From positions 1 to 43,604 of IMG/VR virus record IMGVR_UViG_3300044675_004081: 43,604 nt of DNA; one strand, written 5' to 3'. Below, in pieces: positions 1-43,604 of this stretch. Position numbers and translations under genes: made by a program. Source of the DNA: a virus. The notes beneath the pieces are model-generated. The model saw nothing but the letters and a program-made list of their open reading frames with translations, was not told where the DNA came from and made no database searches. The first letter of the stretch is position 1. Every line of letters starts with the position of its first letter.

Positions 1-3000
1 GCATTATCTGGAATAATCATTCTCCATGCTTGTGGATTACTACCTGAAGTAAAGCTATTATCAATAGCAGTTGTTCCAGTTTGTGCCTGTGTAATATTAC
101 CATTTACCAAACGAAGAGCAGTATTGACTAATAATCCGCCTCCAGCAGCATTATTTCTAAATCTACCTTGCTCTACACCACTATCTGTTTGGAAAATAAG
201 TGCTGAGTTATCAACAACATTTAGAATAGATCCAGCAGAAGATGAAGTAATTGTTAATCTTGCTCCATTTCCGCCAGTCTCGCTAATGCCTAGACCACTG
301 TTAAAGGCAATCTTCAACTGACCTGTCATCGTATCGCCTGCTTTCAATACGTTGAGAGAAGCAGCACCAGTAACGCTAGCGGTGATTGTGCCAGCAGCGA
401 AGTTACCAGAAGCATCACGGAGAACAACGGTATTCGCAACGTTGTTGGTTGCTGGAGTTAGGTTACCAGCGTTCCAGATAGCGTTGTTGTTGATCGTTAC
501 TGCACTTGCATTACCAGCAACAATGTTGAGGTTACCACTACCATCAGTATTGCTACCACCCGAAGCAACCATAGCAACGTTATAGTTGGATGCTGCTGAA
601 GAGCTGCTGCTGAAGTAGATAGCAGGGGATGATGCAGTGCCATCCTTTCTACCAAGTTTTAGTAGAGCAGTTCCAGTACTGCTGACAAGTGATGCCGTTT
701 CAAAGGTTCCACTTGAGTTTAGGCTATAGTCTTGGAAAGCAACTCTGTTTGATGCAGTACCAATTGTCTGAGCACCATTAAATGTACCAGTAGTTAGAAC
801 ACCAGTAATGATGCTATAATCCATCATATCATCAGCATCATTATATGTAATTACATTGGTGATGAGGATGGTTCCAGTTCCTTGTGAGTTGACATCATAT
901 AGGTTTACGTTTTGACCAGCAAGGAATGGAGATGCTGTCAATACAAAACCAGTAACGTAAATGTCATAATAAGGATTATTGGTCGTTGTTAGAACTTTTA
1001 CGCTATTATTGAAACTCTTTTGAGTAGCGTATGATGGTAAGCGATTATCACTAATAGTGCCAGCGTTTATATTATAAGCATTTTGGTAGAATGCTCCTTG
1101 GCGACCATCAAGTTTGTCAGCATCCAAACCAGTTCCAGAACCATCATTTAGATCGGTCCAGACTTTAGCCCAGGAACCAAATGTAGTAACTCCAGTTCCA
1201 GAACCACGGAGCCACATATTGTTGTTGTCAGTGAAGGCAAGTTGCCTTACGCCACCAAAAGTAGCATCGAAACCAGACGATCCATTCCTTAGTGTGAGAA
1301 CGAGGTGTCTGGTTCCACCATCTTCCAAACTATCTGAAGTATTGTTTCTAGTGTCAGCAATAATACCTTCAGCAAATGCGCTTGGGGAAGGTGAAGATGT
1401 TGGGTTATTTGTAGAGGTAATCAGACGTAATGTGTTACCAGACTGACCTGAGATGGAGATGTTGTATGTTCCAGCAAGACGATCAACTGACAGAGTACCA
1501 GCATTTAGATTGCTAGCATTCAAGTAATAAGCGCCTTGTGCGCCATCAAGCAAGTCAGCATCCAATCCACTATCAGCACCAGTCTTGAGTGTTACTGATC
1601 CGTTGCCAGCAGCACCTAGAGTAAACTGTGACTTTTGGAAACGGCAAATACCTGCTGTTCCATATGGGTCAGCAGATATAGTTAGATCATCAACTCTCCT
1701 GATATCAACTGCAGCATTAGCATAGTTCTTATTAGTCGTAGCTGTTTTTGCTAGAAGAACTAGACCAGATCCAGAACCAATAATAGATGGTGCTGAAGTA
1801 ACGCTAAAGTCAGCATTGTAATTGACACCACCATTCGTTACAGTAATTGTAGTTACTGCATTACCAGAAACAATGATGTTAGCTTTCAGACCAGTTCCAG
1901 TTCCGCCCGACAATGAAACGTCGAAGTAAGAACCATTTGTAAATCCACTGCCACCATTAGCAATAACAACACTATCAACAAAGTTTCCTACTGTATAAGC
2001 AGCATCGATAATTAGTGGTGATGCTGGACGTGTAAACTGGATAATTGTAGCAGCAGAAATATTTGCTGTTACTGGGTTATTCAATTGAACCGTGGTAAAT
2101 CCAGCAGCAGTTACAACAGAATTAACTAATGTTCCTGATGGAATGCCAGTAACGTCACTGACAATTCCATGACCCTTGAGAACATTTGCGTTTGTTGTGA
2201 ATACGAATGTGCTTGATCCAGAGGAAACAGCATTATTCAACTTGGCAAAGTATCTTGTTTCAGTTCCTTTTAGTGATTGGAGGACTGGTGCATAAGCTTG
2301 ATCGCCTCTAAGGAAAGTAAATGAGTTTGCTTCTGATGAGTTTTGTGCCAGACGGGTCGTAGCAATAACACCAGAAGTAATCGCATCGGCTGAGATTTGG
2401 TTGGATGATAGAGATACCCAGTTGCCATTTATCTTCGATGAAGTATTGACAACTCTTGAGATATCAACAACAGTTCCAGTTGGAGTATTATTTGAAGTAA
2501 CTGTATCTGTGTCAACAATCTTGATGTTGTTGACGATATCACCATACAATCTATTTTCAATCAGAGCAGAAGCAGTAGCAGTAATACCAGCACCACCAGG
2601 ACCAGTGAAGATAACTGATGGTTGTGTTGTGTATCCTGTACCACCAATATAACCATTGTTTTCCGTGATTGTTACAGAAACAACTTGACCGTTAGCAATC
2701 GTACAAGTAGCAGTTGCTGATACTGCACCACCTTGAGGATTGCCACCAGAGATAACAATATTTGGTGCAACAGTATAACCAGAACCAGGATTGGTAATGT
2801 TAATCTTCCAGACAACACCTTGTCTGTATTCTGTTGCTTGAATTTGACCACCTGATCCAGAACCAGTAAAGATATTTCCAGTATTGAATACTAAAGCAGT
2901 ATCTACTGGGAAACCAAGATACAAACTGGTTAGGTCATTATTGAGAATATATGATGTAGTTGTATCGGATTGAATAGCAATGTCACCAGCAAGTGCTCCC

Positions 3001-6000
3001 TCTAACGCAAGACGAGCCGCCTGATTTGCCACTGTGAAGACGTTGAAAGGTCTTAGTGCAGGGATCTGGTCAATAGAGATCTTACCGCTGTCTGTGAGTT
3101 CTACAAGCGCCCTAGGGACGGCATTAGTGGAATATGGCTTGTTGATGTATGGTCCAAGGTTATTCGAGATATAATCCTTAACTGCCTTCTGCGTGGGTAG
3201 TTTGGAGTCAGTAGCAAAAGCACCACCAAGAGTATTAGAAGCATCGAAACCAGTAACAACAACGTCACCACCTTTTAGTTTTAGGAATTCAACTTCCGAG
3301 ATGGTAACAGTACCTGTGAAGGTAATAGCACCAGTTCTGTTTTCAATACGAGCAAAGTAACCTACTTTGAAGTCTCCAAGTTCATCAGTACCAGAGGTAT
3401 AAACACGACCATAGTTTTCCGAAACCTGTTCGTATGCTTCAATCTTAATACCACCGTTTTCTGGTAGAGCATTGTAGTTTGTGCCAGATCCAGCAAATTC
3501 CCAAGTGTGACCAGATGAGTTAACAATCGAAGGTCTGTGTAGTTTAATTGTCTTACCAACAAACTCTCCATTCGAATTGCCTACTGGAGTTCCTGTAGAT
3601 ATCTTCGTGAAATCTGTTCCTTCATTTAGAACAATTGTTGCTGTGAAAGGAGGACCAACAGTTACGTTTCTTACAGATTCGACAAAGTATTCAATGTTAG
3701 TGTTTGTGTTAGTATAACCATCAACCTTAACAACGTAATGTTCAAATGGTCTTCTACCTAATCCACTAACAGTAATTTCTGTTTTTCCTGTAACAGATGT
3801 GGTGATATTAGTAATGGTTCCAATATCAAATGTGTATGGATCTTTTCTATATCCACGAGCTCTTAGAGCATAGATACCAAAGTTGGTAGCAGCGTTGGTA
3901 ACAGAAGCATAACCACCACTATCAGCATAAACACCATCAGCACAGAATAGAACGAATACGGAAACCAACTGGCAGTAACCATCGTTGACTACTCTGTATC
4001 CTGTTCCACCAAACGAAACAATGGTGAACTGAGCAGCAACCATGGATTTGCCCTGGTTTGGATAAGATGCTGCACCATTAAGTTCTAATCCTGCAAATGG
4101 TGAGTTTGGTTGAGTTACCTTATCTCCATCAATTTCACAACCACCACCACCTAAGAATGAGATAACTGAAGCGTTTTGAATATATGGCGATGCTTCAATT
4201 GCTGGCAGATCATCCCATACTCCTCGTGGAGTAATATACTTATTGTCAGCATCATATAAAGCACCATCTGGATATGTAATCGTTGGGGAATATAGGGTGC
4301 CATATGTTTTTGTGGTAGTTCCTGCAACTGTAGTTCCAGCAAGGATACCATCCAATAGTGTCATCTCAGTATCAATTGCGCTGAGAATACCAGCACACTT
4401 TGAAGTTGCTGGATCTACCAGAATTGTTGCATCTGTAAATAATGAAATTGATGTTTCGTAAGTTGGAGTATATGTTGCTCCTGTTCCATTAGCACCCGTT
4501 TTCCAATTACGCATCGCTAGTTGTGCTAGCTCTTTGACTTTAGTGAATGCGTAACGAGTTGCTGTTAACTCAGCAGAAGGAATGCCAGTAAGTTCTGTTC
4601 CAGTAAAATATGATTCTGCAGCGGTTACAATACCAGCATTGCCACCTAAGATAAGGTCTCTTCTTAATCCAGCAAGAACATATCTAATATCTCTCTTGCA
4701 CTTTCTTTCTTGATCTGTAGTTAATCCAAGCGCAGGATAAAGTGCCTTGGCATATCCAAGTGCTTCTGAAGCAATAAAGTCTGCGTTTCTGGAAATTAAA
4801 TATCCTGCATCTAATTGAGTTCCAGTTGCGTTATTTGATAATGTATCTGTATAAACGTAAGCAAGCGTTGTGATTGCAGAAGCAACATCATTACATGCTG
4901 GACTTGATGTATCCTGTACTACTGATGTATCAAAATAACGTGCTACATTAGAGTAAACTGGAGTGTACAGAGGATCTGCTATTTGTCCATTTCCAGTTCT
5001 CCAACGACGCATCGCAAGAATACAAAGTTGGCGTACAATCTCAACTGATCTAACTGTTTCGGCAATTTCGTTGCTAACGTATCCAATCTGAGTACCAGTT
5101 ACATAAGTTTTAGCAGCTTCAATAACATTATAGTTTCCACCATACTCAAGATCCATGATGATGGCATTTACCACGTGTCCAATATCTCTACGACACTTTG
5201 CTTCGTTTGGTACACTAAATGATCTTTGAACGTAAGCACTCGCAGATAGAGCTGGAGTTGATGATGTGGTGTAAATTGTTCCTGAAGTTAAACCAAGTGT
5301 TCCAATAACACCCAACCATTTTACTTCAAATGCTGTTGCACTTACTCTATTAGTTACAGTAAATGTTCCGTTAATATTATTGGTTAAACCATTTTTGAAA
5401 ATGGAAACCGTATCATTAAGATAGAAACCATGATTGCCAGTTGTTGTAACTCTAAAAATTACATATCCAGCATCACCACCAGTACCAGATGTTGTTTGAA
5501 TTGAAGTGATTGAGAAGTTGGGGCTAAACTCATCTTGTATTTGTAAATATGCTTCATCTTTAATGAAGTCAATATTATTTCTGATTAGATTACAAGCATC
5601 CTGATAACGTCTTAAAACAAAGTTTGGCAGTGGAAACTTGTTTGGAGAGTTTAGTAGCGATAGTGTAATATAATTATTTGCTGATTTTACACTGGCATTT
5701 ACTGGAATATAGTTGACATCTGTAAATGCTGCTAGTTGTTTGTATAGAACAATACGTCTGGATCTTCCATCCGCATCACGAATAATTTTGAAAACTCTTT
5801 GCTTACCATTTAGAGATGAAAGATCTGGGGTAGATGTTGGTAACCCAGAAATTTCAATTTCTTGATTTTCTTTAAAGTTATGAAAATTGTTTCTTCCAAC
5901 TAATGGATTGGTATATAAAACAATACCACCAGTTGCTGGATCTGCTTGTAGTGATCCATCTACTCTTGTAATTGGTAGTGTGGTAGTTAAATCTGTAATA

Positions 6001-7748
6001 TGATCTACAACTTCACCTTCCGCTCTAATTGATTCAACTTGAACAGCAATTAAGTTATATACGTTGCGGATCCAAGTTAAAGTAGCAGTTCCGTTAGCCT
6101 CTGCTCCAGTTGTATGAGTTGGTGAAGTTGAACCAGAAGTACCTGCAGTAGTTACTGAATAAACATTATTGGCATTGTAGATAATAGTGTTTAAAGTATA
6201 AACAGTATTTGCTTGCCAAGATCTTGCACCATCACCAGGATATGTAAATGTTTCACCAGTTTGGAAAGAACCACTTAGAACTCTAACATCAACAGTTCCA
6301 CTTACAGTTCCAGATGTAAATGTTCTTGCCGTAACTAAACCAACTGCTCCAGTGTTAACACCAGTTACATATTCGTTTTCAGCAATTGCTGTACCACCTG
6401 TGTTTGTTTGGAAAGTAACTCTAATTTTTGCTGGTCCAAAAATCTGATGTCCGATTGGAAAACTTCTCTTGAAATCTCCACCAGACGCTGGATCATAATA
6501 AATTCTTTGCTTGTCGTCAAATACACAAGCATATTTCCAAGTAGCAATAGGATCTCCATTACTATCAATCTTATCTCTAAATGTCAAACCAGAAATATAG
6601 TTCTTGTCCGCAAACTTGAACATGTGTTTGTTCGGATTGTTCGGACGAACAATAACAATACGAAGTGAGTCACCAACAACTGAACAATCTGCTGGAATGG
6701 AAATTGGGTTATCTTCTACATATTCACCACCAGAAACAACAACCGTTTCTTTAATTCCTTTTGTCTGGGAAGCAATCTGACATGCTCTCTTGATTGTTCT
6801 TACAGGAGCAGCAGCAGATCTGCCATTATTTGAATCGTTACCAATCTCAGCAGAAACATAAACACGACCACCAACGTCATTTGTAGCAAGGTTTAAAACG
6901 TATTCTGTGGTAGCGATTTTATCGGAATCATCTCCAAAAGGTGGAGTAATTGAACGAGGATAACTCATATCCTCATTATATCCTTTAAGTAGAGGACTTG
7001 ATACTCTATAACCAATATGCTTGAGACTTACTGTACCATTTGAAACTATGCCATCTGAATGAGTTGGTGGCACACTTCCACTCAGACCAGTATTTAATGC
7101 TTGGTAAATGTTATTACCAAAATATAAAGTTGAATTGATACTTACGGATGTTGATGAGGCCCATAAAGTGCCAGTATTATTTGCGTAAGTCTTTAATGAA
7201 GGAGCACGAAACTTAGCATCAGCGGTTACAAAGTTATCGATATCAAGGTTTAAAATTCTTGCAGTATCAGAAATAATAGAAGTAGATGTACGAATAGCAC
7301 CATTAACATCTAGTTCATAATCTACAGTATCAAGATACGCTGTAGCAGCTGCTCCATTACCATTACCTCCAGTAATAGTTACGGAAGGAGCAGAAGTATA
7401 ACCAGAACCAACGTTATCAACAATAATAGCAACTACCGATCCAGCTGAAATAATAGCAGAAGCTTGTGCCTGAATACCACCAGGAAGACTTGGTGGATCA
7501 ATTAATACAGATGGTTGTGTGGTATATCCACTTCCATTAAAACCCTGATTGATTAAAATTTTCTCAATTTTTTCCCCAGTTCTATTGACACCAATACGGG
7601 GAAGTTTTGTGGTATTATCTAGTTGAACCCTAAAGACTTCCTTTTCATCAGAACCACTGCCTGATCTAATAGTAAAGTCTCCACTACCAATAATACGAGG
7701 ATTTGTTGATTTGATTATCTGCTTATCAGCATTAAATTCTAAACTCAT
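1..7748 (-). CDS. Giant tail-fibre-like virion protein, C-terminus beyond window
   Basis: The frame is open from an ATG at 7748 to the left edge, giving at least 2582 residues with no stop in the window. The N-terminal ~150 residues carry glycine-rich repeats (GSGYTSAPSVTITGGNG type). Near residues 290-390 there is a stretch like the start of a parallel beta-helix (VYVSAEIGNDSNNGRS, then GGEYVEDNP). Helical modules follow around residues 850-1050 (KCRRDIGH, KCKRDIRY, each ending in a GGN). The distal part has tail-fibre repeats (LDADLLDG, LDADKLDG, NAGTIS, AGDTMTGQL). Such repeats are typical of phage fibres and cyanophage virion proteins that act outside the cell in host adsorption. It is the last gene seen in the late structural run. 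The exact role (side fibre or baseplate-attached fibre) cannot be read from the sequence. Confidence 0.8.
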   Translation of the reverse strand, partial: MSLEFNADKQIIKSTNPRIIGSGDFTIRSGSGSDEKEVFRVQLDNTTKLPRIGVNRTGEKIEKILINQGFNGSGYTTQPSVLIDPPSLPGGIQAQASAIISAGSVVAIIVDNVGSGYTSAPSVTITGGNGNGAAATAYLDTVDYELDVNGAIRTSTSIISDTARILNLDIDNFVTADAKFRAPSLKTYANNTGTLWASSTSVSINSTLYFGNNIYQALNTGLSGSVPPTHSDGIVSNGTVSLKHIGYRVSSPLLKGYNEDMSYPRSITPPFGDDSDKIATTEYVLNLATNDVGGRVYVSAEIGNDSNNGRSAAAPVRTIKRACQIASQTKGIKETVVVSGGEYVEDNPISIPADCSVVGDSLRIVIVRPNNPNKHMFKFADKNYISGLTFRDKIDSNGDPIATWKYACVFDDKQRIYYDPASGGDFKRSFPIGHQIFGPAKIRVTFQTNTGGTAIAENEYVTGVNTGAVGLVTARTFTSGTVSGTVDVRVLSGSFQTGETFTYPGDGARSWQANTVYTLNTIIYNANNVYSVTTAGTSGSTSPTHTTGAEANGTATLTWIRNVYNLIAVQVESIRAEGEVVDHITDLTTTLPITRVDGSLQADPATGGIVLYTNPLVGRNNFHNFKENQEIEISGLPTSTPDLSSLNGKQRVFKIIRDADGRSRRIVLYKQLAAFTDVNYIPVNASVKSANNYITLSLLNSPNKFPLPNFVLRRYQDACNLIRNNIDFIKDEAYLQIQDEFSPNFSITSIQTTSGTGGDAGYVIFRVTTTGNHGFYLNDTVSIFKNGLTNNINGTFTVTNRVSATAFEVKWLGVIGTLGLTSGTIYTTSSTPALSASAYVQRSFSVPNEAKCRRDIGHVVNAIIMDLEYGGNYNVIEAAKTYVTGTQIGYVSNEIAETVRSVEIVRQLCILAMRRWRTGNGQIADPLYTPVYSNVARYFDTSVVQDTSSPACNDVASAITTLAYVYTDTLSNNATGTQLDAGYLISRNADFIASEALGYAKALYPALGLTTDQERKCKRDIRYVLAGLRRDLILGGNAGIVTAAESYFTGTELTGIPSAELTATRYAFTKVKELAQLAMRNWKTGANGTGATYTPTYETSISLFTDATILVDPATSKCAGILSAIDTEMTLLDGILAGTTVAGTTTKTYGTLYSPTITYPDGALYDADNKYITPRGVWDDLPAIEASPYIQNASVISFLGGGGCEIDGDKVTQPNSPFAGLELNGAASYPNQGKSMVAAQFTIVSFGGTGYRVVNDGYCQLVSVFVLFCADGVYADSGGYASVTNAATNFGIYALRARGYRKDPYTFDIGTITNITTSVTGKTEITVSGLGRRPFEHYVVKVDGYTNTNTNIEYFVESVRNVTVGPPFTATIVLNEGTDFTKISTGTPVGNSNGEFVGKTIKLHRPSIVNSSGHTWEFAGSGTNYNALPENGGIKIEAYEQVSENYGRVYTSGTDELGDFKVGYFARIENRTGAITFTGTVTISEVEFLKLKGGDVVVTGFDASNTLGGAFATDSKLPTQKAVKDYISNNLGPYINKPYSTNAVPRALVELTDSGKISIDQIPALRPFNVFTVANQAARLALEGALAGDIAIQSDTTTSYILNNDLTSLYLGFPVDTALVFNTGNIFTGSGSGGQIQATEYRQGVVWKINITNPGSGYTVAPNIVISGGNPQGGAVSATATCTIANGQVVSVTITENNGYIGGTGYTTQPSVIFTGPGGAGITATASALIENRLYGDIVNNIKIVDTDTVTSNNTPTGTVVDISRVVNTSSKINGNWVSLSSNQISADAITSGVIATTRLAQNSSEANSFTFLRGDQAYAPVLQSLKGTETRYFAKLNNAVSSGSSTFVFTTNANVLKGHGIVSDVTGIPSGTLVNSVVTAAGFTTVQLNNPVTANISAATIIQFTRPASPLIIDAAYTVGNFVDSVVIANGGSGFTNGSYFDVSLSGGTGTGLKANIIVSGNAVTTITVTNGGVNYNADFSVTSAPSIIGSGSGLVLLAKTATTNKNYANAAVDIRRVDDLTISADPYGTAGICRFQKSQFTLGAAGNGSVTLKTGADSGLDADLLDGAQGAYYLNASNLNAGTLSVDRLAGTYNISISGQSGNTLRLITSTNNPTSSPSPSAFAEGIIADTRNNTSDSLEDGGTRHLVLTLRNGSSGFDATFGGVRQLAFTDNNNMWLRGSGTGVTTFGSWAKVWTDLNDGSGTGLDADKLDGRQGAFYQNAYNINAGTISDNRLPSYATQKSFNNSVKVLTTTNNPYYDIYVTGFVLTASPFLAGQNVNLYDVNSQGTGTILITNVITYNDADDMMDYSIITGVLTTGTFNGAQTIGTASNRVAFQDYSLNSSGTFETASLVSSTGTALLKLGRKDGTASSPAIYFSSSSSAASNYNVAMVASGGSNTDGSGNLNIVAGNASAVTINNNAIWNAGNLTPATNNVANTVVLRDASGNFAAGTITASVTGAASLNVLKAGDTMTGQLKIAFNSGLGISETGGNGARLTITSSSAGSILNVVDNSALIFQTDSGVEQGRFRNNAAGGGLLVNTALRLVNGNITQAQTGTTAIDNSFTSGSNPQAWRMIIPDN

Positions 7749-7796
7749 TTTATCGCAGTGCCTCTAGGAGTTCTTTTTCTTCTATTTTATTTAGTA

Positions 7797-8303
7797 TCAG
7801 GACCAGGAAACTGACACAACTTGAGTATTAGCAATCCATTTAATAGTGTCAGTTGTACCACCTCTTGATGTGGTATAACTAAATTGATTTGGTGATCCAG
7901 CATCGTAACTGGAAACAGTCCATGTTTCCAAACTAGGGATACTGTCTTTAATAGTAGTGAATAGTTCTGATAGAACTTGAACGTCACCATTTGTATCACA
8001 AGTTACTGCCGATTCTAACTTTACAGAATAGTGCCCTGATCCAGTGGGATTTACAGCAACAATATATCCAGTAATAAAATTGATAGTATTTGATCCTAAT
8101 ATGATAGGAAAAGTCCCATCTAAAGTTAGAACTGCTGTATTCAATCCACGAAGGATGTAATCAGTTCTAGTAGCATCTGCATAGTTTGAATTTTTTAAAC
8201 TGAAAGTGTTGACATTTTGGAGATCTAATTTATTGGTAACAAGTGTGACTTGATTTACACCAAACCCACCTTCTGAGTTAAAAGTCTTGATAGTAGTTGC
8301 CAT
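7797..8303 (-). CDS. Unknown protein of the virion gene cluster (168 aa)
   Basis: The frame is intact, starts with MATTIKTFNSEGGFGV and ends in VVSVSWS. There is no signal peptide, membrane segment or cysteine cluster apart from one Cys. The composition is rich in Thr, Ser, Asn and Val, as expected of a beta-rich virion protein. It sits between two giant structural genes, 6 bases after the stop of the upstream gene, and is probably co-transcribed with them. I do not recognise a family. Its position suggests a small structural or fibre-associated protein, but this is inferred from neighbours only. Confidence 0.75.
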   Translation of the reverse strand: MATTIKTFNSEGGFGVNQVTLVTNKLDLQNVNTFSLKNSNYADATRTDYILRGLNTAVLTLDGTFPIILGSNTINFITGYIVAVNPTGSGHYSVKLESAVTCDTNGDVQVLSELFTTIKDSIPSLETWTVSSYDAGSPNQFSYTTSRGGTTDTIKWIANTQVVSVSWS

Positions 8304-8309
8304 CTTTTA

Positions 8310-11300
8310 TTACTTCTTGATTTGAGTTTTGGTAGTAGTGATCACAATATTGTTACCAGAGGCAACGGCGTCAGATACTGTATAAGTTACTCTAACATTA
8401 CCAGATCCATCAAAATCAAATGCTGCTGAGAACTGCTCTGTTCCAGTATCTAAATTGCCATATTCATTAACATATATATTTGAGTTTTTGTGAATGACAT
8501 TGTATTCAACAATATGTCTATCACCAGTTGTGATATTATCAGCAACTGCAACAACTTTAGCTCCTTTATGCGTGGTTGAGTTATAAACAATTGCAGCACC
8601 TGTGTTAGTAATTCCTTTTACTAAAGTTGAATCTGCAGTTGATAAAATAACATCATCCAATTCAATATACTTGAGTGTTTTGTCTAAAATAATTTGATTA
8701 TCTGTTGGACCAGATGTATCATAATTTCTGTTGATCTTTAGAGTGCCAGCAGTATCTAATGTTAGGAAAGTATCTGGTACTCCAATAATATTTCCAAACG
8801 CAAACTGGAAATTATCAACTTGATTTTCAAAAATTAGATTACTTGTGTTATATGAATATAAAGCAAGTTTGTCATTTACGTTTAATCTAATTCCAATCTT
8901 TACTTCATCTGCTCTTATCTCAAGATTTGCATATGCATCGCTGTAATATTCAAGAACTGCAGTTCCATCGGTAACTGATCCAGATGTGTGTGTTGGTGCT
9001 TGTGTTGAAGTTATGCCAGCAGTGGTTACCTTATAAATGTTATCGCCATAATAAACATATGCATTTAGAAGATATGCTGTATTTGCCTTCCATACAAACT
9101 TGCCATCCGTATCTTTAGAAGAAATTTTGTTGGCAGTTGTTAGTTCTAACTCTGTTCTGTTTAATCTTGCTGAGTTATAATTATCGTTGAAGAAGTATAA
9201 GATATTGTCATTAGCACCTACAGTCTCTTCAGCGATAATATACGTATTTCCATCAACGTCTCTTACTCCACCTAGAGAGATGAAGTTTACACCATTCGAA
9301 CCCTCGTACTGTGATGTTTGATTGTTATATCTAACAATACCAGCAGTAGAAGCAGAAGGTCTATTAGTAGAGTTTCCAACTGGGAGTTTTACACCACCAG
9401 TTCCAGAAACGGAAAGGATCTTAGATGAAGCACCAGGAGCAATGACAATATCTTCATTCTGTGTAGAAGATATTGTAACGCCATCGATAGATAGGTTGTT
9501 ATCTACGAGAATACCAGAACCTAGAGTATTGATAGATTGAGCTGTAATTGTTCCAGTAGATTTATTAACACCAGCAGTTATAGAATTAGTTGTAGTTCCA
9601 ATAGTTATTTTTGATACTATTGTTGGTGTTCCTGGTGGAGTAACAGTCAATTCATCTCCAGTAACATATCCATCACCACTGTCAGTGATTGTTACCTTAG
9701 TTACTGCTCCCAAAACAGAAACCGATAGAGAAGCAACGGTTGTTGGAACAGTTGATGTTACAGGTGATCCACCAACAATTGTAGTGAGAGAAGTATATGC
9801 AAACGCTAATGAGTTACCTACAGCATATAATCCATTACCAGCATTTGTGACAATAACTTCGGTTACTCCACCAGAAGGTCCAATCACAATAGTAGCTTGT
9901 GCTCCAGTTCCATCACCACCAGTTAGTGGCACATTATCATATGTTCCAGGTGTATAACCAGCACCAGCAGTTGGTATATTAACTCTAAAAGCAACAATAG
10001 CATTTACAGTTAATCCAGTACCTGTTCCACCAGTTGGTTGCAATCCAGAATAAGAACCATTTGTGTATCCAGCACCATTAACAAGAGTTGTTGAGGTAAT
10101 AGTTGTATTTACAAAATCAATATTTCTATAGAAAGATGTTAATAAGTCTCCATATCTTACCGTTTCTCCGCTACCAGTGGCGATGGATAATGTGGAATTT
10201 GTTGGATTGAATGATAATCCATATCTGGTATTTGAATCAAAACTATATGCAGGAATTTTAATGTTTCCTGTTGGATTTCCTAGGAAAGAACCATCGGAAT
10301 AAATGCTTCCATCAACTCCAAGTTTTGGAGTACCAGAAATATTTGCGACATCTCCAATAATTGCTGACGATAGTGCAGTCTCTGCTAAAACAACGTCGCC
10401 ATCATTATATAAACTACCAACAATCTCCAAATCATATGTTAAAGCAGTTACTGCTGGATCTCTATTGATGGATACTTTATTATTTACAGAATCAACATAT
10501 AGAGTAGATCCTAAAGAAGCATCACCAAGGAATGCCAATTCTCCATTTACTGTCAATCCACCATCAATATAAGTATCACCAGTTGATGAAGCAATAGTAA
10601 ATTTTGTATTATTTACTGAAAAATTACCTGCTGTAGATAGAGATGCTGCTGACACCGCACCAGTAAAAGTTCCAGGTCCTGAGGTCAAACTCCCTAAAGT
10701 AGCAGAACCATCTCTGTTTAATACAATATTACTGGCAGTATTGATTGTTCCAACAGTAATCTGTAGACCACTACCACTTACTGGATCACTGCCACTAATA
10801 GTGATAACTGCCTCTCTATTATTATAACCACCTTCATCTAGGTGTGCTAAATCATTACCGTTTCCGCAATAATAATATAATGTTGTTGGGGTGTCATCAC
10901 TTGGAACGATTGAAATAATATTTGCACCATACTCATAATTTACTTCTGGACCGTTATATTCTTCACCAAAAACTCGTTGTGCTCCTTCTCCGCTAATAAC
11001 AGTATGCCATCCGTCTCTAGTCGTACTGAACCTTAATGGGTGTGTGTTATTACTAAAATCTTGTTGATTGAAAATATATCTTCTGTTTTTCTTAAAGGTG
11101 AAATTTGGAAGATTTGTGTAAGGTGATGTAGAAGATGCATTCGGCTCAGTAAAATAATAATTTAAAGCAGTCTGTATTGAAGCTACAGCGGCAGTTGAAC
11201 CATTACATGTTGCACTAAGACCTGGACTATAATCTAAATTATTGGCATCTACCTGAATAATTACTGCTTCTATATTACTTCCAGACGTGTATTTCTTTAC

Positions 11301-12440
11301 AATTGTTTTTGATAAACCGTTGTATGTTAATGTCTGTCCAACATCAAAATTTGTTGTTGGTAATGTACCACTAAATGTCAATAATTGAGTTAGATACATC
11401 TTAACATAATAAGTATCAGTAGCCGCAAATTCGGTATTATTTACTGATAGAACATCATTCGTTAAGTAACCATCCCCACCATCCGAAATTACTGCATTTG
11501 TTACTTGACCTACGCCAGTAATAGTAAATACAAATCCAGAACCACTACCACCTAAACTAGAATTATTTACGGATAGAGTATTTCCTACTGTATATAAGTT
11601 ATTGCCACCATTCAAAACACTAATAGCAGATACGTTACCAACACCATTAATTACATATTGAAATCCAGTAACACCACCAATTGTGTTTGGTACAGCACTC
11701 AGAACATCTCCAGTTTGATAACCAGAACCCTGATTGATTATACTAACTCCAGTAACAGCAGTAACAGGACCAGCAACACCAACAGTAATGTCGGCTCTCA
11801 TTCCATTTCCAAAACCACCAGTTAGTGAAACATTAGTGAAAATTTGTGTTTGATTTTGACCAATATCTCCACCAGCTCCACCTCGTTGAATACTTCCTGT
11901 AAATGGAGAAACAGTTATAATCGCTTTTGCTCCAGATCCAGAACCATTGATGAGGGGAACGTCTACATAACTACCACCAACATACCCAGTTCCACCATTA
12001 GTAATAGTTCCTACAATTGGAATTACTGTTAAGGTAGCTTTTGCTCCATTTCCAGATCCACCTGTTAATGGAACACTGGAAAAAGTTCCTCCGTAATATA
12101 ATGAACCTCCGTTACTTAGTGTAATTCCACCATCTCCAGTTGGAATTGCAGAAACCAAAGTTCTAAAATTCTGCAAAGATGTGAGATATGACTTATCAAA
12201 AGAAGCTACAGATTTTCCTTCTGCAGCAATATATAATGATTTTGGACCACCTCTGAAAATACCTACATCATTAGCATTGGTAAAGAATAACGCTGGCGCT
12301 TGAACAGTGCCATCACTCATACTAAATGCGCCAGCACCAACGCTTGTCTGAACCGTAAACAGGTCAGAAGCAATTTCATTAATTTTTACCCTTTGTTGCT
12401 CAAAGGTATCTGTTCTAGCAACGTTTCTAAGTATTGCCAT
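8310..12440 (-). CDS. Large repeat-rich virion protein with a plastocyanin-like insert (1376 aa)
   Basis: The N-terminus ([24 protein letters not shown]) reads as an attachment segment. Residues ~110-340 and ~790-960 are runs of glycine-rich repeats ([30 protein letters not shown]). Residues ~447-536 look like a cupredoxin-type beta-sandwich: [10 protein letters not shown], then NNTHPLRFS, then [15 protein letters not shown]. Related copper-protein motifs end in YYYCxxHxxMG, so the usual second His and the Met are not in place here. Residues ~560-760 and 1000-1150 resemble fibre or spike repeats. The gene follows a small coiled-coil gene that overlaps its start by 14 bases. It is probably part of the baseplate or fibre shell; the precise role is unknown. 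Confidence 0.8.
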
Positions 12441-12633
12441 GTTTTATTAACTCTTGCAGTAGGGACTTGATTTCAGAGATTTCATTCTTCAACATATTTA
12501 TGTCTTCTAATGCGGAACCAAGGTGTTTTGATTTGCGCCTTGCTTCTATCGCAGAATCGTCCAAATTCAAGATGGCGCCTGTGTTTTCATCCCTCACGAG
12601 ACCATCATGCCCACTAACTTTGATATAATCCAT
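12427..12633 (-). CDS. Small coiled-coil protein (68 aa)
   Basis: The protein starts [21 protein letters not shown] and has a C-terminal heptad-like helix ([23 protein letters not shown], quoted here only to show the a/d Leu and Ile pattern). The start is 9 bases after the stop of the 2710-residue gene, and the 3' end overlaps the start of the 1376-residue gene by 14 bases, so translational coupling is likely. No Shine-Dalgarno (SD) sequence is visible before its ATG. Small coiled-coil proteins between fibre genes can act as chaperones or trimerisation partners. That is only a suggestion here. Confidence 0.75.
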
Positions 12634-12642
12634 ATGCGGAAA

Positions 12643-15600
12643 TCAGAAGGATGCTACTGCACGAATATCTTGAATTTTGGGAACGTATGCTGGATCAACT
12701 GACTTCATGACAATCTTTACAGCAAACGACGAAAATTCTGGAAGATTGGAAACACTATACTTAAACTCCTGATAAGAAGATTGCTTCTCTGTAGTTGAAG
12801 AAATGGTATTTTCGCTAGTAGCAATCTCTAGTGTATCTGGTTGTCCATCCTGATTAAAGTAGATCCAATCAATATCTTCAAAGTTTTCTTGACTGGATGC
12901 TTTCTTGTAACGGTAAAGAACTTGAACACTTTGAACATCCTTGACATTTGCGGTTAGGCGAACATCAATTGAAGTAGCTGGACTATTGATAGAAACCTCT
13001 TTTGTTACATATTTTGCAACAGAAGAACTATTCTTCGATGTATCATCAGAAACAAAATCAATACCATTTCTATAAGAAACCTTACCAATCTCCCAATATG
13101 ATGCTTCTGCATCTGGTTGATTTGGATACTTAATAAAATCACCAATTCTAAAGATGTCGGCAATTTGATCGATCACTACTGCATTTCTATTGAATACAGC
13201 GTTATCAATAATTCTGGAATTGAAATCATCAATAATTGGTTGAATATCAGTACGGACAACTAACTCCTGAGTTTTATTATTCCAAATAACAGTCTTGCCA
13301 GTAATGATATTATCATATGTCTGTAGGATAGACGATGGATTGCGAGCAACTATTGTAGAAGCATCTGCTATACTTACAAATACTTGTGATGGGTTGCTAT
13401 TAATCTTGACCTTTGGTAGAATTACTCCATCAACATTTTCTGTTAATCCTTGCTGATTTCCAAGAATAACTCTTTCACCTCTTTCAAAGAATTGAGTTGT
13501 TTTAACTCTTACATAAACTACATTTCCAACGACACGAGCAATAGTTCCAGTAGCTTTGGTGTTATATCCTTGGATCGTTTGATTAGATTGAATTTGCGTC
13601 GATCCATTATCAACAAGTTGGAACTGATATACTGGGTAGAATTCAATTAGTTGATCTCTTCTTCCAAATCTATCCTCTTGACCACTAGCATTTTCAATTC
13701 TATTTGTGCTACTCTTTATAGAGGCAGTGGAAATATCTATGACTGGTGATAGATAAGATTTTTCCGATGTCAAAGCAATCTTATAAGTTAATGATCTTGT
13801 GAGATTATTGAGAGATTCATTAATCCTTGATGCCATCATTTTTTGATTAGCAAAATAATGTGGTTCATTCAAGAATGTCTTTTCATAATCATCTGTCTGT
13901 GAATATGAAACATAATTTGTTGTCTTGGAATCTACTGGAATAATATTGGTAGTCTTAACAGAAGATTCAATCTTTGTTCCAGTCACGGTGATATAGCGAA
14001 TTTGTGGGTATAAGATCTCAAATTTTCTGTTGAAGCTGGCATAAACTGATTCTCCACCACCGAATGAGTTTCCAGTTGCCTTCGACGAAGATGTGATATT
14101 GTAAGTATCAATACCAGAATTACTGATCTTAAATAGCGTATTGTTCAAGATATTTGATGTAACACCAGCGACTTCCTCGGCACTTCTGAAAAATACATAT
14201 GATTTTCCTGAATCCTCAAATCCATTATCTCTATGGTTAACTTTAACAATATTGTTATTGTTCTTGAATAGCTTTGAGGTTGCATTTGTGCTAGATCCAG
14301 CATTTGTTTCAAATGGATTTACATTCAGTAATTCATAACCAAGATTTTCATTTGTTAGTAATAATTCTGCTGGTCTTGTGATAGCAAACTCTGCTCTATA
14401 AAGTTTGAACTTGAGATCTTCAAAAATATCTTCAGTCCAATCATCAACATTTTGTGATCTATAAACAGATCCTAGAGATGGTTGAGTTGTGATAACGGTG
14501 CTTGTAGCAATATCAACTTCTCCAAGTCTAGAAGCCCAGATCTTATAATCTATGGAATCTGTCTCGACTGCCATAGCATATTCAGTGTCATTTTGTAGAT
14601 AAACTGGATAATCAAAAGCAAAATGTGTTGGTATTGTTGAATTTGTTATTCCAACTATATCAGTAGCAATACCCATTTGAACAGCAGGAGTATCGATCTC
14701 AATGAAGGTTTCAATTTCACAACCACCAGCTCCATTTCCAACTCCTTTAACTACAACTGATGGTGGTTCAGTATATCCAAATCCGCTCAGTGAAATTTCT
14801 GCATTATAGATTTTTCCACCAGAGACTTCAATACGAGCAGTAGCAACTGACCCTCCAGGAAGTTGTGGACTTTCAATCGTTAAGATTGCACTATCATAAT
14901 TTGCACCAGTATTCTTAATTCTAATATCTGATAATCTGCCACTATCTTTTGCAATTGTCAATTTCAAATCTGTTCCATCCTTGGCATTTGCTAAAGTTAC
15001 TGATGGAATTGATAGATCCTCATTTTGAGCAAATGATCTTCCGTTGTGATTACTGAGTACTAATGTATAGACTTGCTCATTAGTGAGAGAGAATTTACCA
15101 GAAGCAGATGGTACAACCTCTACTCCATTCTTATCAATAATCTTCAAGATTGGTCCACTTGCAGCAGACTTAGTGCCAGTTACATTTTCTCCCTTTGTAA
15201 CAATAACATTGCCACTAGCATAACACTTCAGGAATGTATTTGGATTTAAAACTTTTTCAGTTCCAGGAATTACATTCTTTCCTGGTTTTCCAGATACAAC
15301 ATCAGTTAGATAGACTTTTACTGGAATATCATTACTCTTAGTTGAGAAGAATAGATCTACTCCAGTAACAAATAGTCCGCCATCAAAGTTTTGAACTTTG
15401 AATGTTTGAGCGAGTGGATTTGGTCTGAGTGGATTATCAGTATTGTTATTGATAATCTGCACACCTTCATTTGACTTGAAGTATGCTGGTTTTGTGGATA
15501 CGATACTTACTGGATTTTCTGGTAAGATACCAGTAGCATAGTACTTAACTTCTGCGTATGTATCAACAGTATCTTTTGGAGCATCTGTAGCACTAGATGT

Positions 15601-18600
15601 AAACCTAAATGTCAGATTGCCAGTCGTTAAACGGATCTCTTCTCCACTTGTATCATAATCAACAGTATTGACATCACCAGACCAAGTAGCATTTTCCCTT
15701 GGTGGAGCTCCTGCTGGAATTAGAATTAATCCACTAGCATTTCCATTTTCATCGGTGATTACTGTTCCATTAAATGATGACAGTGAATTGCCAGCAATGC
15801 CAGTAAATCTTAGATCTGGATTTACCCAACGATTAATCTTTCTTCCTTCAAGGAAAACATTGACAATTGTATTTGGCTTCAGTCTTCTAATGACATACTT
15901 TACTGGAATGCTTCTTGTGAAGAATGAAAGTGAAGTTGATACTAGTTTATTGTTGATAGACTTTGTTTGAACTCCCTTACCAATATCATTATTTTGTGGA
16001 CTGATATTTGAAGAACTAGAAACAGAAGCAGATGTCACTGCTGATGTTGCTTGCTGGGTATTTACTTCTCCAAGTGAATTGATGCTTGTAAACGCTGTTG
16101 CTGCACCAACCCAATTAACAACAAATGAATTATAGAGACTTGAGAAACTCTCTTTCGAATCACTCTTCGCTAAGAAGATGTTAAACAGAGATGTATTAGT
16201 ATCTACAACAACTGGATCAATATTCTGATCATACCACTGATCGATATTTGGTGAAACATTAACATCACCAACATATTGGATAACAACAAATGGATTTGGA
16301 TTTAAGGTCTTGGATGCAAAAGAATTACCAAGTAATTCTAGATTTGTGTATGGAAGAGTGATTATATTTCCAGTCTTCTTATAACCAGCAACTGCTCTTT
16401 GATCTTCTCTTGTGTAGACTTCTTTGAGGGATACGGAGTTTTCTTTTGATTGTGGACGCAATACTGACTGTTGACTATCAATAGCACACTTGTAATCTAG
16501 AGATGAAAGATTGCCAACTCTATGTGATTCGAAGTTATCTACGAAAAATCCACTCTTAAATCTATCAAGTCCAATTTCATCCTTGATCTGCATATTTAAT
16601 GCCTGTTGCTCTAAGATGCTTAGAGTTGTATAGTACTCAAGTCTTTCAATACGCTTCTCAAGTTTTCCAATATCTCTCATCGTATATCTACGATTATCAA
16701 CTGGAGTTAAACGTACATCATTGCTGGTCTTTGTATAAGCTGGAATGTAAACATAGAAAAGAGCAATCGCATCATCAACGCTATCTGGTTTGGATGGATT
16801 TAGAGATGAATTGCCTTCTTTAATGAAGAATTCACCTTTTTTGTTTAGGAAAATACCATCAATCCTATCAAGATACTGAACTTGACTGAACGAGAATGTG
16901 TACTCAAGTCCAAGATCTGCAGCAGGAGTTGCCGCAATTACAGATCCAGAACCAGAGAACTGACCAGTAGTAACTTCAAGAGAAGATGTATCTTGGAATC
17001 CAGGAATAATTGCTTGATTATCTACCTTTGGTCTAAAGTCCAGAACATTTTTGAGTTCAAGATTGCCATGAACCGAAGAATTGAATGTGGGAATTTCAGA
17101 TTCATCAACACCAGCTTCATGTAAGTAACTATCAATTGTGCAGAAATCTCCCTGTGAATGTTCGAAATAATCAAATGCAATCAATAACTGACCACTTGTT
17201 GGTTCAAATCCTGGTTTTAAAACAATTCGTGATACATCATAGATTGTATCTCTCTGTCCATTATCAAATGTAAATCTTGAAGTAACATCAGTTCCAGAGA
17301 TTAGATTGCCAGCCGTATCTACTTCGGGAGGTGTTGTGCTGGTTCCTTCATAAACATATCTTAACTTATATGCATCGGAATATGAAAGAATTTCAACAGT
17401 CTCTACATCATAGTCATTTCCTCTAAATGGAACTACTCTATCTCCAGATGAATTAACAGTAATTCTCTTATTCTTTATTGCTGTCTTTAATCTTGGTTTT
17501 GCGTTACTAACTTCTAGAGTTGCTGTTAGTTTCAACTTTGGAAATGTTCCATTCGATGGAATTGTGCCAAAATAAGTTGAAGGTAACTGTAAACTAATAC
17601 TGCCAGATGTTAAACCGCTAGCTGTATCAGTTGCGGATGAAATTTCTACAGCATCCGAATTGATATAAATGATATCTCCATTTTCAATATCAGGAGCATC
17701 ACCCTTATCTAATACAGTAATTACATAATTTTCTTCGGTGAATGCTGCAAATCTTTGTGTTCCAAATGGAAGTTGTGCAGCAAATGTAACTGTTCCTCCA
17801 CTTGCAGAAGCAGTAGTAACAAAATCTCTACGGAAATAGTACTTGATTTTTGTATCATCTCCACCAGCAGATATTTTACCAACCTGCTTGCTTCCAGTTG
17901 GGAACAAGAGAGTTCCAGAATTGGGATTTTTTAATACTGGTCTGAGACGAACAATGCTTGTATTTGTTACATTTCCAGGAAGTACAGTATCCAAATAAAT
18001 TCTCGTCTTCGCAGATCCAGATGGTTCAGTAGCAGATTGAACAACTGCACGAACCAAATTGTTATTTACATCAGAAAATTGTACAACATCTCCTTGTGTA
18101 ACTGCAGTGCTAGCATCAGCACTAAAGCTAGTTGATTCAATGAAATCATATCCAGCAGTGCCAAAGAAAGTGAAGTCTGTTACTGATTTTATCTCTGAAT
18201 ATACTTTACTATCTACTACAGCATCTGCACTAAACACATTAGCATTTCCAGATCCATATCTACAACCAATAGATTTAACATTTTGTGGAGAGTATGTAAC
18301 TACAGTATCTCTGAATAAAATAGGAACAACAACTGCGCCAGAACTTGGTGGAGTTGCGTCTGATGGATTCTTTACACTTACTGCTGGAGGTTGTGAGAAT
18401 TCTATATTGACAGCACGACGATTGTTAATGAGTGCTTTATAAATCGATCCAGAATTTGTTTTGAATAACTCTACTTTTGATGAGTCGTATTCCAATCCAT
18501 TAATTATAATACTCACTCCATCTGCATAACCAAGACCTCTATTTTGCACAACAAAATGTGAAATTGTGTTGTCTTTTGCAATCTTTACTGTACTTCCAGA

Positions 18601-20775
18601 TTCATCTCTGATAGTTTCTCCAGATTTAAACCTTCCAGAAAGAGTTTTAACAAACAATAGATTATTGGTTGTGTATACTCCTGATGGAGACCCCTCTACA
18701 ACGCCGTAGGCGCCGCTTTCTAGACCAAATACATACTTACCAGTATCAAAGGCACCAACACCTGTTGGCACCGATTCTAGAGTGATCTTGGTGAAGAAAG
18801 ATGGATCAAAATACGACAATCCAAAGACGCCATTGTAGGCTGATGATCCACCAGATAAACGACCTCTAGAAAGTACAATATCGGAATCTGAGTTGAAACC
18901 AGATCCTCTGCTTTGGAGATAGAAATTGCTTGGCTTTACTTTTCCAATTACTGGTGTTATAGTTGGTCTATAATCAACGATGAAACCAAATTCACTATTA
19001 TTTGCTCCAAGTTGAGCTGATGCTTGAGTTAGATATAATTTACGTAAAAAACTAGTGTCTCCATTATCATACTCAAGTAATAGCAACTCCAACTCGTCCT
19101 TTGGACCTAAAACAGTTAGTTCTATAAATTTAACTGCTGTATTTGGATTTACAAGTGGCTTACTGACTACAGCATATGACAAAGATTTAATGCTTCCGAT
19201 GGCAGTTGGAGCATTAGTATTGCCTCTAGTTTTTACATAGTACAGTGTGCCAATCTTGTCTTCAAACGTTCCATCAGTAATAGATGCAATCGTAGTAACA
19301 GTATTTGTTACTTGAATAGTGATTGTTTTAATAGCATCATTACTATTAAAAATCAATCCTCTTCTATCTAAAGTTTGTCTGTGATCGGTTGGAAGTTCTG
19401 TATTATTAAGACCAATAGATCCATCATTAAATGTTGAATATAAAAATACATCTGGATATGCAGTGAGATCAGAACCCTCTTTGTTTAGGGGAACACTGCC
19501 ATATACATTCGTAACACTAAATGTTGGTAATCCTTTTGTCTTTAGCGTTACATTATCACTGCTGAGACTTTCTCTTGCTTTGTTGATCGGGAGATATTTT
19601 GTTTCTTTGTTGACAATTTCATATCCCTTAACATATGCTTTACCAGAACCAACACTGGCAATCATTTTTTTAGATGATTCTGCAGATGTTAATCCATTAT
19701 ATAATCCAAACTCATCTGCGGAAAAGATGCCTTTATTGCCATCTTTCTGTGCGTATTCTCTAACATCAACTGCAAAATTGTCTACAACGTAGTCGCCACT
19801 TTCATCGAAAGTTCTTCTTGCAAGTGTTTCTTCTAGTAAGTTATAATCTGTCTGAGTTACTTTTGATTTTACAACTCCTCTAGAAACTGTTAGAAGTTGA
19901 ATAAAATTCTTGTCAGTAATTGCTCCAAGATCAAACTCGGTTAACTTTACTCCAATTTTTAATCTATGTGCTCCTGGAGCAGTATAGTTTGAAGATCCAA
20001 TTGCATTATCATACAGTGAGCTATCTTGCTCAGGAGTTACAATTGTCTCTGATATAGTAAATCCAATTTTAGCAGAAGGTTTGTCATAATATTCATCAAT
20101 TACTAAAAGTTCTGCATCGTTGCGAACAAAGTATCCATTAATAAAATAAATTCCCTCTTCTACTTTAACAGCAGATGCAAATCCCATAGCAGGACTTTCT
20201 ACTGATGCTACGTCTCCAGTATCTGGATTTATTACACTAATACTTGTTGGAAGAACACTGCCATTTGTACCTACAACAAGAAGTGGAGTATTAACACCGT
20301 CAACTACCTCTAGAGTTTCTCCTTGTCTAAAAGTTGGTTCAGTATTTGAATTTCCACTTGTGATATAATTTACATAAATTGTATCGACAGAAGTATCTGT
20401 CGATTCTTTCGTTGTCAATATTGTTGCTACAACACCAGATGTTAATCCAACAACTTGTTGACCAACTAGTTGTGAGATGTCGTACTTTTTATAAACAATA
20501 TCATTACCTTCGTTTATTGCTACTTCAGAAACGGAAGATAACTTTACATAATCTAATTTAGTATTTAATCCAACCTCTCCAGGTATAACCATTTCGCCCT
20601 GTTTGAAGGCATACTTACCAAAACTTTCAATCTGATTCTGTAGAATAGACTGTAGTTGTGTTAGTTCTCTGCCTTGAATTGAGTAACCAGGGCGAAAAAG
20701 AACCTTATAAAAATTCTTATTCGCATCAAAGTCCTCGTAATAAGGATTTACGTTGAGATTGGTCTTCTGTGGCAT
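12643..20775 (-). CDS. Giant DUF4815-type baseplate/structural protein (2710 aa)
   Basis: The N-terminus (NVNPYYEDFDANKNFYKVLF, then PGYSIQGRELTQLQSILQNQ) matches what I know of the cyanophage structural family DUF4815. A helical, coiled-coil stretch lies near residues 1360-1400 (IGKLEKRIERLEYYTTLSI). Glycine-rich repeats appear near residues 1960-2030, and the C-terminus (VPKIQDIRAVASF) is short and non-repetitive. In T4, gp9 and gp10 follow gp8; this gene occupies their place but shows no similarity to them that I can see. It is probably a baseplate or fibre-connector protein. The SD sequence (GGCGGAG) lies 4 bases from the ATG inside a strong hairpin, so expression may be controlled at translation. 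Confidence 0.85.
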   Translation of the reverse strand: MPQKTNLNVNPYYEDFDANKNFYKVLFRPGYSIQGRELTQLQSILQNQIESFGKYAFKQGEMVIPGEVGLNTKLDYVKLSSVSEVAINEGNDIVYKKYDISQLVGQQVVGLTSGVVATILTTKESTDTSVDTIYVNYITSGNSNTEPTFRQGETLEVVDGVNTPLLVVGTNGSVLPTSISVINPDTGDVASVESPAMGFASAVKVEEGIYFINGYFVRNDAELLVIDEYYDKPSAKIGFTISETIVTPEQDSSLYDNAIGSSNYTAPGAHRLKIGVKLTEFDLGAITDKNFIQLLTVSRGVVKSKVTQTDYNLLEETLARRTFDESGDYVVDNFAVDVREYAQKDGNKGIFSADEFGLYNGLTSAESSKKMIASVGSGKAYVKGYEIVNKETKYLPINKARESLSSDNVTLKTKGLPTFSVTNVYGSVPLNKEGSDLTAYPDVFLYSTFNDGSIGLNNTELPTDHRQTLDRRGLIFNSNDAIKTITIQVTNTVTTIASITDGTFEDKIGTLYYVKTRGNTNAPTAIGSIKSLSYAVVSKPLVNPNTAVKFIELTVLGPKDELELLLLEYDNGDTSFLRKLYLTQASAQLGANNSEFGFIVDYRPTITPVIGKVKPSNFYLQSRGSGFNSDSDIVLSRGRLSGGSSAYNGVFGLSYFDPSFFTKITLESVPTGVGAFDTGKYVFGLESGAYGVVEGSPSGVYTTNNLLFVKTLSGRFKSGETIRDESGSTVKIAKDNTISHFVVQNRGLGYADGVSIIINGLEYDSSKVELFKTNSGSIYKALINNRRAVNIEFSQPPAVSVKNPSDATPPSSGAVVVPILFRDTVVTYSPQNVKSIGCRYGSGNANVFSADAVVDSKVYSEIKSVTDFTFFGTAGYDFIESTSFSADASTAVTQGDVVQFSDVNNNLVRAVVQSATEPSGSAKTRIYLDTVLPGNVTNTSIVRLRPVLKNPNSGTLLFPTGSKQVGKISAGGDDTKIKYYFRRDFVTTASASGGTVTFAAQLPFGTQRFAAFTEENYVITVLDKGDAPDIENGDIIYINSDAVEISSATDTASGLTSGSISLQLPSTYFGTIPSNGTFPKLKLTATLEVSNAKPRLKTAIKNKRITVNSSGDRVVPFRGNDYDVETVEILSYSDAYKLRYVYEGTSTTPPEVDTAGNLISGTDVTSRFTFDNGQRDTIYDVSRIVLKPGFEPTSGQLLIAFDYFEHSQGDFCTIDSYLHEAGVDESEIPTFNSSVHGNLELKNVLDFRPKVDNQAIIPGFQDTSSLEVTTGQFSGSGSVIAATPAADLGLEYTFSFSQVQYLDRIDGIFLNKKGEFFIKEGNSSLNPSKPDSVDDAIALFYVYIPAYTKTSNDVRLTPVDNRRYTMRDIGKLEKRIERLEYYTTLSILEQQALNMQIKDEIGLDRFKSGFFVDNFESHRVGNLSSLDYKCAIDSQQSVLRPQSKENSVSLKEVYTREDQRAVAGYKKTGNIITLPYTNLELLGNSFASKTLNPNPFVVIQYVGDVNVSPNIDQWYDQNIDPVVVDTNTSLFNIFLAKSDSKESFSSLYNSFVVNWVGAATAFTSINSLGEVNTQQATSAVTSASVSSSSNISPQNNDIGKGVQTKSINNKLVSTSLSFFTRSIPVKYVIRRLKPNTIVNVFLEGRKINRWVNPDLRFTGIAGNSLSSFNGTVITDENGNASGLILIPAGAPPRENATWSGDVNTVDYDTSGEEIRLTTGNLTFRFTSSATDAPKDTVDTYAEVKYYATGILPENPVSIVSTKPAYFKSNEGVQIINNNTDNPLRPNPLAQTFKVQNFDGGLFVTGVDLFFSTKSNDIPVKVYLTDVVSGKPGKNVIPGTEKVLNPNTFLKCYASGNVIVTKGENVTGTKSAASGPILKIIDKNGVEVVPSASGKFSLTNEQVYTLVLSNHNGRSFAQNEDLSIPSVTLANAKDGTDLKLTIAKDSGRLSDIRIKNTGANYDSAILTIESPQLPGGSVATARIEVSGGKIYNAEISLSGFGYTEPPSVVVKGVGNGAGGCEIETFIEIDTPAVQMGIATDIVGITNSTIPTHFAFDYPVYLQNDTEYAMAVETDSIDYKIWASRLGEVDIATSTVITTQPSLGSVYRSQNVDDWTEDIFEDLKFKLYRAEFAITRPAELLLTNENLGYELLNVNPFETNAGSSTNATSKLFKNNNNIVKVNHRDNGFEDSGKSYVFFRSAEEVAGVTSNILNNTLFKISNSGIDTYNITSSSKATGNSFGGGESVYASFNRKFEILYPQIRYITVTGTKIESSVKTTNIIPVDSKTTNYVSYSQTDDYEKTFLNEPHYFANQKMMASRINESLNNLTRSLTYKIALTSEKSYLSPVIDISTASIKSSTNRIENASGQEDRFGRRDQLIEFYPVYQFQLVDNGSTQIQSNQTIQGYNTKATGTIARVVGNVVYVRVKTTQFFERGERVILGNQQGLTENVDGVILPKVKINSNPSQVFVSIADASTIVARNPSSILQTYDNIITGKTVIWNNKTQELVVRTDIQPIIDDFNSRIIDNAVFNRNAVVIDQIADIFRIGDFIKYPNQPDAEASYWEIGKVSYRNGIDFVSDDTSKNSSSVAKYVTKEVSINSPATSIDVRLTANVKDVQSVQVLYRYKKASSQENFEDIDWIYFNQDGQPDTLEIATSENTISSTTEKQSSYQEFKYSVSNLPEFSSFAVKIVMKSVDPAYVPKIQDIRAVASF

Positions 20776-20777
20776 CG

Positions 20778-20823
20778 TACTCCGCCAAATACAAACATCT
20801 AATCGTTAGTATTTAGCGGAGTA
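20778..20823 (-). promoter_or_regulatory. Hairpin that masks the ribosome binding site of the 2710-aa gene
   Basis: On the transcript, 15 bases at 20823-20809 (TACTCCGCTAAATAC) pair fully with 20792-20778 (GTATTTGGCGGAGTA), with one G-U pair and a 16-base loop. The 3' arm contains GGCGGAG, the only SD candidate, and ends 2 bases before the ATG. The hairpin starts 9 bases after the gp8 stop codon. It has no U tract, so a terminator is less likely than a translational switch, an RNA-processing site or an mRNA-stabilising element. The pairing is read directly; the function is inferred. Confidence 0.65.
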
Positions 20824-20832
20824 AAATATAAA

Positions 20833-22659
20833 TCAGAACTCGATTACGAGTTTGATATCTTCAATCTGGTCTGGAGCACGAGTAATTAGACGACGATTTT
20901 CTACGTAGATAATCTCGCCAGAATTATTTTCGATCTCTGGATTTGCAAGACCAGCAGCAAAAGTCATACCTAGAAGTGAACCAGCGTATGCGGTATTGAC
21001 AGTGCCAGAACTACTTGACAAAGCACCAGTAACGGCGTTTGCTCCGTTGCTAGCAAAAGCTCTGACAACACCGCTGTCAGCATGAGCATCATTTGTCTGG
21101 ATATACTTCAGAACACCAGCAGTTGTTGAACCACTATCGAGGGTCCAAGAAACAACAGTACCATAAGCAGTTCCACCACTTACTGTTTGTTGAATTCTTT
21201 CGTCTGGGATGAAGTCTGCAGTTGCACCAGTAATCTTGATTGCTTTTAGACCAGTTAGTGTATCAGCAGTTGAGAAAGTTGTTGTGCCATAATTATATGG
21301 GTCCTTGAGAATACCAATTCTGCGGAAATCGTTATCAACTGGGAAGTCTCCTGAACCTTCTGAGTATGTTAGACGAATATTCGTCATAATTCTCTTAGCA
21401 TTTAATTCTGCTTCATGATCTTTACCATGACCGCCAAGAGGTGGAAGGATAACTTCTAGAGCACCTTTCCATCCTGCAGTAGTAGCAACCGCAGTTGTAA
21501 GACCTACATTACTGAATAGGTTGCCATTTCCTAGTAGTACGTTTGCATATGTATAACCAGATCCTCTTGCTTGAATTGAAGCAGATGTGATATTTCCACC
21601 ACCATTTGTAGTGAATTTAACAATACCACCTGTTCCATCTCCCTTGATGGATGTATAGAGAGTTTGTGAAGCAGGAAGACCAGATCCAGCATCTTCAATC
21701 AGAACAACATCACATGCTCCAGCAACAGCAGATGCTGTAACAGTACTACGTGAAGTGTTTGATGGAAGAACGATTGGCTTAAAGTCTGATGATAGGAATC
21801 TTAGTACATCATCAGTTGGGATGGTGTACATATATTTCCAAATATATCCAGCACCAGTTGTTTCTGTATAGAGACCAGTTCCTGATGCATAATTAGCACC
21901 AGTTGTAATTGGCTCTTCGGTTGCGTTTTGACCACTAGCATTTGAAGGATTTTGACCATTATAGAGGCACTTGAATACTTCGTATGCGGAGTTCATTACA
22001 TAGAATTTAGCATCAGCAATTGAAGTTGCACCAGTTGCTGCTGCTTTTCCGATTTGACCACCGCCACCTGGAGTAGCAGAGTAGTCTGGCTTCCACATAT
22101 CAAACTTGGGGTTAGCAACTAAGTCCCAATTATAACGTCTAATGACTGCTCTAGCAAAAGTGTCGGTAATTCTCTTAGCAGCAATAATTTCGTCGTAGAT
22201 GGAAATTACTTCTGCTTGGTTATCTAGAGGAAGAGGTGGCACATCCTCGGTAGCATAACGATAGATACCTGTAACGGCGGTTGCGTTTGTAACAATAGTT
22301 GCTCCATTATCTGCTGTTGCAGTAATTGTGCTTCCTACAGGTGGAGTGGAATTAACACCACTAGTTCCAAAAACGTCAGTTAGAAGGAGGGCAGTATCAT
22401 AAACTGCAGCGATAGTTGCTTTAAAAGCAGAGGCACCATACTGACCAGCAGTTGTTCCAACAAAGATCTTGTGTCCTGCTGTAAAAGCAACAGATCCTTT
22501 GGAATAAATTTCTAAATATGCTCTCCAAGGTTGTGGGCGACCCACGAAGAAGTACATTCTACTACGCTCGGAACCAGTATCCGTAGCACCTTCAGTTAGC
22601 GATTCTAGAAATTGCTTCGCATTAAAAATTCTAAATTTATCAGAGATAATAGCAGCCAT
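20833..22659 (-). CDS. gp8: Baseplate wedge protein gp8, enlarged
   Basis: Short motifs align with T4 gp8 in order. YFFVGRPQPW (residues 36-45) matches ITFGRSEPW, GYIWKYMYTIP (~270) matches GYVWEYLFEIP, and SGEIIYVENRRLITRAPDQ near the C-terminus matches SGEMIYMENRPPIIMAMDQ. T4 gp8 is 334 residues and this protein is 608. The extra length lies mostly in glycine- and threonine-rich insertions (residues ~50-150 and ~300-560). In T4, gp8 joins the baseplate wedge after gp7 and gp10. The position directly after the gp7-like gene supports the call. Late promoter motifs lie 35-60 bases upstream of the ATG. Confidence 0.85.
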   Translation of the reverse strand: MAAIISDKFRIFNAKQFLESLTEGATDTGSERSRMYFFVGRPQPWRAYLEIYSKGSVAFTAGHKIFVGTTAGQYGASAFKATIAAVYDTALLLTDVFGTSGVNSTPPVGSTITATADNGATIVTNATAVTGIYRYATEDVPPLPLDNQAEVISIYDEIIAAKRITDTFARAVIRRYNWDLVANPKFDMWKPDYSATPGGGGQIGKAAATGATSIADAKFYVMNSAYEVFKCLYNGQNPSNASGQNATEEPITTGANYASGTGLYTETTGAGYIWKYMYTIPTDDVLRFLSSDFKPIVLPSNTSRSTVTASAVAGACDVVLIEDAGSGLPASQTLYTSIKGDGTGGIVKFTTNGGGNITSASIQARGSGYTYANVLLGNGNLFSNVGLTTAVATTAGWKGALEVILPPLGGHGKDHEAELNAKRIMTNIRLTYSEGSGDFPVDNDFRRIGILKDPYNYGTTTFSTADTLTGLKAIKITGATADFIPDERIQQTVSGGTAYGTVVSWTLDSGSTTAGVLKYIQTNDAHADSGVVRAFASNGANAVTGALSSSSGTVNTAYAGSLLGMTFAAGLANPEIENNSGEIIYVENRRLITRAPDQIEDIKLVIEF

Positions 22660-22692
22660 TGGTTTTTCGTTCCGACGTGAGTTGTGCCAAAG

Positions 22693-22719
22693 TTATTTAT
22701 ATTTATAGGGTTATTTATG
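22693..22719 (-). promoter_or_regulatory. Cluster of three T4-type late promoter motifs before gp8
   Basis: On the minus strand, CATAAATA at 22719-22712, TATAAATA at 22707-22700 and an overlapping ATAAATA at 22700-22694 all match the T4-type late -10 element. The middle one is the perfect T4 consensus. They lie 35-60 bases upstream of the gp8 start and overlap the last codons of the gp7-like gene. T4-type late promoters need only this box and are read by RNA polymerase carrying gp55, gp33 and the gp45 clamp. Confidence 0.7.
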
Positions 22720-25700
22720 TCAATTGGAATGGAATGATTTCTGTGCCAACACTTAACGTATTCGATCCCCTAACCACAGAACATCCAGTAAATGATGTTG
22801 AAGTTTTTCCAGTATACTGAATTACTCCACCATTACCTGTTAAAATGTATCCGCTTGATTTAAAATATGTTGTTTTTTGAACTGATATTGTAGATCCAAT
22901 AGATCCAGATGATTGTGATAATGTTACTGGATTTTGAATAGATGGTGGAAGAAGATTGAAGTATTCTCCAGAAATAGTGTAACTAGAATTTGCCCTATCA
23001 GTAAAATCTTGTAATGTTAGGGAAGGATAGTATGTATCAATCTCGTTTATTGTCAATCCAGAAACACCAGAAGATCCATCGTCAAATATTCCAGAGAAGT
23101 GAGATATTCTATGTCCAGCGTTTGTGGGAGTATAGTCACCGATATATTGAGTATCAACTCCAAATACAGAGTTTCTAATAACTACTGAAGTTCCATTTCT
23201 CAAAGTTACTGAATATTGATCATTGGTGTTTACAAGATCTATAAATCCATTTAATCTAGTTTGAAGTGGATCAGAAATAAAAATACTCTCCACATAACCA
23301 TCTACAACTCCAGAAGGTGGTGGAATTAGTAAAAATTCTAATGATCCTTTACTGATATCTAATTCAGATTGTATTGATTGAACTATAGAAGAATGTTGTA
23401 ATCCATAATACGAGGATTGAACGGATGAAATAATATTAATATCAAATACAATAAATGTATTTGCAGTAAGATTAGATGTAGAAGTTAATGAAACTACAGG
23501 AAGAATTCCAATTTCAATAAAGTTTGAAGTTGATATAATAGTTGGAGATGGAATTACATTTTGTGTCTGAGTAGTTCTCTGTGACAGATTCACAGTTCCA
23601 ATTCCACCCTGAATGCTAACAATCTGAGACTGAGATTCGATAATAGAAACGCCACCAAATACAGTAGAAATTGGATCTGGTATTTGACGTAAGAATGTTC
23701 CAGCTAGCCATAACTTTGCAGTTGTGTTTGATTGACCCCTTTGTACTTTAAGGAAACGATCATTTAGTTTTCTGTAGTATCTTACAATTTCATCGCCTAT
23801 TAGTAAATAACCATTGGATTTAAATTTAGATGTATCAGAAACATAAACAATATTGTCAGTAATTGCTAAATCTACATCTAGATAAGCACCAGTAGCATAG
23901 TAATTGACATTAGTTAAAGCATCATTTGGAATTAGATTTTCAAAAGATGTGGTAATTTGTCTGTTAGTTGTAAGAACTGATGTAGAAACAATGTCAGCAA
24001 CTCTGCCAGAAATTTGATTAATTACTTGAGTTTTATTGTAGAAAATATCAATTACTTCTATTTCATCTCTATTTGGAGAAACTCTACCAAAAAATTCTAT
24101 ATGCTTTCTTGATAGATTTGATCCAGTATTTTCAAGTAACTGTATTTGTGCAGTTATTACTCTATCAGTATTAATTGGACTTTCTAATACAACAGAAGTA
24201 ACTGAGAAAACTGAGGCAACTTGATTTCCAAGAACATTTATAGTTGATATAATATTCAATCCAGCATTTTCCACATATGGACTCATGCTGATATTGATTA
24301 GAGATACTCCAATATCCCTGGTGTTTAAAACATCATAACCTCTCGCTACAACAATTTTGGGCGCTTGAGTATATCCAGATCCTCCATCAATTAAATCTAC
24401 GCTAATAACTTGTCCTTTACTTACAAGTACATTAGCTCTTGCACCACCACCATTACCATCTTGAGGAATAAATTGTAAAATTGGTGGATTATAATACTGA
24501 TATGCAGTTGGTTGAGTTATTGGATCATAACTTCTTTGATTCCAAGTAAGTGCAACGACTTTTCCATTTTGAATTGTACATACGACACTTAATCCTTCTC
24601 CTCTGGTTATTCCATTATATGTTTCAATATCAACGGAACCAAATAAAGAATTTGAAAGTTGTTGATAATTTCTATGTTCTTTACTTGTTGTTGTTCCTGG
24701 AAGTTTCTTTATTTCTCTGAAAGAATCTTGTCCATCAATACGGATTTTATCACTATTCGAAAGACCGATAAATGGAAGTCTGTATGACTTTCCGATAATT
24801 GTTCCAGACCAGATTTGATTGAGATCTGATAGGATCAATCTTCCAGACTCATCTGTTTCTTTTGCAACTGTTGCATTTGAAATAGTTAACTGAGTGTTAA
24901 TATTATAAAATCCTCTTACAGCAAAGAAAACTGGTTTAGATACATCTATCGCATAATTATTACCAAAAACATCAAATGATAGTGAATTGCCATTAGAAAG
25001 TATATTTGAAATTTCTCCTATAACTTCACACCTTCCATTTGTACCTTCTTGGTAGGCATGAATTGGTGTTCCTATTTTATCTCCCATCCAGTAATACTTA
25101 ATGAAATCTTCCAGTCCAGAAGTAACAGTTAGATTAACCTTTGATCTGGCATAGAAAGTATCTGGATTGAAATCAAAAATATTAAGTACTTGTCCAATAT
25201 CTCTACCATACAAATATCTAATATCAATTTTCATTTCTTTTAATATTGGAACATTAAAAGTAATATTGGGACCAGATACTGTATACGAGTAACCTTGTCT
25301 TTGAAGTACACCATCTAGGAAGACATACATGAAATCTGGTTCTTCGATATTCTGAACTGTATAGTCTTCTACATCTAAAATTAAGAATGGACCAGATTTA
25401 ACATCATTTACCAAATTATAATCTATTGTCAATCTCTTGTAGTTACCTACCCCAATACCAACAACTTTTTCTACTGCTGTTGCTTCACCTATACTTTTCG
25501 CACTAAAATCTTGATCCCATATAGGAGCTACATCAAATACAAGTAGATTAGGAATTACAGTTCTATCAATATAATACGAATCAAATCTTGGATATTCTTG
25601 ATTGTATTTTGGTCTCTGTAGAACAGCATTAATAGTTAAGAATAAGTCCTCATCTTCATCCGTAATAACTTCTGTTCCATCTTCCCAATACAACTCAAAT

Positions 25701-28700
25701 ACTTTATTTGATCCATCAATATAATCTGGTAAACTTCTTTGTACCGTTTTTTTATCAAGTATATCTTTCACATTTGCATATAGCGAATCCACTGAAGAAA
25801 TCACATTATCGCATTCTTGTGCTAGTAAGAGAGGATCGTTGATAATATTATAATTTGAGTAAGTTAAAGTATTTGTCCAATATCCAGACTTATTTAAATT
25901 GATTGGAGTTATCTGAACAATTCCAGCACCATCTGATATAATATCCTTTACGATATCGATCATCGTATTGATACTAGATGTAACTTCTTCGCATAGAGGT
26001 AAAATTGGATCTGATAAAATTGTATTGTCAATAACTGGAGTAATTAGTGTATAGGCACCAGAAGATAACTGGTTCTTCATTGCCAATATCATCAAATCAC
26101 CAAGAGTTTCCCAAGCATCTATTGCAGCATTAGTTTCTTCTTGAGATCTGTTTATACGTGTTAGTTTTTCACCATATGGATAACCATAAAATTCGTAGTA
26201 AGATCTTGCAAATTCTACAATTTTTTCATTTCCACCAAAACGTAAGTGATAAACAACAGCGTCAATCAAATATCCCAAATCTCTCTTACATTTTTGTTTA
26301 TCTGTTGTTGGTAAACTATAATTATCGTAAATGTATTCGCTAACTTCTTCTTGTAAATAGAGTTTATTTGCAAGAATTAAATTTGAAGCATCATAGTATG
26401 TTCCATTATTAATTCCATTTAGATAGAATGTTGCATTATATGGAGATCCAGAAATTGAAACTGAATTTATTAAAGCAGCATTTGAAACAGTAATTTGTGT
26501 AGAATTATTAATTGAAGTAATCCTTGTGTTCTGTGAAAATGCATTTCCAGAACTTACGTACATTCCTACAACCAATTTATCTGTATTGGATACAGTTACA
26601 GTCGTAGATCCTTGTGTATAAGATACATTTTCTTCAACAATGTCCCAATTTCTAATTGCAAGAGAAGCTAGTCTTGTAGCATATTCAAATATATCTAAAG
26701 ATTTTGTTTTATTTTTGGTTATGTAATCATAGTCACTATTGTTTCTAAAAATTCCAATATAATCTACTGTTTTTATATTTCCACCAAATCTAATATCATG
26801 CTGATATGCATCTAGAATATAACCAATATCTCTTTGATAATCGTCTAACTTCGTACTCCAGTCTAATGTTGGATACTTATTCTTTCCATATCCAACTGCC
26901 TCTTCGATAATAAAAGTTCTATTTCTATCAATTTGATTAGCAGCATCTAACCATCTTCCACTACGCTGGAAAATATTCCTAATCTTTTTGAGGTATCTAT
27001 TATTATATTGATTATCCTTAAACGCAAAATACTTACCATAGAATGTTACTCCTCTGTAGGAAGTAAGATCTGTCAAATTATTTCCAGTTCTTTCTAATCC
27101 AGCACCAAGAGGGGGTTTAGAGAAAACAATTGTATCATTTTGAACTGTATATGCTACTCCTGGTTCCTGCAGTATTCCATCTAATGTGATAATTAAATTG
27201 GTAGCACTTAATGGAGTAAATGGTGCGTTGGTATTTGAATTTCTTAATTGGAAAATTGTTGTTCCTTGTAATATGCCATCTGTATCATAATATCCATCAA
27301 ATGGAGCAGATAGTTTAATTTCAAATGCTCTATATTCACTAAAGTTAAATTCTGATGGAGCAGCAGATCCAATACCTCTACGTATTCTTTGATTTTCTAC
27401 TTTTTGAACAATCTGAGTAATTGTCCTCTTTGTGTTTTCAACTGTAATTTTATTTTTATTTGGATCCCACAATTGAATTATACTAAAGTGAGAATTAGTA
27501 TTATGTGACTGCCCTGGCATCTCAGATTGAGCAGTTGATTCAACATCAACCTGACCAAAGAGTTTAAATCCAGCTGGATGTGTTGTTGACTTGATTAAGT
27601 CTCTCCATTTTTCAATTGGAGTTTTTGATTCTATAACATAGGAATAATCTTGATAGAAATGACTATCTAAAATCTTTTGGTTGGATACACCGATTTTACC
27701 TCTATCTGAAGAATAATACCCAAGATTATCATAGAAACTGGCAATCTCATCCTGGAACGATGAGACAAAAACAGATTTTATCAATCCAGAAGCATTTGTT
27801 AAAATAGATTGAACTGGATATCCTCTTCTGAAAATTCCTGTTATTTTCTCTACTTTTAATAAGTTGGATCCAGATCTCCACTCAGAAACTACAGCTCTTG
27901 CTACTTCAACATTATTAATTTTTTGTACTACAATTTCACCTCTTTGATAATTTCCGACAATACTAGATAATCCAAAAATATATTTCGAAGTGAACGATGA
28001 AGATATAGTTTTATCAAGGTGGAAAGATGCTCCATTTTGTAGTATTCTTACACTTTGAGGAACACCAATACTTGTACTTTCTGCGTATGCTACAACAGAT
28101 CCTTCTATAATTGAGATTTCTGGAGCAAAAGTATATCCCTTCCCAGGATTATCTACAACGATTGAAAATATTTTGCCATCTCTAACAATTATATTGAAAC
28201 TTGCATCAACACCATCACCCTTTGTTATAATAATTCTTGGATTTATATAATTAGATCCAGTATCGTCAACTCTAACATCGGTTATGGTATTAGTTGATGT
28301 ATCGTATAAAACAGTTGCTTTTGCTCTGTAATTTCTTGTTGGATCACAACCAATTATTACTGGTACTTTTTTATAGTTCAATCCCAAATTAATCATTTTA
28401 ATCTGATCAATCTGACCAATTGCAAATTCACCACTTGTTGTATATGTAATTACTCCAGAACCATCCCAAAGTGGAGTTGAATTTAGTTGGTATACAAATC
28501 TATTTGGAGTAACATATGTTACTTTTTTAGTTCCCTGTAATGGATCAGTAATTATTTTAAAGTACTTTCCTTCGGAATCGACTATTGAATTTTTATCAAA
28601 ATAATAGAAATTGGAGAACTGAGTTCCCTTTTTAGTTGAATAGTTATTTTCAGATAAAGCGGATCCAAATCCAAATTTTACATATGTAAATGATCCAGGA

Positions 28701-31700
28701 TTTCCTGGAAGAATTACAGATGAAATTTTTTCTTCAGTAATGATGTTAAAATTCTTACTGGGACTTATATCAAAATAAGTGCCAGTTAATGATGAATGTG
28801 AAGTATCAAATTTATAATTGTAATATTCTTGTAAATCAATATTTGGATTTGAAACAAAATTTACATTATCTGCAGAAAATTCGAACTTGTATGATACATC
28901 TTCAATCGAATCAATTGCAACTAATCTTTGTGGAACACTCGAATCAAAGAAACTGGTAGTAAGTTCTACTTTTTCAGCATTCGTTTTCTGTGTTGCATAA
29001 TCAAAAGTGATAATGACTTCTTGAGTTTCTGGATTATAATTTTTGATGCGTCCAGATAAACTAGATGGAGATAGTTGAAAATTATTTGTAAAATTATATT
29101 TTGGTTTGTAGAGATATACTATTTCTCCATTAAAATGGTCTCCTTCTACTGTACCATCTTTTGCTCTAAGAACGGTAATGGTGTTGTTTAGTATTGATGA
29201 AACTTGAACTACCTCTTTTCCAACACCCAATAAATCTCCAACAGAAATTCCTATTGTACTATCAACGATTAACTTTGTCGATCCTATTGCAAATCCAGCA
29301 TGATCTACATATAAAGTCAATCTGGAGCTTCCAGATGTAGCAGTATTTGATCTACTTAATGCCTCATCAGAAACACTCAAGTAATCTGCCTTTCTATATC
29401 CAGATCCACCATCTTGTAAGGTGACAGAAGATACAACACCAGAAGAAGACACAACAATAGTAGCTTTTGCTTCACTGCCAGAACCTCCTGTTAGTGAAAC
29501 GTTTGTGTATGTTCCTGGGGTATAAAATGCCCCACCATTTAAGATTTCAAATCTACCGACACCAGTATAATTAATTGATGACTGATATGATGGTGCCTTT
29601 AATTTTACGGTTTGATATAGTCTTTTTCTTAGATAATACGTCTTTGTCTTCGTTACATCATTTGGTAAAATATCAACCTTGACTTCATCCCCAATTCCCA
29701 ATCCATGGTCAACCGTAGTTTCTACTAATGCAACACTTTGGTTAACGTCAAATGGAACTAAACCATCACTTAGAGATGTAAGAGTTACAATTCTAGAACC
29801 AGAGGTATTAAAAAGATCGCTAGATTGAATGAAATAATTATCATCTACACTCCAAGTTCCAGTTAAAACCTTAATTTTAACGATATTTTGACTAGATGTT
29901 CCCTCTAATACTTGTGCGGTAGCTACTGGAAGATTTATTCCATCTGTTAAGCTTAGAATAGCTCCTTCTGTATATGAACTGTTTTGATCAATTAAGATAG
30001 AGAAAGTTTTAATTGCAGCAGAGAATGTACCAGTGCCATTGAAAGTTCCGATGACATTTTTAAGTACAATTAGATTATCATTTGCTACAGTACCAACTAT
30101 TTCACCATATGCACCAGAAGCTGGTTGACTAAGGGTGTCATTTGCAAATAAGTAGGCAGTTTGAACAGTAGTTAATTGTACAACTTTATTTTCTTTACTG
30201 TACAAATAATTTACTGGTTTTCCCTTTACAAAAGAAACAACCGTAGCTGCTTCTTTTCCTTCTGTGCCAGAATTATCGAAATAAACCTTTGAATTTACAG
30301 AAAAATTGTCTGATGAATTTAGTATGGAGATCGAATCTACAGTTCCAGATTTTACCTCAGCAATTTGAGCAATTACTCCATCACCATTTCTTGGCATACC
30401 AGGAATAAACAGTCTCTTAGACTTTTTAGGAATATCTGCCTGATTTATATTTGAATTATAGTTACTATCTACTGGAAGAGAATAAAAATTCTCTCCAACA
30501 AAATATGGAAACTGTGGAACTTGATTACTATCTATTGTTAAGAAGTACGCATATGTTCCTTGTGGGTAATCTGGAGTAACACAAAATCTACCGTTATTTT
30601 GATCTAGTGATCCACTTTTGTGAATGTATCTGTAGTCATTAACGAATGATCCTATAGGATATATTGTTAGTGATGGACCCTGAGAGCGGTTGTTATTTAA
30701 ACTGTAACTAGATGTCATCCTAACAATAGGAGACTGTGAATTTAATGCATCCTGGTGTCCAAAAGGACCATAAATTGGATTGCCATCATAAGCAAATCCA
30801 ATTATTGGAGAGTGGGTCTTAGTAGATGGTTCTGCTCCAGCAATATTAATATTGTCATTTAATGCAACTCTTAATGCCTTTGGGTTTGCAACATGACCAT
30901 ATCCATATTTTAAAACACTATTGTAATTTTCGAAAATATATCCATATTCGGTATCCAATCTGGTTGAATACTTTGCAAATCTATTTTTGTTCCATTCTTT
31001 CAGATATGGAATTCCAGATGCACCACGACCAACAGGAATTACATCAACAATAACTGTTGATTGATTATAGAAGTTACCCTCAGCATTTTGCACAAAATCG
31101 GTAATCTTTCCGTCTGTGTTTACAACTGCTGTATAATCAGCAAATCTTCCTCTTCCAGCATTATCTCTAATTCTTATAATAGGTGGAGAAGAATAGTATT
31201 CACCAGGATTATCAATTATAAGACTAGTGACTTTTCCTTTGGTAACCACCGCTCTCACAACAGCATCTCTTCCCGAAGTAACAGTTACCTCTGGAGTTCT
31301 TGGGAAAACTGTATTTGTATCAACAATAATTTTTTCTACGACTTGACCAGATAAAACTGCTCTTGCTTGGTTTGGTACTCCATCCAAAAGAACAAATGGT
31401 GGTTTATCATATCCAGTTCCTTGAGTATCTACTTTAATTTCCTCAAGTATTCCAAAACGGATGCTCTCTTCATCTCTAAAACTAAATATTGGAGTGCCAT
31501 TTACAAGAACACCAACATCTCTTTTTGGCGTTTTATAGACTTCAGTGGTTCTAGTTGGAAATTTTCTTAGTATTCTTAATTGCTTTTGATCTAGCAACTG
31601 TTGATCTACTGTAGATCCATCAAGAATTTTGTATGATGGATAACTAGAGCTTGCAATATAATAGTATTGGTCATCCTCAAAAATTGCAGAAACATCAGTT

Positions 31701-33076
31701 GGCACATCATCTAGACTACTAGCAAGTGCTGGATTGGTTGGTATATTAACAGGATTACCTTGACCTAATATCCATCTTGGTTGATTAGTTCCAGTTACTA
31801 CAATCTTTGGATCTGCAGTTTCAAATCCAGGTGTAGAAATTTGTATTTCATCGCCAACAGATGAGTATGGTTGTGTATCTGTTGGAATTAAATTATAAAC
31901 AATACCTAAACTAATTAGTTTTACACCAGATCCACTGAGAACTACTGGTTTATAGACAAAAGCATCTTTACTATGTAAAACTGGTGTTGATCCTCTGCTT
32001 TCAATTATAAATTGAGTAGCATTTTTATCAGAGAACTTAATGATCTCATCATCAATTAAAATTTCCCCAGATTGATCCCAACCAAGAGTTGAGAAAACAC
32101 TAACTCTTTTTGTTGATCCACTGGATGCTAATAGGTCTTTTTCTAATCTAGTCTTTGTCGATACAGAGAATAAACCGTTGACTGTCTCTGGAGCAAGAAC
32201 AATATTCCATATTTGCTCATTATCAACTGTGCCATCAGCAAATACATTATCAACTGTAGCAGAAGCATATCCATACTCGTCTGTTGGAGACTGTACAATG
32301 GTCTTTCCTATTAAAGTCTTTGGATTTCCAGATACAACTTTAACTTTTAGAGCATAAATGTTGATCCAATCAGATTCAGAAGACTTATATGTAAAATCTC
32401 TTGGCTTATAAACAGATGGTTTATCTTCAATATCTTGAGTAACAATTGTATTGAAGATAAACTTGATTGAACTATCTGTTCCCTTTGCCTTATAAAATTT
32501 CTGAATATTTTTAATCAGAGTTCTTTTGTCTACTTCCCCTCTTAAGTATTTTTCGGGAAATGACGCTAGATATTGCGATTCGAAATTTTTAACAATAGCA
32601 TATAAAAATAAATTGCTAACGTTAAGAACAAGATCTCCAGAAGAATGCGATTCAGCACTAGTAGTAGTAAATGCTGATTTTTCGTATAGATCTCCAAGTG
32701 AAATATTTCCACTTACTCCTCGGAAGCATTCTGAGATTACATTACCAGTTCTTTCTGCATAAAAAATAATCTCATTACCAATTTTAAGATAACCATTTTT
32801 TTCTGGAAATCCAGAAGCATCCTCTAATGTTATAGAAGTTGCCGAATTATTAATAGATGATACTAGAATTGTATTCTGCTTAAGTAGTGACTTCTCGTAA
32901 TAATCAATATCTAGATATTTCTGTATATTACTGATGATATCAAGTGGCCCTCCTTGAACCTCTTGAGATTCATAGTATTTCTCTACAAACTTACCAAAAA
33001 GTTCATATTCCGAAGAAATGAACTCTGGAAGTTGTGACTCAATAAGAGTAGAAATTCTTTTGGTCTTGACTGCCAT
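22715..33076 (-). CDS. gp7: gp7-like baseplate wedge protein, hugely enlarged, with YHYH domain (3453 aa)
   Basis: Residues ~10-285 resemble the C-terminal third of T4 gp7. KGTDSSIKFIFNTIV matches KGIEASYKFLFKVLY, and KTLIGKTIVQS matches EDLVGQTIYTA about 45 residues on. A further gp7-like stretch (SYVIESKTPIEKWRDLIK, then HPAGFKLFG) lies near residues 1800-1840, where T4 has SYYVMKIKS and HPVGFGFIA. Between them are a YHYH-type domain (residues ~724-867: HSPIIGFAYDGNPIYGPFG, then CVTPDYPQGTYAYFLT) and glycine-rich repeats. After residue 1900 come helical modules (RDIGYILDA, KRDLGYLIDA, each followed by FGGN) and long beta-rich stretches. T4 gp7 is 1032 residues. The place between gp6 and gp8 is exactly that of gp7. 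The call rests on order and short motifs, so it is probable, not certain. Confidence 0.65.
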   Translation of the reverse strand: MAVKTKRISTLIESQLPEFISSEYELFGKFVEKYYESQEVQGGPLDIISNIQKYLDIDYYEKSLLKQNTILVSSINNSATSITLEDASGFPEKNGYLKIGNEIIFYAERTGNVISECFRGVSGNISLGDLYEKSAFTTTSAESHSSGDLVLNVSNLFLYAIVKNFESQYLASFPEKYLRGEVDKRTLIKNIQKFYKAKGTDSSIKFIFNTIVTQDIEDKPSVYKPRDFTYKSSESDWINIYALKVKVVSGNPKTLIGKTIVQSPTDEYGYASATVDNVFADGTVDNEQIWNIVLAPETVNGLFSVSTKTRLEKDLLASSGSTKRVSVFSTLGWDQSGEILIDDEIIKFSDKNATQFIIESRGSTPVLHSKDAFVYKPVVLSGSGVKLISLGIVYNLIPTDTQPYSSVGDEIQISTPGFETADPKIVVTGTNQPRWILGQGNPVNIPTNPALASSLDDVPTDVSAIFEDDQYYYIASSSYPSYKILDGSTVDQQLLDQKQLRILRKFPTRTTEVYKTPKRDVGVLVNGTPIFSFRDEESIRFGILEEIKVDTQGTGYDKPPFVLLDGVPNQARAVLSGQVVEKIIVDTNTVFPRTPEVTVTSGRDAVVRAVVTKGKVTSLIIDNPGEYYSSPPIIRIRDNAGRGRFADYTAVVNTDGKITDFVQNAEGNFYNQSTVIVDVIPVGRGASGIPYLKEWNKNRFAKYSTRLDTEYGYIFENYNSVLKYGYGHVANPKALRVALNDNINIAGAEPSTKTHSPIIGFAYDGNPIYGPFGHQDALNSQSPIVRMTSSYSLNNNRSQGPSLTIYPIGSFVNDYRYIHKSGSLDQNNGRFCVTPDYPQGTYAYFLTIDSNQVPQFPYFVGENFYSLPVDSNYNSNINQADIPKKSKRLFIPGMPRNGDGVIAQIAEVKSGTVDSISILNSSDNFSVNSKVYFDNSGTEGKEAATVVSFVKGKPVNYLYSKENKVVQLTTVQTAYLFANDTLSQPASGAYGEIVGTVANDNLIVLKNVIGTFNGTGTFSAAIKTFSILIDQNSSYTEGAILSLTDGINLPVATAQVLEGTSSQNIVKIKVLTGTWSVDDNYFIQSSDLFNTSGSRIVTLTSLSDGLVPFDVNQSVALVETTVDHGLGIGDEVKVDILPNDVTKTKTYYLRKRLYQTVKLKAPSYQSSINYTGVGRFEILNGGAFYTPGTYTNVSLTGGSGSEAKATIVVSSSGVVSSVTLQDGGSGYRKADYLSVSDEALSRSNTATSGSSRLTLYVDHAGFAIGSTKLIVDSTIGISVGDLLGVGKEVVQVSSILNNTITVLRAKDGTVEGDHFNGEIVYLYKPKYNFTNNFQLSPSSLSGRIKNYNPETQEVIITFDYATQKTNAEKVELTTSFFDSSVPQRLVAIDSIEDVSYKFEFSADNVNFVSNPNIDLQEYYNYKFDTSHSSLTGTYFDISPSKNFNIITEEKISSVILPGNPGSFTYVKFGFGSALSENNYSTKKGTQFSNFYYFDKNSIVDSEGKYFKIITDPLQGTKKVTYVTPNRFVYQLNSTPLWDGSGVITYTTSGEFAIGQIDQIKMINLGLNYKKVPVIIGCDPTRNYRAKATVLYDTSTNTITDVRVDDTGSNYINPRIIITKGDGVDASFNIIVRDGKIFSIVVDNPGKGYTFAPEISIIEGSVVAYAESTSIGVPQSVRILQNGASFHLDKTISSSFTSKYIFGLSSIVGNYQRGEIVVQKINNVEVARAVVSEWRSGSNLLKVEKITGIFRRGYPVQSILTNASGLIKSVFVSSFQDEIASFYDNLGYYSSDRGKIGVSNQKILDSHFYQDYSYVIESKTPIEKWRDLIKSTTHPAGFKLFGQVDVESTAQSEMPGQSHNTNSHFSIIQLWDPNKNKITVENTKRTITQIVQKVENQRIRRGIGSAAPSEFNFSEYRAFEIKLSAPFDGYYDTDGILQGTTIFQLRNSNTNAPFTPLSATNLIITLDGILQEPGVAYTVQNDTIVFSKPPLGAGLERTGNNLTDLTSYRGVTFYGKYFAFKDNQYNNRYLKKIRNIFQRSGRWLDAANQIDRNRTFIIEEAVGYGKNKYPTLDWSTKLDDYQRDIGYILDAYQHDIRFGGNIKTVDYIGIFRNNSDYDYITKNKTKSLDIFEYATRLASLAIRNWDIVEENVSYTQGSTTVTVSNTDKLVVGMYVSSGNAFSQNTRITSINNSTQITVSNAALINSVSISGSPYNATFYLNGINNGTYYDASNLILANKLYLQEEVSEYIYDNYSLPTTDKQKCKRDLGYLIDAVVYHLRFGGNEKIVEFARSYYEFYGYPYGEKLTRINRSQEETNAAIDAWETLGDLMILAMKNQLSSGAYTLITPVIDNTILSDPILPLCEEVTSSINTMIDIVKDIISDGAGIVQITPINLNKSGYWTNTLTYSNYNIINDPLLLAQECDNVISSVDSLYANVKDILDKKTVQRSLPDYIDGSNKVFELYWEDGTEVITDEDEDLFLTINAVLQRPKYNQEYPRFDSYYIDRTVIPNLLVFDVAPIWDQDFSAKSIGEATAVEKVVGIGVGNYKRLTIDYNLVNDVKSGPFLILDVEDYTVQNIEEPDFMYVFLDGVLQRQGYSYTVSGPNITFNVPILKEMKIDIRYLYGRDIGQVLNIFDFNPDTFYARSKVNLTVTSGLEDFIKYYWMGDKIGTPIHAYQEGTNGRCEVIGEISNILSNGNSLSFDVFGNNYAIDVSKPVFFAVRGFYNINTQLTISNATVAKETDESGRLILSDLNQIWSGTIIGKSYRLPFIGLSNSDKIRIDGQDSFREIKKLPGTTTSKEHRNYQQLSNSLFGSVDIETYNGITRGEGLSVVCTIQNGKVVALTWNQRSYDPITQPTAYQYYNPPILQFIPQDGNGGGARANVLVSKGQVISVDLIDGGSGYTQAPKIVVARGYDVLNTRDIGVSLINISMSPYVENAGLNIISTINVLGNQVASVFSVTSVVLESPINTDRVITAQIQLLENTGSNLSRKHIEFFGRVSPNRDEIEVIDIFYNKTQVINQISGRVADIVSTSVLTTNRQITTSFENLIPNDALTNVNYYATGAYLDVDLAITDNIVYVSDTSKFKSNGYLLIGDEIVRYYRKLNDRFLKVQRGQSNTTAKLWLAGTFLRQIPDPISTVFGGVSIIESQSQIVSIQGGIGTVNLSQRTTQTQNVIPSPTIISTSNFIEIGILPVVSLTSTSNLTANTFIVFDINIISSVQSSYYGLQHSSIVQSIQSELDISKGSLEFLLIPPPSGVVDGYVESIFISDPLQTRLNGFIDLVNTNDQYSVTLRNGTSVVIRNSVFGVDTQYIGDYTPTNAGHRISHFSGIFDDGSSGVSGLTINEIDTYYPSLTLQDFTDRANSSYTISGEYFNLLPPSIQNPVTLSQSSGSIGSTISVQKTTYFKSSGYILTGNGGVIQYTGKTSTSFTGCSVVRGSNTLSVGTEIIPFQLT

Positions 33077-33080
33077 CTAC

Positions 33081-34877
33081 TTACTCTTTGTATGCACTAA
33101 AGGATGAATTAGCAATATCAACATCAAGATAAACCTCTCGGAATGCCTGGATATCATTAGATAATGGTTTTACTCTAACTGATATTCTGTTGTCAAAGAA
33201 GCTTCCTTTTATGATCGTTAAATCATACATTTTTAATTCGCCTTTAGCATAATCAATATCGCCAACTTCCTTGTCTAGGACAACTTTCTCACCAGTTATA
33301 GCATCTAGTGTATATAGGACAATTTTGCCACCCCTATCCTCAAGATAGACATCAAAGTTTGGATACTCGGTAACTCTAAATCCAGTCGTAGAAAGGACTG
33401 GAGCATCACAATCTATGTCAAAAGAATTCTGAAAACATATCTCATAATAGAAGGTGGAATTTAGTTGAGGATAAAAATCCTTCCTCATAGTAACAGTAGT
33501 AATGTTGGAATTGATGGATTTATCTGCCTCATCAATAACACCAATTGCTTTACTGTATCTAAACTTACCATTAAACTTTTCTAGATCGGAAACATCGATA
33601 TAATTTTGCAGTGCAGTTATAACTTTATCTCTAATTTGTGCAGTAGTATCGGAAGTCATTGAAGAATTGTAGTAAATCTTACTTGTCAATTCAACAAATA
33701 GAATTGATGGATCTACAATCACTGGTTCTACTGAAGCAACAATAAAATTCTTTAATTGCTTGATTATTTCTTTCTTTGTGAATGAAGTTATATACGATGC
33801 ATCATTTGGTTTTAAAGCAATAAAGACTTTTCCATATTGTGGTGGAACTTGATCTTCTCCACCAAAAATGATCACATCACTCGTTGCTGGATAAATGTTA
33901 CGAACAATAGCAGTATAGTCATCGGCAGTTACAGCACGATTTTGTGTCCCGTATGACTTTGGTGCATTGAACTTAATTTTCTTAGTAGATTCGATTGCCT
34001 CTCCACCAGAAGCAGGAACAGTCGAATTTACTGTAATTGAAAGAGGACCAGCAGTAGATCCATCCTGATTTTCTAGAACACCAGAAAATACAAATGTCTT
34101 AACACCGTTCGATGCTGGACCTGATGTTACAATATACGAAGCTTCAATCACTGCTCCATTTTCTAATTTCTTTCCTAGTACTCCATCACCAAAGATGAGT
34201 TCGTATCTTTCATCTTCGATCTCATTTAAGAAAAATACCTTGGAAGTTCCATCTACACCAAGAATATTATCTGAAACTAAGTATTGCTCTGAAAATCCAC
34301 TACCAGTTGGGAATACTTTTACTTGAATTGTATTTGTGTCAATATTCGCATTATCAAGAATAAATCTCTGCGATTGTTGTGAACTATTTACTGTAAACGT
34401 GTTAAGAAGTTGATTTCCTTCTCTAATTGGCACATTAGTAAATGTTGCAGTCTGATTTGCAACTTGTGCCTTCGCATCGTCTAAAACAACATACTGATAT
34501 AACACATTATCGTAAGAAGCAACAAATCCTGTGCCCTTCTTTAAAATGATCTGAGTATCTGTTGTTGTATTTGTATAATTTACAGAAAAAGAAATATACG
34601 CCGTTGGAGACGTTATACTTTTTGGTCTGTACCCTAATTGCTTCGCAATCGCCACTACGTTGTCCCTCAAGGTGGCAGAATCAATGAATAGTTCATTGAC
34701 TACCATATTGGTGTTAAACGCCGTGTAGTAGGTGTTATAGGCGAGTACGTCAATTAGGTTCGATAATGCCGAACCCTCAAAATCATAATCAGTAAATTCA
34801 GATTGAGCTCTGAGATATTCTTTCAGAGCAACTTTAATATCATTAAAGTCTAAATTGGCAAGTTGAGTGTAAGGCAT
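33081..34877 (-). CDS. gp6: Baseplate wedge protein gp6 (baseplate J-like)
   Basis: The protein is 598 residues, against 660 for T4 gp6. The N-terminal helical part (DYDFEGSALSNLIDVLAYNT, then NELFIDSATLRDNVVAIAKQ and LGYRPKS) is characteristic of gp6 and the baseplate J family. The central motif (AVTADDYTAIVRNIYP, residues ~313-330) is the conserved J-type core. gp6 dimers form the inner ring that joins neighbouring wedges. The start codon shares one base with the gp25 stop (TAATG), so the two are coupled. The next gene starts 4 bases after its stop. Confidence 0.92.
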   Translation of the reverse strand: MPYTQLANLDFNDIKVALKEYLRAQSEFTDYDFEGSALSNLIDVLAYNTYYTAFNTNMVVNELFIDSATLRDNVVAIAKQLGYRPKSITSPTAYISFSVNYTNTTTDTQIILKKGTGFVASYDNVLYQYVVLDDAKAQVANQTATFTNVPIREGNQLLNTFTVNSSQQSQRFILDNANIDTNTIQVKVFPTGSGFSEQYLVSDNILGVDGTSKVFFLNEIEDERYELIFGDGVLGKKLENGAVIEASYIVTSGPASNGVKTFVFSGVLENQDGSTAGPLSITVNSTVPASGGEAIESTKKIKFNAPKSYGTQNRAVTADDYTAIVRNIYPATSDVIIFGGEDQVPPQYGKVFIALKPNDASYITSFTKKEIIKQLKNFIVASVEPVIVDPSILFVELTSKIYYNSSMTSDTTAQIRDKVITALQNYIDVSDLEKFNGKFRYSKAIGVIDEADKSINSNITTVTMRKDFYPQLNSTFYYEICFQNSFDIDCDAPVLSTTGFRVTEYPNFDVYLEDRGGKIVLYTLDAITGEKVVLDKEVGDIDYAKGELKMYDLTIIKGSFFDNRISVRVKPLSNDIQAFREVYLDVDIANSSFSAYKE

Positions 34878-35269
34878 TATCGAGTACGCTCTAGAAAGAA
34901 TTCGACTGCTACAGGTGTGTCTTCTCTTCCACGAATTTCATAGGTAATCTCAATTGAATACCCATTATTGTCAAAATCTGGCATACAAATAATTTTTCTG
35001 ACAACAATTCTTGGTTCGTAACGTTCTAGAACGTCAGCAACCTCTGCTCGGATAAGACCAGCAGTACCATAATCTAAAGGTTCAAATAAACTACGGTATA
35101 TACCAGAACCCAAATTTGGTTGAAATAATCTCTCACCCTTACTAGTAAGAAGCAGATTAACAATAGACTGCGATATCGCAGCCTTATCCTTCACTGTGAC
35201 AAGATCATCAGTGACTGGATGCTTCTTAAAAGTAACGCTCAAATCTTTGAACGTCTGAAATTCGGGCAT
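34877..35269 (-). CDS. gp25: Baseplate wedge protein gp25 (GPW/gp25 family)
   Basis: The 130 residues match the gp25 family in length and motif: LLTSKGERLFQPNLGSGIYR (residues 41-60), then LFEPLD and a C-terminal YEPRI. gp25 sits in the wedge core and binds gp6 and the sheath-initiating end of gp53. The older name 'acidic lysozyme' is not supported by a visible catalytic motif here. A late promoter motif lies 22-30 bases upstream, and a small perfect hairpin (ACAGC/GCTGT) lies in the leader. There is no clear SD sequence. Confidence 0.93.
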   Translation of the reverse strand: MPEFQTFKDLSVTFKKHPVTDDLVTVKDKAAISQSIVNLLLTSKGERLFQPNLGSGIYRSLFEPLDYGTAGLIRAEVADVLERYEPRIVVRKIICMPDFDNNGYSIEITYEIRGREDTPVAVEFFLERTR

Positions 35270-35274
35270 TTAGA

Positions 35275-35287
35275 CACAGCAAGGCTG
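35275..35287 (-). repeat. Short hairpin in the gp25 leader
   Basis: On the transcript, ACAGC and GCTGT flank the 3-base loop CTT, a perfect 5-bp stem, 6 bases before the gp25 ATG. No SD sequence is visible beside it. It may shape ribosome access, but the stem is short enough to arise by chance. Confidence 0.35.
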
Positions 35288-35291
35288 TTAC

Positions 35292-35299
35292 TATTTATT
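35292..35299 (-). promoter_or_regulatory. Late promoter motif before gp25
   Basis: AATAAATA on the minus strand matches the T4-type late consensus NATAAATA. It ends 22 bases before the gp25 ATG, so the leader would be only about 10-17 bases, and it overlaps the end of the upstream 68-residue gene. Confidence 0.55.
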
Positions 35300-35505
35300 C
35301 ACTCGTGCCAGCGTTCTACGAAATCATCGAAACCGCCAGAACCACCACAAGGACGCTCATAACGATCCTCGGGAATTGAATAAAGTTCTTCTTTCTTCTT
35401 CATTTTTTTATGTGCCTTCAGATATTTTTCACTATCTGTCTCTGTAATTAGAGTCATACCTTCATCAATAAATTCTTTACTTTTATCGACTGGATATAGT
35501 CCCAT
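35299..35505 (-). CDS. Unknown charged protein (68 aa)
   Basis: It starts MGLYPVDKSKEFIDEGM, has a lysine-rich middle (KAHKKMKKKEELY) and a glycine-rich patch (RPCGGSGGFDDF) near the end. A good SD sequence (AAGGAG) lies 7 bases before the ATG, which supports the start. It lies between the basic 50-residue gene and gp25 in the baseplate run. I do not recognise a family, and no membrane segment is present. Confidence 0.75.
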   Translation of the reverse strand: MGLYPVDKSKEFIDEGMTLITETDSEKYLKAHKKMKKKEELYSIPEDRYERPCGGSGGFDDFVERWHE

Positions 35506-35596
35506 TGTTTTGCTCCTTAAAAGATCTAATATTAGAACTTTTTTCGGGGTTGCTATCCCGTTCGGAGATGTCGGCGCTCATAACTATTTAATGTCT

Positions 35597-35749
35597 TCAA
35601 CCCTTGCCCTGACCACGATAACGCTTCTTACGACCATTACGTGAACTTGCACCTAGGTGAGTGTTCTGTGAACGCCCTTGACGGGTCTTTTTCGGTGATC
35701 CCTCGGTGTAACCAGTCTTTACTAGACCAACTTTCGATTTTGCTGCCAT
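35597..35749 (-). CDS. Small, very basic protein (50 aa)
   Basis: The frame encodes MAAKSKVGLVKTGYTEGSPK followed by an Arg/Lys/Gly-rich tail (RNGRKKRYRGQGKG). The ATG follows directly on the TAA of the upstream gene (TAAATGG), so the two are translationally coupled. The charge suggests nucleic-acid binding or packing inside the virion, but the role is unknown. I recall similar small basic proteins near the baseplate genes of cyanophages, without certainty. Confidence 0.7.
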   Translation of the reverse strand: MAAKSKVGLVKTGYTEGSPKKTRQGRSQNTHLGASSRNGRKKRYRGQGKG

Positions 35750-36139
35750 TTATGAATTCTCCAATGCTTTTTGTGTACCAATCTGTATTGTAGGATAACT
35801 GTACGGTCCTGTCAAGGGCCTTGGTGTTGTTGCCCCAGTCAGTAAATCTGCCTCATCACCAGTTACTGCGAAGAGTTGACCATTAATTAACACACTATCG
35901 TTAATCACTGGTTCAATTCTTCGTATTCCTGGTTGACATGGCAGAGGAATGGCGGGATTAATCTTAACGCCATCCACAGATGCTGGTAAATTTAATGAAT
36001 TATATAGTTTTACCTCTTCTCCCTCCATCTTCACGTTGGGAGAAACATATGGCGTTCCTCCTAGCTTCTTTTCTGGATACAGACAATTTCCATCTGTACT
36101 GGGCGTGTCGATTGTTTCTGGTCCTACGATGTTTGGCAT
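35750..36139 (-). CDS. Possible PAAR-like spike-tip protein (129 aa)
   Basis: It starts MPNIVGPETIDTPSTDGN. The C-terminal half (DSVLINGQLFAVTGDEADLL, then TGPYSYPTIQIGT) resembles the way PAAR-type spike-tip proteins present an 'intrinsic name, value, GD' pattern. In T4 the PAAR protein gp5.4 caps the gp5 spike, and a location upstream of gp25 and gp6 fits. The regular PAAR repeats and metal-binding His residues are not obvious, so the function is tentative. The start shares one base with the upstream stop (TAATG). Confidence 0.6.
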   Translation of the reverse strand: MPNIVGPETIDTPSTDGNCLYPEKKLGGTPYVSPNVKMEGEEVKLYNSLNLPASVDGVKINPAIPLPCQPGIRRIEPVINDSVLINGQLFAVTGDEADLLTGATTPRPLTGPYSYPTIQIGTQKALENS

Positions 36140-36369
36140 TATACCGATCTTGCGACTTGCAACAAATCTTTTTTAATTCCTTCCACGTTATTATGTAGAT
36201 AATCTAGAGTGTTTGAGAGTGTTTCGTAATCACTCGCATTCGGACGACGATACATTAACGAAGGTCTCTCCAATCTCAATAGGCGTTCCTCCAGGCTCTG
36301 CAATCTCTCTGACAGCGTTAGGAGTACTTGATCCAATTTCTGCTGTTGCTCTTGTAACTCTTCCATCAT
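36139..36369 (-). CDS. Coiled-coil protein starting inside another gene (76 aa)
   Basis: I chose the ATG at 36369 because GAGGAG lies 6 bases upstream; the open frame reaches further back to 36432. The first 40 residues (MMEELQEQQQKLDQVLLTLS, then ERLQSLEERLLRLERP) show regular Leu heptads typical of a coiled coil. The rest is hydrophilic. The first ~140 bases overlap a second gene in a different frame. The stop overlaps the start of the PAAR-like gene by one base. The role is unknown; the context suggests a baseplate-related protein. Confidence 0.65.
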   Translation of the reverse strand: MMEELQEQQQKLDQVLLTLSERLQSLEERLLRLERPSLMYRRPNASDYETLSNTLDYLHNNVEGIKKDLLQVARSV

Positions 36370-36478
36370 TCTGATCTCCTCGTAGGAATGCTTCCGCCGC
36401 ACGACTTTCGAAGGCGTCACAGAAGTCATCAAAGTTATCTAGTATATTATTGAAACTATCGAAATCGGGTTTTTCCAT
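36230..36478 (-). CDS. Unknown acidic protein, overlapped out of frame (82 aa)
   Basis: The ATG at 36478 gives MEKPDFDSFNNILDNFDDFC, an acidic, Phe-rich helix, then AFESRAAEAFLRGDQND and a less regular tail. A TTG at 36520 in the same frame would add 14 residues, but ATG is preferred. It is the first gene after the late promoter motif at 36538-36545. From about residue 37 on it shares DNA with the coiled-coil gene in another frame, so either its tail or a frameshift between the two frames needs explaining. No family is recognised. Confidence 0.55.
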   Translation of the reverse strand: MEKPDFDSFNNILDNFDDFCDAFESRAAEAFLRGDQNDGRVTRATAEIGSSTPNAVREIAEPGGTPIEIGETFVNVSSSECE

Positions 36479-36537
36479 GATTTTTTCTGGGGGAAATTTT
36501 TTTCTTTCAGAGGTTTTCAAAAAACCATTTTCAAAAA

Positions 36538-36545
36538 TATTTATC
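36538..36545 (-). promoter_or_regulatory. Late promoter motif opening the baseplate operon
   Basis: GATAAATA on the minus strand matches the T4-type late consensus. It lies about 60 bases upstream of the first ATG of the structural run and downstream of a GC-rich hairpin that closes the small-gene array. This marks the boundary between the two regions. Confidence 0.65.
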
Positions 36546-36596
36546 GCTCGTCTGGATACTTTTGTAGGTTAGGGGAGGTGCGATATGGGACCCGCT

Positions 36597-36605
36597 CGGC
36601 CGCCC
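36597..36605 (+). repeat. Direct repeat copy 1 flanking the GC-rich segment
   Basis: CGGCCGCCC occurs here and again at 39332-39340, in the same orientation. The two copies bracket the GC-rich stretch of small genes. Nine GC-only bases can recur by chance in GC-rich DNA, so this is suggestive only. Confidence 0.35.
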
Positions 36606-36619
36606 CGATATAACGAAGG

Positions 36620-36640
36620 GGGGGCATATTAACTGCCCCC
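36620..36640 (-). terminator. Strong GC hairpin after the HicA-like gene
   Basis: GGGGGCA and TGCCCCC form a perfect 7-bp stem with a 7-base loop, 6 bases after the HicA-like stop codon. A long U tract is missing, so it is only a terminator candidate. Its place at the end of the small-gene array, just before the late promoter, fits a terminator or an mRNA 3' end. Confidence 0.5.
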
Positions 36641-36646
36641 AGTGTC

Positions 36647-36820
36647 TCAAACTGCTGCCAAATCCTTGGCGATCTTGCGTCCTACGAACTCACGCACTTG
36701 ATAGGGAATTGTGATCTGCTTGCCTGCATCTTCGTGGCGATAGATGTAATGCTTGCTGCCGTTCCTTTGTAATACCCAACCATGCACCTTTGCGAGTTTG
36801 TGCAATTGTTTGCTGGTCAT
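36647..36820 (-). CDS. HicA-like small protein (57 aa)
   Basis: The frame encodes MTSKQLHKLAKVHGWVLQRN, then GSKHYIYRHEDAGKQITIPY and GRKIAKDLAAV. This order (helix, GW-x-L-x-R-x-GS-x-H, a beta strand, then an xIPY strand and a helix with GRKI) is the HicA/YcfA fold, an mRNA-binding dsRBD-like domain. His24 stands where the catalytic His of HicA lies. No HicB antitoxin is seen next to it. Phages often carry lone HicA-like proteins, whose roles are mostly unknown. A promoter-like TACACT box lies only 5 bases before the ATG, and no SD sequence is present. Confidence 0.65.
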   Translation of the reverse strand: MTSKQLHKLAKVHGWVLQRNGSKHYIYRHEDAGKQITIPYQVREFVGRKIAKDLAAV

Positions 36821-36825
36821 GAGTT

Positions 36826-36831
36826 AGTGTA
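36826..36831 (-). promoter_or_regulatory. Promoter-like box TACACT, 5 bases before the HicA-like ATG
   Basis: TACACTAAC belongs to the repeated box family of this array. With a usual start site 6-8 bases after a -10 hexamer, the message would begin at or within the start codon, that is, leaderless. Confidence 0.45.
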
Positions 36832-36859
36832 GAGAATGGGGACGTGGTAGGATGGGGGG

Positions 36860-37057
36860 TCACCCCTTGCCCTGGTAGTCTGTGTGGAGACCTGCCAGCT
36901 CTGCTGCGCTGAACCCATCGATGCCCCCTGCTGCCAGGGATGCGCCTAGGCGGTCTTGACGGTGGGAGTTCAGCTGGGGGCGACCCTTCACCACGTTGGT
37001 GCTGACCCACACGGTCTGGCGGGTCTGGAGGTCGGTTGCCATGCTGTAGAGTGCCAT
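36860..37057 (-). CDS. Unknown small protein (65 aa)
   Basis: It starts MALYSMATDLQTRQTVWVST; a second Met at residue 6 is an alternative start. A central part (GRPQLNSHRQDRLGASLAAG) is followed by FSAAELAGLHTDYQGKG. No known domain, membrane segment or metal motif is visible. It is one of the GC-rich array genes with its own TAGACTAAC box 24 bases upstream and no SD sequence. Confidence 0.6.
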   Translation of the reverse strand: MALYSMATDLQTRQTVWVSTNVVKGRPQLNSHRQDRLGASLAAGGIDGFSAAELAGLHTDYQGKG

Positions 37058-37081
37058 GCTCGGTTCGTTTGGTATGGGGTT

Positions 37082-37087
37082 AGTCTA
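37082..37087 (-). promoter_or_regulatory. Promoter-like box TAGACT before the 65-aa gene
   Basis: TAGACTAAC lies 24 bases from the ATG. The leader ends CCAAACGAACCGAGC, which shares the CAAACGA motif with other leaders of the array and has no SD sequence. Confidence 0.45.
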
Positions 37088-37100
37088 GACGGTCTGGGGG

Positions 37101-37277
37101 TCAGTCCCGATCGCTGATGTTCCACTCGCCCCACTGTCCCTCGGGTGCCTGGTAGGTCCCGTTAGCGACGGCATCACGGATCGCTTGACGGTGTGCCTCC
37201 TCACGGGCGAGGCGCTCAGTGTAGGATGCCATCACGGAGGCGATCAGTTCGTTGTGGGTCATCTTGGTTTTGTTCAT
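37101..37277 (-). CDS. Unknown helical protein (58 aa)
   Basis: The frame encodes MNKTKMTHNELIASVMASYT, ERLAREEAHRQAIRDAVANG, then TYQAPEGQWGEWNISDRD. A long charged helix is followed by a Trp-containing tail. No family is recognised. The TAGACT box is exactly 6 bases before the ATG, so the message could be leaderless. Confidence 0.6.
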   Translation of the reverse strand: MNKTKMTHNELIASVMASYTERLAREEAHRQAIRDAVANGTYQAPEGQWGEWNISDRD

Positions 37278-37283
37278 GCTGTT

Positions 37284-37289
37284 AGTCTA
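37284..37289 (-). promoter_or_regulatory. Promoter-like box TAGACT, 6 bases before the 58-aa gene
   Basis: CCCTGTAGACTAACAGC then ATG: the same string, base for base, precedes the next gene upstream (37492). A -10 at this spacing implies a leaderless transcript. Confidence 0.5.
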
Positions 37290-37297
37290 CAGGGCGC

Positions 37298-37492
37298 TCA
37301 GGCGCACCAGGCGGCGAGGTGTGCCAGATTGCCAGCCGTCTCCTCCAGGTTGTCCTCGGTCAGACCTGCCAGGCAGGATTCGAGGTCGTCAGGATCCACA
37401 GCGTCGATGTCGCCATTGATCTCCCATGCCTGTGCCTCAGCGAGGGCGAGGCAGCGGTCACGGAGCGAGAGGGTGAAGGTGTTTTCTTTCAT
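37298..37492 (-). CDS. Unknown acidic protein (64 aa)
   Basis: It starts MKENTFTLSLRDRCLALAEA, continues acidic (DIDAVDPDDLESCLAGLTED) and ends in NLAHLAAWCA. Three Cys are spread along the chain without a recognisable metal motif. The composition is helical and strongly acidic, which is common among phage inhibitors of host proteins, but no function can be assigned. The box is 6 bases before the ATG. Confidence 0.6.
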   Translation of the reverse strand: MKENTFTLSLRDRCLALAEAQAWEINGDIDAVDPDDLESCLAGLTEDNLEETAGNLAHLAAWCA

Positions 37493-37498
37493 GCTGTT

Positions 37499-37504
37499 AG
37501 TCTA
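37499..37504 (-). promoter_or_regulatory. Promoter-like box TAGACT, 6 bases before the 64-aa gene
   Basis: CCCTGTAGACTAACAGC then ATG, identical to the element before the 58-residue gene. Confidence 0.5.
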
Positions 37505-37537
37505 CAGGGTCAGGAGGCAGGATCGGGGCAGATGGGG

Positions 37538-37555
37538 GACAGTCTCCCGACCGTC
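37538..37555 (-). repeat. Stop-codon hairpin (GACGGT/ACTGTC)
   Basis: On the transcript GACGGT pairs with ACTGTC (one G-U pair) around the 6-base loop CGGGAG, and overlaps the TGA of the DUF7249-like gene. It is a member of the hairpin family found at gene ends in this array. Confidence 0.5.
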
Positions 37556-37832
37556 ACAGATCTGCCATCATGGCGTTCATCTCATCGGCATCGATGGCGA
37601 CGCTATCCCATGCCACGCCGTCACCAGTCTGCCCGAGGTGGCGACCGATCATGCCATCCATCATGCAACGCACGAACTTATCCCAGGGGGTCTCATTGTC
37701 GCCACAGTACTCTACACATGCCTTGGCGGTATTGTAGAGGAATTGATCATTGCCGATCCACAGGGCAGCATTCCAGGTTTCGTAAGTTGCCCAACCGTTG
37801 TAGGTAGGAAGGGTGGCGGTTGCTTTGGTCAT
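37554..37832 (-). CDS. DUF7249-like phage protein (92 aa)
   Basis: The motif NGWATYETWNAALWIGNDQF (residues 12-31) is typical of a small family widespread in phages and plasmids (DUF7249 as I recall it). Then come helices with AKACVEYCGDNETPWDKFVR and an acidic end. The function is unknown. Related proteins are found among accessory small genes. The promoter-like box is 25 bases upstream and the leader ends CAAACGAAACGACCC without an SD sequence. Confidence 0.65.
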   Translation of the reverse strand: MTKATATLPTYNGWATYETWNAALWIGNDQFLYNTAKACVEYCGDNETPWDKFVRCMMDGMIGRHLGQTGDGVAWDSVAIDADEMNAMMADL

Positions 37833-37857
37833 GGGTCGTTTCGTTTGAACTGAGGTT

Positions 37858-37863
37858 AGTCTA
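37858..37863 (-). promoter_or_regulatory. Promoter-like box TAGACT before the DUF7249-like gene
   Basis: CCCTGTAGACTAACC lies 25 bases from the ATG. The leader carries the shared CAAACGA motif. Confidence 0.45.
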
Positions 37864-37897
37864 CAGGGTCAGCGGTGCCCATCGGGGCAGCTGGTGG

Positions 37898-38074
37898 TCA
37901 CTTGGGCATCTGGCACCCGCCTGGCATCACCTCGTTGATCTGCTGGCAGGTTAGGGCGTTGCGGTGGTCGATCTTATCACGAACCTTCAGAGCAGCGTCT
38001 AGCACGTGGGATCCTGCAACGATGGTAACGCTGGCGGTCAGCATCACGAGAATTGATTTGGCGAGGGTCGTCAT
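37898..38074 (-). CDS. Small membrane or exported protein (58 aa)
   Basis: The frame encodes MTTLAKSILVMLTASVTIVA, then GSHVLDAALKVRDKIDHRNA and a tail with two Cys (LTCQQINEVMPGGCQMPK). Residues 6-22 form a hydrophobic segment after a Lys, as in a signal anchor or signal peptide (a possible cleavage lies after VAGSHVLDA). The two Cys could form a disulphide in the periplasm. Its role may lie in lysis control or superinfection exclusion, but this is only a guess. Confidence 0.6.
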   Translation of the reverse strand: MTTLAKSILVMLTASVTIVAGSHVLDAALKVRDKIDHRNALTCQQINEVMPGGCQMPK

Positions 38075-38096
38075 GATGGTTCGTTTCGATGCTGTC

Positions 38097-38102
38097 AGTC
38101 TA
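38097..38102 (-). promoter_or_regulatory. Promoter-like box TAGACT overlapping an upstream stop codon
   Basis: The TAG of TAGACT is also the stop codon of the 36-residue ORF. The box is 22 bases from the ATG of the membrane-protein gene, with a leader containing GAAACGAACC. Confidence 0.45.
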
Positions 38103-38210
38103 CAGCCCCAGACGACGCATCAACCAACGATAGACCAGATCTGCAAGTGTCACACTAGGTTGCTGGTTAGAACGAATCACAGGCAGACTAGGCATGTTGT
38201 AGTGTGACAT
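38100..38210 (-). CDS. Possible very small basic protein (36 aa)
   Basis: The frame encodes MSHYNMPSLPVIRSNQQPSV, then TLADLVYRWLMRRLGL. The C-terminal amphipathic helix is basic. It fills what would otherwise be a gap in the array and is preceded by a weak version of the array box (CAAACTAAC, 38228-38220) 12 bases before the ATG. A TTG-start extension to 38285 overlaps the ArdA-like gene and is less likely. It could be non-coding. Confidence 0.45.
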   Translation of the reverse strand: MSHYNMPSLPVIRSNQQPSVTLADLVYRWLMRRLGL

Positions 38211-38262
38211 TGAATTGTTGTTAGTTTGCTGGGCGTCTTTAGGGCGCACCCATTCCCATTGC

Positions 38263-38691
38263 TCAATAGTCGCTGAACACAGCAACCTGACGATACTTCA
38301 CCTCACAGCAGGTGTAATCATAACGTAGGGAGGAATCGTAGGTCGCCTGCCAATCGATCACCAATGCAGAGGGAACATCGCTGATCTCGTTGTAGAATTC
38401 TTCAGCGAAGTCTGCCTCGGATTCATACCAACCACGGAACCGCTCATCACAGCAGTCAATATAGGACATGTCGCCCATTTCTTCGATCAGGGCATCAACG
38501 GCATCATATCCGATCGCTTCACCACAACGCACATACTCTTCATAATAGTTGCAGAAGTCATCCTCATTGTGAGCGTCAATGAACTCCAGCATGTCATCCA
38601 GAGCATAGTTCTCATCGATCAATTCATCGATCTTGTTAACAGTGTGAGCGTTCAGAACTTCTTTGTAGTTAGCGGTGAGAGTGATGCTCAT
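38263..38691 (-). CDS. ArdA-like anti-restriction protein (142 aa)
   Basis: The C-terminal half follows ArdA. ADFAEEFYNEISDVPSALVI (residues ~93-112) is followed by DWQATYDSSLRYDYT and a VAVFSDY ending, compared with the YIDYQAYGRDL and GIFEIVY ending of Tn916 ArdA. Upstream is an acidic helical domain (EYVRCGEAIGYDAVDALIEE). ArdA is a long, acidic DNA mimic that blocks type I restriction enzymes. This protein is strongly acidic but shorter than the usual ~165 residues, and the N-terminal ArdA domain is not recognisable. A partial or divergent ArdA fold is the best reading. Confidence 0.6.
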   Translation of the reverse strand: MSITLTANYKEVLNAHTVNKIDELIDENYALDDMLEFIDAHNEDDFCNYYEEYVRCGEAIGYDAVDALIEEMGDMSYIDCCDERFRGWYESEADFAEEFYNEISDVPSALVIDWQATYDSSLRYDYTCCEVKYRQVAVFSDY

Positions 38692-38715
38692 TTGCTTTGT
38701 TTGGTTGACTTGTTT

Positions 38716-38721
38716 AGTATG
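38716..38721 (-). promoter_or_regulatory. Promoter-like box CATACT before the ArdA-like gene
   Basis: TGCCATACTAAAC, an extended -10 type element, lies 24 bases from the ATG, directly after the small hairpin CCCC-GTCAA-GGGG. The leader is CAA-rich (CAAGTCAACCAAACAAAG) without an SD sequence. Confidence 0.5.
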
Positions 38722-38752
38722 GCACCCCTTGACGGGGTTTGGGAGGTTTGGT

Positions 38753-38772
38753 GGACAGTTCAGAGATTGTCC
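38753..38772 (-). repeat. Stop-codon hairpin of the 62-aa gene
   Basis: GGACAAT and ACTGTCC flank the loop CTCTGA, which holds the TGA stop of the 62-residue gene. It has one mismatch on the transcript. The same loop sequence occurs in the hairpin at 40211-40228. Confidence 0.45.
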
Positions 38773-38948
38773 ATCAGGGCATCTGCTACGATGTCACCAG
38801 CACCTGCCAGATTATCACGAACGATCAGGCGCAGCATCTCAGCACCATCGGCAGACTGATGCAGCATCCGAACGTGACCATTAGCAGCGTTCGGGCAGTT
38901 GCTGTGAACAACGGCGATCGCAAGGGCAGTTGCTTCGGTCTTTGTCAT
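38760..38948 (-). CDS. Unknown small protein (62 aa)
   Basis: It starts MTKTEATALAIAVVHSNCPN and continues ANGHVRMLHQSADGAEMLRL. The composition is Ala-rich and helical, without a membrane-length hydrophobic run or metal motif. No family is recognised. It has the best promoter of the array (TTGACT, 17 bases, CATACT). Confidence 0.6.
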   Translation of the reverse strand: MTKTEATALAIAVVHSNCPNAANGHVRMLHQSADGAEMLRLIVRDNLAGAGDIVADALMDNL

Positions 38949-38972
38949 AGTCTCGTTTGATTTGACTTTGTT

Positions 38973-39001
38973 AGTATGGATCAGATCAGGGGTAAAGTCA
39001 A
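38973..39001 (-). promoter_or_regulatory. Complete sigma70-type promoter, TTGACT-17-CATACT
   Basis: The -35 element TTGACT is at 39001-38996 and the -10 element CATACT at 38978-38973, with a 17-base spacer. The -10 lies 24 bases before the ATG of the 62-residue gene. This is the one array promoter with a clear -35, and it supports reading the other boxes as -10 elements. Confidence 0.65.
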
Positions 39002-39006
39002 GGGGT

Positions 39007-39016
39007 GGTGGCCACC
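39007..39016 (-). repeat. Palindrome GGTGGCCACC
   Basis: A 10-base perfect palindrome just after the stop of the 56-residue gene and upstream of the -35 at 39001. It could be part of the 3' hairpin (GACAGTCGGGAGGGTGGCCACC) or an operator. Confidence 0.35.
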
Positions 39017-39026
39017 CTCCCGACTG

Positions 39027-39197
39027 TCACATGCCGTTCAGGAAGTCATGCAGTGCCTCCCTATACTCTGCCTCAGTCTGAAAGACCCGACCATGGATAG
39101 TACGGGGGTACTGCGCCTTAGGGGCAGGGGCAGTAGGCAGATCCCGACCCTTTGCCAGGATCTGCTGAGCGTAAGCGGTGTGAGCGGTTTGTTTCAT
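39027..39197 (-). CDS. Unknown small protein (56 aa)
   Basis: The frame encodes MKQTAHTAYAQQILAKGRDL, then PTAPAPKAQYPRTIHGRVFQ and TEAEYREALHDFLNGM. A Pro/Ala linker joins two short helices. No family is recognised. The CATACT box lies exactly 6 bases before the ATG, which would make the message leaderless. Confidence 0.6.
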   Translation of the reverse strand: MKQTAHTAYAQQILAKGRDLPTAPAPKAQYPRTIHGRVFQTEAEYREALHDFLNGM

Positions 39198-39203
39198 GAG
39201 ATC

Positions 39204-39209
39204 AGTATG
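39204..39209 (-). promoter_or_regulatory. Promoter-like box CATACT, 6 bases before the 56-aa gene
   Basis: CCCCTAGGGGTGCCATACTGATCTC precedes the ATG. The GC palindrome touches an extended -10 (TGCCATACT). The spacing again implies a leaderless start. Confidence 0.5.
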
Positions 39210-39278
39210 GCACCCCTAGGGGCAGTCTGGTGGGTTTGGTGGTCAGTTGCCGAACTGTCCCAGCCCACCTAGACAGAC

Positions 39279-39305
39279 GCCCTCCAGGCGACTAACCTAG
39301 AGGGC
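39279..39305 (-). terminator. Ten-bp hairpin between the 43-aa and 56-aa genes
   Basis: On the transcript GCCCTCTAGG pairs with CCTGGAGGGC (one U-G pair) around a 7-base loop. There is no U tract on either side. It stands in the longest gap of the array (39198-39346) and may end the upstream transcript or protect a 3' end. Confidence 0.5.
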
Positions 39306-39331
39306 GGGAGGGGAGGGAAGGGGCAGCGAAG

Positions 39332-39340
39332 CGGCCGCCC
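39332..39340 (+). repeat. Direct repeat copy 2 flanking the GC-rich segment
   Basis: CGGCCGCCC, same orientation as at 36597-36605. GC content drops sharply to the right of this point. Confidence 0.35.
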
Positions 39341-39346
39341 AGTTCT

Positions 39347-39478
39347 CTATTCTTGGGTAGTGTAATCGATCTCTATGAAAGTATAGCAATCATCGTACAT
39401 ATCAGGGTCATTATATCCTTGCTTCTGATCTTCCACTTGTTGATCTTTCATCTCTTGGTACATCTCTTGAATAGTCAT
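39347..39478 (-). CDS. Unknown acidic small protein (43 aa)
   Basis: The frame encodes MTIQEMYQEMKDQQVEDQKQ, then GYNDPDMYDDCYTFIEIDYT and TQE. It is very acidic and Tyr-rich. A good SD sequence (GAGGG, 5 bases before ATG) supports the start, unlike most genes of the array. A perfect TATAAT at 39499-39504 lies 20 bases before the ATG. No family is recognised. Confidence 0.6.
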   Translation of the reverse strand: MTIQEMYQEMKDQQVEDQKQGYNDPDMYDDCYTFIEIDYTTQE

Positions 39479-39498
39479 GCTAACCCTCGTGAGTGTTG

Positions 39499-39504
39499 AT
39501 TATA
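39499..39504 (-). promoter_or_regulatory. TATAAT -10 box before the 43-aa gene
   Basis: A perfect -10 hexamer without a clear -35. Followed by an inverted CCCTC/GAGGG pair whose second half serves as the SD sequence. Confidence 0.4.
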
Positions 39505-39521
39505 TTTAATGAGGGCAATCG

Positions 39522-39836
39522 TCAGTTAAGACGCATACCCGAGAAGAAAGGAATGGTCATGTCATTCATGTTAACAAACCACTGACCTTTGCGCTGGAAG
39601 ATACCCTCATGAGGCAAACCATGCTCACGAAGAATAGCATTCAAGCGAGACTTCGTGGTAACAGTTTGCCAACCACCATCGAACAATTCAATCCAGGTTT
39701 CACCAATGCGAGCAATCAGATTGCCATGCAGGAAGACATCAGTAACGTTAGAACATGCCACCACCTCAGTGTTAGCGAGCTTCCAATCTTTGCCTGCTTT
39801 GATAGCAGCATTCATCAGACGTTCGATCTTACGCAT
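39522..39836 (-). CDS. Conserved phage protein of unknown function (104 aa)
   Basis: It starts MRKIERLMNAAIKAGKDWKL. The core VFLHGNLIARIG, then LFDGGWQTVTTKSRLNAILR (residues ~34-71) is a pattern I recognise from small proteins in many unrelated phages. The C-terminus has WFVNMNDMTIPFFSGM. The function is unknown. Its wide spread among phages suggests an early accessory role. The CATACT box is 26 bases upstream with a CAA-rich leader. Confidence 0.7.
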   Translation of the reverse strand: MRKIERLMNAAIKAGKDWKLANTEVVACSNVTDVFLHGNLIARIGETWIELFDGGWQTVTTKSRLNAILREHGLPHEGIFQRKGQWFVNMNDMTIPFFSGMRLN

Positions 39837-39862
39837 TGTCGGGTCGTTTGGTTGACTTGCTT

Positions 39863-39868
39863 AGTATG
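39863..39868 (-). promoter_or_regulatory. Promoter-like box CATACT before the 104-aa gene
   Basis: ACCCATACTAAGCAAGTCAACCAAACGA lies 26 bases from the ATG. A GGGGG...CCCCC hairpin with a TTGCAATTG loop lies just upstream. Confidence 0.5.
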
Positions 39869-39917
39869 GGTCAGGATGGGGGCAATTGCAACCCCCCTTG
39901 TGCCACTTGCTTAACTG

Positions 39918-40148
39918 TCACACATCATCATCAAACTCTCCTGCCATATCAGCAAACTTAAAGTGAAGTGAACCAAAGAATTCTGCGAGTTGGAAACTAA
40001 CATCGTAGCGAAGATCTTCGCCATTCTCAGCATACCAAACCTTAGCAGCACGGTAAGCATAACTCACCACACCAACGATAACAGCAGCGATGGTGGCAAG
40101 ATTGATCATCAAAGTGTTAACAAATGCCTTCATGAAAGTGTTAGTCAT
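39918..40148 (-). CDS. Small membrane protein (76 aa)
   Basis: Residues ~8-32 form one hydrophobic segment (FVNTLMINLATIAAVIVGVV, then SYAYRAAKVWY), flanked by Lys and Arg. The rest is an acidic cytosolic-type tail ending in AGEFDDDV. One membrane pass is likely, with the basic side facing in. No family is recognised. It has its own CATACT box with the most complete cassette of the array. Confidence 0.65.
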   Translation of the reverse strand: MTNTFMKAFVNTLMINLATIAAVIVGVVSYAYRAAKVWYAENGEDLRYDVSFQLAEFFGSLHFKFADMAGEFDDDV

Positions 40149-40172
40149 TCGTGAAATTTGTTTGACTTGGTT

Positions 40173-40178
40173 AGTATG
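40173..40178 (-). promoter_or_regulatory. Promoter-like box CATACT before the membrane-protein gene
   Basis: CCCC-ATCT-GGGG-ATGCCATACTAACCAAGTCAAACAAA: a GC hairpin, an extended -10, then the CAA-rich leader. The box is 24 bases from the ATG. Confidence 0.5.
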
Positions 40179-40210
40179 GCATCCCCAGATGGGGTTTGGA
40201 GTGATTAGTA

Positions 40211-40228
40211 GACAGTTCAGAGACTGTC
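40211..40228 (-). repeat. Stop-codon hairpin GACAGT/ACTGTC
   Basis: A perfect 6-bp stem with loop CTCTGA on the transcript. It overlaps the TGA of the 67-residue gene. Similar hairpins occur at several other stops in the array. Confidence 0.55.
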
Positions 40229-40430
40229 ACACTGCTGCCATCTGACGCAGGCGGTTCATGATATCAAACAACTCCATGTCATCCATATCAATATCATCCA
40301 TATCTACAGGGGCAAATTCATTCAAATTCACACTACCGTTAGCATAGATGGGAGCATAGAACAGTTCTTCACCATCTTCCTGAGACAGAGAATATACACA
40401 ACCGTGATTGGTGGAAGTGTAGAAAATCAT
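40227..40430 (-). CDS. Unknown acidic protein with a short internal repeat (67 aa)
   Basis: It starts MIFYTSTNHGCVYSLSQEDG. The middle is DMDDIDMDDMELFD, a doubled DMDD motif. It is strongly acidic and without membrane segments. Acidic phage proteins often mimic DNA or bind polymerase; nothing here proves that. The leader holds a 9-bp hairpin directly before the start. Confidence 0.6.
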   Translation of the reverse strand: MIFYTSTNHGCVYSLSQEDGEELFYAPIYANGSVNLNEFAPVDMDDIDMDDMELFDIMNRLRQMAAV

Positions 40431-40438
40431 GGGGCAAT

Positions 40439-40471
40439 CCCTGACGACTTGTTAACAATACATCATCAGGG
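40439..40471 (-). promoter_or_regulatory. Nine-bp leader hairpin before the 67-aa gene
   Basis: On the transcript CCCTGATGA pairs with TCGTCAGGG (one U-G pair) with a 15-base loop, ending 8 bases before the ATG. It may control translation. A CACACTAAC box (40493-40485) lies upstream. Confidence 0.5.
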
Positions 40472-40487
40472 AGGGTCTGGGGGTGTT

Positions 40488-40493
40488 AGTGTG
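40488..40493 (-). promoter_or_regulatory. Promoter-like box CACACT upstream of the 67-aa gene
   Basis: GGCACACTAAC resembles the GCCATACTAAC boxes. It lies 57 bases from the ATG, farther than the others because of the inserted leader hairpin. Confidence 0.4.
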
Positions 40494-40498
40494 CCACT

Positions 40499-40660
40499 TC
40501 AGAAACTGTCCTCATACCAATCATCTTTGGTCTTAAATTTGGTAACCTTCTTTTTAGACTGCCTACGTACATTCTTTACATCGTAGCCGTAGTCTTCAAA
40601 TTCATCGTCGAATTGTTTAAACTTATCGTTGCTATTCGAACGGTAATTCTTGTTGCTCAT
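40499..40660 (-). CDS. Unknown charged small protein (53 aa)
   Basis: The frame encodes MSNKNYRSNSNDKFKQFDDE, then FEDYGYDVKNVRRQSKKKVT and KFKTKDDWYEDSF. An acidic middle is followed by a basic patch (RRQSKKK). No family is recognised. A weak box (GTAACTAAA) lies 13 bases before the ATG. Confidence 0.6.
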   Translation of the reverse strand: MSNKNYRSNSNDKFKQFDDEFEDYGYDVKNVRRQSKKKVTKFKTKDDWYEDSF

Positions 40661-40694
40661 TGTCTTGGGGTTTAGTTACTCAAACAGTGTGTGA

Positions 40695-40943
40695 TTATTT
40701 AGATTGAACTAGGACTTGATCTTTGATCTGTTTGTTGATAAAACGACCAACAGATCCTTTATTATCTTCTAATTCAATACTGATCAATTCTTTAGACAAT
40801 TCTTCTACAAATTCTTCTACATTTTCACAGTTAAATGTATATTCTTTGTCTACATTACTATTATACACTACTTTAACTGTACTATCAACTACTTCAATAG
40901 AGTTAATAGCTGAACTCTGAAGATTATTGAAGGATTTGTTCAT
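40695..40943 (-). CDS. KTSC-like small protein (82 aa)
   Basis: The start (MNKSFNNLQSSAINSIEVVD, then STVKVVYNSNVDKEYTFNC) follows the KTSC pattern of 'SSxI, short strand, then VxY and YxF'. The rest is acidic and helical (EEFVEELSKELISIELED). KTSC is a small domain of unknown role that occurs alone in phages or fused to nucleic-acid enzymes. Its leader is unusually long and AT-rich (to ~41090). Confidence 0.5.
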   Translation of the reverse strand: MNKSFNNLQSSAINSIEVVDSTVKVVYNSNVDKEYTFNCENVEEFVEELSKELISIELEDNKGSVGRFINKQIKDQVLVQSK

Positions 40944-40959
40944 TTTGTGTGTGTGATTA

Positions 40960-41094
40960 AAGTTTAAATGGTAAGAAAAACAAGAAATCTTAAAAAACTA
41001 AAAAAGTTAAATTTTAAGATTTTCGAAAAACTCAAAAAACTCAAATATTAGGATTTTCAATATTTTAAGATTATTGAGAATCTCAATAAATGAG
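40960..41094. repeat. AT-rich stretch with short repeats
   Basis: About 135 bases made almost only of A and T, with repeated AATCTTAAAA and its inverse, AAAAACTCAAAAAACTCAAA in tandem, and a perfect 8-bp hairpin TTATTGAG-AAT-CTCAATAA at 41071-41089. No gene is visible. It adjoins the TTTTCCACA boxes and may be an unwinding element or a long leader. Confidence 0.55.
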
Positions 41095-41124
41095 TTTTCC
41101 ACAGTTTCCACAGGTTGTGGAAAA
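41095..41124. other. Inverted DnaA-box-like cluster TTTTCCACA
   Basis: TTTTCCACA at 41095-41103, GTTTCCACA at 41104-41112 and TGTGGAAAA (its inverse) at 41116-41124. TTTTCCACA is the known cyanobacterial DnaA-box consensus. The outer pair forms a 10-bp inverted repeat, the inner pair an 8-bp stem with a 3-base loop. It could be a DnaA-binding or origin-like site, or a terminator hairpin right after the stop at 41127. Confidence 0.5.
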
Positions 41125-41126
41125 CC

Positions 41127-41294
41127 TCAGAGGGACATCGCCTTCAACATGATCACTTTAGCATACTCGGTAGCAGTCTTCTTATCACCTGCCTTAAGAG
41201 CTTCTACGAATGCCTCACAGACTTGCTGATTGTCCAGGGCAATCTTCTGCTGAGGGGTCAGGGGTTTCTCAATAACCTCAGTGGTGGTGAGCAT
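41127..41294 (-). CDS. Unknown helical small protein (55 aa)
   Basis: I chose ATG 41294 (MLTTTEVIEKPLTPQQKIAL) because a TATACT box lies 26 bases upstream. A GTG at 41378 would lengthen the protein but would place that promoter inside the gene. The rest is helical (DNQQVCEAFVEALKAGDKKT, then ATEYAKVIMLKAMSL). No family is recognised. Confidence 0.6.
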   Translation of the reverse strand: MLTTTEVIEKPLTPQQKIALDNQQVCEAFVEALKAGDKKTATEYAKVIMLKAMSL

Positions 41295-41507
41295 TTGGGA
41301 TGTCTCTCGATTACCTAGGTAGTATAAGGCATCTGGGAGGTCCTCAGAGGGGTTTTGTGACACTTTGAGTACTGGCACACCTGAACTTGACTTTCGATAG
41401 GTTACACGCTAAGCCAACAACCACTCCGCACCTTCTCGAACGTTACCGAACGATACAGATCAATACCTCTGTATCACTCGGATATACTATATTTTTTTAA
41501 CCATTTC
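41295..41507. other. Intergenic region with hairpin and repeats
   Basis: These 213 bases hold the TATACT promoter, an 8-bp hairpin (GATACAGA/TCTGTATC, 41452-41475, loop 8) and two CGTTCG copies around GTAA (41438-41453). No further gene is visible. The hairpin lies about 30 bases after the end of the overlapping-gene operon and may mark its 3' end, though it lacks a U tract. Confidence 0.5.
41321..41326 (-). promoter_or_regulatory. -10 box TATACT before the 55-aa gene
   Basis: GATGCCTTATACTACC resembles the GATGCCATACTAACC element at 40173-40178 and has the best -10 match of this family. The spacing to the ATG is 26 bases. Confidence 0.5.
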
Positions 41508-41681
41508 TTATTGTTGATTATCAATAAGACCTTTCTTATTGAGAACCCTTGCTATGACTGGAGCGGAAGCACATTGAAAACCTTGTTGATTATCAATATC
41601 ATCTCTCTTCAGATGATATAATTGAGGCCATGTATCTCGTATGATTTCTGCTAACTTGTATGGTGTATTCTCGTCAATCAT
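41508..41681 (-). CDS. Unknown protein with an internal repeat (57 aa)
   Basis: The frame encodes MIDENTPYKLAEIIRDTWPQ, LYHLKRDDIDNQQGFQCASA and PVIARVLNKKGLIDNQQ. The peptide IDNQQ occurs at residues 29-33 and again as the last five, encoded by a 16-base direct repeat 72 bases apart. The ATG lies 1 base after the TAG of the upstream gene. No family is recognised. It is the last gene of the overlapping operon. Confidence 0.6.
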   Translation of the reverse strand: MIDENTPYKLAEIIRDTWPQLYHLKRDDIDNQQGFQCASAPVIARVLNKKGLIDNQQ

Positions 41682-41682
41682 C

Positions 41683-41859
41683 CTATCGTTTTTTCTTTCT
41701 ATCTATGACTTCTACATGTGATAGGAACTGTGATGGTGTTTGTATCCATCGTGCTATTAGTTCATCATACCATTCATACTGTTCTACCTTACCATTCATC
41801 AGATACAGTTTATACTTGTGTCTATCGTATGGTTGATTAGATGTTTGAGTGAATGTCAT
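41683..41859 (-). CDS. Unknown small protein (58 aa)
   Basis: The frame encodes MTFTQTSNQPYDRHKYKLYL, MNGKVEQYEWYDELIARWIQ and TPSQFLSHVEVIDRKKKR. Aromatic residues alternate with charges in a beta-then-helix pattern, and the tail is basic. The start overlaps the upstream stop as ATGA. No family is recognised. Confidence 0.65.
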   Translation of the reverse strand: MTFTQTSNQPYDRHKYKLYLMNGKVEQYEWYDELIARWIQTPSQFLSHVEVIDRKKKR

Positions 41860-42071
41860 TTGAGTTGTTCTAATTCTTTTGACAGTGTGATGAGATCATT
41901 CTTATCAATCACTTGTAGATCATTCATTGTTGATGCTGTGTATGTTTTAGCATGAGAGATCATCTTACGAATGATTGCTGCAACAAGTTTATTTTCTGTA
42001 TCTGCCCATGTGTTACGTTCATTCCATACTTCTTGCATTAATGTTTGTGCTCTAAGTGTCATCATCACCAT
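41856..42071 (-). CDS. Unknown helical protein (71 aa)
   Basis: It starts MVMMTLRAQTLMQEVWNERN (three possible Met starts within the first four codons) and continues TENKLVAAIIRKMISHAKTY. The composition is helical. It overlaps the upstream 31-residue gene by 20 bases and the downstream gene by 3 (ATGA). No family is recognised. Confidence 0.65.
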   Translation of the reverse strand: MVMMTLRAQTLMQEVWNERNTWADTENKLVAAIIRKMISHAKTYTASTMNDLQVIDKNDLITLSKELEQLK

Positions 42072-42147
42072 CCGTATATTTCATGAGTAAGTAATTAATT
42101 AGAACAGATCCTGCCATGACACCAATTGCATACGTAATTAAGATCAT
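42052..42147 (-). CDS. Tiny membrane peptide (31 aa)
   Basis: The frame encodes MILITYAIGVMAGSVLINYL, then LMKYTDGDDDT. About 20 hydrophobic residues are followed by a Lys and an acidic tail, so a single membrane pass is likely. The start overlaps the upstream stop as ATGA, which supports real translation. Tiny phage membrane peptides can affect host envelope proteins or lysis; no proof here. Confidence 0.6.
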   Translation of the reverse strand: MILITYAIGVMAGSVLINYLLMKYTDGDDDT

Positions 42148-42344
42148 GTTGTTTCTTCATCCCATTCTTCATAACGTGTATTGATTTTACCATTATTGAG
42201 AAAAATATTCAAGTGTCCTGTATTACCGTTATTAAAATAAAATGCCATCCATACATGTTCACCTTCATCCATCACTTCATAATGATATGCCTTGATGTTG
42301 TCCAGTAGGAATTCATCTGGATTGTACAGTTCTTTATCAGTCAT
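42144..42344 (-). CDS. Unknown small protein (66 aa)
   Basis: It starts MTDKELYNPDEFLLDNIKAY, with a beta-rich centre (VWMAFYFNNGNTGHLNIFLN) and an acidic end. It is a compact alpha-beta protein without a recognised family. ATGA overlaps join it to both neighbours. Confidence 0.65.
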   Translation of the reverse strand: MTDKELYNPDEFLLDNIKAYHYEVMDEGEHVWMAFYFNNGNTGHLNIFLNNGKINTRYEEWDEETT

Positions 42345-42781
42345 GCCACACCATCTGCACTATCTTTAAATTGTTGTACTCGTTGTAGAAACTTAGTTGC
42401 TTGATGATCTAATTGTTCGATCAGATCTTCAATATCAGTGATAGCGATATGATTATATTCTTGATTGAGATATTCACAGCGTATGGCATCAATCATACAC
42501 TGTAGAGTAATCATTTGTTGATGTTCTGGTGTAATGGGTGTGCCATGAGGCAAACTGGCACATTCCATATTGTAGTAATCATTGTAGCGTTGTAGAACAC
42601 GATTGCTCTTTTCCCTACGCTCAGCTTCTTCAAACATGGCATCAGGATATGGTTCTTGATTGTTCATCAGTTGTTGTATGCGGTGTTTACCGTATTCCGT
42701 GAGTTCATACTTCTTTGTGCGGAGTTCATCAACTTCTTCTTGAGTGAGATTGACCCACGGCATATCATCATTCAGTCCCAT
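42341..42781 (-). CDS. Unknown hydrophilic protein (146 aa)
   Basis: It starts MGLNDDMPWVNLTQEEVDEL and is helical throughout (EYGKHRIQQLMNNQEPYPDA, then IAITDIEDLIEQLDHQATKF). No metal motif or membrane segment is present. It is the longest complete gene of the overlapping operon. The start overlaps the upstream gene's end by 10 bases. No family is recognised. Confidence 0.65.
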   Translation of the reverse strand: MGLNDDMPWVNLTQEEVDELRTKKYELTEYGKHRIQQLMNNQEPYPDAMFEEAERREKSNRVLQRYNDYYNMECASLPHGTPITPEHQQMITLQCMIDAIRCEYLNQEYNHIAITDIEDLIEQLDHQATKFLQRVQQFKDSADGVA

Positions 42782-42909
42782 GGTGCTTTACGTTGCATAA
42801 GTTTCCTGATACTCTCGATTTGTTCTGGTGTTGGTGGTCGGTTAATCATCTCTACCAGTCTATCATAAGCTTCCTTTGAAACATAGATCTTTTCAGCATT
42901 CTCCCACAT
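42772..42909 (-). CDS. Possible DUF1778/TacA-like C-terminal protein (45 aa)
   Basis: The frame encodes MWENAEKIYVSKEAYDRLVE, then MINRPPTPEQIESIRKLMQR and KAPWD. The order 'VSKEAYDRLVE, xPPxP, helix, xAPWD' resembles the C-terminus of DUF1778 antitoxins (TacA type), but no DNA-binding ribbon-helix-helix part or acetyltransferase toxin is seen. I chose ATG 42909 because it limits the overlap with the upstream gene to 17 bases; ATG 42966 would give 64 residues. Confidence 0.5.
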   Translation of the reverse strand: MWENAEKIYVSKEAYDRLVEMINRPPTPEQIESIRKLMQRKAPWD

Positions 42910-43075
42910 AGTCTTCCAGATTTCCTCCTCTGAAAGTTCGTTTGAATGTTTCCCATGCCTGGTCATTTGCTTTATCCTGTTCAAAAGCAAACCGATAGTC
43001 GTTTTCATTCTGGATAGCATATTCAATCTCCGCTTGTATGAGAGTGCGTAACAGATCAATTTGTTGTTCAGTCAT
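42893..43075 (-). CDS. Unknown small acidic protein (60 aa)
   Basis: It starts MTEQQIDLLRTLIQAEIEYA and continues IQNENDYRFAFEQDKANDQA, then WETFKRTFRGGNLEDYVGEC. It is helical and acidic. The start overlaps the QueG-like stop as ATGA. No family is recognised. Confidence 0.6.
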   Translation of the reverse strand: MTEQQIDLLRTLIQAEIEYAIQNENDYRFAFEQDKANDQAWETFKRTFRGGNLEDYVGEC

Positions 43076-43602
43076 GATTGGTCATCAATAAATGGTGCCT
43101 TACTACACTTTGGTTGTTCTTGACAGTTCCTACAGTGTGGGATCTTGACTGGATTTCCATCCCTCATCAATCCTTCCATGGTTAGCTCATAGGAACCATC
43201 AATACCTTTACCCCATACGATGTTTTTACCATGAGTTGCATGAGAATTCCATTCATACACTTCATCCTTAGAAATGTTCCGTGGTCTCATCTTTTCATAC
43301 CAAAACCACTTCAAGGATGACACACTTGGATCATTACCATATCCAATGAAATTGTCACACTTTGCGCCATCAATCCAATCCTCATGAATGGCATTCACGG
43401 GGCAGTTTCGAATACAATCCTCACAACCATCACATAGATCCAACATTCCCTTTTGTGGTTTTAGATCATCATGATTGACAATTTCATCCCTGAAGATATA
43501 GGCACAAAACTTACATTGAAAACCAAACTTACGATTGTAAACCAATGAGTTCTTTGCTCTCACACCAAAACCAGACAGAATGGAAGCTTCTTTGAAGTTC
43601 AC
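43072..43602 (-). CDS. QueG-like iron-sulphur protein, 5' end at or beyond the window edge
   Basis: The 176 visible residues start with SILSGFGVRAKNSLVYNRKF, which follows the 'AGLGWIGKNTLLI' motif of epoxyqueuosine reductase QueG. A ferredoxin-type cluster motif, CDGCEDCIRNCPVNAI (Cys spacing 2-2-3), and a further Cys in AKCDNFI follow. The end has HCRNCQEQPKCSKAPF, an extra Cys group not typical of QueG. QueG uses cobalamin and two 4Fe-4S clusters and has ~350 residues, so this is only its C-terminal part or a relative. A GTG at 43602 would give the first in-frame start, but the frame is open to the edge. Confidence 0.6.
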   Translation of the reverse strand: MNFKEASILSGFGVRAKNSLVYNRKFGFQCKFCAYIFRDEIVNHDDLKPQKGMLDLCDGCEDCIRNCPVNAIHEDWIDGAKCDNFIGYGNDPSVSSLKWFWYEKMRPRNISKDEVYEWNSHATHGKNIVWGKGIDGSYELTMEGLMRDGNPVKIPHCRNCQEQPKCSKAPFIDDQS

Positions 43603-43604
43603 AT

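Follow-up and report, generated by a model that had tools for sequence, protein, structure and literature searches.

The small-gene array and its cassettes

The window analysed here, a stretch of 43.6 kb (43,604 nucleotides), comes from a T4-like cyanophage contig. It contains an array of about 17 tiny genes (36-142 codons), which lies with all its boxes on the minus strand, directly after the baseplate genes gp25/gp6, in a hyperplastic region between conserved core blocks, a placement also seen in S-PM2, S-RIM32 and S-CAM1. The main genes are as follows.

33081-35269, minus strand: conserved anchor adjoining the array, baseplate wedge gp6 and gp25 (PHROGs)
33081-34877, minus strand: gp6, baseplate wedge (PHROGs)
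34877-35269, minus strand: gp25 (PHROGs)
36647-41294, minus strand: small-gene array
36647-36820, minus strand: HicA-like toxin gene, array member
37554-37832, minus strand: DUF7249 gene, array member
38263-38691, minus strand: antirestriction-like gene, array member
39522-39836, minus strand: Kyano_Gp96 gene, array member

A cassette of about 80 bases precedes most of these tiny genes. The initial annotation had proposed about 13 copies of a box, preceded by a hairpin at the stop codon and a GC hairpin. The repeat is real: 13 minus-strand boxes stand ahead of small genes from 36.8 to 40.7 kb. The anatomy of the hairpins, however, changed on analysis. On its minus strand the region has 15 matches to the pattern [CT]ANACT[AG]A, two of them within genes, against a mean of 1.3 and a maximum of 5 after shuffling; there is one match on the plus strand. 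A profile of the cassette has 12 matches in the window, all on the minus strand and all between 37.06 and 41.38 kb, so that the array extends slightly past the end first given to it. The cassettes and isolated boxes are listed with the E values of their HMM matches.

41317-41382, minus strand: weak cassette ahead of gene 41127-41294, beyond the range first annotated (E 5e-4)
40459-40510, minus strand: weak or decayed cassette upstream of gene 40227-40430 (E 1e-3)
40157-40234, minus strand: cassette upstream of gene 39918-40148; dyad TGTGACAGTCTCTGAACTGTC, GC hairpin, -10 CATACT at 40178-40173 (E 3e-9)
39839-39926, minus strand: cassette upstream of the Kyano_Gp96 gene; dyad at the stop codon, GC hairpin with a -35-like TTGCAA in its loop, 17 nt from the -10 CATACT at 39868-39863; 86% identical copy at S-PM2 20653-20735 (E 6e-14)
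39186-39266, minus strand: cassette upstream of gene 39027-39197; -10 CATACT, ATG exactly at the predicted +1, thus leaderless (E 4e-10; spacing rule)
38950-39035, minus strand: cassette upstream of gene 38760-38948; dyad at the stop codon, TTGACT-17-CATACT (E 3e-9)
38696-38772, minus strand: cassette upstream of the antirestriction-like gene; extended -10 TGCCATACT, dyad overlapping the stop codon of gene 38760-38948 (E 1e-7)
38220-38228, minus strand: box only (CAAACTAAC), upstream of a 36-codon ORF with ATG at 38210 (from sequence)
38077-38156, minus strand: cassette upstream of gene 37898-38074; -10 TAGACT overlapping the preceding stop codon (E 3e-5)
37834-37920, minus strand: cassette upstream of the DUF7249 gene; -10 TAGACT, leader nearly identical to S-PM2 leaders (94% over 50 nt) (E 2e-9)
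37480-37561, minus strand: cassette upstream of gene 37298-37492; dyad TGTGACGGTCGGGAGACTGTC at the stop codon, TAGACTAACAGC-ATG, leaderless geometry (E 2e-14)
37262-37343, minus strand: cassette ahead of gene 37101-37277; dyad within the preceding gene, TAGACTAACAGC-ATG in leaderless geometry (E 3e-11)
37060-37140, minus strand: cassette upstream of gene 36860-37057; -10 TAGACT (E 3e-9)
36823-36831, minus strand: box only (TACACTAAC), upstream of the HicA-like gene (from sequence)

At some of the window's boxes a clear dyad is absent, and the hairpin in front of those at 36823, 37079, 37281 and 38097 is slight or absent.

A probable promoter and a dyad at a fixed distance

The box is the -10 element of a sigma-70 promoter. 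In a consensus built from 235 non-redundant cassettes, the positions of the dyad and of the -10 are near-invariant; most copy statistics given here were obtained over 229 related cassettes. A TTGACA-like -35 stands exactly 17 nt from the -10 in 27% of copies, against at most 5% at other spacings, and the -10 is often TG-extended. ATG lies exactly 7 nt after the last T of the -10, i.e. at the predicted start site, in 47 of 229 copies and in none at neighbouring distances, the remaining ATGs being found 21-29 nt beyond the predicted start site, after a short A-rich leader without Shine-Dalgarno sequence. Among 280 cassettes, 265 are on the coding strand and 250 have an ATG downstream. Together with the fixed offset between dyad and -10, these features give good support to the promoter initially proposed. 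Judging from gene content, from precedent and from the presence of cassettes near the small-gene cluster of Syn9, these promoters most likely act early.

The hairpin GACAGT-CTCTGA-ACTGTC, first thought to recur at stop codons, has a single perfect copy, at about 40211-40228; the copy at 38753-38772 is imperfect. What generally occupies that position is a dyad, TGTG[A/C]CA-N10-TG[G/T]CACA (TGTGMCA-N10-TGKCACA), with arms that are often mismatched, and it often includes the stop codon of the preceding gene. A 10-nt gap separates its arms in each of the 224 copies measured, and it lies 40-42 nt before the last T of the -10 in 228 of 229, across a spacer variable in sequence and fixed in length. 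When 430 dyads were picked without reference to the box, a -10 hexamer was found at offset 48-50 in 185 of them, with few at most other offsets. Secondary -10 peaks are visible at offsets 54 and 84 in the same set. The arms show no covariation and pair no better than shuffled sequences, which led us to reject an RNA hairpin at the stop codon: the dyad is conserved as sequence, not as RNA structure.

A palindromic, phage-specific site present in many copies at gene ends could be an operator for a phage repressor shutting off early genes, or a road-block insulating one gene from the next, rather than an activator site. We see this as unlikely, because a repressor bound at the dyad, ahead of the core promoter, would hardly act by occlusion, and because the distance from dyad to -10 varies by no more than 1-2 nt, a precision that a simple road-block does not need. 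The stoperators of mycobacteriophage L5 are likewise a single site repeated at many gene boundaries, but they are asymmetric 13-bp repressor sites without fixed promoter spacing, in the lytic-gene region, whereas the cassette dyad is symmetric and keeps a fixed spacing to its promoter.

Hairpins and the terminator question

Only about half of the 229 related cassettes have a GC hairpin (MFE <= -5 in 55%), so that it is not the general feature first described. No consensus RNA structure was found for the cassettes, Rfam gave no match to them, and a run of at least five T occurs in only 10 of 229. Since neither hairpin is conserved as RNA and T runs are rare, a terminator role is unsupported: the GC hairpin is probably not a terminator, and the proposal that each gene travels with its own 3' end finds no support. 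A strict terminator-plus-promoter unit, in which hairpins would end the upstream transcript and the box start the next one, would resemble the promoter-early stem-loop (PeSL) cassettes of T4-like phages (Arbiol 2010; Comeau 2014; cited in PMC4503421). That PeSLs are known in other T4-like phages, as related in PMC4503421, that the composite sits between stop and start codons and that about half of the spacers hold a hairpin would all fit, yet such a unit is distinctly improbable here, with no consensus structure, dyad pairing no better than shuffled, hardly any T runs (10/229) and about half of the copies devoid of hairpin.

Distribution among phages and hosts

The suggested search of other cyanophages was positive when made with the profile: cassettes are present in 10 of 10 Synechococcus/Prochlorococcus myoviruses tested, with 4-39 copies each (Syn9 10, P-TIM40 6, S-PM2 16), and in none of four controls (T4, KVP40, a pelagiphage and Ma-LMM01). 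The literal box pattern TANACTAAC was not enriched in cultured phages, because each phage has its own -10 dialect (TAGGAT in S-PM2, TATACT in ACG-2014f, TAGACT/CATACT in this window), and the profile search resolved the discrepancy. The combined dyad and -10 pattern matched 9 times in 257 Gb of bacterial and archaeal genomes, never in records titled Synechococcus or Prochlorococcus, and it was found in at least 119 stretches of viral contigs. The window belongs to a virus of cyanobacteria from oceans and lakes.

Early genes must be read by the host machinery and NtcA-type promoters have been reported in cyanophages (PMC3037559), which would suit a host regulator binding the dyad and exploited by phages, as with NtcA or PhoB sites. 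Genome searches do not support this reading, which we hold to be quite unlikely: the dyad differs from the NtcA, Pho and CRP consensus, and arms 10 nt apart (224/224) do not make a CRP/NtcA-type site (TGTGA-N6-TCACA or GTA-N8-TAC); taken alone it is found near chance in 145 cyanobacterial-class genomes, with about 0.12 sites in each host-like genome; and picocyanobacterial genomes within the 257 Gb searched gave no instance of the phage architecture.

Gene shuffling at cassettes

Gene pairs joined without a cassette are adjacent in relatives in 28 of 28 cases, and those split by a cassette in 8 of 37 (Fisher p 2e-11), counts that are not independent, as relatives share ancestry; cassette-less pairs may stay together because they form operons. 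Similarity around a gene reaches into the upstream gene in only 20 of 229 cases, and in L060 gene 37298-37492 is absent between two box copies. The view of the locus as a modular array is thus well supported by the adjacency counts. That the copies are alike through recent gene duplication and common descent, without regulatory role, is scarcely credible: dialects do differ between phages, but between distant phages the spacers are scrambled in sequence and yet keep their length, as well as the elements on either side.

A proposed portable early promoter

It is very likely, in our opinion, that the cassette is a portable early promoter joined to a dyad site for a putative, probably phage-borne regulator, working like the PeSLs of T4 and built differently. 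As PeSLs are presented in PMC4503421, both are composite early-type sigma-70 promoter elements between small non-core genes, in many near-identical copies at which gene order is shuffled; here the host-type promoter is recognized from its -10, -35 and start geometry, and gene exchange at the repeated units from the adjacency counts and the gene missing in L060. The cassette differs from PeSLs, as that source depicts them, in having no conserved terminator stem-loop (no conserved structure, no T tract, a hairpin in about half) and in having a dyad, conserved in sequence, whose spacing to the -10 is fixed. Neither T4 nor KVP40 matches the cassette model.

In Syn9, Doron et al. reportedly described in 2016 (ISME J) a novel element controlling early-gene transcription, said to be conserved among T4-like cyanophages and present also in P-TIM40; the abstract is said to mention neither gene shuffling at this element nor a leaderless subset. 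The cassette, too, is found in Syn9 and P-TIM40 and is widespread in T4-like cyanophages, and part of it may well be that element. With PeSLs and the Syn9 element as precedents, the idea that the cassette had not been described was too strong. The analogy with the S-PM2 ORFanage, also a block of tiny genes without assigned function in a T4-like cyanophage, is loose: S-PM2 does carry cassettes, but several of its 16 lie in a separate region at about 20-24 kb, just upstream of gp25, in another part of the genome than the ORFanage, where the authors weighed PeSLs and judged their density low (PMC4503421). T4 middle promoters similarly couple a sigma-70 -10 to an upstream element other than a -35; their MotA box is, however, short and near -30, where the consensus of the cassette has variable spacer, whereas the dyad spans 24 bp centred near -54, and cyanophages are reported to be without motA and asiA (PMC2984593; PMC5780444).

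From 5' to 3', the proposed promoter comprises the dyad, a spacer of fixed length and free sequence, the sigma-70 -10, then the ATG, at +1 or after a short leader. A putative dimeric protein, probably encoded by the phage or delivered by the virion, would bind the dyad, some 54 bp ahead of the start site, and activate or insulate each promoter. Because all copies look alike, cassettes could also serve as homology patches for the exchange and reordering of single-gene modules, recombination being the presumed cause of the shuffling.

Control of early and middle genes in T4-like cyanophages, which lack alt, mod, motA and asiA, has been called unclear (PMC2984593). As a tentative extension, all T4-like phages of Synechococcus and Prochlorococcus might share a dedicated early-promoter class needing a putative phage-borne dyad-binding factor, a counterpart of the missing T4 Alt/MotA machinery, with partly leaderless mRNAs as products, and doubling as a recombination patch for trading single small genes. 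The cassette is a precise sequence open to experiment (dyad, fixed spacing and start sites predicted at single-base resolution), and it helps locate, and start correctly, tiny early genes missed by annotation. It offers cyanophages a concrete route to reorder their host-takeover genes, such as the antirestriction and HicA-like genes of this array.

Genomic setting of the array

In the window, a 43.6 kb virus record, the array of small genes sits immediately past gp25 and, like the two genes below, is read from the minus strand.

33081-34877, minus strand, baseplate wedge gp6 (PHROGs match)
34877-35269, minus strand, gp25 (PHROGs match)

Genes nearby resemble those of Kyanoviridae phages of Synechococcus, and S-PM2, S-RIM32 and S-CAM1 have similar blocks of small unknown genes at the equivalent place beyond gp25. 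The modules of the array include a HicA-like toxin gene (36647-36820), adjoining which no HicB partner is recognised, and an antirestriction-like gene (38263-38691). Beside the array, AT-rich intergenic DNA (40943-41127) displays imperfect inverted and direct repeats (TTTTAAGATT, TTGAG/CTCAA), unlike the GC-rich cassettes of the array itself.

A promoter unit of fixed geometry

The initial annotation had counted about 13 promoter-like boxes between these genes, and 13 are indeed found before small genes when the region is read on its minus strand. The corresponding pattern, [CT]ANACT[AG]A, has 15 minus-strand occurrences in the region against an expected 1.3, and a single one on the plus strand. 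In 80 loci picked solely for encoding a gp25 relative, the box appears 60 times in the gp25 direction and 5 times in the opposite one.

A profile seeded from the window, ACG-2014f and S-PM2 and then iterated matched 405 times (E < 1e-5) in the loci searched, with 235 non-redundant copies at 90%. The claim that most genes are followed by the same ordered elements was right in outline, while its individual parts needed redefinition. The consensus begins with TGTG[A/C]C[A/G]GTTgnngAA[G/C]TG[G/T]CACA, a dyad; next come about 30 nt of spacer, then (TG)n[T/C]A[T/G]ACT, AAnnnCAT, an A-rich leader and ATG. Among 280 distinct copies, 265 are oriented along the locally coding strand, 250 have a downstream ATG with an open frame, and 211 have an open-frame stop codon near their 5' end, the commonest single position being the TGA inside TGTGAC.

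The spacer is nearly fixed in length: from the conserved G of the dyad to the last T of the box there are 40-42 nt in 228/229 copies, and a profile-independent test agrees, with a -10-like hexamer at offset 48-50 in 185/430 dyads. The GC hairpin described in the annotation occupies this spacer in roughly half of the copies, the others lacking it; a -35-like TTGCAA of the window (~39886-39891) is located in the loop of such a hairpin.

Judged from sequence, the box is the -10 element of a sigma-70 promoter, and three results agree on this. Its variants (TAGACT, TATACT, CATACT, TAGGAT) retain T, A and the final T. A -35-like hexamer (at least 4 positions matching TTGACA) is present at the canonical distance of 17 nt in 27% of copies; each of the other spacings accounts for 0-5%. 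Finally, in 47/229 copies the start codon coincides with the base where transcription is predicted to begin, exactly 7 nt past the final T of the -10, and it never lies at adjacent distances; a second class places it 21-29 nt away, intermediate spacings being absent. The first class is predicted to yield leaderless mRNAs. In the window, cassettes 37480-37561, 37262-37343 and 39186-39266 belong to it, and others do in relatives. A Shine-Dalgarno-like motif is absent from 156/173 leaders whose ATG is more than 15 nt downstream. In S-PM2 (locus L205, ~22.9-24 kb), successive small genes are headed by near-identical leaders (TAGGATAACTTCAGTTCAAACGAAACGACCCATGACC and close variants), and the existing gene annotation of this stretch has missed or reversed several of them.

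The dyad as a putative protein-binding site

A conserved hairpin at the stop codon, as this element was first annotated, is rejected. Opposing inner positions of the two arms change independently, A.G and G.G mismatches being common; Watson-Crick frequency equals the independence expectation, with no excess pairing in the dyad; RNAalifold predicts zero pairs on the cassettes; and an explicit count finds 71.3% of dyad positions paired, against 72.3% in shuffles. A sequence-specific RNA-binding role is possible. The pattern of variation is rather that of a protein-binding site with half-sites TGTG[A/C]CA than of a selected RNA stem, because outer positions are near invariant and opposing inner positions vary independently.

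As a separate observation, about 80 nt of intergenic DNA (39265-39344, minus strand) are 84-96% identical in four independent relatives despite differing neighbour genes. They hold a pair of GC-rich hairpins; the loop of one is TTCG, and the other, GCCCTCTAGG-TTAGTCG-CCTGGAGGGC, maintains its pairs through A-U/G-U changes. Rfam has no match for this stretch, a candidate structured RNA or terminator.

Distribution

A sequence-only cassette model finds the unit in the following phages, a few weak matches being short stretches of the dyad read on the reverse strand, and finds none in T4, KVP40, pelagiphage HTVC008M or Ma-LMM01.

Cassette copies per phage
ACG-2014f 39; S-CRM01 24; S-PM2 16; S-RIM32 15; P-SSM2 12
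Syn9 10; S-CAM1 9; S-CREM1 6; P-TIM40 6; P-HM1 4

Among 84,980 bacterial and archaeal species, dyad plus -10 has 9 matches, and no record titled Synechococcus or Prochlorococcus is among them; the pattern is present, by contrast, in at least 119 stretches of viral contigs. Across 145 cyanobacterial-class genomes there are 18 copies of the dyad by itself, close to the chance estimate of about 10; with one mismatch allowed, a single phage genome has up to 29. This rarity in cellular genomes and abundance in phages argues that the putative cognate factor would be phage-borne, or else a host factor making no such use of sites of this type.

Shuffling at cassettes

By tblastn, array proteins are extensively reordered, and almost every pair has a cassette between its members. 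In independent relatives having both genes, adjacency is kept in 28/28 cases for window-adjacent pairs without a cassette and in 8/37 for pairs with one (Fisher p 2e-11, shared ancestry uncorrected); operon structure could contribute to the former. One relative (locus L060) lacks the gene 37298-37492, and there the two box copies that flank this gene in the window have merged into one. In 209/229 cases the similarity to relatives that surrounds a gene stops short of the upstream gene; it breaks off within the leader, on the -10 or on that gene's stop codon. Together, these adjacency counts, fusion and end points show single-gene modules being exchanged, their ends lying in cassettes, much as the modular array first proposed; that cassette homology causes the exchange we infer only.

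Relation to known elements

Work by Doron and colleagues (2016) reportedly describes, in its abstract, a new element that controls the early genes of Syn9 and P-TIM40 and is widespread among T4-like cyanophages. The cassette is present in both of these phages, so the promoter element may already be known, and the dyad is not claimed as new. Generic models for sigma-70, terminators, Pho and NtcA have been used to scan cyanophages (Sullivan et al., PMC3037559); sigma-70-like early motifs were described in S-PM2 and Syn9, while how exactly early and middle genes are controlled was called unresolved (Clokie et al., PMC2984593). The cassettes behave as do the promoter-early stem-loop cassettes (PeSLs) of T4-like phages, but are built differently, with no conserved stem-loop or terminator. 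The cassette is a real, family-wide promoter unit of fixed geometry, a variant of the PeSL kind, with a putative dyad-binding factor, and its copies lie where the modules of the shuffling array are joined.
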